The notes under the pieces: generated by a model
Database searches by the model: none
Seen by the model: only the letters and a program-made list of their open reading frames with translations
What the model was told of the DNA's origin: nothing
Program-made: the position numbers and the translations under genes
Shown: positions 1 through 54,076 of the stretch, one piece after another
Numbering within the stretch: the stretch's first letter is position 1
Layout of the letters: the number at the start of each line of letters is the position of its first letter
Assembly: GCA_020846775.1 (NCBI GenBank)
Contig: JADLDG010000102.1
Coordinates: 1 to 54,076, forward strand
Direction of reading: 5' to 3'
Length of the DNA: 54,076 bases
Source of the DNA: Nitrospirota bacterium
GTDB lineage: Bacteria; Nitrospirota; 9FT-COMBO-42-15; HDB-SIOI813

Positions 1-220
1 AATTTGAACCTCAACGTACGGGTAGTACGTCTACGGTCCAAATTATATGTCCTTCCTTGCACCTGGGCATTTTTGAACACAAATTACACTTAGCTGCTTT
101 GTTAAACGCCCATTTGCGGCGTCAGGAAGATAAATTTGACCCTCAGCGTACAGGAAGTACGCCTACGGTCCAAATCTATCTTCCTTCCTTGCAACTGGAC
201 ATTTTTGAGCAACGACTGAT
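1..220 (+). repeat. Family B hairpin repeat, two tandem copies (first truncated by window edge)
   Basis: Two direct copies with a period of about 132 bp. Each has a hairpin with a GTAC/GTAC inner stem (second copy 125-184; first copy ends at 52), then a conserved tail reading CCTTCCTTGCA, CTGG, CATTTTTGA (about 51-80 and 183-215). In copy 2 the outer arms GGAAGAT and ATCTTCC pair exactly. Related copies lie at 15779-15852 and 21506-21651. I see no convincing gene in 1-261. Confidence 0.75.
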
Positions 221-261
221 TTTAGCAGGATATTTGAAGAAATTCAACAGGTTTATAGGTC

Positions 262-1470
262 TTATTTATTGTCATCATCCACAGCCTGTTTCAGCATGTC
301 AAGTATGCCAGGTATGGCTGAGGTTACCCTGTTCCAGTTTGGGATCAGCGGGGCGGCCATTGGGTTTTCTGAATAGGTATCAGCCGCTAACTTGATTGCA
401 TATGAGAATGCCTCTGCAGCGCTTGCCTCCGAATGCCTGTCAAATTTGAGCCCGTTGATTGCAGCATCTGCCTCGAATTTAACCATGGTATCCTCGGCAA
501 GCCTTATGTATGCAACTTGCAGAGACTTAAAAAAACTGTCCGAAAGTACAATCCCCTCAGCAGCAAGGAATCTGAAAATAGACTTGCATATGTCTACAGT
601 CATCCGCATCAACCCCTTTTTTGCATCGTCTGCGGATAGTAGCTGATGCTTGTGCTCATAGTTGTCAGCTATATCAACCTGGCAAACCCTTCGAGGGGAA
701 TAATTCCTGAAGACCTCAGATAATACACCGACCTCCAGACCCCAGTCCCATGGTATCCTGTTAGTCCTTGCCATGTCCGTTATCATTGCGAATTCCCCTG
801 CGAGCGGATACCTGAAGCTGTCCAGAAACATAAGGAATGGGTTTGGTCCCACAAGTTTTTGCAGCGCCCTTATCAAAGGGGTTATAAGCAGCCGTGTTAC
901 CCTGCCGTGCATTTTATCAGTTATCCTGCTGTAATAGCCCTTGCAAAACACAACGTCTATATTGGGGTTTGCAACCGGGTAGCACAACCTGGCAAGCATC
1001 TCCCTGTTGTATGTGACTATATCACAGTCATGCAGCGCAATAACCTCAGACTGTGCGTTAGCGATTACATATCCGTAGGCTATCCACGCCGAACGCCCCT
1101 TTCCGTCTTCACCAGCCCATACGTTATTGCGGTCCAGGGTTGCATATAACTCCTTAACCCTTTTCCCCTCGTTATGAATAATCTTTACTTCACATGAAAG
1201 CTGAGACATGAAGTCTCTGACATATCTGAATTCCTTATCATTCGCCCTTCCAAGTGTGAGGATCACCTCACGGATATACCTGACTTTTTTTAATTCTGAA
1301 ATAATCCCCTTAATTGCCTCTCCCTCAAACTCTGTAACAAGGGCAGGGAGCACCAGCGCTATAGGCCGTTGTCTGGTATATTCCATAAGTTCAGACTCTA
1401 CCCTTTCCAGACCTGGATTTCCAAGCCTGTGCAAGGTAATTATCAAATCTGTCTGATAGAAGTCCGACAT
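262..1470 (-). CDS. gpgS: Glucosyl-3-phosphoglycerate synthase (GT81 family)
   Basis: A retaining glycosyltransferase expected to move glucose from an NDP-glucose to 3-phosphoglycerate, giving glucosyl-3-phosphoglycerate, the phosphorylated precursor of the compatible solute glucosylglycerate. The 402-residue protein starts its nucleotide-binding domain with LVLPALVTEFEG (about 39-50). A GKGRSAW segment (123-129) and a metal/nucleotide site HDCDI (147-151) follow. These match the GpgS family as I recall it from Persephonella, Methanococcoides and mycobacteria. Length is normal for the bacterial/archaeal branch. It is the last gene of a minus-strand run with glgC, a sugar-phosphoglycerate phosphatase, a glycerate kinase and a second glycosyltransferase, which strongly supports the assignment. 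Substrate nucleotide preference cannot be read from the sequence. A mannosyl-specific relative is the main alternative. Confidence 0.85.
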   Translation of the reverse strand: MSDFYQTDLIITLHRLGNPGLERVESELMEYTRQRPIALVLPALVTEFEGEAIKGIISELKKVRYIREVILTLGRANDKEFRYVRDFMSQLSCEVKIIHNEGKRVKELYATLDRNNVWAGEDGKGRSAWIAYGYVIANAQSEVIALHDCDIVTYNREMLARLCYPVANPNIDVVFCKGYYSRITDKMHGRVTRLLITPLIRALQKLVGPNPFLMFLDSFRYPLAGEFAMITDMARTNRIPWDWGLEVGVLSEVFRNYSPRRVCQVDIADNYEHKHQLLSADDAKKGLMRMTVDICKSIFRFLAAEGIVLSDSFFKSLQVAYIRLAEDTMVKFEADAAINGLKFDRHSEASAAEAFSYAIKLAADTYSENPMAAPLIPNWNRVTSAIPGILDMLKQAVDDDNK

Positions 1471-1480
1471 TATTCACCTC

Positions 1481-2194
1481 CTATAAATATTCAGCTTCTC
1501 TTTCTTTTTCATTCTTCTTTTCATCTTTATGCTCCGGCTCGCTGCCTTTAATTATCCCCTTAGCAGCATCAATTCCACCTATGCCGAAGGCTATAGCAAG
1601 GGCAAGGATGATACCGCCAAAGACTATGGAAAAGGCAGCTATCACGATTCCAGGCGCAATCTGGAGCTGTTCAAGGGCCATTGCAAGTATAAGGACGATA
1701 AGCAAAAGCCTTACTGCCTCGGCAAGTATCTTTGCATAGTGATATCCGCTGTTAACTGCAGTAATCAACACCGCCCTGCTTATAAATCCTGCCAGGATAT
1801 ATCCTGCAATAAGGATAACAAGGGCGGAGAATGCACGCGGGATATAGAGGAAGAATTGCGCTGTCAGATTATCAATGGTCTCCAGCTGAAGTGCATTCAA
1901 TCCAATCATCAGGAACATTATAATAAGAAACCAGTAGATTATACCTCCGGATACATCAGACGGCCTTGACCAAACATCACCTTTTCTTATAATGGCGGTT
2001 AAACCTGCCTTGTCACACCAGCTGTCGAAGTTTATAACCCTGAAGACCCGCAGAAAAAACATTTTAATCAGGCGGGACAAAAAGAAACCTGCGATAAAAA
2101 TTATCAGCATTGCAAGAAGATTTGGTATGAACTCAAAGATTGTCAATCCGAAATCCCTGAGCGGCTGCAATAACAAATCCATAAAGTTTTCCAT
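1481..2194 (-). CDS. MscS-related small membrane protein (TM-helix repeat type)
   Basis: A 237-residue inner-membrane protein with about five hydrophobic segments (roughly 18-45, 85-105, 118-140, 155-175, 180-205) and a very charged C-terminal tail rich in Lys and Glu. The GIGGIDAAKGIIKG stretch after the last helix resembles the conserved helix of mechanosensitive-channel-related TM-helix repeat proteins. The beta domain and cytoplasmic cage of true MscS are missing, so gating by membrane tension is not shown. It lies between the two glycosyltransferases of the osmolyte locus, with gaps of 10 and 12 nt. A role in osmolyte release or turgor sensing is inferred from that position only. Confidence 0.7.
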   Translation of the reverse strand: MENFMDLLLQPLRDFGLTIFEFIPNLLAMLIIFIAGFFLSRLIKMFFLRVFRVINFDSWCDKAGLTAIIRKGDVWSRPSDVSGGIIYWFLIIMFLMIGLNALQLETIDNLTAQFFLYIPRAFSALVILIAGYILAGFISRAVLITAVNSGYHYAKILAEAVRLLLIVLILAMALEQLQIAPGIVIAAFSIVFGGIILALAIAFGIGGIDAAKGIIKGSEPEHKDEKKNEKEREAEYL

Positions 2195-2206
2195 GATATC
2201 ACCTCC

Positions 2207-3415
2207 TTATTTCCAATTAGTTACAAGATAGTCTTTTTTATTTTCGAACTCCAGACACAATCTCTCTATCTCTGCCTCTGCACCTTCCTGTTCCATATTT
2301 TCCGCTTCAATTACAAATGAAGCCGTCTTCCCCAGATACAAAGGGACAAGAGACCGTATAAGGTGTTCCGGAGACATCACCTTTCTGTGATAGGCAACAA
2401 CAAAGTCATATACTACATTAACCCACAATCCGGCAGGGAACCTGAATTCACCGTTGGAAAGTCTTCCAATACGTTCTATCTCGCCAAGATCCCCGGGCCC
2501 CATGATATCCAGCCAGATGTGCCGAAGGTCTTTAAGCCCTGCCCTGAATATGCCGAGCATCTTCTCTGCGTTTACCTTTACAGATTCAAGTCCTACATGA
2601 TATCTGAAACCAAATGTCGGGACATCTGAGGAACCCCTTTCATCCTTCCATTTGTCATAGTGCCTTTCCGTCAGATTAAAGAGGGTGGAAACTACCTGCA
2701 ACAGCATGTCTGACAGGTCTGACCCAGGATCCTTAGGGTCGTGAATCTTTGCACCGAGGAAGGTCTGGCAGACCTTGAAATCATTGGCAATGGCCTCCGT
2801 AGTCATCCATATGTCAATGCCAAAGCGGGCAACGTGGCTTTCCCATACATCCTGCGACAGATAAAACTCAGCCATCTTTCCGGAATATCCAAATTCACCA
2901 CCGATAGGCTGACGGACCCTCCTGCCATAAAGCGTCCTTGTTAATGGATAAACGATTGAGTTGGTAATAGTCCCGTCAAACTTATGCCTGCTGTAGAATG
3001 GGGCTACAAAGTCAAAACCATTTTTAATTACCGGTGACAGAAGAAGCTCTATCCACTCAGGTGTTATGCTCCTTAAATCCGCATCCACTACGCAGCATGC
3101 CTCTGCATTCAGATCTACAGCCTGTCGAAACAACGCCCTGAAGGCGCTTCCTTTTCCTGGTATTCCAATATACGGCATGCTGATCCTGTGTATAGGATAA
3201 ACAGGATGAGATAAGAATATTGCGGCATGATCGAGTGTCGCTGATCTTACAATATCTGGTGTGCCATCCTTAGAGCCTCCGTCGGAATTTACGATGAGGG
3301 CGCGCTTATCAGGGAAATATTTTGCAAGGCCTGCGCCAACGGCCTTGACTACGTGACCGATGGTTTTTGCGTTGTTATAACTGGCGATCCCAACGATGAT
3401 GTCGGTATTTTCCAT
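2207..3415 (-). CDS. GT2-like glycosyltransferase of the glucosylglycerate locus
   Basis: A 402-residue cytosolic glycosyltransferase with a GT-A fold signature: IVGIASYNNAKTIG at the N-terminus, NSDGGSKDGT (43-52), PGKGSAFRALF (86-96) and the metal-binding DADL (111-114), then a QPIGGEFGYSG acceptor-side loop. The overall plan recalls mannosylglycerate synthase (GT78) and the MggA-type transferases that extend glucosyl-3-phosphoglycerate. The ATG directly follows the TAG of the glycerate kinase, and gpgS lies two genes downstream. I infer a second sugar-transfer step (for example to mannosylglucosylglycerate) or direct glucosylglycerate synthesis from glycerate. The exact donor and acceptor cannot be fixed from sequence. 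Confidence 0.7.
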   Translation of the reverse strand: MENTDIIVGIASYNNAKTIGHVVKAVGAGLAKYFPDKRALIVNSDGGSKDGTPDIVRSATLDHAAIFLSHPVYPIHRISMPYIGIPGKGSAFRALFRQAVDLNAEACCVVDADLRSITPEWIELLLSPVIKNGFDFVAPFYSRHKFDGTITNSIVYPLTRTLYGRRVRQPIGGEFGYSGKMAEFYLSQDVWESHVARFGIDIWMTTEAIANDFKVCQTFLGAKIHDPKDPGSDLSDMLLQVVSTLFNLTERHYDKWKDERGSSDVPTFGFRYHVGLESVKVNAEKMLGIFRAGLKDLRHIWLDIMGPGDLGEIERIGRLSNGEFRFPAGLWVNVVYDFVVAYHRKVMSPEHLIRSLVPLYLGKTASFVIEAENMEQEGAEAEIERLCLEFENKKDYLVTNWK

Positions 3416-4768
3416 CTATTTATCACCTGCCTCTGCTATTATGACTTGAATGTCCATGACATTTGTCCATGTCGGTCCTGTGATCAGGTGATGTTGCGTC
3501 CCTGACAGTGAATCAAGGGTCTTGAAAAAATTATACGAGTCATTATTCCGGAGATATTCCATAGGGTCAATCTTGTATTTCAATGCAAGTTTTATAGTTT
3601 CTCCATCCACTATGGCTCCGGCTGCATCAGTAGGCCCATCTGTCCCGTCCGTACCGGCGGAAAGCATAGTTATACCTTTTTCGCCTTCGATTGCTGTCGC
3701 AAAGGCAAGGGCCAATTCCTGATTTCTGCCTCCTTTTCCGCTGCCTCTTACGCACACAGTAGTCTCTCCTCCTGAGAGCAGGCAAACCGGGACACTCCTG
3801 CTCTTTAATGATTTATTTACTGCCATTGCCTTGTCTGCCAAAGATCGTGCGGCATCCCTGACATCACCCTGAATATCAGGAGCTGTTATTTCCGTCTTGT
3901 ATCCAAGTAACTCTGCATTTACCATTGCCGCAGAAAGGGCCTTCCTGATGCTTCCTACGATAATATTCCTTACATTCAGGAAAAATAACTTGTCTTTCTT
4001 GGGTGTTTCTTCAGCCCCTCCTTTCAAACCCTTCTCAATATATCTTAAAACGCTATCAGGCACTTTATCTTCAAGATTATATTTTGCCAATACCACCATC
4101 GCGTCACGAAAGGTTGAACCATCGGGGACAGTCGGCCCGGATGCTATGACATCAAGCCTGTCACCGATTACGTCAGACAGTATAATGGTCGCTATTGTCG
4201 CAGGATACGCCATCTCTGCAAGCCGTCCCCCTTTTACTTGTGAGATATGCTTTCTGACAGCGTTTAATTCATTTATGGTCGCCCCGGCCTTAAGCAGAAG
4301 GTTTGTCACACGCTTCTTGTCATCGAGTGAAATATCACCAGCCGGTGAAACAAGCATGGCTGACGCCCCTCCAGAAAGAAGACATATAACAAGCGTCTCA
4401 GCATCCGCATTCTTCAGGATGTCTGTAATGTCCTCTGTCCCTTTAAGGCCGCTCGTATCAGGAAGGGGATGCGATGCCTCAATCTGACGTATCTTTCTTA
4501 GCGGTCTCGTATGTCCGTATTTTACTATAATTATGCCATCATCAATAAGCTCACCGAATATATCCTCGACTGCCTGAGCCATTGGTGCCGTTGCCTTGCC
4601 TGCCCCGACAACAATTAGTTTACTGAAGTTGTTAGTCTTATATGTAGTCTGTCCATTGATAAATATTTCATTATCCCGAAGGCTTATGGCCTTACGGACA
4701 GAATCGTACGAATCCACTGATTTCAGTCCGGCGTAAAAAATATCTAAAATGTTTTCTCTGTTATTCAC
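3416..4768 (-). CDS. Glycerate kinase, GckA/MOFRL family
   Basis: A 450-residue cytosolic enzyme of the DUF4147-MOFRL glycerate kinase family, which phosphorylates D-glycerate (commonly to 2-phosphoglycerate) with ATP. Visible family marks are VVGAGKATAPMAQAVE (about 52-67), LLSGGASAML, the inserted KAGATINELNAVRKHIS segment, the second LLSGGETTV and the C-terminal AGTDGTDGPTDAAGA loop. The stop TAG is immediately followed by the ATG of the GT2-like gene, so translation is probably coupled. In this locus the enzyme connects free glycerate with phosphoglycerate, either supplying the GpgS acceptor or recovering glycerate after osmolyte breakdown. A family A repeat lies just upstream of its start. 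Confidence 0.88.
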   Translation of the reverse strand: MNNRENILDIFYAGLKSVDSYDSVRKAISLRDNEIFINGQTTYKTNNFSKLIVVGAGKATAPMAQAVEDIFGELIDDGIIIVKYGHTRPLRKIRQIEASHPLPDTSGLKGTEDITDILKNADAETLVICLLSGGASAMLVSPAGDISLDDKKRVTNLLLKAGATINELNAVRKHISQVKGGRLAEMAYPATIATIILSDVIGDRLDVIASGPTVPDGSTFRDAMVVLAKYNLEDKVPDSVLRYIEKGLKGGAEETPKKDKLFFLNVRNIIVGSIRKALSAAMVNAELLGYKTEITAPDIQGDVRDAARSLADKAMAVNKSLKSRSVPVCLLSGGETTVCVRGSGKGGRNQELALAFATAIEGEKGITMLSAGTDGTDGPTDAAGAIVDGETIKLALKYKIDPMEYLRNNDSYNFFKTLDSLSGTQHHLITGPTWTNVMDIQVIIAEAGDK

Positions 4769-4770
4769 TC

Positions 4771-4901
4771 GAAATAGCCTTTCAAATCCTCCCTGCCCCC
4801 CTTTTCTAAAGTGGGGTAACTAATTTCCCCCTTTGAAAAAGGGGGATTAAGGGGGATTATATTCAAGCTTTGTGAACCCGCGGCTCATGACAGTTCACTC
4901 G
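4771..4901 (-). repeat. Family A palindromic element (copy 1)
   Basis: Lies between the phosphatase and glycerate kinase genes. Read on the coding strand: a TGAGCC-type hairpin near the phosphatase stop, then CCCCCTTTTTCAAAGGGGG and a second C/G hairpin, ending GATTTGAAAGGCTATTTCG. The phosphatase stop codon is inside the element. Confidence 0.85.
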
Positions 4902-5697
4902 TAATCAGTTTGATAACTTCTCTGTTCCATCCGGCTGGGCCTATGCCATCTGCCTTTATTATATTAGGAAGTTGTATCTTCTCTTCATAACTTCCGTCTT
5001 CCTTTTGAACAAGAACCGGATAGTCTGCATTCTGCAGTAGCGGAAGATCATTGAAACTGTCGCCAAGTCCTATTGTCACGATCCTTCCCAACTCTCTTTT
5101 ATAATAATCCATGAGTATCTTAACGGCCTTACCTTTATCATTGTCACCAAGGATGTGATAATACCTCCCCTTAGTCCAGAAAAGTCCGGCCTTTTCTATC
5201 GCATCAATAAACTCCGTAACACGGTCTTCTCCTTCTTCGAATATGAAAGGTTCGTCAAAGTCTCTCTCCTTGGACAATACGGCATCTGATAATGGCAGAC
5301 CCGTATGACGTGCGATTTCTTCGTGGTTCATATCACCAAATCCCTTTACCCTGATCCCCGTCCTTTGCCGTATATCATGAAATACCCTTCTGATATGATG
5401 ATATGATTTGCCAAGTGTGATAATCCTGTAATCTCCTTTACATTCACCAGATACAGGGTTATTGAAATATCCTTCAGGAATAAAGATCCCTCCGCCATTT
5501 TCAGTTATGAAAGGGTCGTTGTTCCCCATCCGGCTGCGGTATTCACGAATCTCAGCACTGGTCTTACTGGAGCATAAGACTACCGGGTATCTTCGTTCTT
5601 TAATAACTTCGAGAGCAGGGATGGCATCAGCAAATGAATAATTTACCGGATGCAGTAATGTACCATCCAAGTCTGTAATGATAATGACAGTCGGCAC
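4885..5697 (-). CDS. HAD-family mannosyl/glucosyl-3-phosphoglycerate phosphatase
   Basis: A 270-residue Cof/MpgP-type HAD phosphatase predicted to remove the phosphate from glucosyl-3-phosphoglycerate (or the mannosyl analogue), completing glucosylglycerate synthesis. Motif I is ITDLDGTLL, with nucleophile Asp9 and general acid Asp11. Motif II is the VVLCSSKTSAEI region. The late KGKAVKILMDYY lysine and the GLGDSFNDLPLL motif IV bind Mg2+. The C2-type cap with ENGGGIFIP is typical of the MpgP/YedP group. Its place between glgC and the glycerate kinase in the gpgS locus supports the substrate. The last codons and the stop come from a family A repeat. The true C-terminus may thus have been re-made by repeat insertion. 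Confidence 0.83.
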   Translation of the reverse strand: MPTVIIITDLDGTLLHPVNYSFADAIPALEVIKERRYPVVLCSSKTSAEIREYRSRMGNNDPFITENGGGIFIPEGYFNNPVSGECKGDYRIITLGKSYHHIRRVFHDIRQRTGIRVKGFGDMNHEEIARHTGLPLSDAVLSKERDFDEPFIFEEGEDRVTEFIDAIEKAGLFWTKGRYYHILGDNDKGKAVKILMDYYKRELGRIVTIGLGDSFNDLPLLQNADYPVLVQKEDGSYEEKIQLPNIIKADGIGPAGWNREVIKLITSELS

Positions 5698-5764
5698 TTT
5701 ATAAAATGATTTCGGTTTATTGCCTGCAGGATAGATCAGTATTACTATACGCTAATGATGCTTT

Positions 5765-5796
5765 ATAATCAAGTGAACGGGAAGGAGCTTGATTAT
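5765..5796 (-). other. Inverted repeat upstream of the phosphatase gene
   Basis: Perfect 9-bp arms ATAATCAAG and CTTGATTAT separated by 14 bp, in the 112-bp gap after glgC and before the phosphatase. No T-run follows, so a terminator is unlikely. An operator or leader hairpin is possible. Confidence 0.35.
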
Positions 5797-5809
5797 ATGT
5801 TTACACGGG

Positions 5810-7027
5810 TTAATCGAATTTCATGCCCCTGGTGACTACTACAACTCCTGATTCGGAAACAAAGAAACGCCTTTTATCCTCTTCCAGGTTGTATCCTATG
5901 ACTGTTTTAGGCGGGACTGTGACCTTCTTGTCTATTATTGCCTTGTTGATCTTGCAGAATCTGCCAATTTCTGCATCCTCCAGGATTACCGATTGCCTGA
6001 CATCAGCATAACTGTTGATTCTTACATTGGAAGATATTACTGAGCTTTGAACACGTCCGCCGCTGACGATTACACCTCCGCATACAATGGAATCCATGGC
6101 GATTCCGAGGCGACCCCCTTCTTCTTCCTGCGCAAAGACAAATTTTGCCGGAGGGTATTGTCCCTGATATGTCCTTATTGGCCATTCTTTATCATAAAAA
6201 TTAAATACAGGGTCCACTGATGTAAGTTCTATGTTTGCATCCCAGTATGCGTCAATAGTACCGATGTCCCTCCAGTACTTTGCCTCTTTCTTATTCAAGT
6301 CTTTAAAGTTATACGCATAAACCCTGTTTGATTTTATCATACGCGGAATTATGTTTTTACCGAAGTCGTGTGCACTATCTTCTCTTGAATCAGCGTCAAG
6401 ATTTGAGTAAAGGACATCTGTATTAAATAAATATACACCCATAGAGCATAGAGACAGATTTGGATTGCCAGGAATGGTCTTGGGATTTTTCGGTTTTTCT
6501 TCGAAACCGACTATACGGTAGTCTTGTTCTACTTCAAGTATCCCGAAACTGGATGCCTCTTTCCTGTCAAATTCAATAACAGCTACAGTGGCATCTGCAT
6601 TATTTTCCTTATGGAATTTATACATCTCCATGTAATCCATCTTGTAGACATGATCACCTGAAAGTACAAGGAGGTATTCCGGATTTTCATTTTCAATAAC
6701 ATAGAAATTCTGATAAATGGCATCAGCGGTTCCCCTGTACCAATCCTGACTTACCCGCTGCTGGGGCGGGATGGTGATAATATATTCATCAAGATAACTA
6801 CTCAGGATATTCCACCCTTTTCTTATATGGTTATCGAGAGACAATGATTTATACTGAACAAGAATAGCTATCTTTCTGAGGCCTGAATTTACTGCATTAC
6901 TGAGGGTAACATCTATTATCCTGTATTTGCCGCCGAAGGGAACCGCCGGTTTTGCGTTGTCTGCCGTAAGAGGGTGCAGCCTTTCTCCCCTTCCGCCGGC
7001 CAATATCATTGTAAAGATATCCTTCAT
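5810..7027 (-). CDS. glgC: Glucose-1-phosphate adenylyltransferase
   Basis: Makes ADP-glucose from glucose-1-phosphate and ATP, the committed step of bacterial glycogen synthesis. The 405-residue protein carries the N-terminal pyrophosphorylase motif LAGGRGERLHPLT, the AKPAVPFGGKYRIIDVTLSN segment, YLVLSGDHVYKMDY with the catalytic Asp, and the FEEKP sugar-phosphate loop. A C-terminal left-handed beta-helix region follows (VCGGVIVSGGRV to VILEDAEIGRF). Length is normal. It heads the osmolyte gene run, so ADP-glucose could feed glucosylglycerate synthesis as well as glycogen. A glycogen phosphorylase lies at 24424-26994. A GGAGG-like site precedes the ATG. Confidence 0.95.
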   Translation of the reverse strand: MKDIFTMILAGGRGERLHPLTADNAKPAVPFGGKYRIIDVTLSNAVNSGLRKIAILVQYKSLSLDNHIRKGWNILSSYLDEYIITIPPQQRVSQDWYRGTADAIYQNFYVIENENPEYLLVLSGDHVYKMDYMEMYKFHKENNADATVAVIEFDRKEASSFGILEVEQDYRIVGFEEKPKNPKTIPGNPNLSLCSMGVYLFNTDVLYSNLDADSREDSAHDFGKNIIPRMIKSNRVYAYNFKDLNKKEAKYWRDIGTIDAYWDANIELTSVDPVFNFYDKEWPIRTYQGQYPPAKFVFAQEEEGGRLGIAMDSIVCGGVIVSGGRVQSSVISSNVRINSYADVRQSVILEDAEIGRFCKINKAIIDKKVTVPPKTVIGYNLEEDKRRFFVSESGVVVVTRGMKFD

Positions 7028-7045
7028 ATTGCCTCCAGACTTTAC

Positions 7046-7075
7046 TTGTAAATATTAAACAAAATCCTGTATAAT
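7046..7075 (+). promoter_or_regulatory. Candidate sigma-70 promoter for the coiled-coil membrane protein
   Basis: TTGTAA at 7046-7051 and a perfect TATAAT at 7070-7075 with an 18-bp spacer, in the divergent gap between glgC and the gene starting at 7122. Confidence 0.5.
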
Positions 7076-7121
7076 TGCAACTTATTATAGTCTTAAAGTA
7101 TCCTTATGGAGGGATCAAATT

Positions 7122-7826
7122 ATGAAAAGCATCATTATCGTTTTATTCGTACTTATTTTAGTTACGGCAGGTGCAGGCTATTTTGGAATACCTATCCTCA
7201 TTCGGAACGAGACCGCAGTAATAAAAGCCGATCTCCAGGATATGAAACAGCGGTTTGATAAGATAGAAGAATTTGTCAAGAATGATGAGGAGGCAATGAA
7301 GATGACCCAGTTTCCGCCTGATGCAGAGGCCGGCAAAATAATAAAGACAGTCAATTCCAACGCTGTTAAGATAGCCTCCCTCGAAAAGAGTTTATCAGCG
7401 ACCAAGGAGCTCATAAATAAACAGAATGGGGCATTTGACAAGGCCATCAGTCAACAGAAACAGGCAATAGATGATTCAACGAGGAAACAGTCAGAAGCCC
7501 TCGATTCGGTCAGGAAAGAGACGAAGGGAAATTTGCAGCGTATTGAGTTCAGTGCCTCACTGGCGAACTTCAGGAGCCATCTCCTGAGGGTGTATGTGGA
7601 ATTACGTTCAAATAATATTGCCTCGGCAAGGGGTGAAATGGACTTTCTGAACAATATGCTTGAAGAAGCCAGGACCGCAGCAGCAAATGGAGATAAGAAG
7701 GCTATTGAACAATTTCAGGCTACTTTGAAAAAGGCAAGAACAGAAGTAGAGACGGACTTACCTGCGACGATAAACATAATCAACTCACTCTGGCATGACA
7801 TGGGGAAATTACTGCGTAAGAGCTGA
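7122..7826 (+). CDS. Membrane-anchored coiled-coil protein of unknown function
   Basis: A 234-residue protein I do not recognise. One N-terminal transmembrane segment or uncleaved signal anchor (about 3-25, IIIVLFVLILVTAGAGYFGI) is followed by long helical, probably coiled-coil sequence. That region is rich in Lys, Glu and Gln, with few prolines before residue 210. A predicted topology would place most of it in the periplasm. It is preceded by GGAGGG and a good promoter and seems to be a single gene. It ends facing mutS, with a family A repeat between. It could be a structural or envelope-spanning protein, but no catalytic residues are visible. Confidence 0.7.
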   Translation: MKSIIIVLFVLILVTAGAGYFGIPILIRNETAVIKADLQDMKQRFDKIEEFVKNDEEAMKMTQFPPDAEAGKIIKTVNSNAVKIASLEKSLSATKELINKQNGAFDKAISQQKQAIDDSTRKQSEALDSVRKETKGNLQRIEFSASLANFRSHLLRVYVELRSNNIASARGEMDFLNNMLEEARTAAANGDKKAIEQFQATLKKARTEVETDLPATINIINSLWHDMGKLLRKS

Positions 7827-7842
7827 TGAAACATGACTCATC

Positions 7843-8010
7843 CGAAAATAGCCTTTCAAATCCCCCCTGACCCCCCTTTTCTAAAGGGGGGAACTTGATT
7901 CTCCATTAATAGTATGAGGAACATTATTTCCCCCTTTGAAAAAGGGGGATTAAGGGGAATTTTTTCATGCTCCTGGTTTGTGAGCACGCGGCTCACGACG
8001 GTTCACTCGA
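7843..8010 (-). repeat. Family A palindromic element (copy 2)
   Basis: Occupies the gap between the convergent gene at 7122 and mutS. It has the same C/G double hairpin as copy 1 with a longer A/T-rich centre (about 7896-7930), then the TGAGC/GCTCA hairpin at about 7981-7995. It is oriented like mutS transcription. Confidence 0.85.
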
Positions 8011-8031
8011 AAATCCCTCGATTCATCCTGA

Positions 8032-10842
8032 CTAATTACTAATCTTCCTTTTCAATTCATCCAGTTTGGTTAGTGCCATCAATGGTGTCAAGTTCATTAT
8101 GTCCAATTCTCTCAGTTCACTCAGAACCGGGTGTGTCTCAGCCGGTGTACTGAAAATATCTGTCTGTGACACATGCTGTGCTTTATCTTTATCAGAATGT
8201 GCCAGTTTCGGCATGCCTGATCCGTCAAGTTCTTCTTTTTCAAGGTTTGCAAGCACCTCTTTTGACCTGTTTATAACCTCTGCAGGTATGCCTGCAAGTC
8301 TTGCCACCTGGATACCATAGCTCTTGTCTGCAGTGCCAGGCATTACCTTTCGCAAAAAGATAACCTCATCGTTCCATTCGCGTACAGCCATGTGTGAGTT
8401 GAATATCCCTTCAGTTGTGAGGGCAAGTTCCGTCAGTTCATGATAGTGGGTGGCAAACAGTGTCTTTGCCTTAAGCCTCCTGTTTATAAATTCAGCGGCT
8501 GCCCACGCGATGCTAATGCCGTCAAACGTGCTTGTCCCGCGTCCAATTTCATCAAGCAGAATCAGGCTCCTGTGGGTTGCATTGCGAAGGATATTTGAAG
8601 TTTCCTCCATCTCAACCATGAATGTACTGCGCCCCTCGCTCAGGTTGTCTGACGCCCCTATTCGCGTGAATATACGGTCAACTACTCCTATATGTGCTTC
8701 ACTGGCAGGGACAAAACATCCGGTTTGAGCCATCAGTACAATGATAGCTGTCTGCCGCATGTATGTTGATTTACCGGCCATGTTGGGCCCTGTCAGTATC
8801 ATGAGTCTGTTTTTTTCATAATCGAGTTCAATGTCGTTGGGTACAAAGCGCTCACCAAGTCCCATCTGTTCGATAACGGGATGCCTGCCGTCTTTAATCA
8901 TTATTGTAAGGCCATGGTTTATCACAGGCCGTATATAATTAAATGAGTGTGCTGCCTCTGCAAGTGAGGCAATTACATCTATGCCTGCAATCCCCCTGGC
9001 GCTATTCTGCACCCGCTCTACATCCCTCGCCGCTGTTTCCCTGATTTCTTCAAAAAGGTGTAGTTCGAGTCTTTTTATCTTCTCATCTGCTCCAAGCACT
9101 GTTTCTTCATATTCCTTCAGCTCAGGTGTAATAAAACGTTCGGCCCCGGCAAGCGTCTGCTTTCTGATATAGTCCTCAGGTACATTATGAAGTTTTGTCT
9201 TTGTCACTTCCATGTAATATCCGAAGACCCTGTTGTAGCGGATCTTCATGGAATCTATACCTGTCCTCTGACGCTCCTTTGCCTCAAGCCTTGCAATCCA
9301 ACCCTTCCCCTCCCGGCTTATTTCACGCAGTCTGTCGAGGTCAGGGTTAAAACCATCCCTTATAACACCGCCGTCTGTAATTGACAGGGGAGGGGAGTCT
9401 GCTATAGCTTCAGAGATCAACTTCTGTAATTCTCCGATACCGTCAATCATGTCAACTGCATTACTGATGAAGGTATCTGAACAATCGGACAGGAGGATTT
9501 TCAGTTCAGGTATGATTGAAAGACATTGATTAAGAGACGTGAGGTCGCGTGCATTTGCTGCCTTGAGTGTAATCCTGCTGATAATTCGCTCCATATCATG
9601 AATATTTCTTAAAAGCTCGCGCAATTTGTATCTTAGCGTAAAATGATTCCTCAACTCTTCGATCGCATCCTGTCTCCTTATGATCTCATCACAGTCCATA
9701 AGCGGATTGAGTATCCAGTGCCGCAGCAGTCTCCCTCCCATCGGTGTCATGGTCTTGTCCAGCAGGTGAAAAAGGGTGCCTTTTCGTTGTCCTGTCTGTG
9801 ATGACCTGACGAGCTCGAGCGTACGCTGCACCTGGTCGTCTACCGTCATGTACTGTCCTTGCCTCCAGACCTTTACACGGTTGATGTTTTTTAGTAAGGT
9901 CTTCTGAGTCCCGGAAATATAGCCGAGGAGTGCGCCGGCGGCGTTTATAACAGGACTGTGCGCATCAATACTTATTGATTCATTTTGTTTCTCTTTTATA
10001 TGTTCATTGAATACTGCCGAAGCCCTGATAAATTCGAACATTTCAGCGGGACATCTATTGATGCACAACATTTGCAGCTGACTGCTGCTCAGAAATCCTG
10101 AGCAGTCAAGACCTTGCGGCACTATTAACTCTTTCGGGGCTATGCGGGCTATTTCGTCGGAAATTTCCATCCATATGTGCTTGTCTACGGTATTAAATCC
10201 CCCCTTCACCCCTTTATTAAAGGGGGGAATAGGAGTTTCTTCTTTCGTAAATGGGAATATGCCAGTTCCTTCTTCTTTAAATGGAGATATTCGAGTTCCC
10301 CCTTTTGCAAAGGGGGATATAGGGGTATTTATCTCCGCAATATAGAAATCACCTGTAGAGATGTCTACAAATGAAAGCCCGGCGATGGCGACAGTCTGGG
10401 ACACTTCGCCTGGTGCAGCACGTTGGGAAGTGTCCCCGAAATAAACAGATGCTATATAATTATTTTCCCTCGAATCAAGGAGGTTTCCGTCGAGTATGGT
10501 CCCTGGACTTACTATCCGGATAACCTCTCGCCTCACTATACCTTTAGCTGTTGCCGGGTCTTCTACCTGTTCACAGATGGCTACTTTGTATCCGGACCGT
10601 ATAAGCTTCGGAAGGTATGAGTCAACTGCATGATATGGGATACCGCACATTGGTATGGGATTATCATTTCGTTTGTCCCTTGTCGTGAGCGTTATCTCGA
10701 GTATCTTTGATGCAGTGACGGCATCATCAAAAAACATTTCATAAAAATCTCCCATCCGGAAGAATAATATTGCGTCCCTGTGGTTATTTTTTATTTCCTG
10801 GTATTGCCGTAAGAGAGGGGTTAGTTGATCCTGGTTTGCCAT
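8032..10842 (-). CDS. mutS: DNA mismatch repair protein MutS (with in-frame repeat insertion)
   Basis: Mismatch-recognition ATPase. The mismatch-binding domain has the GDFYEMFFDDA wedge motif (31-41). After the connector come the lever/clamp domains and the ATPase, with Walker A GPNMAGKSTYMRQTA, Walker B LILLDEIGRGTSTFDG and FATHYHEL. At 936 residues it is longer than the usual 850-880. The excess is explained by residues about 172-218, a translated family A repeat (ISPF, GIFPF, IPPFNKG units), and residues about 136-151, from a small GGGACACTTC/GAAGTGTCCC palindrome. Both insertions lie in the connector domain between conserved segments and keep the frame, so the protein may still work. It is followed downstream by a family A element. 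No mutL is visible in the window. Confidence 0.96.
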   Translation of the reverse strand: MANQDQLTPLLRQYQEIKNNHRDAILFFRMGDFYEMFFDDAVTASKILEITLTTRDKRNDNPIPMCGIPYHAVDSYLPKLIRSGYKVAICEQVEDPATAKGIVRREVIRIVSPGTILDGNLLDSRENNYIASVYFGDTSQRAAPGEVSQTVAIAGLSFVDISTGDFYIAEINTPISPFAKGGTRISPFKEEGTGIFPFTKEETPIPPFNKGVKGGFNTVDKHIWMEISDEIARIAPKELIVPQGLDCSGFLSSSQLQMLCINRCPAEMFEFIRASAVFNEHIKEKQNESISIDAHSPVINAAGALLGYISGTQKTLLKNINRVKVWRQGQYMTVDDQVQRTLELVRSSQTGQRKGTLFHLLDKTMTPMGGRLLRHWILNPLMDCDEIIRRQDAIEELRNHFTLRYKLRELLRNIHDMERIISRITLKAANARDLTSLNQCLSIIPELKILLSDCSDTFISNAVDMIDGIGELQKLISEAIADSPPLSITDGGVIRDGFNPDLDRLREISREGKGWIARLEAKERQRTGIDSMKIRYNRVFGYYMEVTKTKLHNVPEDYIRKQTLAGAERFITPELKEYEETVLGADEKIKRLELHLFEEIRETAARDVERVQNSARGIAGIDVIASLAEAAHSFNYIRPVINHGLTIMIKDGRHPVIEQMGLGERFVPNDIELDYEKNRLMILTGPNMAGKSTYMRQTAIIVLMAQTGCFVPASEAHIGVVDRIFTRIGASDNLSEGRSTFMVEMEETSNILRNATHRSLILLDEIGRGTSTFDGISIAWAAAEFINRRLKAKTLFATHYHELTELALTTEGIFNSHMAVREWNDEVIFLRKVMPGTADKSYGIQVARLAGIPAEVINRSKEVLANLEKEELDGSGMPKLAHSDKDKAQHVSQTDIFSTPAETHPVLSELRELDIMNLTPLMALTKLDELKRKISN
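10189..10329 (-). repeat. Family A element inside mutS (copy 3, expanded)
   Basis: The same C/G-block architecture as the intergenic copies but with two extra internal units, all in frame with mutS and encoding about 47 residues. Length is a multiple of three. Both outer C-block and G-block arms are still recognisable. Confidence 0.85.
10401..10437. repeat. GGGACA-type palindrome inside mutS
   Basis: Perfect 10-bp arms GGGACACTTC and GAAGTGTCCC around a loop of about 17 bp, translated in frame as part of mutS. It resembles the hairpin after bfr (31181-31213) and the palindrome in the hemY gene (about 53152-53176). Confidence 0.7.
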
Positions 10843-10857
10843 CTGCTGTTATCTCAG

Positions 10858-11112
10858 TTACCTGTCTGCAACGCTGTTATCTTTCAATCTGCGCCTCAGC
10901 TTTCTTATTTCCATCTTGTCTCGTATCCATAGTGGCAGCAGGATGAGTGAGAATAGTAATCCGCTGATTAAAAAAGTTACAATCAGCACGAGATAGAGCG
11001 GCATCGGTGATGTGGCTCCAATAATGTAGTTGACCTGGACCAATTCCTTGTTGGCTATTGCCATTATAGCTAGTGTGATCAGGATAATAAGAGCAATTAT
11101 GACACGAAGCAT
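10858..11112 (-). CDS. LapA-domain (DUF1049) small membrane protein
   Basis: An 84-residue protein with two transmembrane helices (about 3-20 and 41-65) and a basic, helical C-terminal tail (KMEIRKLRRRLKD). This matches the LapA/DUF1049 family. In E. coli, LapA works with LapB in controlling lipopolysaccharide synthesis, and many lineages carry similar short proteins of unclear role. A GGAAGG ribosome site lies just before the ATG. It sits 31 bp after the HIT gene and 15 bp before mutS on the same strand. No lapB/TPR partner is adjacent. Confidence 0.72.
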   Translation of the reverse strand: MLRVIIALIILITLAIMAIANKELVQVNYIIGATSPMPLYLVLIVTFLISGLLFSLILLPLWIRDKMEIRKLRRRLKDNSVADR

Positions 11113-11143
11113 TTTCTACCTTCCTTCCAGTTTAAACCCCGGT

Positions 11144-11632
11144 TTATGACGACTCCTCCCTGAAAAATGGCAAAAGGAGGTCGTATGTTGCCTGGATATG
11201 CTGGGGTATGATCTTTGTCTCTGCCAGCACAGGCATAAAGTTAGTATCCCCTGTCCATCTTGGAACAATATGAACATGCAGATGATCATCTATCCCGGCC
11301 CCTGCCTCTTTGCCGAGGTTAATGCCGATATTGAAACCCTGCGCCTGAAATATCTTCTTTAGGACATTCACTGACTTTCTTGTCAGGAGCATCAGGCTTT
11401 GCAGTGTCTCCTCTGACAGCCCGTTAAGGTCATTTGCATGTTCATAAGGGACTATCATCAGGTGGCCGTTTCCGTAAGGGAAAAGGTTCATGATAACAAA
11501 GGCATGTTCTCCCCTGAACAGGATCAGGTTGTCTCTGTCTGCATCTTCCTTAGGCTTTACGCAGAATATACACTCCTCAGTATTACCTTCCAGGATATAA
11601 GTCAATCGCCATGGCGCCCATATTTGCTTCAC
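11144..11632 (-). CDS. HIT family nucleotide hydrolase/transferase
   Basis: A histidine-triad protein of the Ap4A-phosphorylase-like branch. It has KQIWAPWRLTYI at the N-terminus, paired cysteines in ECIFC (zinc-type site), the NLFPYGNGHLMIVPYEH strand and the catalytic triad HLHVHIVPRW. I chose the GTG at 11632 because GGAGG lies 8 nt upstream (11641-11645) and the protein then begins with the conserved segment. An ATG five codons earlier (11647) is possible, but GGAGG overlaps it. Substrate is unknown; Ap4A-like dinucleotides or AMP conjugates are typical. A family A repeat follows the gene. Confidence 0.85.
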   Translation of the reverse strand: MKQIWAPWRLTYILEGNTEECIFCVKPKEDADRDNLILFRGEHAFVIMNLFPYGNGHLMIVPYEHANDLNGLSEETLQSLMLLTRKSVNVLKKIFQAQGFNIGINLGKEAGAGIDDHLHVHIVPRWTGDTNFMPVLAETKIIPQHIQATYDLLLPFFREESS

Positions 11633-11647
11633 TCCAGAATCCTCCAT

Positions 11648-11753
11648 TCACGACGGTTCACTCGAAATAGCCTTTCAAATCCCCCCTGCCCCCCCTTTTC
11701 TAAAGTGGGGTAACTAATTTCCCCCTTTGTGAGCCCCGGCTCATGACGTGTCA
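11648..11753 (-). repeat. Family A palindromic element (copy 4)
   Basis: Fills the gap between the UDG stop and the HIT start, with the same orientation relative to transcription. The second G-block arm is shortened (CCCCCTTTGTGAG replaces CCCCCTTTGAAAAAGGGGG). The TGAGCCGGGGCTCA hairpin is at about 11729-11743. Confidence 0.8.
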
Positions 11754-12623
11754 TTAGAGGATATTCTTATCCATTCCAAGTTCTTTCATCACAAGCTGCA
11801 AATCCTCCCATGCACGGCGTTTCTCATTTGGATTTCTCAGTAGATATGCCGGATGAAATGTGGCAACTATTTTGTAATCACCTTTATCATGCACACTTCC
11901 CCTCAGGTCACTGATCCTTGTTGTCGTGTCAAGCAAAGTATGTGCGGCGAATGTCCCCAGGGCACATATAACCTCAGGCTTAATCACGCCAATCTGCTCT
12001 TGTAAAAATGGTTTACATGCTGCAATCTCATCATCCGCCGGATTCCTGTTGTCAGGCGGCCTGCATTTGATCACATTTGCTATGTATACATCATCCCGTG
12101 AAAGCCCCATAGCGGTGATCATCTTTGTAAGCAATTCTCCTGCCCTTCCAACGAATGGTATACCCTGCTTGTCTTCTTCCCGTCCGGGCCCCTCACCGAC
12201 AAACAATAGTCGTGCCTCGGGATTGCCTGTTCCGAAGACTATGCTGGTCCTGCCGCTCCAGAGTTTACATCTCTGGCAGTCCCCAATTTTATCACGCAGC
12301 ATTTGAAGCCGCTCAAATCCCCCTCCTTCGACAAGCTCAGGACAAGCTTTACCCCTCTTTTCTAAAGGGGGGATGGGGGGATTATTTTCATCATCCTCCC
12401 TGTCACTTTGAACCATACCCCTGTCATTCTGAACTTGTTTCAGAATCTCCTGACCCTGCAACGTAGGAGATCCTGAAATAAATTCAGGATGACAGGCTGG
12501 ATTTTTAAGCTCCTTTGTAACCACTGTTTCTATTCCAATTTCGTCCACACCGGTTTCCTTCAGCGAAAGCAGGTATTCCCTGACATCTTTTATCATTTCA
12601 AGAACATCTTTACTATGATCCAT
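11754..12623 (-). CDS. Uracil-DNA glycosylase family 4 (with repeat-derived linker)
   Basis: Removes uracil from DNA; family 4 enzymes carry a 4Fe-4S cluster. Visible marks are the CQRC pair (116, 119) and the later pair of cysteines in KCRPPDNRNP and AACKPFL (together the cluster ligands), GEGPGREEDKQGIPFVGRAG (the uracil/DNA-binding motif) and FHPAYLLRNP near the C-terminus. The N-terminal helix (1-41) is separated from the catalytic domain (from about 104) by 62 residues. These are translated from dispersed repeats: HPEFISGS and ILKQVQND units, then PPIPPLEKRGK and CPELVEG units. The insert is in frame and lies in a linker, so activity is probably kept. Confidence 0.92.
   Translation of the reverse strand: MDHSKDVLEMIKDVREYLLSLKETGVDEIGIETVVTKELKNPACHPEFISGSPTLQGQEILKQVQNDRGMVQSDREDDENNPPIPPLEKRGKACPELVEGGGFERLQMLRDKIGDCQRCKLWSGRTSIVFGTGNPEARLLFVGEGPGREEDKQGIPFVGRAGELLTKMITAMGLSRDDVYIANVIKCRPPDNRNPADDEIAACKPFLQEQIGVIKPEVICALGTFAAHTLLDTTTRISDLRGSVHDKGDYKIVATFHPAYLLRNPNEKRRAWEDLQLVMKELGMDKNIL
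12315..12500 (-). repeat. Nested repeats inside the UDG gene (family A copy 5 plus two other types)
   Basis: 12315-12384 is a family A element with a TTCGACAAGCTCAGGACAAG unit nested in its 5' arm on the + strand. 12410-12497 holds a palindromic GTCATTCTGAACTTG / TTCAGGATGACAG element. Together they add 62 codons without a stop or frame change. Confidence 0.8.
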
Positions 12624-12659
12624 GAATAATGCTCTTCATTACTGTTCTTTTATTAACAA

Positions 12660-13088
12660 TTAGTACTCACCTGTTAGATTCTTCAATATTTCTCTGTGAT
12701 GACTTCCAAACGCCTTTATGTCAATTGTGCGTGTCTCCTCATCCACCCACTTCAAGGTTATATCCAACCTCTCATCCGGCAGTGTGTCCTTAATCCTCTC
12801 AGCCCATTCAATTGCCGTTACCCCTTTACCATACAAGATTTCTTCCATCCCGATGTCTCTCAGATCTTCGATGATGCCTATCCTGTAAAGGTCTATGTGA
12901 TATAGAGGTATCTTCCCCTTATACTCGTTTACTATGATAAATGTCGGGCTTGTTACGCGGGCATCTTTTATTCCAAGCCCGTCTGCGATCCCCTTGACGA
13001 AACATGTTTTTCCGGTCCCAAGCTCTCCTGTCAGAAAAATTACATCTCCCGGCGACAAAAGACTCCCGAGTCTTTTCCCAACCTCCAT
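12660..13088 (-). CDS. tsaE: tRNA threonylcarbamoyladenosine biosynthesis ATPase TsaE
   Basis: P-loop ATPase that works with TsaB-TsaD to make t6A at position 37 of ANN-decoding tRNAs. Walker A is LTGELGTGKTCF. The SPTF and NEY segments and the catalytic YHIDLYRI / IGMEEIL / IEWAER motifs are present. From the first ATG the protein lacks about ten residues usual for the family. The reading frame stays open upstream and encodes ITIRTASVKET, a fitting N-terminus, but contains no ATG, GTG or TTG. An ATT at 13121 after an AGGTAAAGGG stretch is the only plausible earlier start. No tsaB or tsaD lies nearby. Confidence 0.9.
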   Translation of the reverse strand: MEVGKRLGSLLSPGDVIFLTGELGTGKTCFVKGIADGLGIKDARVTSPTFIIVNEYKGKIPLYHIDLYRIGIIEDLRDIGMEEILYGKGVTAIEWAERIKDTLPDERLDITLKWVDEETRTIDIKAFGSHHREILKNLTGEY

Positions 13089-13132
13089 TGTTTCTTTAAC
13101 ACTCGCTGTCCTAATTGTAATAGGGTAACCCT

Positions 13133-13591
13133 TTACCTCTCGCCTTTTGCGATTGCCTTTACAATATCCTTCTTTCCCACTATCCCGACAAGCTTACCCC
13201 TCTTTAGGACTGGCAGGTGATGGATTTTCTTTTCGCTCATAATTGTGGCTATTTCCTCAATAGTGGAGCTCTCTGATATTGATACTACGACTTTCGTGAA
13301 TATATCCTCGACCTTAGTTGCTGCCATCCTCTTGATATCTTCTTCAAATCTCTTAGAGCTTCCAAGATATATTACTGCGTCAAAAATGTTGATTACCGTG
13401 GGAATGTGGAGTCTCTGCTCCATCTTTATAAGGTCATTTTCTGTGACCATTCCGATGAGCTTTCCATCCTCATCTACTACTGCTGCCCCGCTGATGTCAT
13501 GCCTTGTAAAGATGCGGGCGAGGCCTTCTATGGTTACGTCCGTTGTAACTGTTATGACCTCTTTGGTCATTATGTCTTTGGCTGTGGCCAT
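13133..13591 (-). CDS. Tandem CBS-domain protein
   Basis: A 152-residue protein made almost only of two CBS motifs (about 5-60 and 90-150), which usually bind adenine nucleotides and act as an energy-state sensor. Motif marks are AKDIMTKEVITV, GAAVVDEDGKLIGMVTENDL, and VEDIFTKVVVSI with HHLPVLKRGKLVGIVGKKDI. I chose the ATG at 13591 because GGAGA lies a few bases upstream and the CBS fold starts there. A longer reading from 13672 would overlap nnr. It ends just before tsaE on the same strand. Partner protein unknown. Confidence 0.85.
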   Translation of the reverse strand: MATAKDIMTKEVITVTTDVTIEGLARIFTRHDISGAAVVDEDGKLIGMVTENDLIKMEQRLHIPTVINIFDAVIYLGSSKRFEEDIKRMAATKVEDIFTKVVVSISESSTIEEIATIMSEKKIHHLPVLKRGKLVGIVGKKDIVKAIAKGER

Positions 13592-13604
13592 ACTGTCTCC
13601 TTGT

Positions 13605-15164
13605 CTAAAGCCATTTCTTACGTTCCAGTTGTTTAATTGCTGCTGGTATATGTTCAATAAGATCTCCTGCAATCATGCCTGCCATGCCTGTTTCTTGTGC
13701 GGCTATGTCTCCTGCAAGACCGTGCAGGTATACTCCAAGCCTGGCTGCGTCTGAAGGCTCAACACCCTGTGCGATGAGGCCTGTAATAATTCCTGTCAGT
13801 GCATCCCCTGTCCCTCCGGTTGCCATCCCAGGGTTACCGGTAGGGGAAATATGCACTGCTCCGGAGGGTTCAGCGATCACAGTATGCGCCCCTTTCAGGA
13901 TCAGGTATACACCATAGGTGATCGCAAAATTCCTTGCCGTACCTATACGATCCTGCTGAACCTCTGCTGTACTCTTTCCTGTCAGTCTGCCCATCTCTCC
14001 GGGATGAGGTGTAAGTATAGTTGCAGACCTTCTCTCCCTTAGAAGTTCAGTTGAGCCTGCCAGTGCATTTATAGCATCTGCATCAACAACCAGCGGGATG
14101 CTGATTTCTACAATCAGCTTCTTTACGAATGACACAGTCTCCTTGTTAGTCGTGAGACCGGGTCCTATCGCGACAACGGCCTTATCCCAGCAAGCAGCCA
14201 TTATAGTCTCAGCAGCATCAGCGGCGATTGTCTGTTCGTCTGTTTCAGCAAGCGGCTGAGTCATTACCTCTGTCAGTTTTCCTGCAACTATAGGCTGCAC
14301 ACTCTTCGGAACCGCAAGTGTCAGAAGCCCCGCCCCTGTCCGGAGACATGAGAGCGCTGTCATAGCCGCAGCCCCGCCTTTACCAATGGAGCCGGCGATT
14401 ACCAGCGCATGTCCGTTCGTTCCCTTATGTGAATCAGACTGTCGCGACGGGACTATGTCCTGCATATCATTCCCTGTCAAAAGGCTCAGGTATATCGCCT
14501 CTTTTTCAACAGCTGCTGCTGGTATGGATATATCAGTTATCTGGAGTTTCCCTGTATAGTCAGGCCCCGGATATAAGTAATGTCCCCTCTTAGGCAGGGC
14601 AAAGGTTACTGTTGCTGTTGCCCTTATTGCTGCGCCCATGACCTCACCTGTATCGGAATTGATCCCTGTAGGAATATCTACCGCAATAACAGGTCTTTTA
14701 GAGCTATTGATAAGTTCTATAACCTCCATATATTCTTCTTTAACTGCCGATGCGAGCCCGGTACCGATCATTGCATCTATAATCATATGGCTGTGTCTTA
14801 ATCGTGAACTCAGTGTCCTCAGACTGTATTTCCCTTTTTCATTAACCTCGATACCCATCTTTAATGCAATATTCAGATTTATTGCCGGTTCTGATTTGAA
14901 ATCTGCTGTATCAGAGAGGAGATATACTGTCACACTCGCCCCCAGATTATGCAGTTGCCTTGCAGAGGCAAGACCGTCCCCGCCATTATTACCCCTGCCG
15001 CACATAACTGTAATCCGTTTCCCGCTGATTGAGACAAGCATCTGCTCCACGGCGCGTGTAATGCCTGAAGCCGCATTTTCCATGAGGAGCAGGGTAGGAA
15101 TGCCATATTCATCCCCGGTACGCCGGTCTATATTATTCATTTCCTGTGCAGTGGCTATGTACAT
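13605..15164 (-). CDS. nnr: Bifunctional NAD(P)H-hydrate epimerase / ADP-dependent NAD(P)HX dehydratase
   Basis: A metabolite repair enzyme that restores hydrated NADH and NADPH. The N-terminal YjeF epimerase domain (about 1-215) has TAQEMNNIDRRTGDEYGIP, CGRGNNGGDGLASAR and IDAMIGTGL. The C-terminal ribokinase-like dehydratase (about 230-510) has AGSIGKGGAAAMTALSCLRTGAGL, TPHPGEMGRL and the phosphate-binding PTGNPGMATGGTGDALTGI. Length of 519 is usual. It lies directly upstream of the CBS gene (about 14 nt) and downstream of acpS, a frequent acpS-nnr-tsaE neighbourhood in bacteria. A family A repeat separates it from acpS. Confidence 0.95.
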   Translation of the reverse strand: MYIATAQEMNNIDRRTGDEYGIPTLLLMENAASGITRAVEQMLVSISGKRITVMCGRGNNGGDGLASARQLHNLGASVTVYLLSDTADFKSEPAINLNIALKMGIEVNEKGKYSLRTLSSRLRHSHMIIDAMIGTGLASAVKEEYMEVIELINSSKRPVIAVDIPTGINSDTGEVMGAAIRATATVTFALPKRGHYLYPGPDYTGKLQITDISIPAAAVEKEAIYLSLLTGNDMQDIVPSRQSDSHKGTNGHALVIAGSIGKGGAAAMTALSCLRTGAGLLTLAVPKSVQPIVAGKLTEVMTQPLAETDEQTIAADAAETIMAACWDKAVVAIGPGLTTNKETVSFVKKLIVEISIPLVVDADAINALAGSTELLRERRSATILTPHPGEMGRLTGKSTAEVQQDRIGTARNFAITYGVYLILKGAHTVIAEPSGAVHISPTGNPGMATGGTGDALTGIITGLIAQGVEPSDAARLGVYLHGLAGDIAAQETGMAGMIAGDLIEHIPAAIKQLERKKWL

Positions 15165-15171
15165 GAGAAGC

Positions 15172-15284
15172 TCATCCGAAAATAGTCTTTCAAATCCCCC
15201 CTGCCCCCCTTTTCTAAAGTGGGGTAACTAATTTCCCCCTTTTGTGAGCCCACGGCTCATGACGGTTCACTCGAAAATACCTGT
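15172..15284 (-). repeat. Family A palindromic element (copy 6)
   Basis: Between acpS and nnr, oriented with transcription. One G-block arm is replaced by a direct run into the TGAGCC/GGCTCA hairpin (about 15246-15260), as in copy 4. It is followed at 15305-15360 by an unrelated low-complexity stretch with the unit CATTGCTCATTGCTGATCA, similar to one at 40561-40615. Confidence 0.8.
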
Positions 15285-15358
15285 TGTTTGTCATTATCCG
15301 TCCCCAACTCATTGCTCATTGCTGATCACTCTTTGCTATTATGGCATGACTCACTCCA

Positions 15359-15736
15359 TCAACCCTCCAGCACCACCTGTGCTATGGCATGATCACCATC
15401 ATGGGATATACTCACATGGATTCCGGTAACCCCCATGGATTCCGCTATTTCCCTTAATCTGCCATGCAGAAGAATTTCAGGTCTGCCGTTGTCCCTGCTG
15501 ATGACCTCTGTATCCTTCCACGTGATGCCACTGGCAATACCCGTCCCCAGCGCCTTTGACATCGCCTCTTTAACTGCGAATCGTGCTGCAAGGCGCTGAT
15601 GAGGGGATTTATTAAGCATCGAATATTTAATCTCACCTTCTGTAAATACCTTCTCAAGAAATCTCTCTCCCCATCTCTTTTCAGCCTCATTTATCCGGCT
15701 GATCTCCACAATATCAATCCCAATACCTATTATCAA
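15359..15736 (-). CDS. acpS: Holo-[acyl-carrier-protein] synthase
   Basis: Transfers 4'-phosphopantetheine from CoA to acyl carrier protein. It shows IGIGIDIVEISRI with the metal-binding Asp, the RLAARFAVKEAMSKALGTG helix with the second metal ligand Glu, and SISHDGDHAIAQVV at the C-terminus. At 125 residues from the TTG at 15736 it has normal length and begins exactly at the family's usual start, with GAGAG upstream. A second TTG ten codons earlier (15766) would add non-conserved residues. The region just upstream holds a family B element. Confidence 0.93.
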   Translation of the reverse strand: MIIGIGIDIVEISRINEAEKRWGERFLEKVFTEGEIKYSMLNKSPHQRLAARFAVKEAMSKALGTGIASGITWKDTEVISRDNGRPEILLHGRLREIAESMGVTGIHVSISHDGDHAIAQVVLEG

Positions 15737-15778
15737 AACCCGGCTCTCATGAATAATTAATGACAAAAACGATGTCCC

Positions 15779-15852
15779 AGTTTACGCTCAAAAATGTCCA
15801 GTTGCAAGGAAGGAGTCAGAACGCCCCAAAAGGGTATTTTTCAGCGTAAACT
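15779..15852 (-). repeat. Family B element (partial copy 3)
   Basis: On the minus strand it reads GGCGTTCTGACTCCTTCC, then the conserved TTGCAACTGGACATTTTTGAG tail. Outer arms AGTTTACGCT (15779-15788) and AGCGTAAACT (15843-15852) pair perfectly. The internal covarying hairpin of the other copies is missing. It lies in the acpS leader. Confidence 0.7.
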
Positions 15853-15965
15853 CCAAAATTATGACAGAAAACCCATAGAAGGGTCAATAGATATCAAAAA
15901 ACACCCAAATTGATACTATATGACTTTCCCTGGTCAATTCCGGGATTTACCATGCTTCATTTTCG

Positions 15966-15995
15966 TTGACTTTGAAGGTCTCTTATGTTTTTATA
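15966..15995 (+). promoter_or_regulatory. Candidate promoter for rpe-pheS-pheT
   Basis: TTGACT (15966-15971), 18-bp spacer, TTTATA (15990-15995), about 60 bp before the rpe start codon in the 290-bp gap to acpS. Confidence 0.35.
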
Positions 15996-16056
15996 TATGA
16001 CTCTGGGGCTGGTTTCTCTGAGCGGCAGCGCTTGAATTACCGGGAGGAAATTAATC

Positions 16057-16719
16057 ATGAGGGAGATGAAAATAGCGCCTTCTATCCTGTCTGCGAACTT
16101 TGCCCAACTTGGTGAAGAACTCAGGAGGGTGGAGGATGCAGGGGCTGACTGGATACACGTGGATGTAATGGACGGGCATTTCGTTCCTAACATTACAATT
16201 GGACCATTTGTGGTCGAGGCCGTTAAAAAGGCGACATCTTTACCTCTTGATGTGCATCTGATGATAGAGAGGCCTGAGGGATACATATCTTCATTTGCCG
16301 ATGCGGGCGCTGATATAATTACAGTACATGTTGAGGCATGTACGCACCTCCACAGGACGATTCAGCAGATAAAAGAGTCCGGCAAGAAGGCTGGCGTGTC
16401 ATTGAACCCTTCAACACCTCTTGTTATGGTAGAGTGTGTCCTTGAAGACATTGACCTTCTGCTCATAATGTCTGTGAATCCCGGTTTCAGCGGTCAGAAG
16501 TTTATTCCGTTTTCCATGGAAAAGATAAGGGAGGCAAGGCGGATGCTCGACAAGATCGGTTCAAAGGCATATCTCGAGGTTGACGGCGGGATAAAACTTG
16601 ATAACATTGCAGAGATTGCAGCAGCGGGAGCTGATATGTTCGTTTCGGGCTCCGGGGTTTTCGGGACTCAGGATTATAAAATGACAATAGGGGAAATGAA
16701 GAAGAGGGTCAGTCTATAG
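16057..16719 (+). CDS. rpe: Ribulose-phosphate 3-epimerase
   Basis: Interconverts ribulose-5-phosphate and xylulose-5-phosphate in the pentose phosphate pathway. The 220-residue TIM barrel shows IAPSILSANFAQL, WIHVDVMDGHFVPNITIGP with metal His/Asp, LDVHLMIERPE, VHVEAC, LIMSVNPGFSGQKFI and EVDGGIKLDN. A GGGAGG site precedes the ATG. It ends 19 bp before pheS and is probably co-transcribed with it. Confidence 0.96.
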   Translation: MREMKIAPSILSANFAQLGEELRRVEDAGADWIHVDVMDGHFVPNITIGPFVVEAVKKATSLPLDVHLMIERPEGYISSFADAGADIITVHVEACTHLHRTIQQIKESGKKAGVSLNPSTPLVMVECVLEDIDLLLIMSVNPGFSGQKFIPFSMEKIREARRMLDKIGSKAYLEVDGGIKLDNIAEIAAAGADMFVSGSGVFGTQDYKMTIGEMKKRVSL

Positions 16720-16738
16720 TTCCTGCCTTAGGCATCAT

Positions 16739-18304
16739 ATGAATACAGAAGAGTTAAAAAATATAGTTGAAAGCCTTCACCCCCTTGAGCTGAAAATCCT
16801 CTTTGTCTTTGAAGCAGGAAAGTCCGTAGATGATAATATCCTGATCAATGAGGCGTCAATAGAGCAGTCTCAGAAGGATATGGCGATAGGGTGGCTGCTT
16901 GCCAAGGGGATACTTTCGGTTGCCGCAGAGACAGTTGAACGGTCTGTTGTCCTGACGGAAACAGGCGAGAGGTATTTTGATCTGAAGATACCTGAACTCC
17001 GCATCTTCCAATCCATCAAGGCAAATCCTGATTATTCCATGGCGGATGTTAAAGGGCGTGATGACATTGAGCCTGCTGAGATAAGTTCGGCAGTCGGTCT
17101 TCTTAAGGAAAAGGGGATAATAAAGATTGCAGCAGGCGGACGGCTGGAGCTGGATGATGAGTCATTGATATCTGAGTTTGATGAAATACAGCGGCTCATC
17201 AGTTTAGTCAGAGAAAAAGGGGAGATCAGCTTATCTGGCCTGCCTGAAAAAGAACAGACGATTATAGAGGGGTTGCACAGGAAGAGGGGTAAGTCCAAGG
17301 GTATTTTCAGGATAAATGAACAGGTCAACCGTTCATACGTACTGACGGACACAGGTATCAACATCCATGCAGCAGTGCTGGAGAAGGGGATCCCGGTTGA
17401 AGAAATAGCACAGTTAACCCCACAGATGTTGAAAGACGGTTCATGGGAGGGTAAATCATTCAGGAAATACAATATTACGCTTCCTCCACCAAGGATTACA
17501 CCCGGCAGGAAGCATCCTTACAGGGAATTTCTTGATAACGTAAAATACAAGCTTGTTGCGATGGGGTTTGAAGAGATGAGGGGAGGGCTTGTTGAGAATG
17601 AGTTCTGGAATATGGACGCCCTCTATATGCCCCAGTTCCATCCGGCAAGGGATATCCATGATGTCTATTATGTAAAGGAACCGGGATTATCAAAAGAGAT
17701 AGAAGAGCCATTCCGGACAAGGGTTTCAGAGGCACATTACTCAGGAGGCGAGACAGGTTCAAGGGGATGGAAGTATCACTTTGATATAGAAAAAGCAAAA
17801 CGGCTCATGCTCCGCAGTCAGGGGACAGCAGTTTCAGCAAGGACACTTGCACGCAGCCCGAAGAATCCGGGTAAATATTTTTCTATAGCACGCTGTTTCA
17901 GGTATGAGCAGGTGGACGCCACACATGCACAGGACTTCTTTCAGATAGAGGGGATTGTTATTGGTGAGGATATAAATTTCCGCACATTGTTAGGCCTCCT
18001 TGAATTATTTGCTTTGGAGGTTGCAAAGGCAAAGGAGATAGAATTCCTGCCTGCATATTTCCCTTTTACAGAGCCGTCTGTAGAGCTTCATGTTAAACAC
18101 CCTAAGCTCGGCTGGATGGAGCTTGGCGGTGCAGGTATCTTCAGGCCTGAGGTCACGATCCCGCTTGGAGTAGATGTCCCTGTAATAGCATGGGGGCTGG
18201 GCCTCGACAGGATGGCAATGGTAGCGCTGGAGATTCATGACATAAGAGACCTGTTCTCCGGCGACCTGGATATGATAAGGACTAAACGCGTGCAATGGAT
18301 ATAA
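16739..18304 (+). CDS. pheS: Phenylalanyl-tRNA synthetase alpha subunit, archaeal/eukaryal type
   Basis: Charges tRNA-Phe together with PheT. At 521 residues it is far longer than bacterial PheS (about 330-350). It has the archaeal/eukaryal build: winged-helix DNA/tRNA-binding domains over the first 240 or so residues (a first one with SIEQSQKDMAIGWLLAKGI, followed by similar KEKGIIKI segments), then the class II core. Core motifs are HPYREFLDNVKYKLVAMGFEEM, FWNMDALYMPQFHPARD, the archaeal-type SEAHYSGGETGSRGW insertion, TAVSARTLA, YEQVDATHAQDFFQIEGI and WGLGLDRMAM (motif 3). Bacterial homologues lack this arrangement; spirochaetes are the textbook bacterial exception. A family A repeat separates it from pheT. 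Confidence 0.95.
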   Translation: MNTEELKNIVESLHPLELKILFVFEAGKSVDDNILINEASIEQSQKDMAIGWLLAKGILSVAAETVERSVVLTETGERYFDLKIPELRIFQSIKANPDYSMADVKGRDDIEPAEISSAVGLLKEKGIIKIAAGGRLELDDESLISEFDEIQRLISLVREKGEISLSGLPEKEQTIIEGLHRKRGKSKGIFRINEQVNRSYVLTDTGINIHAAVLEKGIPVEEIAQLTPQMLKDGSWEGKSFRKYNITLPPPRITPGRKHPYREFLDNVKYKLVAMGFEEMRGGLVENEFWNMDALYMPQFHPARDIHDVYYVKEPGLSKEIEEPFRTRVSEAHYSGGETGSRGWKYHFDIEKAKRLMLRSQGTAVSARTLARSPKNPGKYFSIARCFRYEQVDATHAQDFFQIEGIVIGEDINFRTLLGLLELFALEVAKAKEIEFLPAYFPFTEPSVELHVKHPKLGWMELGGAGIFRPEVTIPLGVDVPVIAWGLGLDRMAMVALEIHDIRDLFSGDLDMIRTKRVQWI

Positions 18305-18315
18305 TCAGTTGAACC

Positions 18316-18428
18316 CCTCATGAGCCAGGGCTCACAATGGGGCATGAAAAATCCCCCTTAATCCCCCTTTTTCAAAGGGGGAAATCAGGTTCCCCCCTTT
18401 AGAAAAGGGGGGTAAGGGGGGATTTGAA
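18316..18428 (+). repeat. Family A palindromic element (copy 7)
   Basis: Between pheS and pheT on the plus strand, so inverted relative to the minus-strand copies but again sense with transcription. The TGAGCCAGGGCTCA hairpin comes first, then CCCCCTTTTTCAAAGGGGG, then CCCCCCTTTAGAAAAGGGGGG, ending GATTTGAAA. Confidence 0.88.
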
Positions 18429-18461
18429 ACTGGATTCTTGGATGAATCAGGAGTTTTTAAG

Positions 18462-20162
18462 TTGCCAACGATAAACATAAAAAAGAAAGACCTCGAAAAT
18501 CTTACAGGCATATCTTTTCCCCTTCATGAACTTGAACATCACCTCCAACTGGTTAAGGGAGAGCTGAAGGGTTACGATGAGGGGACGGATGAGCTGAAGA
18601 TTGAGTTAAGCGACAGCAACCGGCCTGACCTCTGGTGCTGTGAGGGGATTGCACGGCAGATTAAGGGGAAGCTCACAGGGGCATGGAGAGACTACGAGTT
18701 CTTTTACTCAGACGGGAGTGATAAGGCAGGAGAGATCATAGTATCCGGAGAGATGAAGGATATTCGTCCATATGTCGGCGGTTTTATTGCCACCGGAGTG
18801 ACAATAGATGATGAGATGCTGGTTCAGATGATCCAGACTCAGGAAAAGATATCAGAGATCTTTGGAAGCAAGAGGAAGAGGATATCAATCGGGATATACA
18901 GCCTCTCTAAGATAAACTTCCCGGTTCACTATAAGGCCATAGGGCCTGAGGACCTTAAATTTGTACCGCTTGGTTTTGATGAAGAGATGACCCCGAAGGA
19001 AATACTGGAGAAACACCCCAAGGGACAGGCATACAAAGATATATTAAGAGGTATGCAGAAATATCCAATACTGATTGACAGTAAGGGGAGTGTCCTATCA
19101 TTCCCGCCTGTTATCAACAGCCGGGAGGTTGGTGAGGTCAGGGCAGGGGATAGCGAGTTATTTATAGAAGTAACAGGTACAGATATGAGGCTAGTGTTAT
19201 TAGTCCTGAACGTCCTGTCCGTTAACGTCCATGACCGGGGGGCTAAGATAAGCAGGGTTGAAGTCAAGTATCCCTACGATACAGGATTTGGCAGTAATGT
19301 GAGTATCCCCTGTGATTTCGCAGATCATATATCACTTACAGTAAATAACGCTGAGAGGGTCATCGGTGAGAGACTGAGTCTGAAAGAGATCTCCTCTCTG
19401 CTTGATAGTTATAGTCATTGGGTCAAGAGGGAAGGAGAAACAGTCATGGTGACTCCACCTCCGTACAGGGATGATATTATGCACCCTGTTGACCTCTGCG
19501 AGGATATTGCCATCAGCCGTGGTTACGGTCATTTTAAACCTGTTATGCCGTCACAGATGACAGTAGGCTCCTTGTCAGAAATTGAAAAGTTCTCAGACAG
19601 GATCAGGGGATATATGGTCGGGGCAGGATTCCAGGAAATTATCTCTAACATATTAACATCCAAAGAAGACAACATGTATAAGATGGGGCTTGAGAATGAG
19701 AAGGTCATTGAGGTGGATAACATAATGTCACAGAGCTATTCAGTCCTGAGGCACTGGATCCTCCCGTCTTTATTACGTGCAGAATCAGCAAGCAGTGAGA
19801 GTTTCTATCCCCACAGGATATTTGAGGCAGGGGAGACAGCAGTCTATGATGAGTCAGAAAATTTATCAGCCCGAACAGCTATTATGTGTGCCGCCCTTAT
19901 CTCCCATCACACCGCTAATTTTTCTGAAGTCCATTCGATACTGGATACCCTTATGTATTATCTTCAGATGGACTACAGGCTGGTTCCCGGGGTCCATCCT
20001 TCATTTATCAACGGAAGGATGGGTTGGATACATGCCGGTGAAAATGTCATCGGTTTCATTGGTGAAATGCATCCAAAGGTTTTAACCGCATGGGACATTC
20101 ATGCGCCATGCAGCGCCTTTGAAATTGCCATTGATAAGATTCTTGCTTTATACCAGAATTGA
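18462..20162 (+). CDS. pheT: Phenylalanyl-tRNA synthetase beta subunit, archaeal/eukaryal type
   Basis: Partner of PheS. At about 566 residues it is much shorter than bacterial PheT (about 790-810) and lacks the N-terminal tRNA-binding EMAP-like domain and the C-terminal ferredoxin-like anticodon domain of that type. The start fits archaeal PheT ([16 protein letters not shown]). [20 protein letters not shown], the B3/B4 editing region ([13 protein letters not shown]-like stretch at about 160-180), the B5 segment and the C-terminal synthetase-like fold ([17 protein letters not shown]) follow. I chose the TTG at 18462, since CAGGAG lies about 8 nt upstream and the next residues match the family. 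A TTG at 18438 would add eight residues partly copied from the repeat. Confidence 0.93.
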
Positions 20163-20164
20163 CA

Positions 20165-20311
20165 GTATTAAGCCACATACCGCCTGTTGTAATTTTGTGG
20201 TCTGTTATTGTGGCGACATTATTTTCAGCGGGTGTAGGGATATTCTTCGGAGTCTATCCTGCCTACAGGGCTGCCCGGCAAGATCCGATTACAGCCCTGA
20301 GGTATGAATAG
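20165..20311 (+). pseudogene. C-terminal remnant of a MacB/FtsX-type ABC transporter permease
   Basis: Immediately after the pheT stop an open frame without a start encodes about 48 residues ending in a stop. It holds a hydrophobic helix ([20 protein letters not shown]) and the tail [21 protein letters not shown], the hallmark C-terminus of MacB-like permeases (usual form PARKAARLDPIEALRYE). The rest of the gene is absent, and the upstream codons belong to pheT in another frame. It is a decayed stump and probably marks a recombination junction at pheT. Confidence 0.85.
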
Positions 20312-20322
20312 ATCCCTGCTGT

Positions 20323-20676
20323 TTACGCTACTTCTTTAACTGTCTGGGCTATCCTGGCAAATCCTGCCGGGTCATTCACTGCAATGTCAGCAAGCACTTT
20401 CCTGTCTAAATTTATATTTGCCTTCTTGAGGCCGCTGATAAACTTACTGTAAGAAAGCCCATGCAGCCTGATTGCTGCGTTTATCCTCGCAATCCAGAGG
20501 CCTCTGAAACTGCGTTTCTTTTGCCGTCTGTCCCGGTAGGCATAGCACAGGGCCCTGTCAACTGCCTCTGTGGCGCTTCTGTATAAACGGTGTCTGCCGC
20601 CCCAGTATCCCTTCGCCGCCTTCATCACCTTCTTACGGCGTTGTCTTGTCTTTGGTCCGCCTTTTGCGCGTGGCAT
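20323..20676 (-). CDS. rplT: 50S ribosomal protein L20
   Basis: Early-assembly protein of the large subunit. The 117-residue sequence is canonical: [48 protein letters not shown] and [13 protein letters not shown]. Last gene of thrS-infC-rpmI-rplT. In E. coli and Bacillus, L20 represses this operon by binding its mRNA; no such leader structure was traced here. Confidence 0.98.
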
Positions 20677-20706
20677 TGTTGTCTAACCTCCTTTTTACCT
20701 GAATTA

Positions 20707-20910
20707 CTATCCGTACGGTATTAGTTTCTTAACATTCCTCACATTACTCTCATGAACCATTGCTGCCTTCTTCAATGCCCTCTTTCTTCGAGAGGTCTTC
20801 TTTGTCAGCAAATGATTTCCTGATGCCCTGCTTCTTTTTATCTTGCCTGTTCCGGTAAGTTTAAAGCGCTTTGATGCGCCTTTGTGTGTCTTGAGCTTGG
20901 TTTTAGACAT
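20707..20910 (-). CDS. rpmI: 50S ribosomal protein L35
   Basis: A 67-residue basic protein with KLKTHKGASKRFKLTGTGKIKRSRA and a K/R-rich centre (TKKTSRRKRALKKA), standard for L35. Its ATG lies within the last codons of infC (8-nt overlap), so the two are translationally coupled, and rplT follows 30 bp downstream. Confidence 0.97.
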   Translation of the reverse strand: MSKTKLKTHKGASKRFKLTGTGKIKRSRASGNHLLTKKTSRRKRALKKAAMVHESNVRNVKKLIPYG

Positions 20911-21481
20911 CTTCCCTCCCTTCTGCCGTTATTACTGATTCCGTACCAGTGCCCTTTGACTTCTGTGCATCTGATCTGGGAGAGATGATCATAATCATAC
21001 TGTTTCCCTCCATCTTTGCCGGAACTTCAACTACACCTATATCCTTTACCCCGTCAGCAAATGATATCATTATTCCCTTTGCAGTCTCCCTGTATGCCAT
21101 TTCTCTTCCCCTGAAAGTAAGAGTCACCTTTGCCTTATTCTTATCCTCAAGGAATCTTCGGACATTTCGGATCTTTATCTCTATATCATGTTTGTCAGTA
21201 TAAGGTCTTACCTTTACCTCTTTAAGCTGCATACTGCGCTGGTGTTGTCTTGCGCCATGATGCTTCTTTGCAAGCTCGTATTTATATTTTCCAAAGTCCA
21301 TAATACGGCAGACAGGAGGTTTAGACGTAGGCGCTACCTCAACAAGATCCAGGCCGAATTCAACAGCCTTCTTAATGGCCTCGAACGTCGGTAGTATCCC
21401 GAGCTGTTCCCCCTCCGGGCCGATAACACGGACTTCTTTAATTCGAATTTCTCTGTTGACTCTTATACGTGGCTCTGCGAT
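20903..21481 (-). CDS. infC: Translation initiation factor IF-3, AUC start
   Basis: Binds the 30S subunit and checks the start codon and initiator tRNA. The first ATG (21301) would give only the linker and C-terminal domain. The frame continues upstream through the complete N-terminal domain (RVNREIRIKEVRVIGPEG, AVEFGLDLVEVAP, SKPPVCRIMDFGKYKYE) to an ATC at 21481. That codon lies 6 nt after AGGAGGTGA (21488-21496). infC is known for AUU/AUC/AUA starts used in autoregulation, so the ATC start is chosen, giving 192 residues. The C-terminus has about 18 extra, Ser/Thr/Glu-rich residues after the usual end. Confidence 0.95.
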   Translation of the reverse strand: MAEPRIRVNREIRIKEVRVIGPEGEQLGILPTFEAIKKAVEFGLDLVEVAPTSKPPVCRIMDFGKYKYELAKKHHGARQHQRSMQLKEVKVRPYTDKHDIEIKIRNVRRFLEDKNKAKVTLTFRGREMAYRETAKGIMISFADGVKDIGVVEVPAKMEGNSMIMIISPRSDAQKSKGTGTESVITAEGREDV

Positions 21482-21487
21482 ATTCCC

Positions 21488-21496
21488 TCACCTCCT
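21488..21496 (-). promoter_or_regulatory. Strong ribosome-binding site that fixes the infC AUC start
   Basis: On the minus strand AGGAGGTGA, a near-perfect match to the 16S rRNA tail, with a 6-nt spacer to ATC at 21479-21481. Confidence 0.85.
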
Positions 21497-21505
21497 CTCG
21501 TTAGA

Positions 21506-21651
21506 CACTGAAAAACGCGGGGTACCCATTGCTGCATGCAAATGCAATGGGTCGTGCGGCGTCAGGACTTTAATTTTGAGCTTCAACGTACAACATAGTA
21601 CGCCTCAGCTCAAAATTAAAGCCCTTCCTTGCACCTGGACATTTTTGAGTG
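21506..21651 (+). repeat. Family B element (full copy 4)
   Basis: Lies between thrS and infC. It holds hairpin 1 (ACCCATTGC 21524-21532 with GCAATGGGT 21544-21552), a conserved linker GTGCGGCGTCAGGA, and hairpin 2 with perfect 15-bp arms (21568-21582 and 21607-21621). The conserved CCTTCCTTGCACCTGGACAT tail follows. The outer ends CACTGAAAAA and TTTTTGAGTG are complementary apart from one base. Confidence 0.85.
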
Positions 21652-21662
21652 TCAACGGCCAG

Positions 21663-23519
21663 TCATGATTTCTGGTTAATTTCTTGTGTTACCCTGTTAA
21701 CTGCTTCTTCAAGCGGCAATGCCCCTATATCGCCTTCTTTTCTCATCCTTACTGCTATTGTGCGGGACTCTGCCTCCCTGCCGCCTATTATAAACATATA
21801 TGGAACTTTTTCCAACTGTGCTTCTCGTATCTTGTGTCCTATCTTTTCGTTTCGGCTGTCTACTTCCACCCGCACACCTTCACTGTTAAGTGAGTCCCTG
21901 ATCTCTTCAGCATATTCATTCTGTTTATCCGTTATCGGGAGTACCTTAACCTGTACAGGTGACAACCACAATGGAAATGCCCCGGCGTAATGCTCAATCA
22001 GTATACCAAAGAATCGCTCAATTGACCCCATCAGCGCCCTGTGTATCATAATCGGCTGATGCTGCTGGCCGTCTTCACCAACATAAGTCAGGGAGAATCT
22101 TTCAGGGAGATTAAAATCAACCTGAATTGTGGTGCACTGCCAGGCACGATCCAGTACATCCTTTATCTTGATATCTATCTTAGGGCCGTAAAAAACCCCT
22201 TCGCCCGGGTCTATCTGATAAGGGAGGCCCTTTAATTCAAGGGCGTTACGCAATGCATCTGTAGCCTTTTCCCAGTTATCAAGTGTCCCTACGTAATTCT
22301 CCGGCCTTGTTGACAGGTAGATGTCATACCTGTCAAAACCATACGTAGTCAGCAGATCAACTGTAAAATCCAGTATAGAGGTGATCTCATCCCGGATCTG
22401 ATCGGGCCTGCAGAATATATGTGCATCATCCTGTGTAAATCCCCTTACCCTCAAAAGGCCGTGTAAGACCCCTGACCTTTCATAACGGTATACAGTGCCG
22501 AGCTCAGCCCACCTTATAGGCATTTCCCGGTAACTATACATCTTCGATTTATAAATAGCTATATGGAACGGGCAGTTCATCGGTTTTAACTGGAAGTCCT
22601 GTCCCTCGACATCCATAGGCTTATACATGTTGGCCTGATAGAACTCCGTATGGCCGCTGGTCTTCCATAGATCCAGCTTTGCCACATGGGGCGTGTACAG
22701 GAGCTTGTATCCATGCCTGAGGTGTTCCTCTCTCCAGAAGTCTTCAATGGTCTTTCTTATTATTGCCCCATTGGGGTGCCATAATATGAGGCCCGAACCA
22801 ATGTCATCATGGATGCTGAAGAGTTCCAGTTCTTTACCGAGCTTCCGGTGATCCCTCTTTTTTATCTCTTCAAGTTTGCTGAGATAGCTGTCGAGGTCTG
22901 CCTGTTCCGGAAATGCCGTCCCATAAATGCGTTGAAGCATCCTGTTTTTTTCATCACCACGCCAGTATGCCCCGGCAGTTTGAAGGAGCTTAAATGATCT
23001 TATACGATTGGTAGACGGGATATGAGGTCCCCTGCACAAGTCTACGAAGCTGCCCTGCTTATAGCACGATACGGTCTTATCAGGTATCTCTCTGATTATC
23101 TCTACCTTGTAATTCTCACCCATATTTTCAAAGAGCGTGATGGCGTCTTCCTTAGACATCTCCATCCGGGAGATTGGTATGTTCTTGTCTGCCAGCCCCC
23201 TCATCTTCTTCTCTATCCTGATCAGGTCATCAGGCGTAAAAGTCTTGTCATAGTCAAAGTCGTAATAAAAGCCGTCTTCTATAGAAGGACCTATGGTTAC
23301 CCTGACTTCCGGATAGAGCTCCTTTACTGCCTGAGCCATGAGATGGCTTGTGCTGTGCCTGAGAATTTCCAGACCCTCAGGAGAAGAGGCAGTTATCCAC
23401 TCTATGTCGGAACCTTCAGATGCAGGCGTGTTTAAATCTACAGGCTGGCCGTTAATTTTTGCTGCAATTATCTCCAGGTTTTCATTGCCCCTGGCTTTTA
23501 AAATTTCTATTAGTGTCAT
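21663..23519 (-). CDS. thrS: Threonyl-tRNA synthetase
   Basis: Charges tRNA-Thr. It has a partial TGS domain (IIAAKINGQPVDLNTP), the editing domain with HSTSHLMAQAVKELYP, motif 2 RYERSGVLHGLLRVRGFTQDDAHIF, the zinc ligand Cys in LKPMNCPFH, and MIHRALMGSIERFFGILIEH before the anticodon domain. The start is uncertain. ATGs at 23519, 23540 and 23603 are all in frame without a clear ribosome site. I give 23519 because a promoter-like TTGACA/TAACAT lies just upstream. The TGS domain then lacks its usual first strand. The family B element separates it from infC. Confidence 0.94.
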   Translation of the reverse strand: MTLIEILKARGNENLEIIAAKINGQPVDLNTPASEGSDIEWITASSPEGLEILRHSTSHLMAQAVKELYPEVRVTIGPSIEDGFYYDFDYDKTFTPDDLIRIEKKMRGLADKNIPISRMEMSKEDAITLFENMGENYKVEIIREIPDKTVSCYKQGSFVDLCRGPHIPSTNRIRSFKLLQTAGAYWRGDEKNRMLQRIYGTAFPEQADLDSYLSKLEEIKKRDHRKLGKELELFSIHDDIGSGLILWHPNGAIIRKTIEDFWREEHLRHGYKLLYTPHVAKLDLWKTSGHTEFYQANMYKPMDVEGQDFQLKPMNCPFHIAIYKSKMYSYREMPIRWAELGTVYRYERSGVLHGLLRVRGFTQDDAHIFCRPDQIRDEITSILDFTVDLLTTYGFDRYDIYLSTRPENYVGTLDNWEKATDALRNALELKGLPYQIDPGEGVFYGPKIDIKIKDVLDRAWQCTTIQVDFNLPERFSLTYVGEDGQQHQPIMIHRALMGSIERFFGILIEHYAGAFPLWLSPVQVKVLPITDKQNEYAEEIRDSLNSEGVRVEVDSRNEKIGHKIREAQLEKVPYMFIIGGREAESRTIAVRMRKEGDIGALPLEEAVNRVTQEINQKS

Positions 23520-23538
23520 GACTTTACAAAGATTTGAC

Positions 23539-23567
23539 ATGTTATCATCTATATAAGGCAGTGTCAA
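23539..23567 (-). promoter_or_regulatory. Candidate promoter for thrS-infC-rpmI-rplT
   Basis: On the minus strand TTGACA (23567-23562), 17-bp spacer, TAACAT (23544-23539). The -35 is perfect; the -10 matches four of six. Confidence 0.35.
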
Positions 23568-23651
23568 GCCTGCGCTTTGGCCCGCTATCGGGCTGAAACA
23601 CATTGAAAAAACGATATTGATTGTTATAGAAACACTACTTATAATGCATGG

Positions 23652-24266
23652 ATGTTATCCCGCAGATTGTCGGTATGTTTTATGATTATATGCATTTTAT
23701 TGTCCTGGGAATGCATAGTACAGGCTGAGGAGCTTCTTATTGACCGGATAGCGGCAGTTGTAGGTGAAGAGATAATCACCTACAGCGATGTGAAGGTTGA
23801 ACTCATGCTGAATTTATACGACAAGGACGAAGAAAGTGCCCTGCAGGACCTGATTAACAGAAAACTCTATTTACAGGAGGCAGAGAAATTCAAGATAACA
23901 GAAGCTAAAGAAGACATTGAAAAGGTTCAGGGGAGGCTTAAGTCGGTCAGAGAATATTTGGCGGGAGAGCGTTATAAGGATTTCCTGAGAGAATACGGTC
24001 TTACGGAATCAGACGTTCTCAAGAGGTTGACAGATCAGGTTATGGCAGAGAAGTTTATTAAATTCAGGATAAACTTCTTCATCGTTATATCTGAGGAAGT
24101 GATAAAGGAATTCTATGAAAAAAATAGAGAAGAATTTGGAGAGCAGACTTACAGTGAGGTTCATGATCAGATAAAGATGCGGCTATTTAGTATAGAGTCA
24201 GAAAACCGTTTGAAAGAATACTCGGATGGTTTGAGGAAAAGGGCAGGGATTGTCATTATCAGGTAG
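23652..24266 (+). CDS. SurA N-terminal-domain periplasmic protein lacking PPIase domains
   Basis: A 204-residue exported protein with a signal peptide of about 25 residues ending VQA-EE. The first mature segment, IDRIAAVVGEEIITYSDVKVELML, followed by DLINRKLYLQEAEKFKI, is the SurA/PrsA N-terminal chaperone fold. SurA itself is about 430 residues with two parvulin domains; here no parvulin motif is present. A C-terminal helix region (EEVIKEFYEKNREEF and on) resembles the part that returns to the chaperone core in SurA. Likely an outer-membrane-protein or lipoprotein chaperone. Single gene, divergent from thrS, followed by tRNA-Ala on the other strand. Confidence 0.82.
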   Translation: MLSRRLSVCFMIICILLSWECIVQAEELLIDRIAAVVGEEIITYSDVKVELMLNLYDKDEESALQDLINRKLYLQEAEKFKITEAKEDIEKVQGRLKSVREYLAGERYKDFLREYGLTESDVLKRLTDQVMAEKFIKFRINFFIVISEEVIKEFYEKNREEFGEQTYSEVHDQIKMRLFSIESENRLKEYSDGLRKRAGIVIIR

Positions 24267-24279
24267 TCTTTGATTATCC

Positions 24280-24355
<76 letters not shown>

Positions 24356-24423
24356 ATGATCCAGTTCCTTACCCCGGCAATGTTACATTTATGCTTATTT
24401 GTTGTCAAGTATTGGATAGGTCT

Positions 24424-26994
24424 TCATAACTTCTTCATCTCCACATATGTTGTACGTATCGGCCCGAACTCATATTTATTTCCGAGGTCCGGATGTGTCG
24501 GCACTACATGAAAGAAAAAGCCGTATCCATCCCTGTCATCGGGTGTGGCGGTTGCAGCATAGCTGTAGAATCCCTCCCATATTTCCCCGAGGCGCCGCAT
24601 TGGTATCATACCCATGGAATTAAATTGACCATTCTTGTCCATAATGCCCCTGCATATTTCTACCGTCACGTCGCCAGGAGATATAGGGCCAAGATCAGTG
24701 GTTATGATTACCTCGAAATCAGGGAGGATGTTTCCTTCCCCGTCTTTAAGGTTTTCACCCTTCTCTATGGAGACAATCTTTATGTACTCCCAGTTCTTCT
24801 TCATCCATGCCTTCCACTCAGCCAGTTCCTTTGATTTGGCAAAATTATCTTCCCTGATCCTGTCACCTCTCTCAAAGGTCGGGATATACATAGTTGTGGT
24901 ATAATCACTGACCATCCTGGCTGTGCTGAATTCCGGAGTAGTTGTGCGTATTGACTCTTTTACAACGCTCAGCCACTGTTCAGGAATGCCCGCTTCATCC
25001 CTGCGGTAATAGAGAGGTACAATCTCCTGCTCTAATTTCTCATAAATGTCTTCGCTGTCTGTCTTGTCCTGTAAATCTTCATTATCATAATTTTCGTTGC
25101 TGCCTATCGGCCAGCCATTCTTTCCGTTGTAGCCTTCGACCCACCACCCATCCAGAACACTGAAATTAATTGTGCCGTTTATACCGGCCTTCTGTCCGCT
25201 TGTGCCGCTTGCCTCATAAGGTCTCCTCGGCGTGTTAAACCAGATGTCAACACCTGCAACAAGATGACGTGCGACATGCATATCATAGCCTTCAATCATT
25301 ACTACTTTACCCATGAATTCCTTCATCTGTGAGATTTCATAAACCCGTTTAATGAAGGCCTGTCCCGGTTTATCAGCAGGGTGTGCCTTTCCTGCAAACA
25401 ACAGCTGAACGGGTCTTTTTTTATCATTCAAAATCTTTTTCAGCCGGTCAAGATCACTGAAGATAAGAGTTGCACGCTTATAGGTAGCAAATCTCCTGGC
25501 AAATCCTATTGTGAGTGCATCAGGATTCAGAACGACTTCTGCTGTCGTTCCCTTCTTTTCATGGTCAGAAAATCTGTTTGCCTGAAGAGATAGAATATTC
25601 CGAAGGGACTTAATCATCAATGCCTTCATACCCTTTTGTACCTCCCACAGCTCTGCATCAGGAATATCATATACCTTCTTCCATACGTCAGGTTCAAGAA
25701 GACCGTCCTGCCAGTCTGTCCCGACATACTTGTCAAAAAGACGTCTTATGGAGGGATCAATCCACGTCATTGTGTGGACCCCGTTTGTTATATGCCCGAT
25801 TGGTATCTCACCGAGGGGTACGCCGAACCATACGTCATTCCAGATGGTTCTCGATACCTGGCCGTGCAGTTTACTTACCCCGTTGCTCTGTGCAGAAAAA
25901 TGGAAGGCAAGAATAGTAAGGCTGAAGAGGTCAGATCCTCCGCCTGTAGGACGAAGGCCAAAACGCATGAACTCGTGTAATTTGACACTGAATTTATCTA
26001 TGTATTTCTTAAAATATTTCTCTATCAGCATGAGTGAGAAGGCGTCATTTCCGGCAGGAACCGGTGTATGGGTCGTAAAAATAGTATTGCCTTTAACTGC
26101 CTCCAGTGCCTCGGCAAATGTCAGTCCTTCTTCCCTTGTTAATCTCAGTATCCGTTCAAGACCAAGAAAGACTGAATGTCCCTCATTCATGTGCCATACA
26201 TTAGGGCGCAGGCCGATTGCTTCAAGCGCCTTTACACCACCTATGCCGAGCAAAATCTCCTGCGATATCCTTACCTCATGGTCGCCGCCATAGAGATTGT
26301 ATGTTAATCTCCTGTCTTCAACACTGTTTTCTTCTATATCTGAGTCAAGCAATATAAGGTTTATTCGTCCTACATCAACCTTCCAGATCTTTGCCTTCAG
26401 TGTCCTTCCTGGCAGTTCAACACTGATAACAATATCATTACCGGACAAATTCATAACAGGTCTGACAGGCATGTCAGTAAAGTCATACCTTTCATAGACT
26501 GCCTCCTGCTCACCTCTTTTATTTATCTGCTGTTTAAAGTATCCCTGCCGGTAGAGCAGTCCGACGGCGACAAAAGGAAGCCCAAGATCACTTGCAGCCT
26601 TACAGTGGTCCCCGGCAAGGACGCCGAGGCCGCCTGAGTATATTGGTAAGGACTCGTGAAGGCCGAATTCCGCTGAGAAATAAGCAATAGACATCTTATT
26701 ATGGTTTGGGTATGTCCTTGTAAACCAGGTCTCCTTAGGATTGCAGTAATCGTCAAATTCTTTAATTACATTACGATACAGGGTAAGTACTTCTTCTTTA
26801 AATACCGCCTCAATAAGCGCCTCTTTGCTCAGGCGTCTTATAAAGATCACAGGATTATTTTTTGCTTCTTTCCAATGAACTTTATCTATAGACGCAAAAA
26901 GATCCTGGGCTTTAGGATTCCAGGACCACCATAGATTATAGGCAATCCGGTTTAATTTATTCACTATTGTTACAGGTGTTTCTTCAGCGGACAT
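24424..26994 (-). CDS. glgP: Alpha-glucan (glycogen) phosphorylase, GT35
   Basis: Releases glucose-1-phosphate from alpha-1,4-glucans with a pyridoxal phosphate cofactor. The 856-residue form belongs to the shorter bacterial/archaeal branch that starts with NRIAYNLWWSWNPKAQDLF. Marks are YFSAEFGLHESLPIYSGGLGVLAGDH, HMNEGHSVFLGLERI, HTPVPAGNDAF, FARRFATYKRATLIFSDLDRL and the PLP region EASGTSGQKAGINGTINFSVLDGWW. An AGGAGG site precedes the ATG. With glgC at 5810-7027 it shows that the cell cycles glycogen. The synthase and branching genes are outside the window. Confidence 0.95.
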   Translation of the reverse strand: MSAEETPVTIVNKLNRIAYNLWWSWNPKAQDLFASIDKVHWKEAKNNPVIFIRRLSKEALIEAVFKEEVLTLYRNVIKEFDDYCNPKETWFTRTYPNHNKMSIAYFSAEFGLHESLPIYSGGLGVLAGDHCKAASDLGLPFVAVGLLYRQGYFKQQINKRGEQEAVYERYDFTDMPVRPVMNLSGNDIVISVELPGRTLKAKIWKVDVGRINLILLDSDIEENSVEDRRLTYNLYGGDHEVRISQEILLGIGGVKALEAIGLRPNVWHMNEGHSVFLGLERILRLTREEGLTFAEALEAVKGNTIFTTHTPVPAGNDAFSLMLIEKYFKKYIDKFSVKLHEFMRFGLRPTGGGSDLFSLTILAFHFSAQSNGVSKLHGQVSRTIWNDVWFGVPLGEIPIGHITNGVHTMTWIDPSIRRLFDKYVGTDWQDGLLEPDVWKKVYDIPDAELWEVQKGMKALMIKSLRNILSLQANRFSDHEKKGTTAEVVLNPDALTIGFARRFATYKRATLIFSDLDRLKKILNDKKRPVQLLFAGKAHPADKPGQAFIKRVYEISQMKEFMGKVVMIEGYDMHVARHLVAGVDIWFNTPRRPYEASGTSGQKAGINGTINFSVLDGWWVEGYNGKNGWPIGSNENYDNEDLQDKTDSEDIYEKLEQEIVPLYYRRDEAGIPEQWLSVVKESIRTTTPEFSTARMVSDYTTTMYIPTFERGDRIREDNFAKSKELAEWKAWMKKNWEYIKIVSIEKGENLKDGEGNILPDFEVIITTDLGPISPGDVTVEICRGIMDKNGQFNSMGMIPMRRLGEIWEGFYSYAATATPDDRDGYGFFFHVVPTHPDLGNKYEFGPIRTTYVEMKKL

Positions 26995-27021
26995 AATTTC
27001 GATTCCTCCTGGTTGGCAATA

Positions 27022-27870
27022 TTATAGCACAATCATTTGTCGTAAACACTTCAGATTTATCTTGTCTTCCTTCATATCCGGGCCCTTAGGTGTTTCAATG
27101 ATCCTGGCTGCATTGTTGAATCTCACGTCATTCATTATAGTGCGAAAACTCTCTATTCCAATGAATCCCTTTCCTATATGTTCGTGTCTGTCAACGCGGC
27201 TATCCAGCATTTTCTTTGAATCATTTAAATGAATGCAGACAAGTCTGTCAAGTCCTGTAATGTTGTTAAATTCATCTACTACCTTTTCGTATCCTTCAGT
27301 TGTCCTTATATCATATCCAGCAGCGAATATGTGGCAGGTGTCAATGCATGTCTTTATTCTGTGACTATGTATAACTCCAGAGATGATGTTGCTCAGATGT
27401 TCGAACCTGTATCCTATGGTTGTCCCCTGACCTGCTGTAGTCTCTAAAGCGATATCAACCCCCCACCCGTCGGTTTTGGTGAATATTATATCGAGAGACA
27501 TGATAATATTCTTTATACCCTCACCTTCACCTATCCCGGTATGCGCACCAGGGTGTAAAACGATATACGGAATCTCAAGTATCCTGCACCTCTCCATCTC
27601 GCTGATCAGGGCGTCTACGGATCTATTTCGGAGCTCATCGTTGCCTGAGGCAAGGTTTATTAAATAAGAAGCGTGAGCTATGACCTGCAGTATACCGCTG
27701 TCTTTGCGAAGTTCCTTGAATCTGCCGGCCTCTTCCCCGGTAACAGGCTTCCCCATCCACTGGCTGGAGTTCTGAGTAAACAACTGGATTGCCGAACATG
27801 ATAGGGACACACCCCTCTCAATTGCCTTATCAATGCCTCCTGCTATTGACATGTGTGCGCCAAGGAGCAT
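27022..27870 (-). CDS. nfo: Endonuclease IV (AP endonuclease)
   Basis: Zinc-dependent AP endonuclease of base-excision repair. The protein reads LLGAHMSIAGGIDKAIERG, QLFTQNSSQW, VIAHASYLINLASGN, IVLHPGAHTGIGEGEGI, ALETTAGQG, CIDTCHIFAAGYD, HLNDSKKMLDSRVDRHEHIGKG and AARIIETPKGP, with all expected His/Glu/Asp metal ligands. The open frame extends 82 codons upstream across the feoB promoter, but those residues have no family character. The ATG at 27870 gives the normal length of 282. A start at 27924 cannot be excluded. Confidence 0.95.
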   Translation of the reverse strand: MLLGAHMSIAGGIDKAIERGVSLSCSAIQLFTQNSSQWMGKPVTGEEAGRFKELRKDSGILQVIAHASYLINLASGNDELRNRSVDALISEMERCRILEIPYIVLHPGAHTGIGEGEGIKNIIMSLDIIFTKTDGWGVDIALETTAGQGTTIGYRFEHLSNIISGVIHSHRIKTCIDTCHIFAAGYDIRTTEGYEKVVDEFNNITGLDRLVCIHLNDSKKMLDSRVDRHEHIGKGFIGIESFRTIMNDVRFNNAARIIETPKGPDMKEDKINLKCLRQMIVL

Positions 27871-27917
27871 CGTTTGATTATAACCTGTATTGTCTGAGAT
27901 TTGCCACAAAACAGCTA

Positions 27918-27947
27918 TTGACATAGTACCTGAGTTTTTACTATAGT
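27918..27947 (+). promoter_or_regulatory. Promoter of feoB
   Basis: Perfect TTGACA at 27918-27923, 18-bp spacer, TATAGT at 27942-27947, directly followed by the palindromic Fur-like box. Confidence 0.65.
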
Positions 27948-27955
27948 AGTTACAA

Positions 27956-27976
27956 TGAAATTGATAACCAATTTCA
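27956..27976 (+). promoter_or_regulatory. Fur-like operator upstream of feoB
   Basis: Perfect inverted repeat TGAAATTG (27956-27963), 5-bp centre, CAATTTCA (27969-27976), placed at the expected transcription start and 18 bp before the feoB ATG. The shape fits a Fur box. A DtxR-type site is less likely, though the neighbouring regulator is of DtxR type. Confidence 0.7.
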
Positions 27977-27994
27977 ATATTTAGGGTAAGCCTT

Positions 27995-29962
27995 ATGCAT
28001 GGGCACACGGTAAAGGATAATAAAACAGTCAGCAAGATTGCAATTGTCGGAAACCCCAATGTTGGAAAGAGTGTAATCTTTGGTCTCCTGACAGGAAGAT
28101 ACGCGACGGTTTCCAATTACCCCGGGACTACGGTTACTCTGACTACAGGGTCATGCAGGGTAGGTGGTGAAGACCTGCCGGTCACTGATACCCCGGGTGT
28201 TAATACCCTCATCCCCATGTCTGAAGATGAGGTCGTAACAAGGGACATTCTCCTGAATGATGAGGTAAGGCTCGTTGTACAGGTTGCAGATGCAAAAAAC
28301 CTCGGACGCGGACTGCAGATTAGTATACAGCTTGCAGAGATGGGCCTCCCGTTTATTCTTGTCCTTAACATGTGGGATGAGGCAGGAAACCGTGGTCTGG
28401 ATATAAACACGCAGAAACTTGCCGGTATTGTTGGTACTACGGTTATACCTACCGTTGGTGTGGAAAGAAAAGGTATAAAAGAACTACGCGATTCCCTGTC
28501 AGACAGGAAATTTTCTTCTCTCGGCATTACATATGGACGGATTATAGAGGGGGGCATTAAAAGGCTCGAGGCACTTCTGCCTCAAACGAAGATCTCAGGA
28601 CGTTCTATTGCCCTTATGCTCCTTGCCGGAGACGCCAGTCTGAAACCATGGATTAGCAAGAGCATAACCCCCTCAGATATTAATAAAATTGAAGACATAC
28701 GACTGGATATCCAGAACAGGTTTCATGAACCGCTGGGGTATGTAATTAATCAGGCCAGGATAAAGAAGGCTGAGAATATTGTAGCAGGCGTCATGTCGAG
28801 ATCACAGGGAAAAGGAACCACAGTTACCACTAAACTCGGAAGATGGGCTATGCACCCCATATGGGGAATACCGGTACTTCTGGCCGTATTATTTATGATG
28901 TATGAGTTTGTCGGTGTCTTCGGAGCGCAGGTACTTGCAGGACTTCTCGAAGAAGGACTATTTGGAGTTTATATAAATCCTTATATGACAATCATTGCTG
29001 AGCGGTTTATCAGAGACTCATTCTTCAGGGATCTGTTTGTTGGAGAATACGGTATCATCACAATGGCGCTGACTTATTCTATCGCCATCATACTTCCTGT
29101 AGTAGGTACCTTCTTCATAGCATTTGGCATACTCGAGGATTCCGGATATCTCCCGAGACTTGCCGTAATGGTTCACAAGATATTCAAACTTATGGGACTG
29201 CACGGAAAGGCCGTGCTCCCTATGGTCCTGGGACTTGGCTGCGACACAATGGCTACCTTAACGGCAAGGGTAATGGAGACAAGGAAAGAGAGGGTAATCG
29301 TGACACTTCTTCTTGCCCTCGGAGTCCCGTGCTCAGCGCAACTGGGCGTGATCCTGGGGATGCTTGGCGGTGTTTCAGCCTCTGCTACTCTCATCTGGGC
29401 ATTTGTGGTGTTACTGGTATTATTTATTGTAGGATTCCTGTCCTCTAAAATATTGAAGGGAGAAGGGTCTGATTTTGTCTTCGATATCCCGCCGCTCCGC
29501 ATACCGGTATTATCAAACATTATTTTTAAGACACTCTCAAGGATTAATTGGTATCTAAAAGAGGCTGTCCCCCTGTTTATTGTCGGGACGCTGATACTGT
29601 TTACCCTCGATAAGATTGGAGGGCTTGCAGCAGTTGAGAGAATAGCAAATCCGGTAGTCGTCGGTTTTCTTGGATTGCCTGGTAAGGCTACAGAGGCATT
29701 CCTGATAGGCTTTCTCAGGAGGGACTACGGTGCGGCCGGACTCTTCTCGCTTGCGCAGTCAGGACAACTTAATCCAAACCAGGTTGTTGTGAGCCTGGTG
29801 ACCATCACCCTATTTGTCCCGTGTGTCGCAAATCTTCTTGTCATGGTCAAAGAGTGCGGGCTTAAGACAGCCCTTGCCATTGTGATGTTTATATTCCCTT
29901 TTGCATTTTTAGTAGGAGGAGTGTTAAACTTTGTCTTTATCCTGTTTGGCATTAAATTATGA
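27995..29962 (+). CDS. feoB: Ferrous iron transporter FeoB (variant core motif)
   Basis: Inner-membrane Fe2+ importer with an N-terminal GTPase: G1 GNPNVGKS (19-26), G3 DTPG (65-68) and G4 NMWD (125-128), the FeoB form. A helical GDI-like spacer and about eight transmembrane helices (from about 290) follow. The membrane core is unusual. The place of the classical GCNVP motif is taken by GLGCDTMATLTARVMETRKER (about 410-430), and the second Cys motif reads GVPCSAQ rather than MSCGAR. At 655 residues it is shorter than E. coli FeoB (773). No separate feoA is present; the FeoA-like domain is fused to the next gene's regulator. Fur control is probable from the upstream box. Confidence 0.93.
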   Translation: MHGHTVKDNKTVSKIAIVGNPNVGKSVIFGLLTGRYATVSNYPGTTVTLTTGSCRVGGEDLPVTDTPGVNTLIPMSEDEVVTRDILLNDEVRLVVQVADAKNLGRGLQISIQLAEMGLPFILVLNMWDEAGNRGLDINTQKLAGIVGTTVIPTVGVERKGIKELRDSLSDRKFSSLGITYGRIIEGGIKRLEALLPQTKISGRSIALMLLAGDASLKPWISKSITPSDINKIEDIRLDIQNRFHEPLGYVINQARIKKAENIVAGVMSRSQGKGTTVTTKLGRWAMHPIWGIPVLLAVLFMMYEFVGVFGAQVLAGLLEEGLFGVYINPYMTIIAERFIRDSFFRDLFVGEYGIITMALTYSIAIILPVVGTFFIAFGILEDSGYLPRLAVMVHKIFKLMGLHGKAVLPMVLGLGCDTMATLTARVMETRKERVIVTLLLALGVPCSAQLGVILGMLGGVSASATLIWAFVVLLVLFIVGFLSSKILKGEGSDFVFDIPPLRIPVLSNIIFKTLSRINWYLKEAVPLFIVGTLILFTLDKIGGLAAVERIANPVVVGFLGLPGKATEAFLIGFLRRDYGAAGLFSLAQSGQLNPNQVVVSLVTITLFVPCVANLLVMVKECGLKTALAIVMFIFPFAFLVGGVLNFVFILFGIKL

Positions 29963-30019
29963 AATCAGGGACAGCGTATGAACATTTAGTAGTCGCTGTT
30001 TCTGCTTGTGAGGTTACGG

Positions 30020-30712
30020 ATGATGGATTATAATAAGGTCAAAGACCTTCATGAAGAGGACCGTATAGACGAACTCCTTGAGGCGATCTGGATGCTGCGG
30101 GAAGAAGGAGAATCACGAATAGATGATGTCAGGAAAATATCAGAGGACCCTGACGTGGAGCAGATATTAACTATCGCTGAGTCCGGACAACTGGTTTTAA
30201 CTGATGATGGCCGTCTTTCTTTCAGCCAGCAAGGCGAGAAACGGGCTGAAAACGTAATCAGGAGGCACAGGCTTGCTGAAAGGCTGCTGTCAGAGGTCTT
30301 CGAGATAGAAGAGAAACAGCTCGAGGACCATGCATGTGAACTGGAGCATACGCATGTCCTGAGCGAGGTTGTCGTAGACAGCATCTGCGCTTTTTTAGGG
30401 CACCCCCCGACATGTCCGCACGGAAAGGCAATCCCAAGGGGTGAGTGCTGTAAGAGATTTTCCCATGATTTAAAGCCACTTGTAGCGCCCCTTACAGAAC
30501 TTCCTATAGGAGGAGATGCGAGAATCGTTTTTATATCATCAAAGTATCATGCGAGGCTTGACAGGCTGAGTTCGCTTGGTATCGTCCCCGGGAGCATCTT
30601 GCGCCTGCATCAGAAACAACCTACATATTTAATAAAGATAGGGGAGACAGAGCTTGCGCTTGACGGGGAGCTGGCGAAAGAGATTTTCGTTAAGAAGATG
30701 CATCATGTATAA
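30020..30712 (+). CDS. DtxR-family metal regulator with C-terminal FeoA/SH3 domain
   Basis: About 230 residues. The middle (ENVIRRHRLAERLLSEVFEIEEKQLEDHACELEH, about 85-118) is the DtxR/MntR dimerisation and metal-binding domain. A Cys/His-rich PPTCPHGKAIPRGECC stretch and a FeoA-type SH3 barrel (about 150-228) follow. The N-terminal winged helix is atypical: the usual recognition helix is shortened and acidic (DPDVEQILTIAESGQLV). The protein may therefore bind DNA poorly or act on FeoB instead. I chose the ATG at 30020, preceded by GAGG; GTG at 30008 and ATG at 30023 are alternatives. It follows feoB by about 57 bp and precedes bacterioferritin, so it belongs to the iron operon. Confidence 0.82.
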   Translation: MMDYNKVKDLHEEDRIDELLEAIWMLREEGESRIDDVRKISEDPDVEQILTIAESGQLVLTDDGRLSFSQQGEKRAENVIRRHRLAERLLSEVFEIEEKQLEDHACELEHTHVLSEVVVDSICAFLGHPPTCPHGKAIPRGECCKRFSHDLKPLVAPLTELPIGGDARIVFISSKYHARLDRLSSLGIVPGSILRLHQKQPTYLIKIGETELALDGELAKEIFVKKMHHV

Positions 30713-30739
30713 TAATACTTATAACCCAGGAGGTGACAA

Positions 30740-31162
30740 ATGAGCAAAGAAAAAATTATTGAGGCGCTTAACAAGGACCTTGCTTTGGAGATTGCAGCAA
30801 CTCTTCAGTATTTGCATCATCATTGGACAGGAGAGGGGTATGACAGCCCGGCAGTACTTGAATTATTTGAGAAGATAGGGCGCGATGAGATGAAGCACAT
30901 GGAGATGATTGCAGAGAGGATTAATTACCTCGGGGGTGATCCGACGACAATTCCGGCTGAGATTAAGAAGGGTGGAGATCTCGTTAAGATGATGAAGGAT
31001 GATCTTGAGGGTGAGAATACTGCGATAACTCAGTACAAGGCTGACATTAAGCTCTTTGATGAATTAGGTGACCCTACAAGCAGGCTGATGATGGAAAAGA
31101 TCCTGTCTGACGAAGAAAGACATGCAGATATATGGGAGACAACTCTTGGAATTAAAAAATAG
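30740..31162 (+). CDS. bfr: Bacterioferritin
   Basis: A 140-residue four-helix ferritin-like iron-storage protein. Ferroxidase ligands are visible: Glu17 in LALEIAA, the IGRDEMKHMEMIAERI helix (Glu, His, and a Met at the usual heme-axial place), Glu in EGENTAITQY, and SDEERHADIWE (Glu, His). The length is a little shorter than E. coli Bfr (158). An AGGAGG site precedes the ATG. It lies 28 bp after the DtxR-FeoA gene and is followed by a strong hairpin, ending the iron operon. Confidence 0.92.
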   Translation: MSKEKIIEALNKDLALEIAATLQYLHHHWTGEGYDSPAVLELFEKIGRDEMKHMEMIAERINYLGGDPTTIPAEIKKGGDLVKMMKDDLEGENTAITQYKADIKLFDELGDPTSRLMMEKILSDEERHADIWETTLGIKK

Positions 31163-31180
31163 GCAGCAGTGAAAAGAGCA

Positions 31181-31213
31181 GGGGGACATTTCCTTGTAAA
31201 GAAAGTGTCCCCC
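31181..31213. terminator. Hairpin between bfr and the convergent gene, probable bidirectional terminator
   Basis: GGGGGACATTTC and GAAAGTGTCCCCC form a stem with one bulge, 19 bp after the bfr stop and 20 bp from the end of the opposite gene. T-rich sequence is weak on both sides. The stem is of the GGGGACA repeat type also seen in mutS. Confidence 0.6.
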
Positions 31214-31232
31214 ATTAGACTTTATGGATTTA

Positions 31233-32090
31233 TTACTTACTTTTTACTATCTGTTTCTGAGCTGCCGTATAATCTCCAATGACGAGATCATAAACCACAT
31301 TACCGTCTGAGCTGCTTACCTTTCCTTCGTATGGTGATTTTACTGCCAGGAGTCGTCTCCTCACAGTCTCGCTTATAAATTTGGCATCTCCTTCAATGTT
31401 TTTATATGCCTGCTGCTGGTTCACAGGCTTTACTATGATCTTACCCCGGATGTTTCCGGAAGGTGTCAGGGTGAATGCGCCTGCCATGGCATGAATGTCC
31501 TTAGGGTTTCTGAAGGCAGGGATTAACAAGGCGTTTTTCTGTGCCTCAAGGATTAGAGACATGTGATCGTCCGAGTTATTTCCCCAGAACCGTATGCCCC
31601 CATCTTTCCATTCCTTAAAAGTAGGTGTCAGGATACCCGAGCTTGAAATATCTGAAGGATTCTTGAATCGTTTAAGCACATTTTGCAGTGACTCTTTCTT
31701 ATTTCCTATAAAGACCCATCCATCCCACTGGGCATATGATGATAATTGTTTATTTTCCGGGGGCTGGCTTGGATTATAGAAAATTTTTTCACCGTGCGGG
31801 CCCTTGATGTTTTTAGCGATTTTACCACCGGCGATCTTATCTAAGTTTGCCGTCGTGCCCTTATATGCAATTACCGGTAAGATGTCGGGGGGATAAGTGA
31901 TTAAATAAAATGACGATGGGGTCTTCGATATTATGTCTTCCCCCTCAGAAGAAAAGCGGAGGTTTTTTGATATAAATTCTTTAACCCCTGGTTTATCCTT
32001 ATTGAATTCAAAGGTGAGTGCATGGACCCCACCTTTTATACCGAGGATCAATAGTGAGGTAATAATTATACTGATGAATATCTTTTTCAT
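31233..32090 (-). CDS. Exported protein of unknown function
   Basis: 285 residues with a clear signal peptide (MKKIFISIIITSLLILGIKGGVHA) and no further membrane segment, so probably periplasmic. I do not recognise the family. Features are a beta-rich body with an AQWDGWVFIGNKKESLQNVLKRFK segment, and a late VVYDLVIGDYTAAQKQ tail. The ATG overlaps the stop of the upstream gene by 4 nt (ATGA), so the two are translated together. That neighbour shares the plan of N-terminal hydrophobic segment, beta-rich body and acidic/Ser-rich middle, suggesting either a functional pair or distant paralogues. Confidence 0.75.
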   Translation of the reverse strand: MKKIFISIIITSLLILGIKGGVHALTFEFNKDKPGVKEFISKNLRFSSEGEDIISKTPSSFYLITYPPDILPVIAYKGTTANLDKIAGGKIAKNIKGPHGEKIFYNPSQPPENKQLSSYAQWDGWVFIGNKKESLQNVLKRFKNPSDISSSGILTPTFKEWKDGGIRFWGNNSDDHMSLILEAQKNALLIPAFRNPKDIHAMAGAFTLTPSGNIRGKIIVKPVNQQQAYKNIEGDAKFISETVRRRLLAVKSPYEGKVSSSDGNVVYDLVIGDYTAAQKQIVKSK

Positions 32091-33010
32091 TGTTTCCCTC
32101 CTTCAGGATGAATCATTATTTGAGCTGTTATTGTACTCTCTTCCCTGTTAATTGTAACGTCAGTCTTCATATTTTGCGCGTAGAGATATCTTTCAAGCAG
32201 GCTGACCAAATAGGTTATGTCACCTTCCAATCCCTCAAAATCGCCATCCTCACGACCTGTAAGGGCGATCATTCCGGAGATAGTATCACTGCCCGTTTGC
32301 CTGATATCAAATGAACCTTTAACCATACTGCCTGCAGAAGGCATCAGCACGAAGCCTGCCCTGCCCTCCAGCGACTCAATAGCCTTTGTAACGTCTCCGT
32401 CAATATTTGAAAACGAGACGCTTGATATAATCCTGTTATCACTTGTCTCAGATCCTGATATTTGAAGATCCGACCTGTCTGCAGCAGGATTAGCTGTTGA
32501 TACGGGCCCGATAATCTTATCTATAATGTTTTCTCCCTCTGCAAAAAAAAGCGTCCGGCCATCCTGATAAAGGAGGATTCTCTGGCCTGAAGGGGCTCTC
32601 AGGACAGATTCGCCCTCAACAGCTCCCATACCCCTGTATTGCATCTGCCCTATAATAATTCCGTGAAACATCCTGAATAGTTTTGACCTCCATCCGAGGT
32701 CTGTAACTATAGCCCAGCCGTTTCCTTCTTTGCTGCCCTGAAGATAGAACTCCATTACAGGAGGAATAAGGGGTCTTAAAAAAAAAGGTACATTGCCTGC
32801 TGCTGCAGGGTTACCAGGTATTGCAGAAACAAATGCGGAAAAGGGTTTGTCCAGAAGGGGCTTTATCCTTACTACACCTGTAATATAAGCCTGCCCATAC
32901 AGGGTATCCTTTCGTGCCGATGGGTGCAGAGGTATAAGCAACCACAGCAAGGCCGCAACTATAATAATCAGTACAACAAGAGCTGCCGTTCTAAGCCTGA
33001 TAAATCTCAT
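32087..33010 (-). CDS. Membrane-anchored or exported protein of unknown function
   Basis: 307 residues starting with a hydrophobic segment (LVVLIIIVAALLWLLIPL, about 11-28) that could be an uncleaved anchor. The rest is periplasmic in prediction, with ILLYQDGRTLFFAEGENIIDKIIG and EGLEGDITYLVSLLERYLYA as the most regular stretches. I cannot name a family. It is first of a two-gene unit (ATGA overlap with the next gene). The adenine/thymine-rich 150-bp gap upstream (33011-33160) holds nothing I can assign. Confidence 0.72.
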   Translation of the reverse strand: MRFIRLRTAALVVLIIIVAALLWLLIPLHPSARKDTLYGQAYITGVVRIKPLLDKPFSAFVSAIPGNPAAAGNVPFFLRPLIPPVMEFYLQGSKEGNGWAIVTDLGWRSKLFRMFHGIIIGQMQYRGMGAVEGESVLRAPSGQRILLYQDGRTLFFAEGENIIDKIIGPVSTANPAADRSDLQISGSETSDNRIISSVSFSNIDGDVTKAIESLEGRAGFVLMPSAGSMVKGSFDIRQTGSDTISGMIALTGREDGDFEGLEGDITYLVSLLERYLYAQNMKTDVTINREESTITAQIMIHPEGGKQ

Positions 33011-33160
33011 CCCTTAGCCTCTTATAATCAGCAAATATACCATGTTATTTCTTAGTTTATGTTTAATATTGCCCAGTTCAGGGAAGGTAATAGGGTTTTA
33101 GCTGAGACGTTATTTTATCAGCAGGATATAATAAGTCAATAGTAAAAATATAGCAGCCGT

Positions 33161-34573
33161 TTACAGGCCCTCGCGTTTAATTTCATCTATTTCCTGCAGT
33201 ATCCTGAAGTGCATGGGGGTATCGGTTTTTACCAGATCTTTTGCCCTGTTAAACTCCTTGAGCGCCCTGTCAGGGTCCAGGTTTATCTTGAAATATCTGG
33301 CAGAATAGAAGGCATCTCTGCCGGATTCTCCGCTTTTCCTGTATGCCATTGCAAGATAGAAATTGACCATATCGTCTGTTTCATCCAATCTGAGTGCGTC
33401 TTCAAGATGGGAAGTTGCCATTGCAAGATTATCGGAATCCATCTCTAAAATGCCCATGATGACGTGAGCAGGGGCATAATCTTTGTTTAAGGAAATACTT
33501 TTGAGTGCGGCTTCCCTGCTTTTAACGATGTCCTGTTGTTTTAGATAACAATATGCAAGGTCCGCATAATAGACATAATTTCCCTCATTAAACCCGATAG
33601 CCTTTAGATATCTGGGAATGGCATCACTGTATAGTCCTGCCTTCATGTAAACAATGCCGAGAAGATAGTTCGCCGTTTCATCCCTTCTTTCTTCAGGGAT
33701 TTTCTCAATACCCATTGATTGCAGGAGGATAGACTCGTCTTTCAATGCTATATTACGGGACAGAAGTGATGCCTGCATGCGCGTCCATTTTTGGGCTGTA
33801 TTAGTTTTGGAATCAGTGTCTGCTGCAGTGGATGCAGAGTCATGTGTCTTCATGAGAAAACTGGCAACCCGGTCTCGCCTTTCTTCAAGACCCGGGTGAG
33901 TAGATGCATAGGCAGGGACGGTCTGGGGATTAAATCTCTCATACCGGATCAAGCTGTCAAAGAAATTAAGGAGACTTTCTGATGAGTAACCTCCCTTTTC
34001 CAGATATCTCATTGCATAACTGTCAGCTTCCCTTTCATTTTCGCGACTAAACTGTAAACGTACGTCGAGATTGGCGGCTCCGGCAAGAGTAAGGGCAGCG
34101 GGGTTTCCTCCGCTCAAAAGGATTGCAGCAATAGTTGCAATATCCAGTGCCGCAATCTTCTTGTCGTCTTTAAAAAAGTGGCTCCTCTCCACATGTGCAA
34201 TCTCATGGGCCAGGACGCCGGCAAGTTCACCCTCATCCCGGAGTTGAGGCAGAAGACCGTCAAAAACAAAAATATATCCACCTGGTATGGCAAATGCGTT
34301 AGGCTGGTTTTCCCTTACGACCAGGAAATGGTAGCTGTCAGGATTAGCCCCGATTTTACTGACAATACGGCGTCCGACACTATTGACTAAATTCACTACA
34401 TCCGGGTCTTTAACGAACCGGTAATGTTGGAGCGCCTCTTTGACAAATGCCCTCCCCATCTCCTTGGAGGGAGGAGGTGATGCGTCCTTCCTTGCTGAAG
34501 GATAGGAGCTGCAGCCGAGAAGGAGGAGGGCCAGTACAACTGTTATGTAGAAGTTATTTTTTAATCCGAACAT
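33161..34573 (-). CDS. M48-family metalloprotease lipoprotein with TPR repeats (BepA-like)
   Basis: 470 residues. A lipoprotein signal (VVLALLLLGCSSY, lipobox Cys at 21) points to membrane attachment in the periplasm. The protease domain has LAGVLAHEIAHVERSHF with the HExxH zinc site and NEREADSYAMRYL with the third ligand Glu. From about residue 290 tetratricopeptide repeats follow (ANYLLGIVYMKAGLYSDAIPRYLKAI, VYYADLAYCYLKQQDIVKSREAAL and others). The order matches BepA/YfgC, which helps LptD and other outer-membrane proteins assemble or clears them. The gene stands alone, followed by a family A repeat. Confidence 0.9.
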   Translation of the reverse strand: MFGLKNNFYITVVLALLLLGCSSYPSARKDASPPPSKEMGRAFVKEALQHYRFVKDPDVVNLVNSVGRRIVSKIGANPDSYHFLVVRENQPNAFAIPGGYIFVFDGLLPQLRDEGELAGVLAHEIAHVERSHFFKDDKKIAALDIATIAAILLSGGNPAALTLAGAANLDVRLQFSRENEREADSYAMRYLEKGGYSSESLLNFFDSLIRYERFNPQTVPAYASTHPGLEERRDRVASFLMKTHDSASTAADTDSKTNTAQKWTRMQASLLSRNIALKDESILLQSMGIEKIPEERRDETANYLLGIVYMKAGLYSDAIPRYLKAIGFNEGNYVYYADLAYCYLKQQDIVKSREAALKSISLNKDYAPAHVIMGILEMDSDNLAMATSHLEDALRLDETDDMVNFYLAMAYRKSGESGRDAFYSARYFKINLDPDRALKEFNRAKDLVKTDTPMHFRILQEIDEIKREGL

Positions 34574-34702
34574 AGCTTTTCAAATCCCCCCTGACCCTCC
34601 CCTTTCTAAAGGGGGGTAACTAATATCCCCCTTTGAAAAAGGGGAGTGAGGGGGATTATTTTCATGTACATTTGTGAGCCCGCGGCTCATGACAGTTCAC
34701 TT
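34573..34702 (-). repeat. Family A palindromic element (copy 8)
   Basis: Fills the gap between the protease and the acyl-CoA synthetase, sense with both. The TGAGCCCGCGGCTCA hairpin is at about 34676-34690. The last bases overlap the synthetase stop. Confidence 0.85.
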
Positions 34703-36577
34703 ATATATGATTTTCACATCTACTACAATGATCCCGTCAGGATATGCAACTGCCGGGTTGAACTCTAATTCTACTATGTCAGGGAACAGTGTTGCAACCT
34801 CAGAGACCTTCACTATCGTATCAGCCAATATTCCCATGCCCACACCCCTGGCGCCTCTTATACCCCTGAGTATTTCATATCCCCTGATTGCTTCTATCAT
34901 TCTCAATGCGCCATTATGAGTTATTGGCGCGATGTCAAAGACTGTGTCCTTTATAATTTCTGTAAATATTCCACCCAGTCCAAACATTACCACAGGGCCG
35001 AAGTCAGGGTCCTTTATCGAACCAATGATTACCTCAATGCCTGATGGTGCCATTTCTTGTACAACAACTCCGGTCAATGCCTCTTTTTGACTTCGTGCGA
35101 ATATGAAATCCGGGTACTTGATGCTCATTGCATCTAACATGTCTTTACTATTGACCGGCTGAGGACCCTTGATCAAGCCCTTTATCAGCGGATATTCCCT
35201 TATATTCTCAGGGAAAGGTTCTGCCGGAATGTTTTTTAAAAGGGCTGCTGCTGACTTTACCATCCTGATGGGTGTAGGGAATACCGGTATTTTACTCTGC
35301 CTGAAAGTATTTTCCAATCTCTTGCCGTTTCCTGAAAATGGATTAAGTGATACAACTGGTTTAGCAATGTCCCTGACGGTATTCGTAATCAGTTTGCCCA
35401 GTTCCTGCGTAATTCCAGGGACTGTCATAAAAGGAATAAGGAGAGCCGCGTCATAGTGATTCAGGCATTCTTCAAGTACCATGACAAACTGTTTATCTGT
35501 AGAATTTCCTGTAAGGTCTATGGGATTTGATAGAGCATAATAGGGGGGCAATAATGACCTGAGGCGATCTTTAGTCTCTACTGGCAGGTCAGGCAGGAGC
35601 AGGCCCTCCTTATTACATAAATCTGCTGTCATTACCCCTATTCCGCCGGCATTTGTGACAATCAATACCCGTTTTCCAGTATGTGGTTTCTGCAGGGAAA
35701 AGGTCTTTAACAAGTCTATGAATTCCTCAAGGGTGTTTGCCTCATGAATACCGCTTCTCCTGAATGCCGCCTGAAATATCTCGTATCTCCCTGCCATTGA
35801 ACCTGTGTGAGATCTGGACGCCTTTTTACCCGCCGGTTGTTGACCCAGTTTCAGGACGATCATTGGCTTGGTGCATCTTTGAGCTGCACTTATGAATCCT
35901 CTTCCATCTCCTATAGACTCAATGCATATACCAATAACGCCAGTCTCGTCATCATCACTCAAGTACTTGATCAACTCTGTTTCTCCAACATCAACCCTGT
36001 TTCCGTAACTCACAGCCTTGGAGACGCCAAGCCCCTCCTGTTCCAGCAGGATAAGGGTCGTCCCCAGTATGGAGCCGCTTTGTGATATTAATGATATGTT
36101 ACCGGATTGAGGCCTCGGCACCCTGTCATAAGGCAGGAAAAAAGTGTCGAGCCCGGCAGAAGGATGAAAGATGCCGAGGCAATTAGGTCCGATAATACGT
36201 ATACCTGCGTTGCCTGCAATTTCTTTTATTTCGCTCTGTATAACCTCTCCCCCCTCTGTTTCTGCGAAGCCGGCTGTAGCGATAATGATATGATGAATGC
36301 CTTTTCCTGCATGCTCCCTGAGTAGGGATGGGATAGTTGCTGTTGGTGTGATACAGACCGACAGTGATACATCATCAGGGATGTCAGATACAGAAGGGAA
36401 GCAAGGGACTCCGAGGATACTTGTATGATTAGGATTTACCGGATATATGATGCCCTTAAAAGCATGAAGCAGATTCTTTAAGATTATCCCGGATGGTTTA
36501 GTCACGTCCTGTGATGCACCTACAACTGCAATCGAACGTGGATAAAAAAATGGGTCGAGACCACACGATTGTTCCAT
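34697..36577 (-). CDS. ADP-forming acyl-CoA synthetase, alpha-beta fusion with internal ATP-grasp deletion
   Basis: 626 residues of the NDP-forming acetyl/acyl-CoA synthetase family. The alpha half is complete: CoA-binding PRSIAVVGASQDVTKPSG, IGPNCLGIF, SQSGSILGT, and the phosphohistidine loop SRSHTGSMAG. The beta half begins normally (MLDAMSIKYPDFIFARSQKEAL) but jumps at residue 501/502 (nucleotide about 35074) directly to TGVVVQEMAPSGIEVIIG. About 60 residues expected between them are missing, including the ATP-grasp strand with its conserved Lys (usual form VLK, then SP and HKSDVGGV). The remaining DPDFGPVVMFGLGGI and ELEFNPAVAY parts are intact. Frame is open throughout, so the protein is made, but ATP binding is doubtful. 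Confidence 0.88.
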   Translation of the reverse strand: MEQSCGLDPFFYPRSIAVVGASQDVTKPSGIILKNLLHAFKGIIYPVNPNHTSILGVPCFPSVSDIPDDVSLSVCITPTATIPSLLREHAGKGIHHIIIATAGFAETEGGEVIQSEIKEIAGNAGIRIIGPNCLGIFHPSAGLDTFFLPYDRVPRPQSGNISLISQSGSILGTTLILLEQEGLGVSKAVSYGNRVDVGETELIKYLSDDDETGVIGICIESIGDGRGFISAAQRCTKPMIVLKLGQQPAGKKASRSHTGSMAGRYEIFQAAFRRSGIHEANTLEEFIDLLKTFSLQKPHTGKRVLIVTNAGGIGVMTADLCNKEGLLLPDLPVETKDRLRSLLPPYYALSNPIDLTGNSTDKQFVMVLEECLNHYDAALLIPFMTVPGITQELGKLITNTVRDIAKPVVSLNPFSGNGKRLENTFRQSKIPVFPTPIRMVKSAAALLKNIPAEPFPENIREYPLIKGLIKGPQPVNSKDMLDAMSIKYPDFIFARSQKEALTGVVVQEMAPSGIEVIIGSIKDPDFGPVVMFGLGGIFTEIIKDTVFDIAPITHNGALRMIEAIRGYEILRGIRGARGVGMGILADTIVKVSEVATLFPDIVELEFNPAVAYPDGIIVVDVKIIYK

Positions 36578-36697
36578 CTTGACAACAGCATACAGTATCC
36601 ATGAAATCTGTCAACCTTGTAAATGCGACCGCTTTACAACCATTCTCAGATGGGCTAATATAAAATAGTTTGATATATTGTCATATTACCAATAGCA

Positions 36698-37744
36698 ATG
36701 CCTTCGACTGAAAGCGAAACATTTAAAGAAAGAATCCTCATAGTTGATGGCGATGAAATAGCGAGGGGATATCTTGAGACGCTTTTTTCATATCATGGGT
36801 ATGAAATCCGGACAGTTAAAAGCGGGAAAGAAGCCCTTCATATCCTGTCAGAAGAATACTATCCGGTAGTAGTAGCTGATCTTAATATGCATGACATCAG
36901 TGGCATTCAGGTGCTGGATTACATCCAACAGAAGGAAATAATGACAGCGGTGCTGATAATCACAGCATATGGATCCCTGGAAACAGTGACAGAGGCCCTG
37001 CGTCATGGGGCATATGATTATCTGACCAAGCCTTTTACCTCCCAGATATTGATTCATCGTGTTTCAAGGGCCATGGAAAAAATACGTATGGAGATGACTG
37101 CAAGAGAAGTTACATCCCGGATTGTTTATGCGACTGAGGAGGAACGACTGCGCATTTCACGTGATCTGCACGATGAAGTAGGTCAGTCTCTTGCAATAAT
37201 GAAGTTAACACTGATGACCATAAAAAATAAAATTCTTAACAACTCTTCAGAGGATATCATTTCAGAAATTCAGGGGCTGGCTCGTCAAGTAGAGGAAACT
37301 ATGAATGAAGTGTCGAGGATATCAAAGAACCTTAGTCCATCCTATGTCGTCGAAGTCGGATTATCTCAGGCCCTGAGGTTGTATATAGAGACATTCACAA
37401 AAAAGACAGGAATACATGTTGATTCTTATCTCAGTGAAATTCACCGGTTTCAAAATTCCCAGAACGAGATACACTTGTATCGTATAGCTCAGGAAGCGCT
37501 GACAAACATTGCAAAACATTCCGGAGCAACAAGTGTCATGATAAGGTTGAGAAACGCAGGGGGTATTCTATATTTTTCTATAAGTGATAATGGCAAGGGG
37601 TTTAACCTTACGAAAAACGAGAGGGCAGCAGGCATGGGGTTTATCGGGATAAGAGAACGGGTTGCAATTTTAGGTGGTAATGTCTGGATAGAATCTGATC
37701 CTGGTTATGGCACAACTGTACGTACGGAGATACCATATGAGTGA
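36698..37744 (+). CDS. REC-HisKA_3 hybrid sensor histidine kinase
   Basis: 348 residues. The N-terminal receiver domain (about 12-130) has ILIVDGDE, VVVADLNM with the phospho-accepting Asp, and LTKPF. After a short linker comes a NarX/DegS-type dimerisation helix with ERLRISRDLHDEVGQSLA (phospho-His), and then a HATPase domain (HLYRIAQEALTNIAKHSGA, ISDNGKGF, GMGFIGIRERV). There is no transmembrane segment, so it is a cytosolic kinase switched by another phosphodonor through its receiver. Its 3' end overlaps the start of the NarL-type regulator by 8 nt, its evident partner. Confidence 0.92.
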   Translation: MPSTESETFKERILIVDGDEIARGYLETLFSYHGYEIRTVKSGKEALHILSEEYYPVVVADLNMHDISGIQVLDYIQQKEIMTAVLIITAYGSLETVTEALRHGAYDYLTKPFTSQILIHRVSRAMEKIRMEMTAREVTSRIVYATEEERLRISRDLHDEVGQSLAIMKLTLMTIKNKILNNSSEDIISEIQGLARQVEETMNEVSRISKNLSPSYVVEVGLSQALRLYIETFTKKTGIHVDSYLSEIHRFQNSQNEIHLYRIAQEALTNIAKHSGATSVMIRLRNAGGILYFSISDNGKGFNLTKNERAAGMGFIGIRERVAILGGNVWIESDPGYGTTVRTEIPYE

Positions 37745-38411
37745 CTACGGACAACCGGCCTTGCGTGATAATGCAATTGATGTTCTGATCGCGGATGACC
37801 ATGTCCTCTTCAGGCAGGGATTGAGACGCATCCTCGAGTCAGTGGAGTGGATTACCGTCGTGGGGGAAGCCTCTGATGGTAATGATGCCGTTAAAACAGC
37901 CCGTGAGATCAACCCGGATATAATCCTGATGGATGTTTCAATGCCGCACCTTAATGGATTAGAGGCTACTCAAAGGATAAAACGAATTCTGCCTGATACA
38001 AGGATTATTCTACTTACAATGCATGAAGATAATTTCCTCCAGGAAGACGGGAAAAAGATCGGGGCATCAGGGTATCTCTCAAAGAGGACTGTTGACAGAG
38101 AGCTGTTTGATGCCATAGATGTCGTTTCATCGGGAGGGAAATATTTTTGCGGCCTTTCTCAGATATCTACGGAGACCAGGAGTTTGCCAGCCGGGTCAGC
38201 CATATCATATGAATCACTCAGTGCCCGTGAAAAAGAGATACTTCGTCTTCTTGCAGGCGGAATGACGAATAAGGACATTTCTGAGAGTCTGTGTATTAGT
38301 ATCAATACAGTGGAGACCCACCGTAAAAATATCATGAAGAAACTTAATCTTCATAACCTGAGTGACATTATCAAGTATACTATGGTGCAGGGCCTGCTCA
38401 GAAAGGCGTAA
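37737..38411 (+). CDS. NarL/FixJ-family response regulator
   Basis: 224 residues. The receiver domain (about 10-125) has VLIADDHVLFRQGL, IILMDVSMPHLNG with the phospho-Asp, and LLTMHED plus SGYLSKR. The C-terminal LuxR-type HTH (about 155-220) reads LSAREKEILRLLAGGMTNKDISESL and SINTVETHRKNIMKKL. I chose the ATG at 37737, overlapping the kinase stop (translational coupling); the ORF is open further upstream but not conserved. It follows the kinase and is probably its output regulator. Targets unknown. Confidence 0.93.
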   Translation: MSDYGQPALRDNAIDVLIADDHVLFRQGLRRILESVEWITVVGEASDGNDAVKTAREINPDIILMDVSMPHLNGLEATQRIKRILPDTRIILLTMHEDNFLQEDGKKIGASGYLSKRTVDRELFDAIDVVSSGGKYFCGLSQISTETRSLPAGSAISYESLSAREKEILRLLAGGMTNKDISESLCISINTVETHRKNIMKKLNLHNLSDIIKYTMVQGLLRKA

Positions 38412-38418
38412 CGCAAAT

Positions 38419-39399
38419 ATGACTATAAAGATTCGGCTTAAAGACAGAATTGATCCCGGTACACTGTTTGGAGGCGGTGATGTTTATCTGAGAATAATAG
38501 GGGAGAGCCTGGGTATCAAGGTTGTCGCCAGGGGTCATGAGATTATTCTGGATGGTCCCCAGGACAGGGTTAAGATCGGGGAAGAGGTAATTAAAAATCT
38601 CACAACCTTGATTGAAGAAGGTTATTCAGTAAAACCTGATGATGTTGATTATATTATCAGGCAGTCAGTAAAGGATGGCGAGTTTCAGCTCAAAGAGGTT
38701 TTTCAGGAGGCAGTTTCACTTCCGTCAAAACGTAAGCTGATTGTCCCAAAGTCACATATACAGTCAGAGTATGTGAAGGCAATAAGAGAAAATGACATTG
38801 TTATAGGAATAGGTCCTGCCGGAACCGGCAAGACCTATCTTGCTATGGCAATGGCTGTTTCTTCACTCCTCAAGAAAGAAGTTAACCGTATCATACTCGC
38901 GAGGCCGGCAGTGGAGGCAGGAGAAAAACTTGGGTTTCTGCCGGGTGATATGTATGAAAAGGTAAACCCTTATTTGAGGCCGCTTTATGACGCGCTATAC
39001 GATATGATGGAGACTGAGAAGGTGAACCGGCTGATTGAGAGGGGCGATATAGAGATTGCCCCCCTTGCATTTATGCGGGGCAGGACGTTGAATGATTCGT
39101 TTATCATACTTGATGAGGCACAGAATTCAACTTCAGAGCAGATGAAGATGTTCCTGACAAGGCTCGGCTTTAACTCTCGGGTAGTGGTTACAGGGGATAT
39201 TACTCAGGTTGATCTGCCTTCGGAGAAGGTCTCGGGTCTGATTGAGATACAAAATATTCTATCCGGAATAGAGGGAATAGAATTTGTGTACTTTTCTGAA
39301 AAGGATGTTGTCAGACATAAATTGGTCCAGGATATAATCAAGGCCTATGATATATTTATTTCCAGGAAGGGTAAATCTAAAAAGACGAAAAAGCAATGA
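38419..39399 (+). CDS. PhoH-like ATPase
   Basis: 326 residues from the ATG at 38419. A KH-like N-terminal part precedes the P-loop ATPase domain: IGIGPAGTGKTYLAMAMA (Walker A), ILARPAVEAGEKLGFLPGD, RGRTLNDSFIILDEAQNST (Walker B) and VVTGDITQVDLP. This is the PhoH/YbeZ type, whose gene usually stands before ybeY, as here. Its TGA overlaps the ybeY ATG (ATGA). The role is probably in rRNA or RNA quality control with YbeY. Confidence 0.93.
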   Translation: MTIKIRLKDRIDPGTLFGGGDVYLRIIGESLGIKVVARGHEIILDGPQDRVKIGEEVIKNLTTLIEEGYSVKPDDVDYIIRQSVKDGEFQLKEVFQEAVSLPSKRKLIVPKSHIQSEYVKAIRENDIVIGIGPAGTGKTYLAMAMAVSSLLKKEVNRIILARPAVEAGEKLGFLPGDMYEKVNPYLRPLYDALYDMMETEKVNRLIERGDIEIAPLAFMRGRTLNDSFIILDEAQNSTSEQMKMFLTRLGFNSRVVVTGDITQVDLPSEKVSGLIEIQNILSGIEGIEFVYFSEKDVVRHKLVQDIIKAYDIFISRKGKSKKTKKQ

Positions 39400-39851
39400 C
39401 TGCAGAAGTAACAAATCGTCAGAGGAAGTTCAAGGTTGACCGGCAAAGTATAATTAGTAATGCGGACAAAATTTTATTATTGTGCGGCTCGGGTAATACA
39501 GAGGTAAGCATACTCATTGTGAATAACGAGTTTATGAGAACCCTTAACAGGCAATACAGGGGAATTGATAAGACTACTGATGTGCTGTCATTTCTGCCCG
39601 CTCCTGTTACCTTTACTTATTCGGGAAGGTTGGCTGAAGATGGAAAACCTGTGAGGTTTCTTGGTGATATTGTAATATCTATGGAAAAGATATATGCGCA
39701 GGCGGCAGAACGTGGTCATTCCCCGGATAAGGAGTTTAAAATCATGCTGATCCATGGTATTTTACACCTGCTGGGATATGATCATGAGGTATCACGCGCG
39801 GAGGCTCAGAGGATGAGTCGGAAAGAAAAACTCATATTATCACGATTATAA
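39396..39851 (+). CDS. ybeY: Endoribonuclease YbeY
   Basis: 151 residues, single-strand-specific metallo-endoribonuclease for 16S rRNA 3'-end maturation and ribosome quality control. It shows NRQYRGIDKTTDVLSFLP, FLGDIVISMEKI and the zinc motif HGILHLLGYDHEV (three His). It overlaps the PhoH-like gene by 4 nt and precedes the DgkA-PAP2 gene by 7 bp, so all are in one operon. Confidence 0.96.
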   Translation: MTAEVTNRQRKFKVDRQSIISNADKILLLCGSGNTEVSILIVNNEFMRTLNRQYRGIDKTTDVLSFLPAPVTFTYSGRLAEDGKPVRFLGDIVISMEKIYAQAAERGHSPDKEFKIMLIHGILHLLGYDHEVSRAEAQRMSRKEKLILSRL

Positions 39852-39858
39852 AGTCTTC

Positions 39859-40557
39859 ATGAAACCGAGGAACTTTTTTGAGAGCGCAAATGTTGCTGTA
39901 GAAGGAATTCTTTACGCGGCCAAGACCCAGAAGCATATGAGATATCATTTCTGGGTAGCAGGTGCTGTTATTATAGCAAGCCTCTTGCTGGGCGTCACGC
40001 GTATTGAGTTTCTGATATTGAGCTTCATAATTTTGTTAGTCCTTCTGTCTGAAATGTTTAATACGGCAATTGAGGCTATTGTTGACCTTGTATCACCGGA
40101 ATATAATCAGCTTGCCAAGATTGCGAAAGATGTGGCTGCCGGTGCGGTCTTTTTGATCTCTGCCGGCGCTATCATTACAGGTTACCTGATCCTGTTCCCC
40201 TATGTGAAGCGGCCGCTTGCCGGAGGCCTAACTTATATAGAGGAGACTTCGGAACATCTTACAATAATAGTTTTAATCCTTGTAATTATCGCAGTGGTTC
40301 TTTCCAAGTCTCATTACAGGAGGGGGAGGCCTTTTCTTGGTGGATTGCCGAGTGGTCATGCCGCAGTCTCATTCGCCATTGGTACAGCAGTTGCCTTTTT
40401 AACAAAAAATGCATTAGTATCTGTACTTACGTTTATATTGTCATTTTCAGTAGCATATAGCAGGCTGGCTATGGGCATTCACACGACAGGTGAGGTTATT
40501 TGGGGGGCGGTGCTCGGCACCATAATTACAATAGCGATATTTCAGATTTTCGGATGA
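39859..40557 (+). CDS. DgkA-type lipid kinase fused to a PAP2 phosphatase
   Basis: 232-residue membrane protein with two catalytic parts. Residues about 1-118 form a DgkA-like kinase with three helices and the active-site stretch LSEMFNTAIEAIVDLV. Residues about 125-232 form a PAP2 domain with all three motifs: KSHYRRGRP (fits KX6RP), LPSGHAAV (PSGH), and SRLAMGIHTTGE, in which the usual last Asp is Glu. DgkA homologues phosphorylate diacylglycerol or undecaprenol, and PAP2 enzymes remove lipid phosphates. A single chain with both could set the level of undecaprenyl phosphate. Such fusions occur in other bacteria; the Asp-to-Glu change needs a test. The 64-bp gap to ftsY holds a short AGCAATGAG repeat. 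Confidence 0.9.
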   Translation: MKPRNFFESANVAVEGILYAAKTQKHMRYHFWVAGAVIIASLLLGVTRIEFLILSFIILLVLLSEMFNTAIEAIVDLVSPEYNQLAKIAKDVAAGAVFLISAGAIITGYLILFPYVKRPLAGGLTYIEETSEHLTIIVLILVIIAVVLSKSHYRRGRPFLGGLPSGHAAVSFAIGTAVAFLTKNALVSVLTFILSFSVAYSRLAMGIHTTGEVIWGAVLGTIITIAIFQIFG

Positions 40558-40621
40558 ACCTGAATGAGTCATGGCACACAACCAGCAATGAGTGGAAAGC
40601 ATTGAGCAATGAGAGGGCCGG

Positions 40622-41539
40622 ATGAAATTTTTCTCTAAGATAGCAGACAAATTAAGCGGTAAACTTACACGGACCAAGGAAAAACTTGTCGGAACGATAG
40701 ACACACTTCTTTCAGGTTTTAAGAAGGTTGATCCTCTCCTCCTGGAAGAATTGGAAGAGGTGTTGATAGCGGCGGATCTTGGTTCTGCCGTAGCCGGTAA
40801 ACTGATTGAAAAAGTAAAAAAGGATAAGATAAATGACCCTGATGGTGTAAAAAAATCATTAAAAGAGGGTATGCTGTCAATACTGACAGAGCATGAAAGT
40901 CCGTTGAATCTCGATGTTGCTAAACCGGCCGTCATAGTAATAATCGGGGTAAATGGAACCGGCAAGACTACGACTATTGGAAAATTATCAGAAAAACTCA
41001 GAAGGGAAGGCAGGAGTGTAATTATTGCTGCAGCAGATACCTTCAGGGCCGCGGCAGCAGAACAGCTTGTCATATGGGGTGAAAGAAGCAGGGCATCAGT
41101 GGTAAGGCATTCAGACGGGGCAGATCCGGCGGCGGTGGTGTATGATGCACTTGTTTCAGCCAGGTCAAAGGGGTCTGACGTCCTTATTGTGGATACGGCA
41201 GGACGGCTTCACACAAAGGTGAACCTCATGGAGGAGCTGAAGAAGATCAGGAGGATCCTGGAGAGAGAGCATCCAGGCAGTCCACATGAGGTCCTGCTTG
41301 TTCTCGATGCAACAACAGGCCAGAATGCACTGTCCCAGGCGCGCCTCTTTAATAAAGACATAGGTGTTTCCGGTATAGTTTTAACTAAGCTTGATGGAAC
41401 CGCAAAGGGAGGGATTATCCTCAGCATTACAGAAGATCTCAAGATTCCGGTGAAGATGATAGGCGTAGGGGAAGGAATTGAGGACCTGAAAGAATTCGAT
41501 GCGAGGGAGTTTGTAGATGCCCTGTTTGACCAGACGTAA
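40622..41539 (+). CDS. ftsY: Signal recognition particle receptor FtsY
   Basis: GTPase that receives SRP-ribosome complexes at the membrane. The short 305-residue form lacks the acidic A domain of E. coli. The N domain is followed by the G domain with GVNGTGKTTTIGKLSEKL (G1), AADTFRAAAAEQL (G2), VDTAGRLHTKVNLMEEL (G3), LTKLDGTAKGG (G4) and IGVGEGIEDLKEFDAREFVDALF at the C-terminus. It ends in front of a strong hairpin. Confidence 0.97.
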   Translation: MKFFSKIADKLSGKLTRTKEKLVGTIDTLLSGFKKVDPLLLEELEEVLIAADLGSAVAGKLIEKVKKDKINDPDGVKKSLKEGMLSILTEHESPLNLDVAKPAVIVIIGVNGTGKTTTIGKLSEKLRREGRSVIIAAADTFRAAAAEQLVIWGERSRASVVRHSDGADPAAVVYDALVSARSKGSDVLIVDTAGRLHTKVNLMEELKKIRRILEREHPGSPHEVLLVLDATTGQNALSQARLFNKDIGVSGIVLTKLDGTAKGGIILSITEDLKIPVKMIGVGEGIEDLKEFDAREFVDALFDQT

Positions 41540-41555
41540 AAAAAAGAAATTAATT

Positions 41556-41587
41556 ATCCCACCCCGTCGTCGGATACGGGGTGGGAT
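41556..41587. terminator. Bidirectional terminator between ftsY and the DsbA-like gene
   Basis: Perfect 12-bp stem (ATCCCACCCCGT / ACGGGGTGGGAT) with an 8-nt loop. On the minus strand it is followed by a T-rich stretch ending in eight Ts, so it terminates the DsbA-like transcript best. The plus side has T-rich but interrupted sequence. Confidence 0.8.
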
Positions 41588-41600
41588 TGTCTTCTATTTT

Positions 41601-42371
41601 CTAATTGCCCTGTTCTGAAAGCAGCTGATCTATTGCCTGCTCAAAAGACGAAAACGGTCTCGCACCGATTATTTTCTTTCCCACAATTTCTTTTTTTCCG
41701 CTCTGGGTCTTTCCTATGATAAATGATGGCGTGCCGCTTATCATTGCCTTCCTGCCATCCTCTAAATCCTTCGTTATCTCAGCAGCATGTTTTCCGCTGT
41801 CAAGACATGTATTAAACGAATCAGCATCTAATCCAATATCTCTGGCATATTGTCTGAGATCATCCAGTGTAAGGGCAGTCTGGTTATTGAATAATTTATC
41901 ATGCATCTCCCAATACTTGCCCTTATCGCCGGCACAGTTGGCTGCCTCAGCTGCCTTCGATGCGTTTTTGTGGAAGTCGAGCGGGAAATCTCTGAAAACA
42001 TATTTGACCTTACCGGTATCTATATATTTCTCAGTAAGTTCGTGGAGTGTGTTTTTTACAAACCTGCCGCAGAAGGGACACTGGTAATCAGAAAACTCTA
42101 CGATGGTGACAGGTGCGTCTGCTTTACCCATAAATGGGTCATCATCTATACTGACTGTAAAGTCCTGAGTATCCTCAGAAGGTTGAGAAGGAGCTGCTGC
42201 AATTTTCGTCTTCAATGTTTCGACCTCTTTCTTTAAATCCTGCATGTCTTTTTTCAAGGACTTTATTTCATTCTCAAGATTGGTCTTTGAACTATCGGCA
42301 GCATTAGCGGAGTGTATCAGAGGCAGCATCAGGAACAAAAAAAGCACGACAAACAATAAACCTTTTTTCAT
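41601..42371 (-). CDS. DsbA/DsbG-like periplasmic thiol oxidoreductase
   Basis: 256 residues: signal peptide (LLFVVLFLFLMLPLIHSANA), a coiled-coil stretch (about 30-60, LENEIKSLKKDMQDLKKEVETLKTKIA), then a DsbA-type thioredoxin domain (about 75-255) with active site YQCPFCGRF. The sequence after it (YIDTGKVKYVFRDFPLDFHKNASKAAEAANCAGDKGKYWEMHDKLF) is typical of the family. The coiled coil suggests a dimer, as in DsbC/ScsC-type isomerases, so disulfide formation or repair in the periplasm is likely. No dsbB or dsbD partner is near. Confidence 0.9.
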   Translation of the reverse strand: MKKGLLFVVLFLFLMLPLIHSANAADSSKTNLENEIKSLKKDMQDLKKEVETLKTKIAAAPSQPSEDTQDFTVSIDDDPFMGKADAPVTIVEFSDYQCPFCGRFVKNTLHELTEKYIDTGKVKYVFRDFPLDFHKNASKAAEAANCAGDKGKYWEMHDKLFNNQTALTLDDLRQYARDIGLDADSFNTCLDSGKHAAEITKDLEDGRKAMISGTPSFIIGKTQSGKKEIVGKKIIGARPFSSFEQAIDQLLSEQGN

Positions 42372-42443
42372 ATTAGTCTCCTTGTTATTAAATATATCAT
42401 CCCTGTTTACACTGCAAATGGGCGTTGTTCAGGGTAAACAGTA

Positions 42444-43496
42444 TTAGTGGTGTTGAAAGTCGAATATACCCGAATAACACTCAAGCAGGCCGCTGTTTAT
42501 AACAACAGATATTATTTCAGGGTCGAACTGCTTTCCTGCCAGGAGTGTTAATTCTTCTTTTACTTGATCAAGCGGCATTGCCGGTCTGTAAGGCCTGTCG
42601 CAAAGCATGGCATCAACGGCATCAGCAACGGCAACTATCCTTGCACTCAGCGGGATTGAAGACCCCTTGATACCTTCAGGGAATCCCGATCCGTCGAACC
42701 GCTCATGGTGACACAAGATTATCGGTTTCATATCCTGGAGGAAGTCAACTGACTTTATTATCTTAGCCCCAATCATTGGATGTTTCTTTATTTCATCGAA
42801 TTCACTGGAATCTAACGAACCCGGTTTTTTCAGGATGTATCCCTCTACACCGATCTTTCCAATGTCATGAATAAGCGCCGCCTGTTCCAAACTTAATATC
42901 TTGTCATGTTGAAAACAGGTCTTTTCAGCCAGAAACGCAGAAAACCTTGCGACCCTCTCAGAGTGTCCTCTTGTGTACTGGTCTTTGGCGTCTATAGTTG
43001 CGAGCAATGCCTTTACTGTGCTCGCATAATGACTTTCAATATTGCGTCTTGCGTCATCCACCTTCCTTGATAATTCAGAAGTCGCTATGTGCAGGCGCTC
43101 AATCTCGAGCCTGGTCTTTAGCAGCTCCCTTCTTTTTGCAACTCCTTTTTCCACTATTTCTATTACATCCTTGTGGTCAAAAGGTTTAATAAGATAGTCC
43201 AGTGCGCCAAAGCGGAGGGCATTCTTTGCCGTATCTACGCTTGCATATGCCGTCATCAGGATAACTTCAATATCTGGTTTTCTTTCCTTAATCTTCTTCA
43301 GAAGCTGTAAGCCATCCATGCCGGCCATTTTAATGTCAATGATCGCTACATAGAAATCATTATTGTTGATGCACTCTAAAGCATTGTTGCCATCTTCCGC
43401 TGTAATAACTTCATGCTTGTTTTTCAGAATCATACGGAGAGCTTCTCGTGGACCAACCATATCGTCAACCACGAGTATGCTGCAATTTTCCTCCAT
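42444..43496 (-). CDS. Response regulator with HD-GYP domain (c-di-GMP phosphodiesterase)
   Basis: 350 residues. The receiver domain (about 6-120) has ILVVDDMVGPREAL, VAIIDIKMAGMDG with the phospho-Asp, and LIKPFD. A helical linker and the HD-GYP domain (about 170-345) follow, with TRGHSERVARFSAFLA, LIHDIGKIGVEGYIL, HPMIGAKII and HHERFDGSGFPEG. The signature Tyr of the GYP motif is Phe (GFP). The metal-binding His/Asp residues are present, so hydrolysis is plausible. The ATG directly abuts the stop of the upstream kinase; last gene of the signalling cassette. Confidence 0.93.
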   Translation of the reverse strand: MEENCSILVVDDMVGPREALRMILKNKHEVITAEDGNNALECINNNDFYVAIIDIKMAGMDGLQLLKKIKERKPDIEVILMTAYASVDTAKNALRFGALDYLIKPFDHKDVIEIVEKGVAKRRELLKTRLEIERLHIATSELSRKVDDARRNIESHYASTVKALLATIDAKDQYTRGHSERVARFSAFLAEKTCFQHDKILSLEQAALIHDIGKIGVEGYILKKPGSLDSSEFDEIKKHPMIGAKIIKSVDFLQDMKPIILCHHERFDGSGFPEGIKGSSIPLSARIVAVADAVDAMLCDRPYRPAMPLDQVKEELTLLAGKQFDPEIISVVINSGLLECYSGIFDFQHH

Positions 43497-45221
43497 TCAA
43501 TCCTCCTGTTTTTTGTCTGTTAGATTTGAAGGCAGAATAACTGTTATTGCAGTACCCTGATTCGGCACGCTGCTAACCGTAATCTTTCCTCCATGTCCTT
43601 CAATGATCTTCTTGCTTAATGGAAGACCTAAACCTACCCCCTTTTCAGGAGTAGTATAAAAAGGATCAAATATCTTATCCAGGTCTTCCGGAGGTATGCC
43701 TCTCCCCGTATCTTTAATTATGATGCTGCATGCTTCATTTTCCTCAATCCAGTCAACATCTATTGTCAAGGACCCTCCCGATGTCATGGCATTTAGCGAA
43801 TTCTGTATAAGATGGGAAAAAGCCTTTACCAACTGAACCTTGTCTGCCTGGAGGTTTATTATATCACGCTTGTAGTTTCTTATGATACGAAATTCAGATT
43901 GTTTTATGTTCCTGGTTACGGCCAAAATACTGTCATCCAGTACCTTGGCAATGTCCACCATGTTAAATTTATACTCTATAGGATGAGTAAATGCAATCAA
44001 TTTTTCTACAAGGCCGTTTAATTTCTCTACCTCTCCCGTTACGGTTGTAAAGAAAAAATCTTTGAATTCCGGGTCATTGTATCGCTCTTTCATCAATTGA
44101 GTAAATGTCCTGATAGATACAAGGGGGTTTCTCAATTCGTGGGACATCCTTCCGACCAACTCATTAAATATCCTGGGGGAGTCATCAGTTTTCTCTTCAT
44201 TAATTTCCTTCCTCTTCTCAGATTCTATTTGCTCGAGTATCTTTTGAATAGATTCTTTTTGGGCGCATATACTCTGGTAGTGATAAATGTCACGTATCGC
44301 CTTCCCAAGATATGTGGCAAGTATAAATATCCGCTCAAGTTCTGTATTGGTAAAAGGCATGCCGGTTATCTTGTTGTCAAGATTCAACATTCCCAGAAGT
44401 TTACCTTCGTTTACTATAGGAATAGCAACAGCAGCGTGCAGCATTTTCATCTCCCGCAAAGCGCTGTTCAGGATATTCTGCTGCTCTGAATGTTCAGGAT
44501 CTGAAGTGTTTCTCTTCAATATCCTGCCGCTTGCCGAAAGCCACAGGACAATGGAACTTTCATATGAGAGGTGCAGTTTTGAGGCGAAATCAGATGACAG
44601 CCCCCTTGAACACCTTATCCTGAAAACATCTTCTTTCATTTCTGACAACAGGATGGAGGCACGGCCGACCCCGGTGGTATCCAAAAGGGTATCAACAAAC
44701 ATATTAAGCATCTTATCAAGATCGAAGTTATTTAAGGTGAAGGTCTTGGACAGTTCAATGGCCTTCTCAAGATGTTTCAAAGACGATTGAATAGTATCTT
44801 CGGCAGGCTGATGCTGATACCGTAAACGATTGGAGGTATGACACAGGTTCCTGACGTTATCTAATATATTATGCCTTTCTCTAATCTTTCTAAGTGTAGC
44901 CCTCACTCCGGTTTGTGATAAAGGTGTATAAATTATTTCATCAAATGTGTTGTAATATTTGTCCAGTTCTTCCTCGGGCAGGTTGAAAGGAACAATGCCT
45001 ATCAACCGGGTATCAGATGAAGACCTGTATTTTCCTGTAAATTCTTGAATATTATCTGATATTGCAACATCCACTGCTATAACTGAAATATGCTCTTCCT
45101 GAAGAAGGAGGGAGCCTTTTTTAATGCTGTCAGCGGTTAGTATTATATCAGTATCTGAAAGGGCTGACTGGAAACTGTTTATCAGGTCTGCAGATGAAGT
45201 TATGAGCAATAGCAATTCCAT
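43497..45221 (-). CDS. GAF-domain sensor histidine kinase with receiver-like N-terminus
   Basis: 574 residues, cytosolic. Residues about 1-115 look like a degenerate receiver (LLLLITSSADLINSFQSAL, no clear phospho-Asp pocket). A GAF domain spans about 160-300 (VGRASILLSEMK, IPIVNEGKLLGMLNLDNK). Then HisKA with GRMSHELRNPLVSIRTFTQLM and the HATPase core NSLNAMTSGG, IIIKDTGRGIPPEDLDKIFDPFYT, GVGLGLPLSKKIIEGHGG. The kinase core is very close in wording to that of the next gene upstream. Its TGA touches the ATG of the REC-HD-GYP gene, so that receiver is the probable target. Confidence 0.92.
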   Translation of the reverse strand: MELLLLITSSADLINSFQSALSDTDIILTADSIKKGSLLLQEEHISVIAVDVAISDNIQEFTGKYRSSSDTRLIGIVPFNLPEEELDKYYNTFDEIIYTPLSQTGVRATLRKIRERHNILDNVRNLCHTSNRLRYQHQPAEDTIQSSLKHLEKAIELSKTFTLNNFDLDKMLNMFVDTLLDTTGVGRASILLSEMKEDVFRIRCSRGLSSDFASKLHLSYESSIVLWLSASGRILKRNTSDPEHSEQQNILNSALREMKMLHAAVAIPIVNEGKLLGMLNLDNKITGMPFTNTELERIFILATYLGKAIRDIYHYQSICAQKESIQKILEQIESEKRKEINEEKTDDSPRIFNELVGRMSHELRNPLVSIRTFTQLMKERYNDPEFKDFFFTTVTGEVEKLNGLVEKLIAFTHPIEYKFNMVDIAKVLDDSILAVTRNIKQSEFRIIRNYKRDIINLQADKVQLVKAFSHLIQNSLNAMTSGGSLTIDVDWIEENEACSIIIKDTGRGIPPEDLDKIFDPFYTTPEKGVGLGLPLSKKIIEGHGGKITVSSVPNQGTAITVILPSNLTDKKQED

Positions 45222-45233
45222 GATGAATGACTC

Positions 45234-46409
45234 CTAAGTTGAATTATTAACAGGCAGTTCTACTGTAACGGTTGTCCCCAGCCTATCTATACTGTCTAAA
45301 AAGATCTTTCCCCCATGAATTGAGATTATCCTTTTACAAGTCGACAGACCAAGCCCGGTTCCTTTGTCTTTTGTAGTAAAGAAGGGTTCAAATACATGCT
45401 GCATGGTATCTTTATCAATGCCTGTGCCTGTGTCTGTTATCTTTATGAATACTGTTTTATTCCCATCGCAATCATTCCCAACAGTAACATCTACCGAAAT
45501 CCCACCTCCTTTTTTCATAGCCTCGTGGCTATTGAGAAAGATATTAAGGAGAAGTTGCTTTAATTTAGCCCTGTCTCCATATATGGCAGGTACAGGTGAG
45601 GGATAATGCCTGGTAACCAATATTCCGCATTCCCTGAACCTTGCAGAGAGAAGGGCGATAACCTCGTCTATCAGACCCTGTATATCGAGCAGGGAGAAAA
45701 TTGGTTCTGATGTTTTTGCAAAATTCAGCAAGTCGGATACTATATTGTCTATCCTGTCTATCTCGCTTATAGCTACATTGGTGAACTGATATCTGAATTC
45801 CTGATCATCATACCTTTCCGGAAGGAGTTGAGCCAGCGTCTTTATAGAGACGAGAGGGTTCTTAATTTCATGAGCAAGCCCTGCTGCGACATATCCGAGT
45901 GATGCCAGTCTTTCTGCCTCTTCTTTCTTTAAAAGCAGATCATCATAATGAGACTTCATCCCTTCGATCTCCTTCAGGATATTTAATCTCGAAAGGACAG
46001 ACGACAGACAGTGTGACAGGATAGAGTAACACTGGGTGCTGCTGTCGTTGTGAAACAACAGCGCTGCATTAATTGTCCCATCAACATTGATCGGCATTAT
46101 AGAGTTTATCGTCCTGCGTAGTTCAATAGGAAGTAAGTTGGTCAATTCGGAATTGATATTAAAAGTCCCCCTGCGGTTTATATCTGTTAAAAGGTTAGAA
46201 GGTACGGACATGTTGTGACACGTCTCAACAATCTTCCACTGGTCTTCCCCGGTCCGCTTGATTATGTAACCGGCCGTGGTTTTTGAAATGGCCATGCACA
46301 TATTAAGTGCGTTTCCCAGTACCTGATCTTCTGTTTTCAGTGAAATAAGCCCTTCAATGCCATTCCTGAGTATTGACAGTAGTTCATCACTATCTCTATA
46401 CACTTCCAA
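45234..46409 (-). CDS. Sensor histidine kinase with GAF-like N-terminus
   Basis: 391 residues without membrane segments. A GAF-like sensory region (about 10-150), then HisKA (ASLGYVAAGLAHEIKNPLVSIKTLAQLLPERYDDQEF) and HATPase_c (ITDTGTGIDKDTMQHVFEPFFTTKDKGTGLGLSTCKRIISIHGG). The HisKA segment shares SIKT/SIRT, the following QL and the ERY spacing with the kinase at 43497-45221, suggesting duplication. It overlaps the diguanylate cyclase gene by 14 nt and precedes the second kinase by 12 bp. Confidence 0.92.
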   Translation of the reverse strand: MEVYRDSDELLSILRNGIEGLISLKTEDQVLGNALNMCMAISKTTAGYIIKRTGEDQWKIVETCHNMSVPSNLLTDINRRGTFNINSELTNLLPIELRRTINSIMPINVDGTINAALLFHNDSSTQCYSILSHCLSSVLSRLNILKEIEGMKSHYDDLLLKKEEAERLASLGYVAAGLAHEIKNPLVSIKTLAQLLPERYDDQEFRYQFTNVAISEIDRIDNIVSDLLNFAKTSEPIFSLLDIQGLIDEVIALLSARFRECGILVTRHYPSPVPAIYGDRAKLKQLLLNIFLNSHEAMKKGGGISVDVTVGNDCDGNKTVFIKITDTGTGIDKDTMQHVFEPFFTTKDKGTGLGLSTCKRIISIHGGKIFLDSIDRLGTTVTVELPVNNST

Positions 46410-48414
46410 AGATCACCACCTTGTTCTTTCCCTGACTCTTTGCCCTGTAAAGGGCCCTGTCAGCATTATTGACAAGCTCTTCTGCAACAGAGGCATCTTC
46501 CGGAAATGATGCAATTCCAAGACTTACCGTAATATTGATTGTTGCACCAGTGTCCCTTACATGAGTTATAGTGCTTTCAACCTCGGCCCGGATACGCTCT
46601 GCGATAATACTTGTGCCGCTTTTGTCAGTCGTTGGGAGGATTATTGCAAACTCCTCCCCGCCATATCGTGCTGCGATGTCAATTATCCTAACACATCTCC
46701 TTATTACACTGGTAGTGGTCTTTAATATTTCATCTCCGAATAAATGTCCATAGGAGTCATTAAGGCTTTTAAAATTATCAATGTCGAGGATGATCAGGGA
46801 AAAAGGCTGTTTATGACGCCTCGAGCGTTCGAATTCTTCTGAAAGTCTTTCTTCGAAATATCTCCTGTTGAGGAGACCTGTAAGGGAGTCTGTAATGGAT
46901 ATCTTGCGTAAGTCAATAGAGCTCTGATAATAAAATCTGCGCTCAACTGCGGCAGCAGAATACAGGGCTATTGCCTCAAGCAGTTTTATGTCATTTTCTG
47001 AAAAACCGGTGCCGTCTCTCTTGTCGGCCAGGTTTAATACCCCGATGCCTTTATTCCGTATCATAAGAGGGAGACTAATAAACGATTTGGTCTTGTAGCG
47101 GAGACGGTTAGGCCGTGAGACCCTTTTGTCCTCTTCTATGTTGCTTATTGCCATTGGTACCCCTGTTTGCAATACTCTTCCCGCTATTCCCTCTCCGGGT
47201 CTTATCCTGATATGACTCAGAATTGCAAAGTTTAGTCCTTTGGTTGACCTGACTTCAATCTGGTGTGTCTCCTCATTAAGCAGCATTAATGAACCCTGTT
47301 CTGCCCCGACCACCTCTGCGGATTTTTCCACTATATTGGTGAAGAGGTCACTGGAATCAGTACACGATGCAATAGCGTAGAGGGCCTGTAATGATGCGAG
47401 GACCCTGTTTCCAACATCTGAGCGGGCTGACGCAAGGATGTGCTTACCCAAAACTGTTGATATGCACTGGCAGAACATCTTCAGAAGCTCTTCGTCCTGA
47501 GCCGTTATCCGGGTATTGAATATTATTATCAAACCGTCAACTCTGTTACCTATAATGACCGGAAATATCTTAATGGATGTAAATGTATCGGGAAAGCCTG
47601 CCTCAGGCATCTCAAACACCTCTGACGATGACATCACATCCTTTCTGATAACAACCTCGTTAACCATGTGGTTAGATTCATTTACCCTGAATCCTGTCAG
47701 AAATTCCATGTCATACCCGAACACAGCTTCAGTTGAAAAATAATCACTGTCGTCTTCTCTAATCATAAGCATTGCAGTTTTTACGTTGAATAATACACCA
47801 ATTGTATTAAGTACAGTTTCATAAAATGCCTTTTCGTCCATCAAGATACCTGGCGAAGTGGCAATCCTGATTATAGTGTTTATACGGGCAATATCATGTT
47901 CCATTCTGGCCTGGCGGCTGCTGCTCTGAAGCATTTGGTTCACTACTTTTTTTAGTGCATCGGCAGAGGATTTGAATACAGCTATATTTTTTGTTGAAAT
48001 CCCTTTGACGACATCAGAAATGCTGTCATCATCAATCCCCAGTGTATCCGCAACTTTTCTGTAAGCAACCAGGTCATCATAAGAGGTTAATATTCTTCCC
48101 CCAAGGATATAACGTGTGTCCCCATTTCCCATGTTTTGTGAGACGGGTATAGCTACATTATTCAGGTGGGCATAACATTTAAAGTATACAGGTTCCTTCC
48201 TTTTATGGGCTTCTGTTAGAGGCGCCGAGCAATCCCTCTCACAGTAGAGCTTTCCGTTAGGGTCTTCCTGCAGTAGTTTGCACAACCTCGATTCGTCCCT
48301 TTGTCCGGCCATGTATCTATCCTCTTTACAAAATAGTAAGGTGAGATCTGCAAGTTTGGCAAGAATCCCTGTCCACTCAGAAGTTAGTTCTCCGATGAAA
48401 TTATTATTGTCCAT
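46396..48414 (-). CDS. PocR-GAF-GAF-GGDEF diguanylate cyclase
   Basis: 672 residues, first gene of the signalling cassette. Residues about 10-170 fit the PocR sensory domain (CKLLQEDPNGKLYCERDC and VYFKCYAHLNNVAIPV, with spaced Cys that may bind metal or redox cofactor). Two GAF domains follow (about 190-330 and 350-495; the second has GEGIAGRVLQTGVPMAI). The C-terminal GGDEF domain (about 515-670) has DSLTGLLNRRYFEERL, LDIDNFKSLND, ARYGGEEFAIILP and DRALYRAKSQGKN. An inhibitory site RIID stands exactly five residues before GGEEF, so product feedback is expected. It should make c-di-GMP. Confidence 0.94.
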   Translation of the reverse strand: MDNNNFIGELTSEWTGILAKLADLTLLFCKEDRYMAGQRDESRLCKLLQEDPNGKLYCERDCSAPLTEAHKRKEPVYFKCYAHLNNVAIPVSQNMGNGDTRYILGGRILTSYDDLVAYRKVADTLGIDDDSISDVVKGISTKNIAVFKSSADALKKVVNQMLQSSSRQARMEHDIARINTIIRIATSPGILMDEKAFYETVLNTIGVLFNVKTAMLMIREDDSDYFSTEAVFGYDMEFLTGFRVNESNHMVNEVVIRKDVMSSSEVFEMPEAGFPDTFTSIKIFPVIIGNRVDGLIIIFNTRITAQDEELLKMFCQCISTVLGKHILASARSDVGNRVLASLQALYAIASCTDSSDLFTNIVEKSAEVVGAEQGSLMLLNEETHQIEVRSTKGLNFAILSHIRIRPGEGIAGRVLQTGVPMAISNIEEDKRVSRPNRLRYKTKSFISLPLMIRNKGIGVLNLADKRDGTGFSENDIKLLEAIALYSAAAVERRFYYQSSIDLRKISITDSLTGLLNRRYFEERLSEEFERSRRHKQPFSLIILDIDNFKSLNDSYGHLFGDEILKTTTSVIRRCVRIIDIAARYGGEEFAIILPTTDKSGTSIIAERIRAEVESTITHVRDTGATINITVSLGIASFPEDASVAEELVNNADRALYRAKSQGKNKVVIFGSV

Positions 48415-48520
48415 TTGCCTCTTTGTAAAATGAGAAATATTATCAGAACATTGCAGAGGTTTCCAACCCCGTTAATAATACGTTAACAACGTATAGTATA
48501 GCAAAATTAGTGCCATAATT

Positions 48521-48550
48521 TTGACACACGTGTTAGTTGACAAGTAAATA
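48521..48550 (+). promoter_or_regulatory. Candidate promoter of the heme operon
   Basis: TTGACA at 48521-48526, 18-bp spacer, TAAATA at 48545-48550. A second TTGACA at 48537-48542 lies within the spacer. The 253-bp gap (48415-48667) is otherwise A/T-rich without a visible gene. Confidence 0.4.
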
Positions 48551-48667
48551 TTAAATGGCTTAGAGTACTTGAAAGGGCATTGATTAGAGACAACGCCTGT
48601 TTGTTGGTAACCATATCATAATATAAATATGTGTTGCCCCCTATTTAATGAACCTGGAGGATATTAG

Positions 48668-49714
48668 ATGTTAAAGAATGATAATTTCTTAAAGGCCTGT
48701 AGGATGGAGCCAGTTGATTTTACACCTGTGTGGATAATGAGGCAGGCAGGCCGCTATATGAAGGAATACCGTGACATAAGAAAGAGGGTAGATTTTCTTA
48801 CAATGTGTAAGACCCCTGATCTTGCTGCAGAGGTTACCATGCTGCCTGTGGATATTCTTGGCGTGGATGCAGCCATACTTTTTTCTGACATTTTGATACC
48901 TGTTGAGGCAATGGGAATCGGGGTTACTTTTACAGACAAGAGAGGACCCGTTCTGTCGAACCCAGTAAGGTCAGAAGATGGGCTGGAAAAACTCCTGGTG
49001 CCTGATGATATTAAATCAGGGGAATTGATGCCATTTATCCCGCAGGCAATCAGACTAATCCTTCAGGAACTTGGAGGGCGGGTTCCCCTGATAGGTTTCT
49101 CAGGGTCACCCTTTACCCTGGCAACTTATATGATTGAGGGTGAGACCTCAAGAAATTTCACATGGATTAAACGTATGATGTACGAAAACCCGATACTCTT
49201 GCACAAAATACTTGATAAGATAACAGATACCGTAATCAGCTACCTTGACATGCAAATAAATGCCGGGGTTCACGCAGTTCAGTTGTTTGATACCTGGGCC
49301 GGATGGCTCGCACCTGATGATTACAGGGAATTCGCCCTTCCTTATGCAGAAAGGGTGATCAAGGGGATTGATAAAAAAGGGGTACCTATAATCTATTTTG
49401 CAAATGGTGTCAGCGGGATTCTTGAAAATATGGTTGCCTCAGGAGCCGATGTAGTCGGTCTTGACTGGAGGATAGACATGGCAGATGCGGTGAGGAGGAG
49501 CGGCAGGAGTGTAGCCCTTCAGGGTAATTTAGACCCATGTGTACTTTATGGACAACCATCCGTTATAAGAAAGTATTCAAAGGCTATAATTGATAAATAT
49601 GGAGAAGAGCCTGGGCATATATTCAACCTTGGACATGGCATCCTGCCCGACATTCCGGTTGATCATGCAAAGGCGTTGGTTGATATAGTCCATGAAGAAA
49701 GCAGTTGTCGCTGA
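48668..49714 (+). CDS. hemE: Uroporphyrinogen decarboxylase
   Basis: Converts uroporphyrinogen III to coproporphyrinogen III in heme synthesis. The 348-residue TIM barrel begins with FTPVWIMRQAGRYMKEYRDIR (the substrate-binding Arg pair) and has AAILFSDILIPVEAMG with the catalytic Asp, GFSGSPFTLATYMIEG, QLFDTWAG, QGNLDP and FNLGHGILPD. A GGAGG site precedes the ATG. First gene of the heme cluster. The gap to hemN (49715-49836) contains a CTGGACTTGTTTCAGGGTCT repeat unit. Confidence 0.97.
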   Translation: MLKNDNFLKACRMEPVDFTPVWIMRQAGRYMKEYRDIRKRVDFLTMCKTPDLAAEVTMLPVDILGVDAAILFSDILIPVEAMGIGVTFTDKRGPVLSNPVRSEDGLEKLLVPDDIKSGELMPFIPQAIRLILQELGGRVPLIGFSGSPFTLATYMIEGETSRNFTWIKRMMYENPILLHKILDKITDTVISYLDMQINAGVHAVQLFDTWAGWLAPDDYREFALPYAERVIKGIDKKGVPIIYFANGVSGILENMVASGADVVGLDWRIDMADAVRRSGRSVALQGNLDPCVLYGQPSVIRKYSKAIIDKYGEEPGHIFNLGHGILPDIPVDHAKALVDIVHEESSCR

Positions 49715-49836
49715 AAAATAGGGGCATTTTTAGCGTCAACTCATGACGACTTGGTAAAAGGTCCCTGTTGCTGCCCTGGACTTGTTTCAGGGTCTAAGAG
49801 AGTTAATCCACGTATAATTTTATGTAATTTGTGTGT

Positions 49837-51228
49837 ATGGGAAATAAGACTGAAATAAAAGTAGACATTAACACCCTCCTGAAGTATGACAAGGCTGGCC
49901 CTCGCTATACGAGTTATCCTACGGCACCTGTCTGGAATGAGGAGTTTGGTCCGGAAAAGTTCAGGGATAAGCTTATTGAAACGAACAGGGAAGACAGCAC
50001 CTCTCCTTTGTCATTATATTTTCATATCCCATTCTGCCACTCACTCTGCTTCTATTGCGGATGCAATTCAATCATTACGAGGAAAAAAGGACATGCCGGG
50101 GAGTATATCTCGCATCTTAAGAGGGAGATGGAAAATATATCGCGCCTTGTCAATCGGGATAGAAGAGTCGTTCAGCTTCACTGGGGCGGAGGCAGCCCTG
50201 ACTTTCTGAGTCCTTCAGAGATGATGGAATTGTATGGATATATAGCAGAAAACTTTACAATTGATGCTGATGCAGAGGCAGGGGTTGAACTCGATCCGCG
50301 TGAGACCACGTTTGAGCATGTGAATACATTGAAAGGGCTTGGCTTCAACCGTATCAGCATGGGTATTCAGGATTTCAACCCAAGGGTACAGGAGGCTGTT
50401 AACAGGATACAGAGTGAAGAGACATCAGAAATAATGGTCAAGTGGTGCAGGGATCTCGGATTTGAAAGTATTAATGTAGACTTGATTTATGGACTTCCAT
50501 TCCAGACTGCATTTTCATTTTCTGAGACGGTTGACAAGGTCATCGCCATAAATCCTGAAAGAATAGCGGTATTTAATTATGCCCACGTCCCTTGGATGAA
50601 GAAGAGTCAGAAGATGATACATGAGGAAGACCTTCCTAAAGGGAGGGAAAAACTCGAGATACTCAAGATGGTCATAGAGAAATTTACAGGTGCAGGATAT
50701 GTCTATATAGGCATGGATCATTTTGCCAAGCCAGACGACGAGTTATGCATTGCGCAGAGGGATAAGACACTGTACAGGAATTTTCAGGGCTATACAACAA
50801 AGGCCGGATGCGACCTCCTCGGTTTTGGTATGACTTCGATAAGTATGGTCGGTAATTGCTATGCACAGAACCTCAAGGCAATTAAAGAGTATTACACTGC
50901 CGTCAATGCCGGAATAATGGCAACTCACAGGGGCTATGAGCTGACAGATGATGACCTCCTGAGGAGATATGTTATTACCAGGTTGATGTGTGACTTTGAA
51001 CTGAGAAAGCATGCTGTCGAAGATAAATACGGAATCAAATTCAATGACTACTTTAGCAATGAATTAAAGAGACTTGAGGCATTTCAGGCAGATGGATTAT
51101 TGAGACTGAGTCCCGACAGGATAGAAATATCAGACTCCGGACGCATCCTCATCAGAAATATCGCAATGATATTCGATGCGCATCTTAACGCACCTGGCAG
51201 AGAGATGAAATTCTCACGGACGATATGA
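49837..51228 (+). CDS. hemN: Oxygen-independent coproporphyrinogen III oxidase
   Basis: Radical-SAM enzyme that makes protoporphyrinogen IX without oxygen. It shows YDKAGPRYTSYPTAPVW, then FHIPFCHSLCFYCGCN with the CX3CX2C cluster motif and the further HemN-specific Cys, HWGGGSPDFLSP, GVELDPRETT, NRISMGIQDFNP and DLIYGLPFQT, and the C-terminal GFGMTSIS and RRYVITRLMC region. About 463 residues, the true HemN length rather than the shorter HemW type. ATG at 49837 is given; GTG at 49831 is equally possible. Ends with ATGA overlap with hemH. Its presence implies anaerobic or low-oxygen capability. Confidence 0.96.
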   Translation: MGNKTEIKVDINTLLKYDKAGPRYTSYPTAPVWNEEFGPEKFRDKLIETNREDSTSPLSLYFHIPFCHSLCFYCGCNSIITRKKGHAGEYISHLKREMENISRLVNRDRRVVQLHWGGGSPDFLSPSEMMELYGYIAENFTIDADAEAGVELDPRETTFEHVNTLKGLGFNRISMGIQDFNPRVQEAVNRIQSEETSEIMVKWCRDLGFESINVDLIYGLPFQTAFSFSETVDKVIAINPERIAVFNYAHVPWMKKSQKMIHEEDLPKGREKLEILKMVIEKFTGAGYVYIGMDHFAKPDDELCIAQRDKTLYRNFQGYTTKAGCDLLGFGMTSISMVGNCYAQNLKAIKEYYTAVNAGIMATHRGYELTDDDLLRRYVITRLMCDFELRKHAVEDKYGIKFNDYFSNELKRLEAFQADGLLRLSPDRIEISDSGRILIRNIAMIFDAHLNAPGREMKFSRTI

Positions 51229-52229
51229 CTGGCCGCGTACCCACTACAGCAGTCCTTTTGATAAATATGGGCGGTCCTGACTCCCTTGAGGCTGTTGAAC
51301 CATTCCTGTATAACCTTTTTTCCGACCCTGATATCATGGGCTACAACAAGGCGTTAGCCCCCCTGACAAAGGTCCTGGCCAGATACATTGCGCGGAAAAG
51401 GGCCCCGAAGGCAAAAAAATATTACAGTTTGATCGGGGGTAAATCACCTATTGTGAAACTTACCATGCAGCAGGGAAAGGCGCTTGAAGAGGCGCTTCAG
51501 GAACATGGAAATATCTGGGTCTTTGTTTCCATGCGCTACTGTCACCCGACGATAGAAGAGGCCGTTACGGATATGCTTGAATTTCCATTGACGAAACTAA
51601 TAGTGCTGCCGCTGTACCCACAATATTCGGTTACAACCACCGGATCTGGATTCAATGAGTTTAAACGGGTTTTAAAAGGGATAGGCACTCCTACTATCGA
51701 AATTCGTTATATCAATGACTGGTATGATAACCCCTCATATATAGATGCCGTGTGTGAGACTATAGAGAATACTGCCGCTTTACATAAGCTTGATATCCAT
51801 AAGATACCAATCGTTTTTAGCGCACATGGTTTACCAATGAAATTTATCAGACGAGGTGACCCGTATGCCAAACAGGTAGAAAAGAGTGTTGAGCTGGTAA
51901 CCGGGAAGCTTGGGAACCTGAAGAATTGCCATCTCTCATATCAGAGCCGAGTGGGGCCATTGAAATGGCTTGGGCCATCAACTGATGAAGTATTGCAAAG
52001 GCTCGGGAAGGACGGGATAAAAGATGTTGTTTTAGCACCTATAAGCTTCGTGTCTGACCATGTTGAGACCCTTTATGAGATGGATATCCTTTATAAGGAA
52101 AAGGCAAGGGACTACGGGATCACAAACTTCTACAGGGTACCAGCCCTGAATGACTCTCCAATGTTGATTGATGCATTGAAGGAAATGGTACTTACAGCAT
52201 GTATTCCCCCATCAAACCCATTTTTCTGA
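51225..52229 (+). CDS. hemH: Ferrochelatase
   Basis: Inserts Fe2+ into protoporphyrin IX. 334 residues: AVLLINMGGPDSLEAVEPFLYNLFSDPDI, KYYSLIGGKSPI, VSMRYCHPTIEEAV, LPLYPQYSVTTTGS, IVFSAHGLPMKFI with the catalytic His, YQSRVGPLKWLGPSTDEVL, and PISFVSDHVETLYEMDI with the second metal-site residues. The ATG overlaps the hemN stop. A family A repeat follows and reaches the hemY start. Confidence 0.97.
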   Translation: MTGRVPTTAVLLINMGGPDSLEAVEPFLYNLFSDPDIMGYNKALAPLTKVLARYIARKRAPKAKKYYSLIGGKSPIVKLTMQQGKALEEALQEHGNIWVFVSMRYCHPTIEEAVTDMLEFPLTKLIVLPLYPQYSVTTTGSGFNEFKRVLKGIGTPTIEIRYINDWYDNPSYIDAVCETIENTAALHKLDIHKIPIVFSAHGLPMKFIRRGDPYAKQVEKSVELVTGKLGNLKNCHLSYQSRVGPLKWLGPSTDEVLQRLGKDGIKDVVLAPISFVSDHVETLYEMDILYKEKARDYGITNFYRVPALNDSPMLIDALKEMVLTACIPPSNPFF

Positions 52230-52237
52230 CAAGGATT

Positions 52238-52334
52238 AGGAAATCCCCCTTAATCCCCCTTTTTCAAAGGGGGAAATTCGTTTTTCCCCCCTTTAGTAAA
52301 GGGGGGTGAGGGGGGATTTGAAAGGCTATTTTCA
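52238..52334 (+). repeat. Family A palindromic element (copy 9)
   Basis: Between hemH and hemY, sense with transcription: CCCCCTTTTTCAAAGGGGG, then CCCCCCTTTAGTAAAGGGGGG, ending GATTTGAAAGGCTATTTTC directly at the hemY start. The TGAGCC hairpin of other copies is missing here. Confidence 0.85.
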
Positions 52335-52335
52335 A

Positions 52336-53814
52336 GTGGGAAAAATTATTATCATAGGCGGCGGCATATCAGGGTTGACAACAGCCTACCGGCTGCACAA
52401 AAGCGGCCACGATGTTACTGTGCTGGAGAAAGAGCACAGGGCTGGCGGCTCTATCCGCACAGTTAAGGATAAAGGCTATCTGATAGAATGCGGCCCCAAC
52501 TCTACGCTCGATCTATACCCGGAGGCGGACGATCTCTGTGACTCTCTCGGTCTCAGTGCAGAGAAGATTTTTGGTAATGAGAGCGCAAAAAACCGTTATG
52601 TAGTAAGGGATGGCAGGTTGAGACCTTTACCAATGGGGCCTCTCCAGTTCCTGTCCACAGACCTCTGGACCCTAAATGGAAAACTACGTCTTATGTGCGA
52701 GCCGTTCATCAGTAAGTTTAATGGCGCCCGGGAAGAATCAATTGCAGAGTTTGTCATAAGGAGGACAGGACAGGAGTTTCTGGATTATGCCATTGACCCG
52801 TTTGTTACAGGAGTCTTTGCCGGCGACCCTTATCAGCTTTCTTTCAAGAGTTGTTTCCCGAAGATGTATGCATTAGAAAAGGACTACGGCGGGCTCGTGA
52901 AGGGCGCATTATTCGGAAGAAAAAAGAAGGGTGAACCTAAACGTAAGATGAGGTTGTTTTCTTTCAGGGATGGCCTTGAGACACTGCCTGCTGCAATACA
53001 CAAGTCGCTTGGAGACCGGTTTATCGGTGGATGCAATGTGCTTTCAGTTAGAAAGACGGATAATGGATTCGAAGTTATCGCTGAAGAATCATCGCTCGCT
53101 TCCGGGACGAGCAGAGCCGCGGCCGCTGCAAAAGGACGAGCGCCAGCACCGGAAACAGAATTTAATTCTGTCCCCAAATTCCCCTTCCCCTCAGGGGGAG
53201 GGATAGGGAGAGGGTGGGTCTTTACAGCCGACACAGTTGTAATTGCTACCCCGGCATATGTGACTGCAAGGTTACTCCAGCCTATTTCAGAGTTTATTTC
53301 GGCCCATCTAATGCAAATAAAACATGTTCCTATAGTTATAATCTTTACAGGCTTTGAAAGAAAGCATATCAGTCATAAGCTCGATGGCTTCGGCTGTCTT
53401 ATACCCCGGAAAGAATCACGGGCACGCGGCTACAATATCCTCGGAAGTATCTGGAGCTCTGCAATATTCCGGGGACGAGCGCCTGAGGGGAAGGCCGCAT
53501 TAACAACAATGCTTGGCGGGGCAAGGAACAGTGAAATACTGAAGCACAGTGATAAAGAGCTTTTAGAGATGACTCTGCGAGATCTAAGGTTTATCCTTGG
53601 GATAGATGATAAACCCGATTTTGTTCGCATAATACGTCACACTAAGGCAATCCCTCAATACAATGTCGGGCATCAGGCTCACATAGAGGAGGTTCTGGAA
53701 AATCTAAAGGGTATTCCGGGACTTTACCTGGCAGGAAACTATATTAACGGGGTATCAGTCGGACACTGCATAGCAGAGGCTGCTAAACTTGCTTCCCGCT
53801 TGACACTGTTATGA
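52336..53814 (+). CDS. hemY: Protoporphyrinogen oxidase, HemY type (with repeat-derived insert)
   Basis: FAD enzyme oxidising protoporphyrinogen IX. The N-terminal Rossmann motif is [28 protein letters not shown]; then [52 protein letters not shown], and the C-terminal [21 protein letters not shown]. The GTG at 52336 is preferred, since an earlier in-frame GTG (52306) lies inside the repeat. Between the segment ending VIAEE and VVIATPA, some 40 residues (about nt 53088-53216) are foreign to the family. They come from repeat sequence with a CAGAATT/AATTCTG palindrome and a C/G-block. Last heme gene; its end overlaps queF tail to tail by 32 bp. Confidence 0.94.
53120..53216 (+). repeat. Palindromic repeat matter inside hemY
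   Basis: ACAGAATTTAATTCTGT palindrome followed by CCCC, then CCCCTTCCCCTCAGGGGGAG with GGGAGAGGGTGGG, all translated in frame. The type resembles dispersed repeats common in many bacterial genomes rather than family A itself. Confidence 0.6.
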
Positions 53815-54076
53815 CCGTCTTCACATTGCCCCGGGGATTCCAGTCGCCGACTACCAAAATCCTGCGAGGTTCCAGAAGGGTCTTTAAATCATCATATATC
53901 TTATTAGTAGCAGACTCATGGGAGATATACTGATCACGGTACTTGTTCAGGCATAGCTTTAGTGAACGCAACTCTACTATGTACTTGTCAGGTACATATG
54001 TAATCTTAATTATTGCATAGTCAGGATAGCCAGAGCGCGGACAGAGGCATGAGAATTCAGGAAATGAGATGTCAAT
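53783..54076 (-). CDS. queF: NADPH-dependent 7-cyano-7-deazaguanine reductase, 3' part
   Basis: Reduces preQ0 to preQ1 in queuosine synthesis. 97 residues are in the window and the 5' end is beyond the right edge. Visible are [17 protein letters not shown] with the catalytic Cys (first of the two) and the following Asp, then [28 protein letters not shown] with the NADPH-binding and substrate Glu/His residues. The ending GDWNPRGN is usual for the short unimodular form. No other queuosine genes are in the window. It overlaps hemY by 32 bp tail to tail. Confidence 0.94.

Follow-up and report, generated by a model that had tools for sequence, protein, structure and literature searches.

A dispersed palindromic element in Nitrospirota lies flush against tRNA and tmRNA 5' ends and stop codons, and its arms appear to be kept complementary partly by arm-to-arm copying

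The tandem hairpins at the left edge of the window (the whole 54,076-nt stretch analysed, which is the entire contig C102 of a 2.73-Mb Nitrospirota MAG, G000) are two minus-strand copies of a dispersed hairpin element, located in the tRNA-Glu(CTC) leader. We consider it probable (roughly 0.6) that this family, termed family B, is a non-autonomous, dispersed palindromic element of the MITE/REP kind, about 125–137 bp long, whose arms are kept complementary partly by copying from one arm to the other. The family is dispersed, with copies that are also inherited at fixed sites, and its 3' end lies flush against the 5' ends of tRNAs and tmRNA in sense orientation, or against the stop codons of protein genes in antisense orientation. 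No description of the element was found in the literature searched, and an Rfam scan of the window and 20 non-tRNA copy loci returned matches to tRNA, SRP RNA and tmRNA only, and none for the element. We would classify it as a new palindromic family of Nitrospirota, similar to REPs and MITEs and kept at RNase P substrates.

The first-pass annotation had described a tandem array with a common linker, a common tail and arms that differ between copies and still pair, and these features hold. The linker GCGGCGTCAGGA is present at 116-127 and 21556-21567, the tail CCTTCCTTGCA.CTGG.CATTTTTGA at 51, 183 and 21623, the tandem period of about 132 is right, and the arms pair in each copy, with which the covariance model (CM) and orthologous copies agree. 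By contrast, the suggested further copies to the left do not exist, as tRNA-Glu(CTC) comes next when the sequence is extended leftward on contig C90. The leftmost copy is broken within its hairpin by the window edge, and its linker therefore lies on C90; since the final 109 nt of C90 are the initial 109 nt of the window, copy 1 can be completed there, directly before the tRNA. The tandem pair at this tRNA is conserved in the sister genome G001, with different inner arms that still pair. The minus strand gives the better fold for the hairpins in the window, and copy 2, of which the 3' outer arm is degenerate, folds on that strand into one hairpin of −60.1 kcal/mol (shuffled mean −29.8; z = −9.0). 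In a fourth window copy (15777-15854), the outer arms GTTTACGCT/AGCGTAAAC pair and the inner hairpin is gone (Table 1). The type B copy lies between thrS and infC, on the strand of both genes. By thrS, the closest named relative of the MAG is Nitrospirae bacterium RBG_16_43_11 (88% identical), where the thrS-infC site holds an orthologous type A copy that has different arms and no second hairpin. The second-hairpin variant (ACCCATTGC...GCAATGGGTACCCC in the 3' shoulder) was seen at L003, L008, L018, L029, L100, L102 and L104.

Table 1. Features of the window (contig C102) and of other G000 contigs where named.
Feature	Position	Strand	Evidence or remark
Family B copy 1, truncated at contig edge	1..88	-	CM match 1-44 and C90:23336-23466; element end ~C90:23336
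tRNA-Glu(CTC), after copy 1	on C90		found by ARAGORN
Family B copy 2, full-length type A, tandem upstream of copy 1	90..219	-	CM match 100.6 bits
Family B deletion derivative	15777..15854	+	CM match 45.9 bits; sequence
Family B type B element, extra hairpin ACCCATTGC...GCAATGGGT	21499..21658	-	CM match 84.6 bits
thrS, upstream neighbour of type B copy	21663..23603	-	Pfam tRNA-synt_2b, HGTP_anticodon, tRNA_SAD
infC (IF-3), downstream neighbour of type B copy	20903..21301	-	Pfam IF3_C; listed ORF begins within gene
CCCCC family copies	4772-4834, 7846-7908, 10183-10245, 11666-11728, 15180-15242, 18337-18399, 34572-34634, 52241-52289
Third repeat	4869-4910, 7977-8018, 15241-15282, 34671-34712
Sister hairpin family	C42:562-680 (L211), C74:184-301 (L212), C96:3010-3137 (L191), C111:4234-4353 (L208)

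The unit exceeds the hairpin first noted, with outer arms of 8–13 bp that pair and vary too. Read on the minus strand, it runs outer arm, CTCAAAAATGCCCAG.TGCAAGGAAGG, inner arm, TGAGGCGTACT....GTACGTTGA, inner arm, TCCTGACGCCGCAGATGGGCATTTTTCAG, outer arm, such that an outer arm, conserved shoulders and an inner arm enclose a GGCGTAC/GTACGTT loop. The outer arms pair over at least 6 bp in nearly every copy and read AGTTGACG or AGTTTACG in most, and the ends of the element carry AGTTGACGCTCAAAAATG. Copies with the second hairpin measure 154–170 bp, most copies fall within 123–170 bp, and nested, tandem and deleted copies also occur. Exact linkers number 17 in G000, against 1 for the reversed pattern used as control, and the covariance model places about 25–30 loci in this genome, with comparable numbers in relatives from the same GTDB family. 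Overall, the element is dispersed in ten genomes of the family, and weaker relatives occur elsewhere in the phylum.

Placement was analysed in the fetched neighbourhoods of 99 distinct copies from 11 genomes, with genes called by longest-ORF heuristics. The 3' end of the element faces a same-strand tRNA or tmRNA in 40 cases, 36 of them within 9 nt, against a single case on the opposite strand, whereas among ORFs it is the opposite strand that prevails (48 vs. 8), with the stop codon at the junction in nearly all of the 48. Where both neighbours are ORFs, a gap of no more than 3 nt separates 41 of 46 copies from the stop codon, compared with 8.6 expected under uniform placement in free space, and gaps this short occur at the left end in 7 of the 46; the exact fractions are approximate, because they depend on longest-ORF gene calls and best-scoring copies. 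The SRP RNA at L029 lies beside an element in opposite orientation, and therefore does not extend the tRNA rule. For an element to abut RNase P sites and stop codons in this way is unusual, whether it reflects insertion or retention, and calls for a mechanism.

Filled and empty states of the same site were found in two pairs within the genus. In the first, the gene in G000 ends ...TGG AGG TAT TGATG, its stop overlapping the next start, whereas the G001 gene reads ...TGG CGA TAT T|AG and is followed by the element and then by 47 nt, which carry the start and a new ribosome site, so that the G001 copy sits inside the TGA of the gene. In the second pair, which concerns another gene, the natural TAG is retained and the G001 element starts on it. 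The two G001 insertions are not gene disruptions, because the C-termini are intact, and for both empty sites loss in G000 could be an alternative to insertion. The stop codon of one and the same gene bears an element in L098 (G001), L269 (G002) and L067 (G006), in opposite orientations, which suggests inversion or repeated insertion at one site.

In some genomes, copies at different sites are up to 93–95% identical, and such near-identical copies represent recent dispersal. At the same time, for 18 of 36 copies the nearest copy in another genome lies at the same tRNA (on permutation, 1.8 on average and 8 at most). The consensus outer arm AGTTGACG is common at stop-codon copies; the arms of tRNA copies have diverged, as is expected of old residents. 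The element is both mobile and fixed. The earlier suggestion of transposon ends stands in part, as the element is short, non-coding and dispersed, with the terminal inverted repeats of a MITE and near-identical recent copies, but target site duplications gave no consistent signal (one 6-bp case, L283, and the rest near chance). No linked transposase or recombinase was found, and a RAYT gene with matching sites did not emerge from the 13 Y1_Tnp loci of G000–G009, none of which has an element within about 1.5 kb.

Integron recombination sites had likewise been suggested. If the element were an attC or other folded-strand recombination site, a recombinase would read one folded strand and the sites would mark cassettes. 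The imperfect palindrome, with its variable paired arms, conserved shoulders and one orientation flush with gene 3' ends, does resemble attC, and two genuine IntI genes occur in the related genome G003. However, the outer arms read AGTTGACG/AGTTTACG in place of a GTTRRRY core, the neighbours are core genes (thrS, infC) and tRNAs without cassette arrays, the tRNA-side copies lie at 5' ends, and no IntI exceeded the cut-off of 265 bits in G000, where the best match scored 113 bits, or in eight of the nine other genomes. We conclude that family B is not an integron attC site, a reading that is already mostly refuted and, even when widened to other folded-strand sites, highly improbable. A search for the attC boxes RYYYAAC...GTTRRRY (R''/R') found none in the element. 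The two full-length G003 integrases (423 and 365 bits; L337 on G003:C82, and G003:C6:3499-4434) lie on contigs without listed element copies.

The arms covary strongly. Among 12 G000 copies, 30 of 53 pairs have changed on both sides, with 87 double-change cells against 23 after shuffling, and 93.8% of cells are paired, against 79.4% when shuffled and 30–42% when slid. When copies that share a tRNA site are compared between genomes, there are 94 double Watson-Crick changes and 58 single-sided changes touching a Watson-Crick pair. Covarying pairs are therefore above controls, and such covariation of stem arms is normally taken as near-proof of a selected RNA structure. It is possible, although we find it doubtful, that family B is a structured RNA under selection, namely a functional hairpin RNA that serves as tRNA/tmRNA leader or mRNA 3' structure and in which mutations are compensated pair by pair. 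Beyond the covariation itself and its persistence among orthologous copies, this reading would account for the long inheritance of tRNA-site copies, for the conserved sense-strand G-U pairs at the loop stem and for a tRNA fold that is predicted to stay intact beside the element. However, the stop-codon copies, which are transcribed from the opposite strand, covary too, half-changed pairs in variable columns are unpolarised, arm blocks have been replaced exactly, even with a 1-nt length change, and the element matched no Rfam family. The first-pass claim of selection for a structure is thus upheld as to covarying arms, on which covariance model and orthologues agree, but a selected RNA is not the sole reading, given the signs of DNA-level copying.

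These signs come from individual copies. The consensus inner arms are mismatched in most of the family's other genera, with GGACAAGGATTTG on the 5' side and GGACTGCGGATTTG (as reverse complement) on the 3' side. L275 carries GGACAAGGATTTG in both arms, L278 carries GGACTGCGGATTTG in both, and L064 and its orthologue L293 bear near-identical copies of a third arm variant. In genus g1 the arms are of the longer type in every copy, and in L003 the loop is inverted. In all, clear copying of an arm was seen in about four cases, and inversion of the loop in one. The former are block replacements with a 1-nt length change, unlike serial single compensations, and the latter is the strongest possible support for template switching (PMC8794818). 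The half-changed pairs of tRNA copies, in columns without consensus wobble, comprise 15 GU and 19 AC. Selection on a transcribed RNA strand is expected to favour G-U over A-C. The exact arm copies, the inverted loop and the wobble that is not strand-polarised point to DNA-level copying between the arms, by template switching or by conversion within the palindrome. They support the view that the arms stay complementary at least in part because one is templated on the other, and we conclude that this copying makes a substantial contribution.

If the arms are kept matched partly by copying, then some of the covariation is a by-product of mutation, while selection could still be the source of most covarying pairs. 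G-U pairs are conserved in the loop stem and the shoulder stem, as are the internal loops, which suggests recognition, past or present, of the folded sense strand; the G-U pairs also suggest some sequence-specific sense-strand role, beyond drift plus copying. The same mechanism, in which one half of a stem is rewritten from the other half, has been proposed for template-switch mutation in RNA stems (PMC8794818), where it was inferred in RNA genes rather than in a dispersed bacterial palindrome family. In family B, covariation arising partly from arm-on-arm copying can be followed in a natural setting, in many independent copies with clear before and after states. The family could therefore serve as a model for studying template-switch evolution and as a warning for RNA discovery based on covariation.

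Of the 34 tRNA copies, 8 have a consensus promoter (TTGACA-17-TATTAT or similar, score at least 10 of 12) upstream of the element, compared with 0.4 expected, and the same scoring found one at 0 of 42 stop copies. The promoter sequences suggest that several tRNA-site elements would be transcribed as pre-tRNA leaders. For example, at tRNA-Val(TAC) the G000 promoter runs straight into the tRNA, whereas in G001 the element stands between this promoter and the tRNA. In silico, acceptor stem pairing was 0.93 for the tRNA alone, 0.94 with the element as leader and 0.53 with a shuffled leader; for tRNAs without an element, it dropped from 0.87 to 0.66 when the natural 140 nt upstream were included. 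It is plausible that copies at tRNAs and tmRNA are transcribed as part of the 5' leader and fold on their own, leaving the cloverleaf intact, and that RNase P, judging from the position of the element, cuts the leader away. A tRNA or tmRNA site would then be a safe and long-lasting home, because the leader folds alone and is removed. At protein genes, the hairpin at the stop codon would probably act as a terminator or 3' mRNA structure, which may be compared with E. coli REPs, many of which are found no more than 15 nt from a stop codon, where they can cause ribosomes to stall (reviewed in PMC12306157).

Alternatively, the whole family might consist of portable transcription terminators, that is, of an A-tract/GC-stem/T-tract palindrome kept at gene ends, which upstream of tRNAs would insulate them from readthrough. 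The arrangement CAAAAATGCCCA...TGGGCATTTTTG has the form of a bidirectional terminator, and a GC-rich hairpin followed by a T-run (TGGGC-ATTTTT) is present in both directions. A T-run of at least 5 is kept in 31 of 36 stop-type copies vs. 23 of 37 tRNA-type copies, and in one instance the stop codon now occupied by the element is followed, in the sister genome, by a T-run. However, several tRNA promoters lie upstream of the element, and strong termination in that direction would silence essential tRNAs; in addition, the T-tract/A-tract pair is alike both ways and leaves the polarity unexplained. We regard this alternative as rather unlikely. A further proposal, which is speculative and in our judgment unlikely, is that insertion or retention of family B is tied to RNA-defined ends, namely the RNase P-cut 5' ends of tRNA and tmRNA and the stop codon. 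The element would leave essential RNAs via RNase P as introns leave via splicing, and its insertion could be guided by a step that acts at the RNA level or is coupled to processing.

To our knowledge, no REP family lies flush at tRNA or tmRNA 5' ends. ERIC/IRU elements are imperfect palindromes of about 100–150 bp with terminal inverted repeats, and they are intergenic, partly transcribed and non-autonomous. Bacterial MITEs, RUP and Correia elements (PMC2229807) share all of these properties and resemble family B in them. Compared with these and with ERIC, neither a consistent target duplication nor a partner transposase was found for family B, and its arms differ between copies while their complementarity is kept. 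REP elements of the GTAG/CGTC superfamilies are, like family B, dispersed intergenic palindromes, and CGTC repeats likewise have no linked transposase (PMC3733652). However, REPs measure 20–40 bp, whereas the family B unit of about 125–137 bp has outer and inner arms, and the RAYT genes of these genomes are not flanked by it. A REP/RAYT system, with a 20–40 bp palindrome and a GTAG or CGTC tag, was rejected for units that are mostly 123–170 bp. The palindromic multicopy sequences of Geobacter (PMC2700814) are intergenic families with a central palindrome, as in family B; one reported core, GRCGTAGCGCTGCTACGCC, resembles the GGCGTAC...GTACGTT loop, without implying homology, and the main text does not describe covariation or placement at tRNAs or stop codons.

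A related family, GACAAGGCAGACGACGAAG...AGTCTAACGCCGTA, follows the same placement rule at tRNA-Ser, tRNA-Asp and tmRNA. The sister hairpin family GACAAGGCAGACGACGAAG...CCGGAGGCGTACT..GTACGTTGAGG...GGAGTCTAACGCCGTA adjoins tRNA-Ser, tRNA-Asp and tmRNA (Table 1), and on C42 a family B element is nested within its loop. C42 and C74 carry the same tRNA-Ser(TGA)/tRNA-Ser(GCT) pair, possibly owing to duplication, strain mixture or contamination in the MAG. Within the window, a second dispersed palindromic family (AAATCCCCCCTGACCCCCCTTTTCTAAAGGGGGG..., the CCCCC family) has at least eight copies, and a third repeat, TTTGTGAGCCCGCGGCTCATGACGGTTCACTCG, usually adjoins it.

Follow-up and report, generated by a model that had tools for sequence, protein, structure and literature searches.

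An archaeal-type phenylalanyl-tRNA synthetase as the only copy in a Nitrospirota bacterium, and signs of its exchange within the phylum at or beside the rplT locus

The only phenylalanyl-tRNA synthetase (PheRS) of the Nitrospirota bacterium considered here is of the archaeal/eukaryal type. Its pheS-pheT pair is located in a contig of 54,076 nucleotides, analyzed in full and called the window below, which belongs to a draft genome of 2.73 Mb in 136 contigs that is 99.6% complete. The first-pass annotation of this DNA had recognized a foreign-type PheRS in a host other than a spirochaete, and had proposed a search of the rest of the genome for a bacterial-type pheS or pheT. The host is indeed a member of Nitrospirota, and no second PheS or PheT of either type was found elsewhere in the genome, so that a bacterial-type second copy was rejected and the native copy is absent. 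Scans of viruses likewise returned no relatives of PheS or PheT, and a plasmid search returned only bacterial-type-like PheS matches of less than 33% identity that cover about half of the query. Taken as a whole, we consider it likely that the sole enzyme descends from an archaeal-type pair that entered one half of the phylum, spread later to two further families (f6 and f35), and accepted the resident tRNA-Phe. Family codes f1 to f43 are internal to this analysis, and f1 is the family of the window.

In PheRS, the alpha subunit activates phenylalanine and transfers it to tRNA, which the N-terminal region of this subunit helps to hold, and the beta subunit edits tyrosine. The window's pheS (16739-18304, plus strand) encodes an alpha subunit of 521 aa that scores 574.7 bits with the archaeal-pattern profile NF003210, above its cut-off of 350, and 281.5 bits with PF01409. 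The beta subunit gene pheT (18462-20162, plus strand) most likely starts at the TTG at 18462, downstream of an AGGAG stretch, giving a product of 566 aa. This protein reaches 524.5 bits with the archaeal profile TIGR00471 (pheT_arch, cut-off 282.65) and 141 bits with its bacterial counterpart TIGR00472 (pheT_bact), which is below the cut-off of 402.65. Both subunits are thus confirmed as members of the archaeal/eukaryal type.

The domain plan agrees with the first-pass description of a 521-residue PheS with N-terminal winged helices and a PheT of about 566 residues that lacks EMAP and anticodon-binding ends. PheS consists of an N-terminal winged-helix region (residues 1-220) and a class II core (residues 243-514). 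An AlphaFold2 model of PheS has an overall pLDDT of only 60 and a poor catalytic half, with residues 1-220 forming a confident region of three H-H-H-beta units, as expected for the archaeal/eukaryal type. The top PDB match of this region is human cytosolic PheRS alpha, with MarR winged helices lower in the list. In a Pfam search, window PheT contains a B5 domain and the catalytic-like module tRNA_synthFbeta and nothing else; neither EMAP/tRNA_bind nor an FDX-ACB anticodon domain was detected. With its 566 aa it agrees with the archaeal/eukaryal type, in which PheT has about 550-600 aa and lacks these domains. The class II motifs of the pair are intact in sequence.

The best PDB match of window PheT is the Pyrococcus horikoshii protein (2cxi), whose post-transfer editing site we take to be L202, S211, D234 and T236. 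When mapped onto this structure, the corresponding residues of the window protein are L204, S213, E236 and T238, and the glutamate at the position of D234 is also the commonest residue among sampled archaea. The protein therefore resembles PheRS of Thermococcales in these editing-site residues, as well as in its NRPDLWxxEG motif. It differs in that its identity to Thermococcus PheT is about 37%, and bacterial sequences of this type form a clade of their own.

The neighbors named by the first-pass annotation, rpe upstream and a convergent rplT, are borne out by profile matches. The gene for ribulose-phosphate 3-epimerase (rpe, 16057-16719, plus strand; TIGR01163, 316 bits) heads a conserved rpe-pheS-pheT unit, and rplT for ribosomal protein L20 (20323-20676, minus strand; TIGR01032, 163.6 bits) converges on pheT. 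Beyond it on the minus strand lie rpmI for L35 (20707-20910, read off the sequence), the C-terminal part of infC for IF3 (20903-21301; TIGR00168, 119.7 bits over model positions 61-168), and thrS for threonyl-tRNA synthetase (21663-23603; TIGR00418, 762.9 bits). The region at 21301-21400 contains no N-terminal ATG, GTG or TTG for infC, and the IF3 frame extends upstream. The E. coli infC gene uses an AUU start, and we liken the window gene to it.

Between pheT and rplT lies the "transporter stump" of the first-pass annotation (20168-20311, plus strand), which proves to encode the C-terminus of a MacB/FtsX permease; sister genomes have the intact gene. The stump is a remnant of 45-50 codons, with 80% identity over 45 aa by blastx to the permease of sister genome G017, and its stretch 20168-20308 matches the C-terminal 45-47 residues of a permease of 402 aa at 72-80% identity. 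Pfam analysis of the intact genes places macA, macB and the permease gene after rplT in three genomes (G017, G008 and G026; operons at L034 6043-9442, L035 2524-5682 and L037 5570-8859), and in the sisters G017 and G008 the operon sits between pheT and rplT. The window has lost macA-macB-ftsX by deletion, which left the remnant. The interval between pheS and pheT (18337-18431) is occupied by a dispersed, palindromic repeat with tracts of C5/G5, and the corresponding gap of G017 contains a similar one. In the window, the first half of the repeat (18349-18397) is present eight times and the second half (18390-18431) nine times; copies lie at 4772, 7846, 10183, 11666, 12350, 15180, 18337 (the one between pheS and pheT), 34572 and 52241, and one copy is read in frame within mutS (PISPFAKGG...).

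Both PheRS types are widespread in the phylum. Archaeal-type PheT exceeds its curated cut-off in 211 of 396 Nitrospirota genomes and bacterial-type PheT in 160, no genome in these two lists exceeds both, and no family mixes the two types. The archaeal-type half includes Nitrospira. Within the main Nitrospirota clade, bacterial-type PheT is about 690 aa long, its N-terminal tRNA-binding part (model positions 1 to about 156) being absent (loci L232, L244-L246, L248-L252 and L254-L261), and full-length forms of about 800 aa occur in f4 (L053, L239, L241), f7 (G006) and genome G153.

Most bacterial-type families share the order thrS-infC-rpmI-rplT-pheS-pheT on one strand. Exceptions are f4, in which pheST lies elsewhere, and genomes G106 of f20 and G006 of f7, in which pheT does; in G106, pheS follows rplT (L050 5674-6711) and pheT is on another contig (C36), so that the subunit genes are separated. 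In f1, f3, f9, f10, f18, f22, f29, f31, f39 and f43, archaeal-type pheST converges on rplT at a distance of no more than a few kb. The gene rpe also precedes pheS in f2, f9, f18, f24, f25, f31, f39 and f42, and in four of these (f2, f24, f25 and f42) rpe-pheS-pheT lies away from rplT, moved as a unit. Many archaeal-type families, Nitrospira among them, have rpe-pheS-pheT in this orientation toward rplT, so the arrangement must be old, and the suggestion that the replacement was recent or confined to this genome is rejected. The first-pass annotation had itself stated that an arrangement universal and ancient in the phylum would refute a recent replacement, and the sharing of the arrangement by many families falls under that proviso.

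A third arrangement is found in f35, where archaeal-type genes occupy the canonical slot as thrS-infC-rplT-pheS-pheT in two draft genomes of two genera (L042, L043). Family f40, which branches beside f35, carries bacterial-type pheS-pheT in the same thrS-infC-rplT slot (L232). Because these two families hold different types in one slot, displacement in place must have occurred in one direction or the other, and the position, direction and native neighbors of the f35 pair relative to that of f40 all fit displacement in situ. The same cannot be said of the window's family f1, in which pheST is convergent to rplT and lies behind rpe; the window pair adjoins the old slot in inverted orientation rather than occupying it. 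A neighborhood comparison across relatives, as the first-pass annotation had advised, thus yields a canonical slot in bacterial-type families, a convergent position in many archaeal-type families and the exact slot in f35. The original idea of replacement at or near the old locus survives as displacement at or beside the pheST slot, and not as a recent or genome-specific event. The f35 spacer between rplT and pheS (L042 2806-2930; L043 5077-5197) contains a palindrome, GTAGGACAGCCGTCTCGGCTGTCC, that shows no difference between the two genera despite divergent flanking coding DNA, and it might mark the site of exchange.

The species phylogeny does not follow the enzyme. In a tree of RpoB and RpoC, all archaeal-type families except f35 and f6 form one half (support 99), and f35 and f6 fall in the bacterial-type half; this tree supersedes a first tree of RpoC only, which positioned f2 and f10 differently. 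AU tests with RpoB and RpoC reject all archaeal-type families as a single clade (p=1e-4), as well as the joining of f35 (p=0.0012) or f6 (p=0.0026) to the archaeal-type half. In a tree of ThrS, IF3 and L20, f35 joins f40 within the bacterial-type half (95), which rejects acquisition of the whole thrS-infC-rplT-pheST block by f35 and indicates that only pheST was exchanged there. For PheRS itself, a careful tree makes f35 and f6 sisters (100/100), a grouping also given by PheS alone and by PheT alone, and places them with f1, f3 and f24 at moderate support (88/96). Comparison of the PheRS and species trees therefore suggests gene exchange within the phylum, with in-place displacement in f35, at moderate support for some nodes.

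If the ancestor of Nitrospirota already had the archaeal type, f6 and f35 could instead have kept the pair, with bacterial-type PheRS returning several times in the rest of their half. The sister relationship of the f35 and f6 enzymes is what would be expected of remnants of one old lineage, and the main clade has a shorter PheT than the full-length protein of f4 and f7. Moreover, f4 has a full-length pair at a distance from rplT, which counts against our main reading as regards the ancestral state of f4 and f6. Vertical retention in f6 and f35 is rejected at p=0.0011 by the AU test if f2 and f10 are fixed where the RpoB and RpoC tree places them, within the archaeal-type half (99), and only at p=0.048 when these two families are left free. 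However, bacterial-type PheST of the main clade broadly tracks the species tree, and retention would require a return into the canonical rplT slot; the difference between f35 and f40 would still call for displacement within the slot, merely in the opposite direction. We regard this alternative as improbable, and favor later passage of the archaeal-type pair to f6 and f35.

A scenario in which archaeal-type pheST reached different families of Nitrospirota from other phyla by several independent transfers would be less probable still. Related genes are present in other phyla among the matches listed, and the first wide tree gave f10 a separate position on a long branch. Nevertheless, constraining all Nitrospirota, including the long-branched f10, to one clade in the wide set raises the likelihood by 15 (AU p=0.78), and the careful tree recovers all of them as a single clade. 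The PheRS of f10, a family that appears to be Leptospirillum-like, has a very long branch, yet its genes are convergent beside rplT (L046, L150, L141), and a position shared even by this family would be an unlikely coincidence under independent transfers. Although the draft assembly is split into 136 contigs, a binning artefact that placed an archaeal or other foreign contig in it is ruled out for practical purposes, since the 54-kb contig has pheST in its interior, flanked by rpe and rplT, and the same gene order is found in complete chromosomes such as those of Ca. Nitrospira defluvii (FP929003.1) and N. moscoviensis.

As to where the pair came from, a PheS and PheT tree was built with archaea and with bacteria other than spirochaetes, and was given a midpoint root, from which direction is not readable. 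Bacterial sequences of archaeal type form one side of a branch with SH-aLRT support of 100, and this side includes Fermentibacterota, Latescibacterota and some genomes labelled Planctomycetes, Deltaproteobacteria, Gemmatimonadota and Armatimonadetes. Because the Nitrospirota genes lie inside this wider bacterial clade, an archaeon was not necessarily the direct donor.

The tRNA did not change with the enzyme. A pattern search found one tRNA-Phe gene in 27 of 30 archaeal-type genomes and in all 30 bacterial-type genomes. Every tRNA-Phe found has a GAA anticodon and T or C at position 20, and every one read at full gene length has A73. The eukaryal identity set of tRNA-Phe has G at position 20. 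A co-evolved archaeal tRNA-Phe was not found; position 20 is never G, and GAA and A73 are present. Three f6 genomes, which have the archaeal-type enzyme, and two f4 genomes with the bacterial type share one and the same 76-nucleotide tRNA-Phe sequence, and the tRNA-Phe of f35 genome G202 is identical to that of f13 genome G032. Judged from these genes, the enzyme type appears to have been swapped with no visible change in a tRNA-Phe that stayed bacterial, and the enzyme probably reads it through features common to both domains, such as GAA and A73.

These observations are consistent with the following scheme. As the trees suggest, the common ancestor of half of the Nitrospirota would have acquired an archaeal-type pheST already circulating among bacteria, which replaced the bacterial pheST that other members retain after rplT. 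The new pair would have settled behind rpe, facing rplT, and passed later within the phylum to f6 and to f35, where it came to occupy the exact rplT-pheS-pheT slot. Acceptance of the resident, unchanged tRNA-Phe by the new enzyme would explain why the swap was tolerated. The window genes are predicted to encode an active alpha2-beta2 enzyme of the archaeal/eukaryal plan, probably co-transcribed with rpe, that charges a tRNA-Phe of the usual bacterial kind and presumably retains the editing of mischarged Tyr-tRNA-Phe. On balance, we think that the first entry was followed by at least two further exchanges between the deeply diverged types of this essential enzyme, one of them inside the rplT slot, with base-identical tRNA-Phe in the pairs f6/f4 and f35/f13.

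Omelchenko et al. 2003, as cited in PMC9839398, reportedly describe mosaic operons that arise by gene displacement in situ. The f35 case resembles these in that resident genes of an operon are replaced in place by distant homologues, and differs in that two genes for one enzyme are involved, next to an operon for ribosomal proteins; in f1, moreover, the pair is inverted and beside the slot. The described precedent for the enzyme is the archaeal-type PheRS of Spirochaetaceae (Borrelia, Treponema and Spirochaeta), with alpha subunits of 513-528 aa and beta subunits of 514-573 aa (PMC3191353). Like that system, the one described here has two subunits of archaeal size and type (521 and 566 aa) that moved together, has lost its native copy, and is ancient within its group. 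Unlike Spirochaetaceae, about half of the phylum Nitrospirota is involved, close families differ in type, and the slot can be compared at the level of the locus, as can the tRNA sequences. We found no report of archaeal-type PheRS in Nitrospirota in the literature searched, mostly papers available without subscription. Thus, archaeal-type PheRS in bacteria was already known, and what is new here is the phylum, the slot evidence from f35 and the unchanged tRNA.

For annotation, our findings carry the warning that PheS and PheT, which are frequent marker genes, come in two types within Nitrospirota, a group that includes the major nitrifiers of the genus Nitrospira. Related families that have different enzyme types and the same tRNA-Phe provide matched pairs for testing and, if our reading is true, they would amount to a natural experiment on why synthetases of one domain can take the place of those of another.
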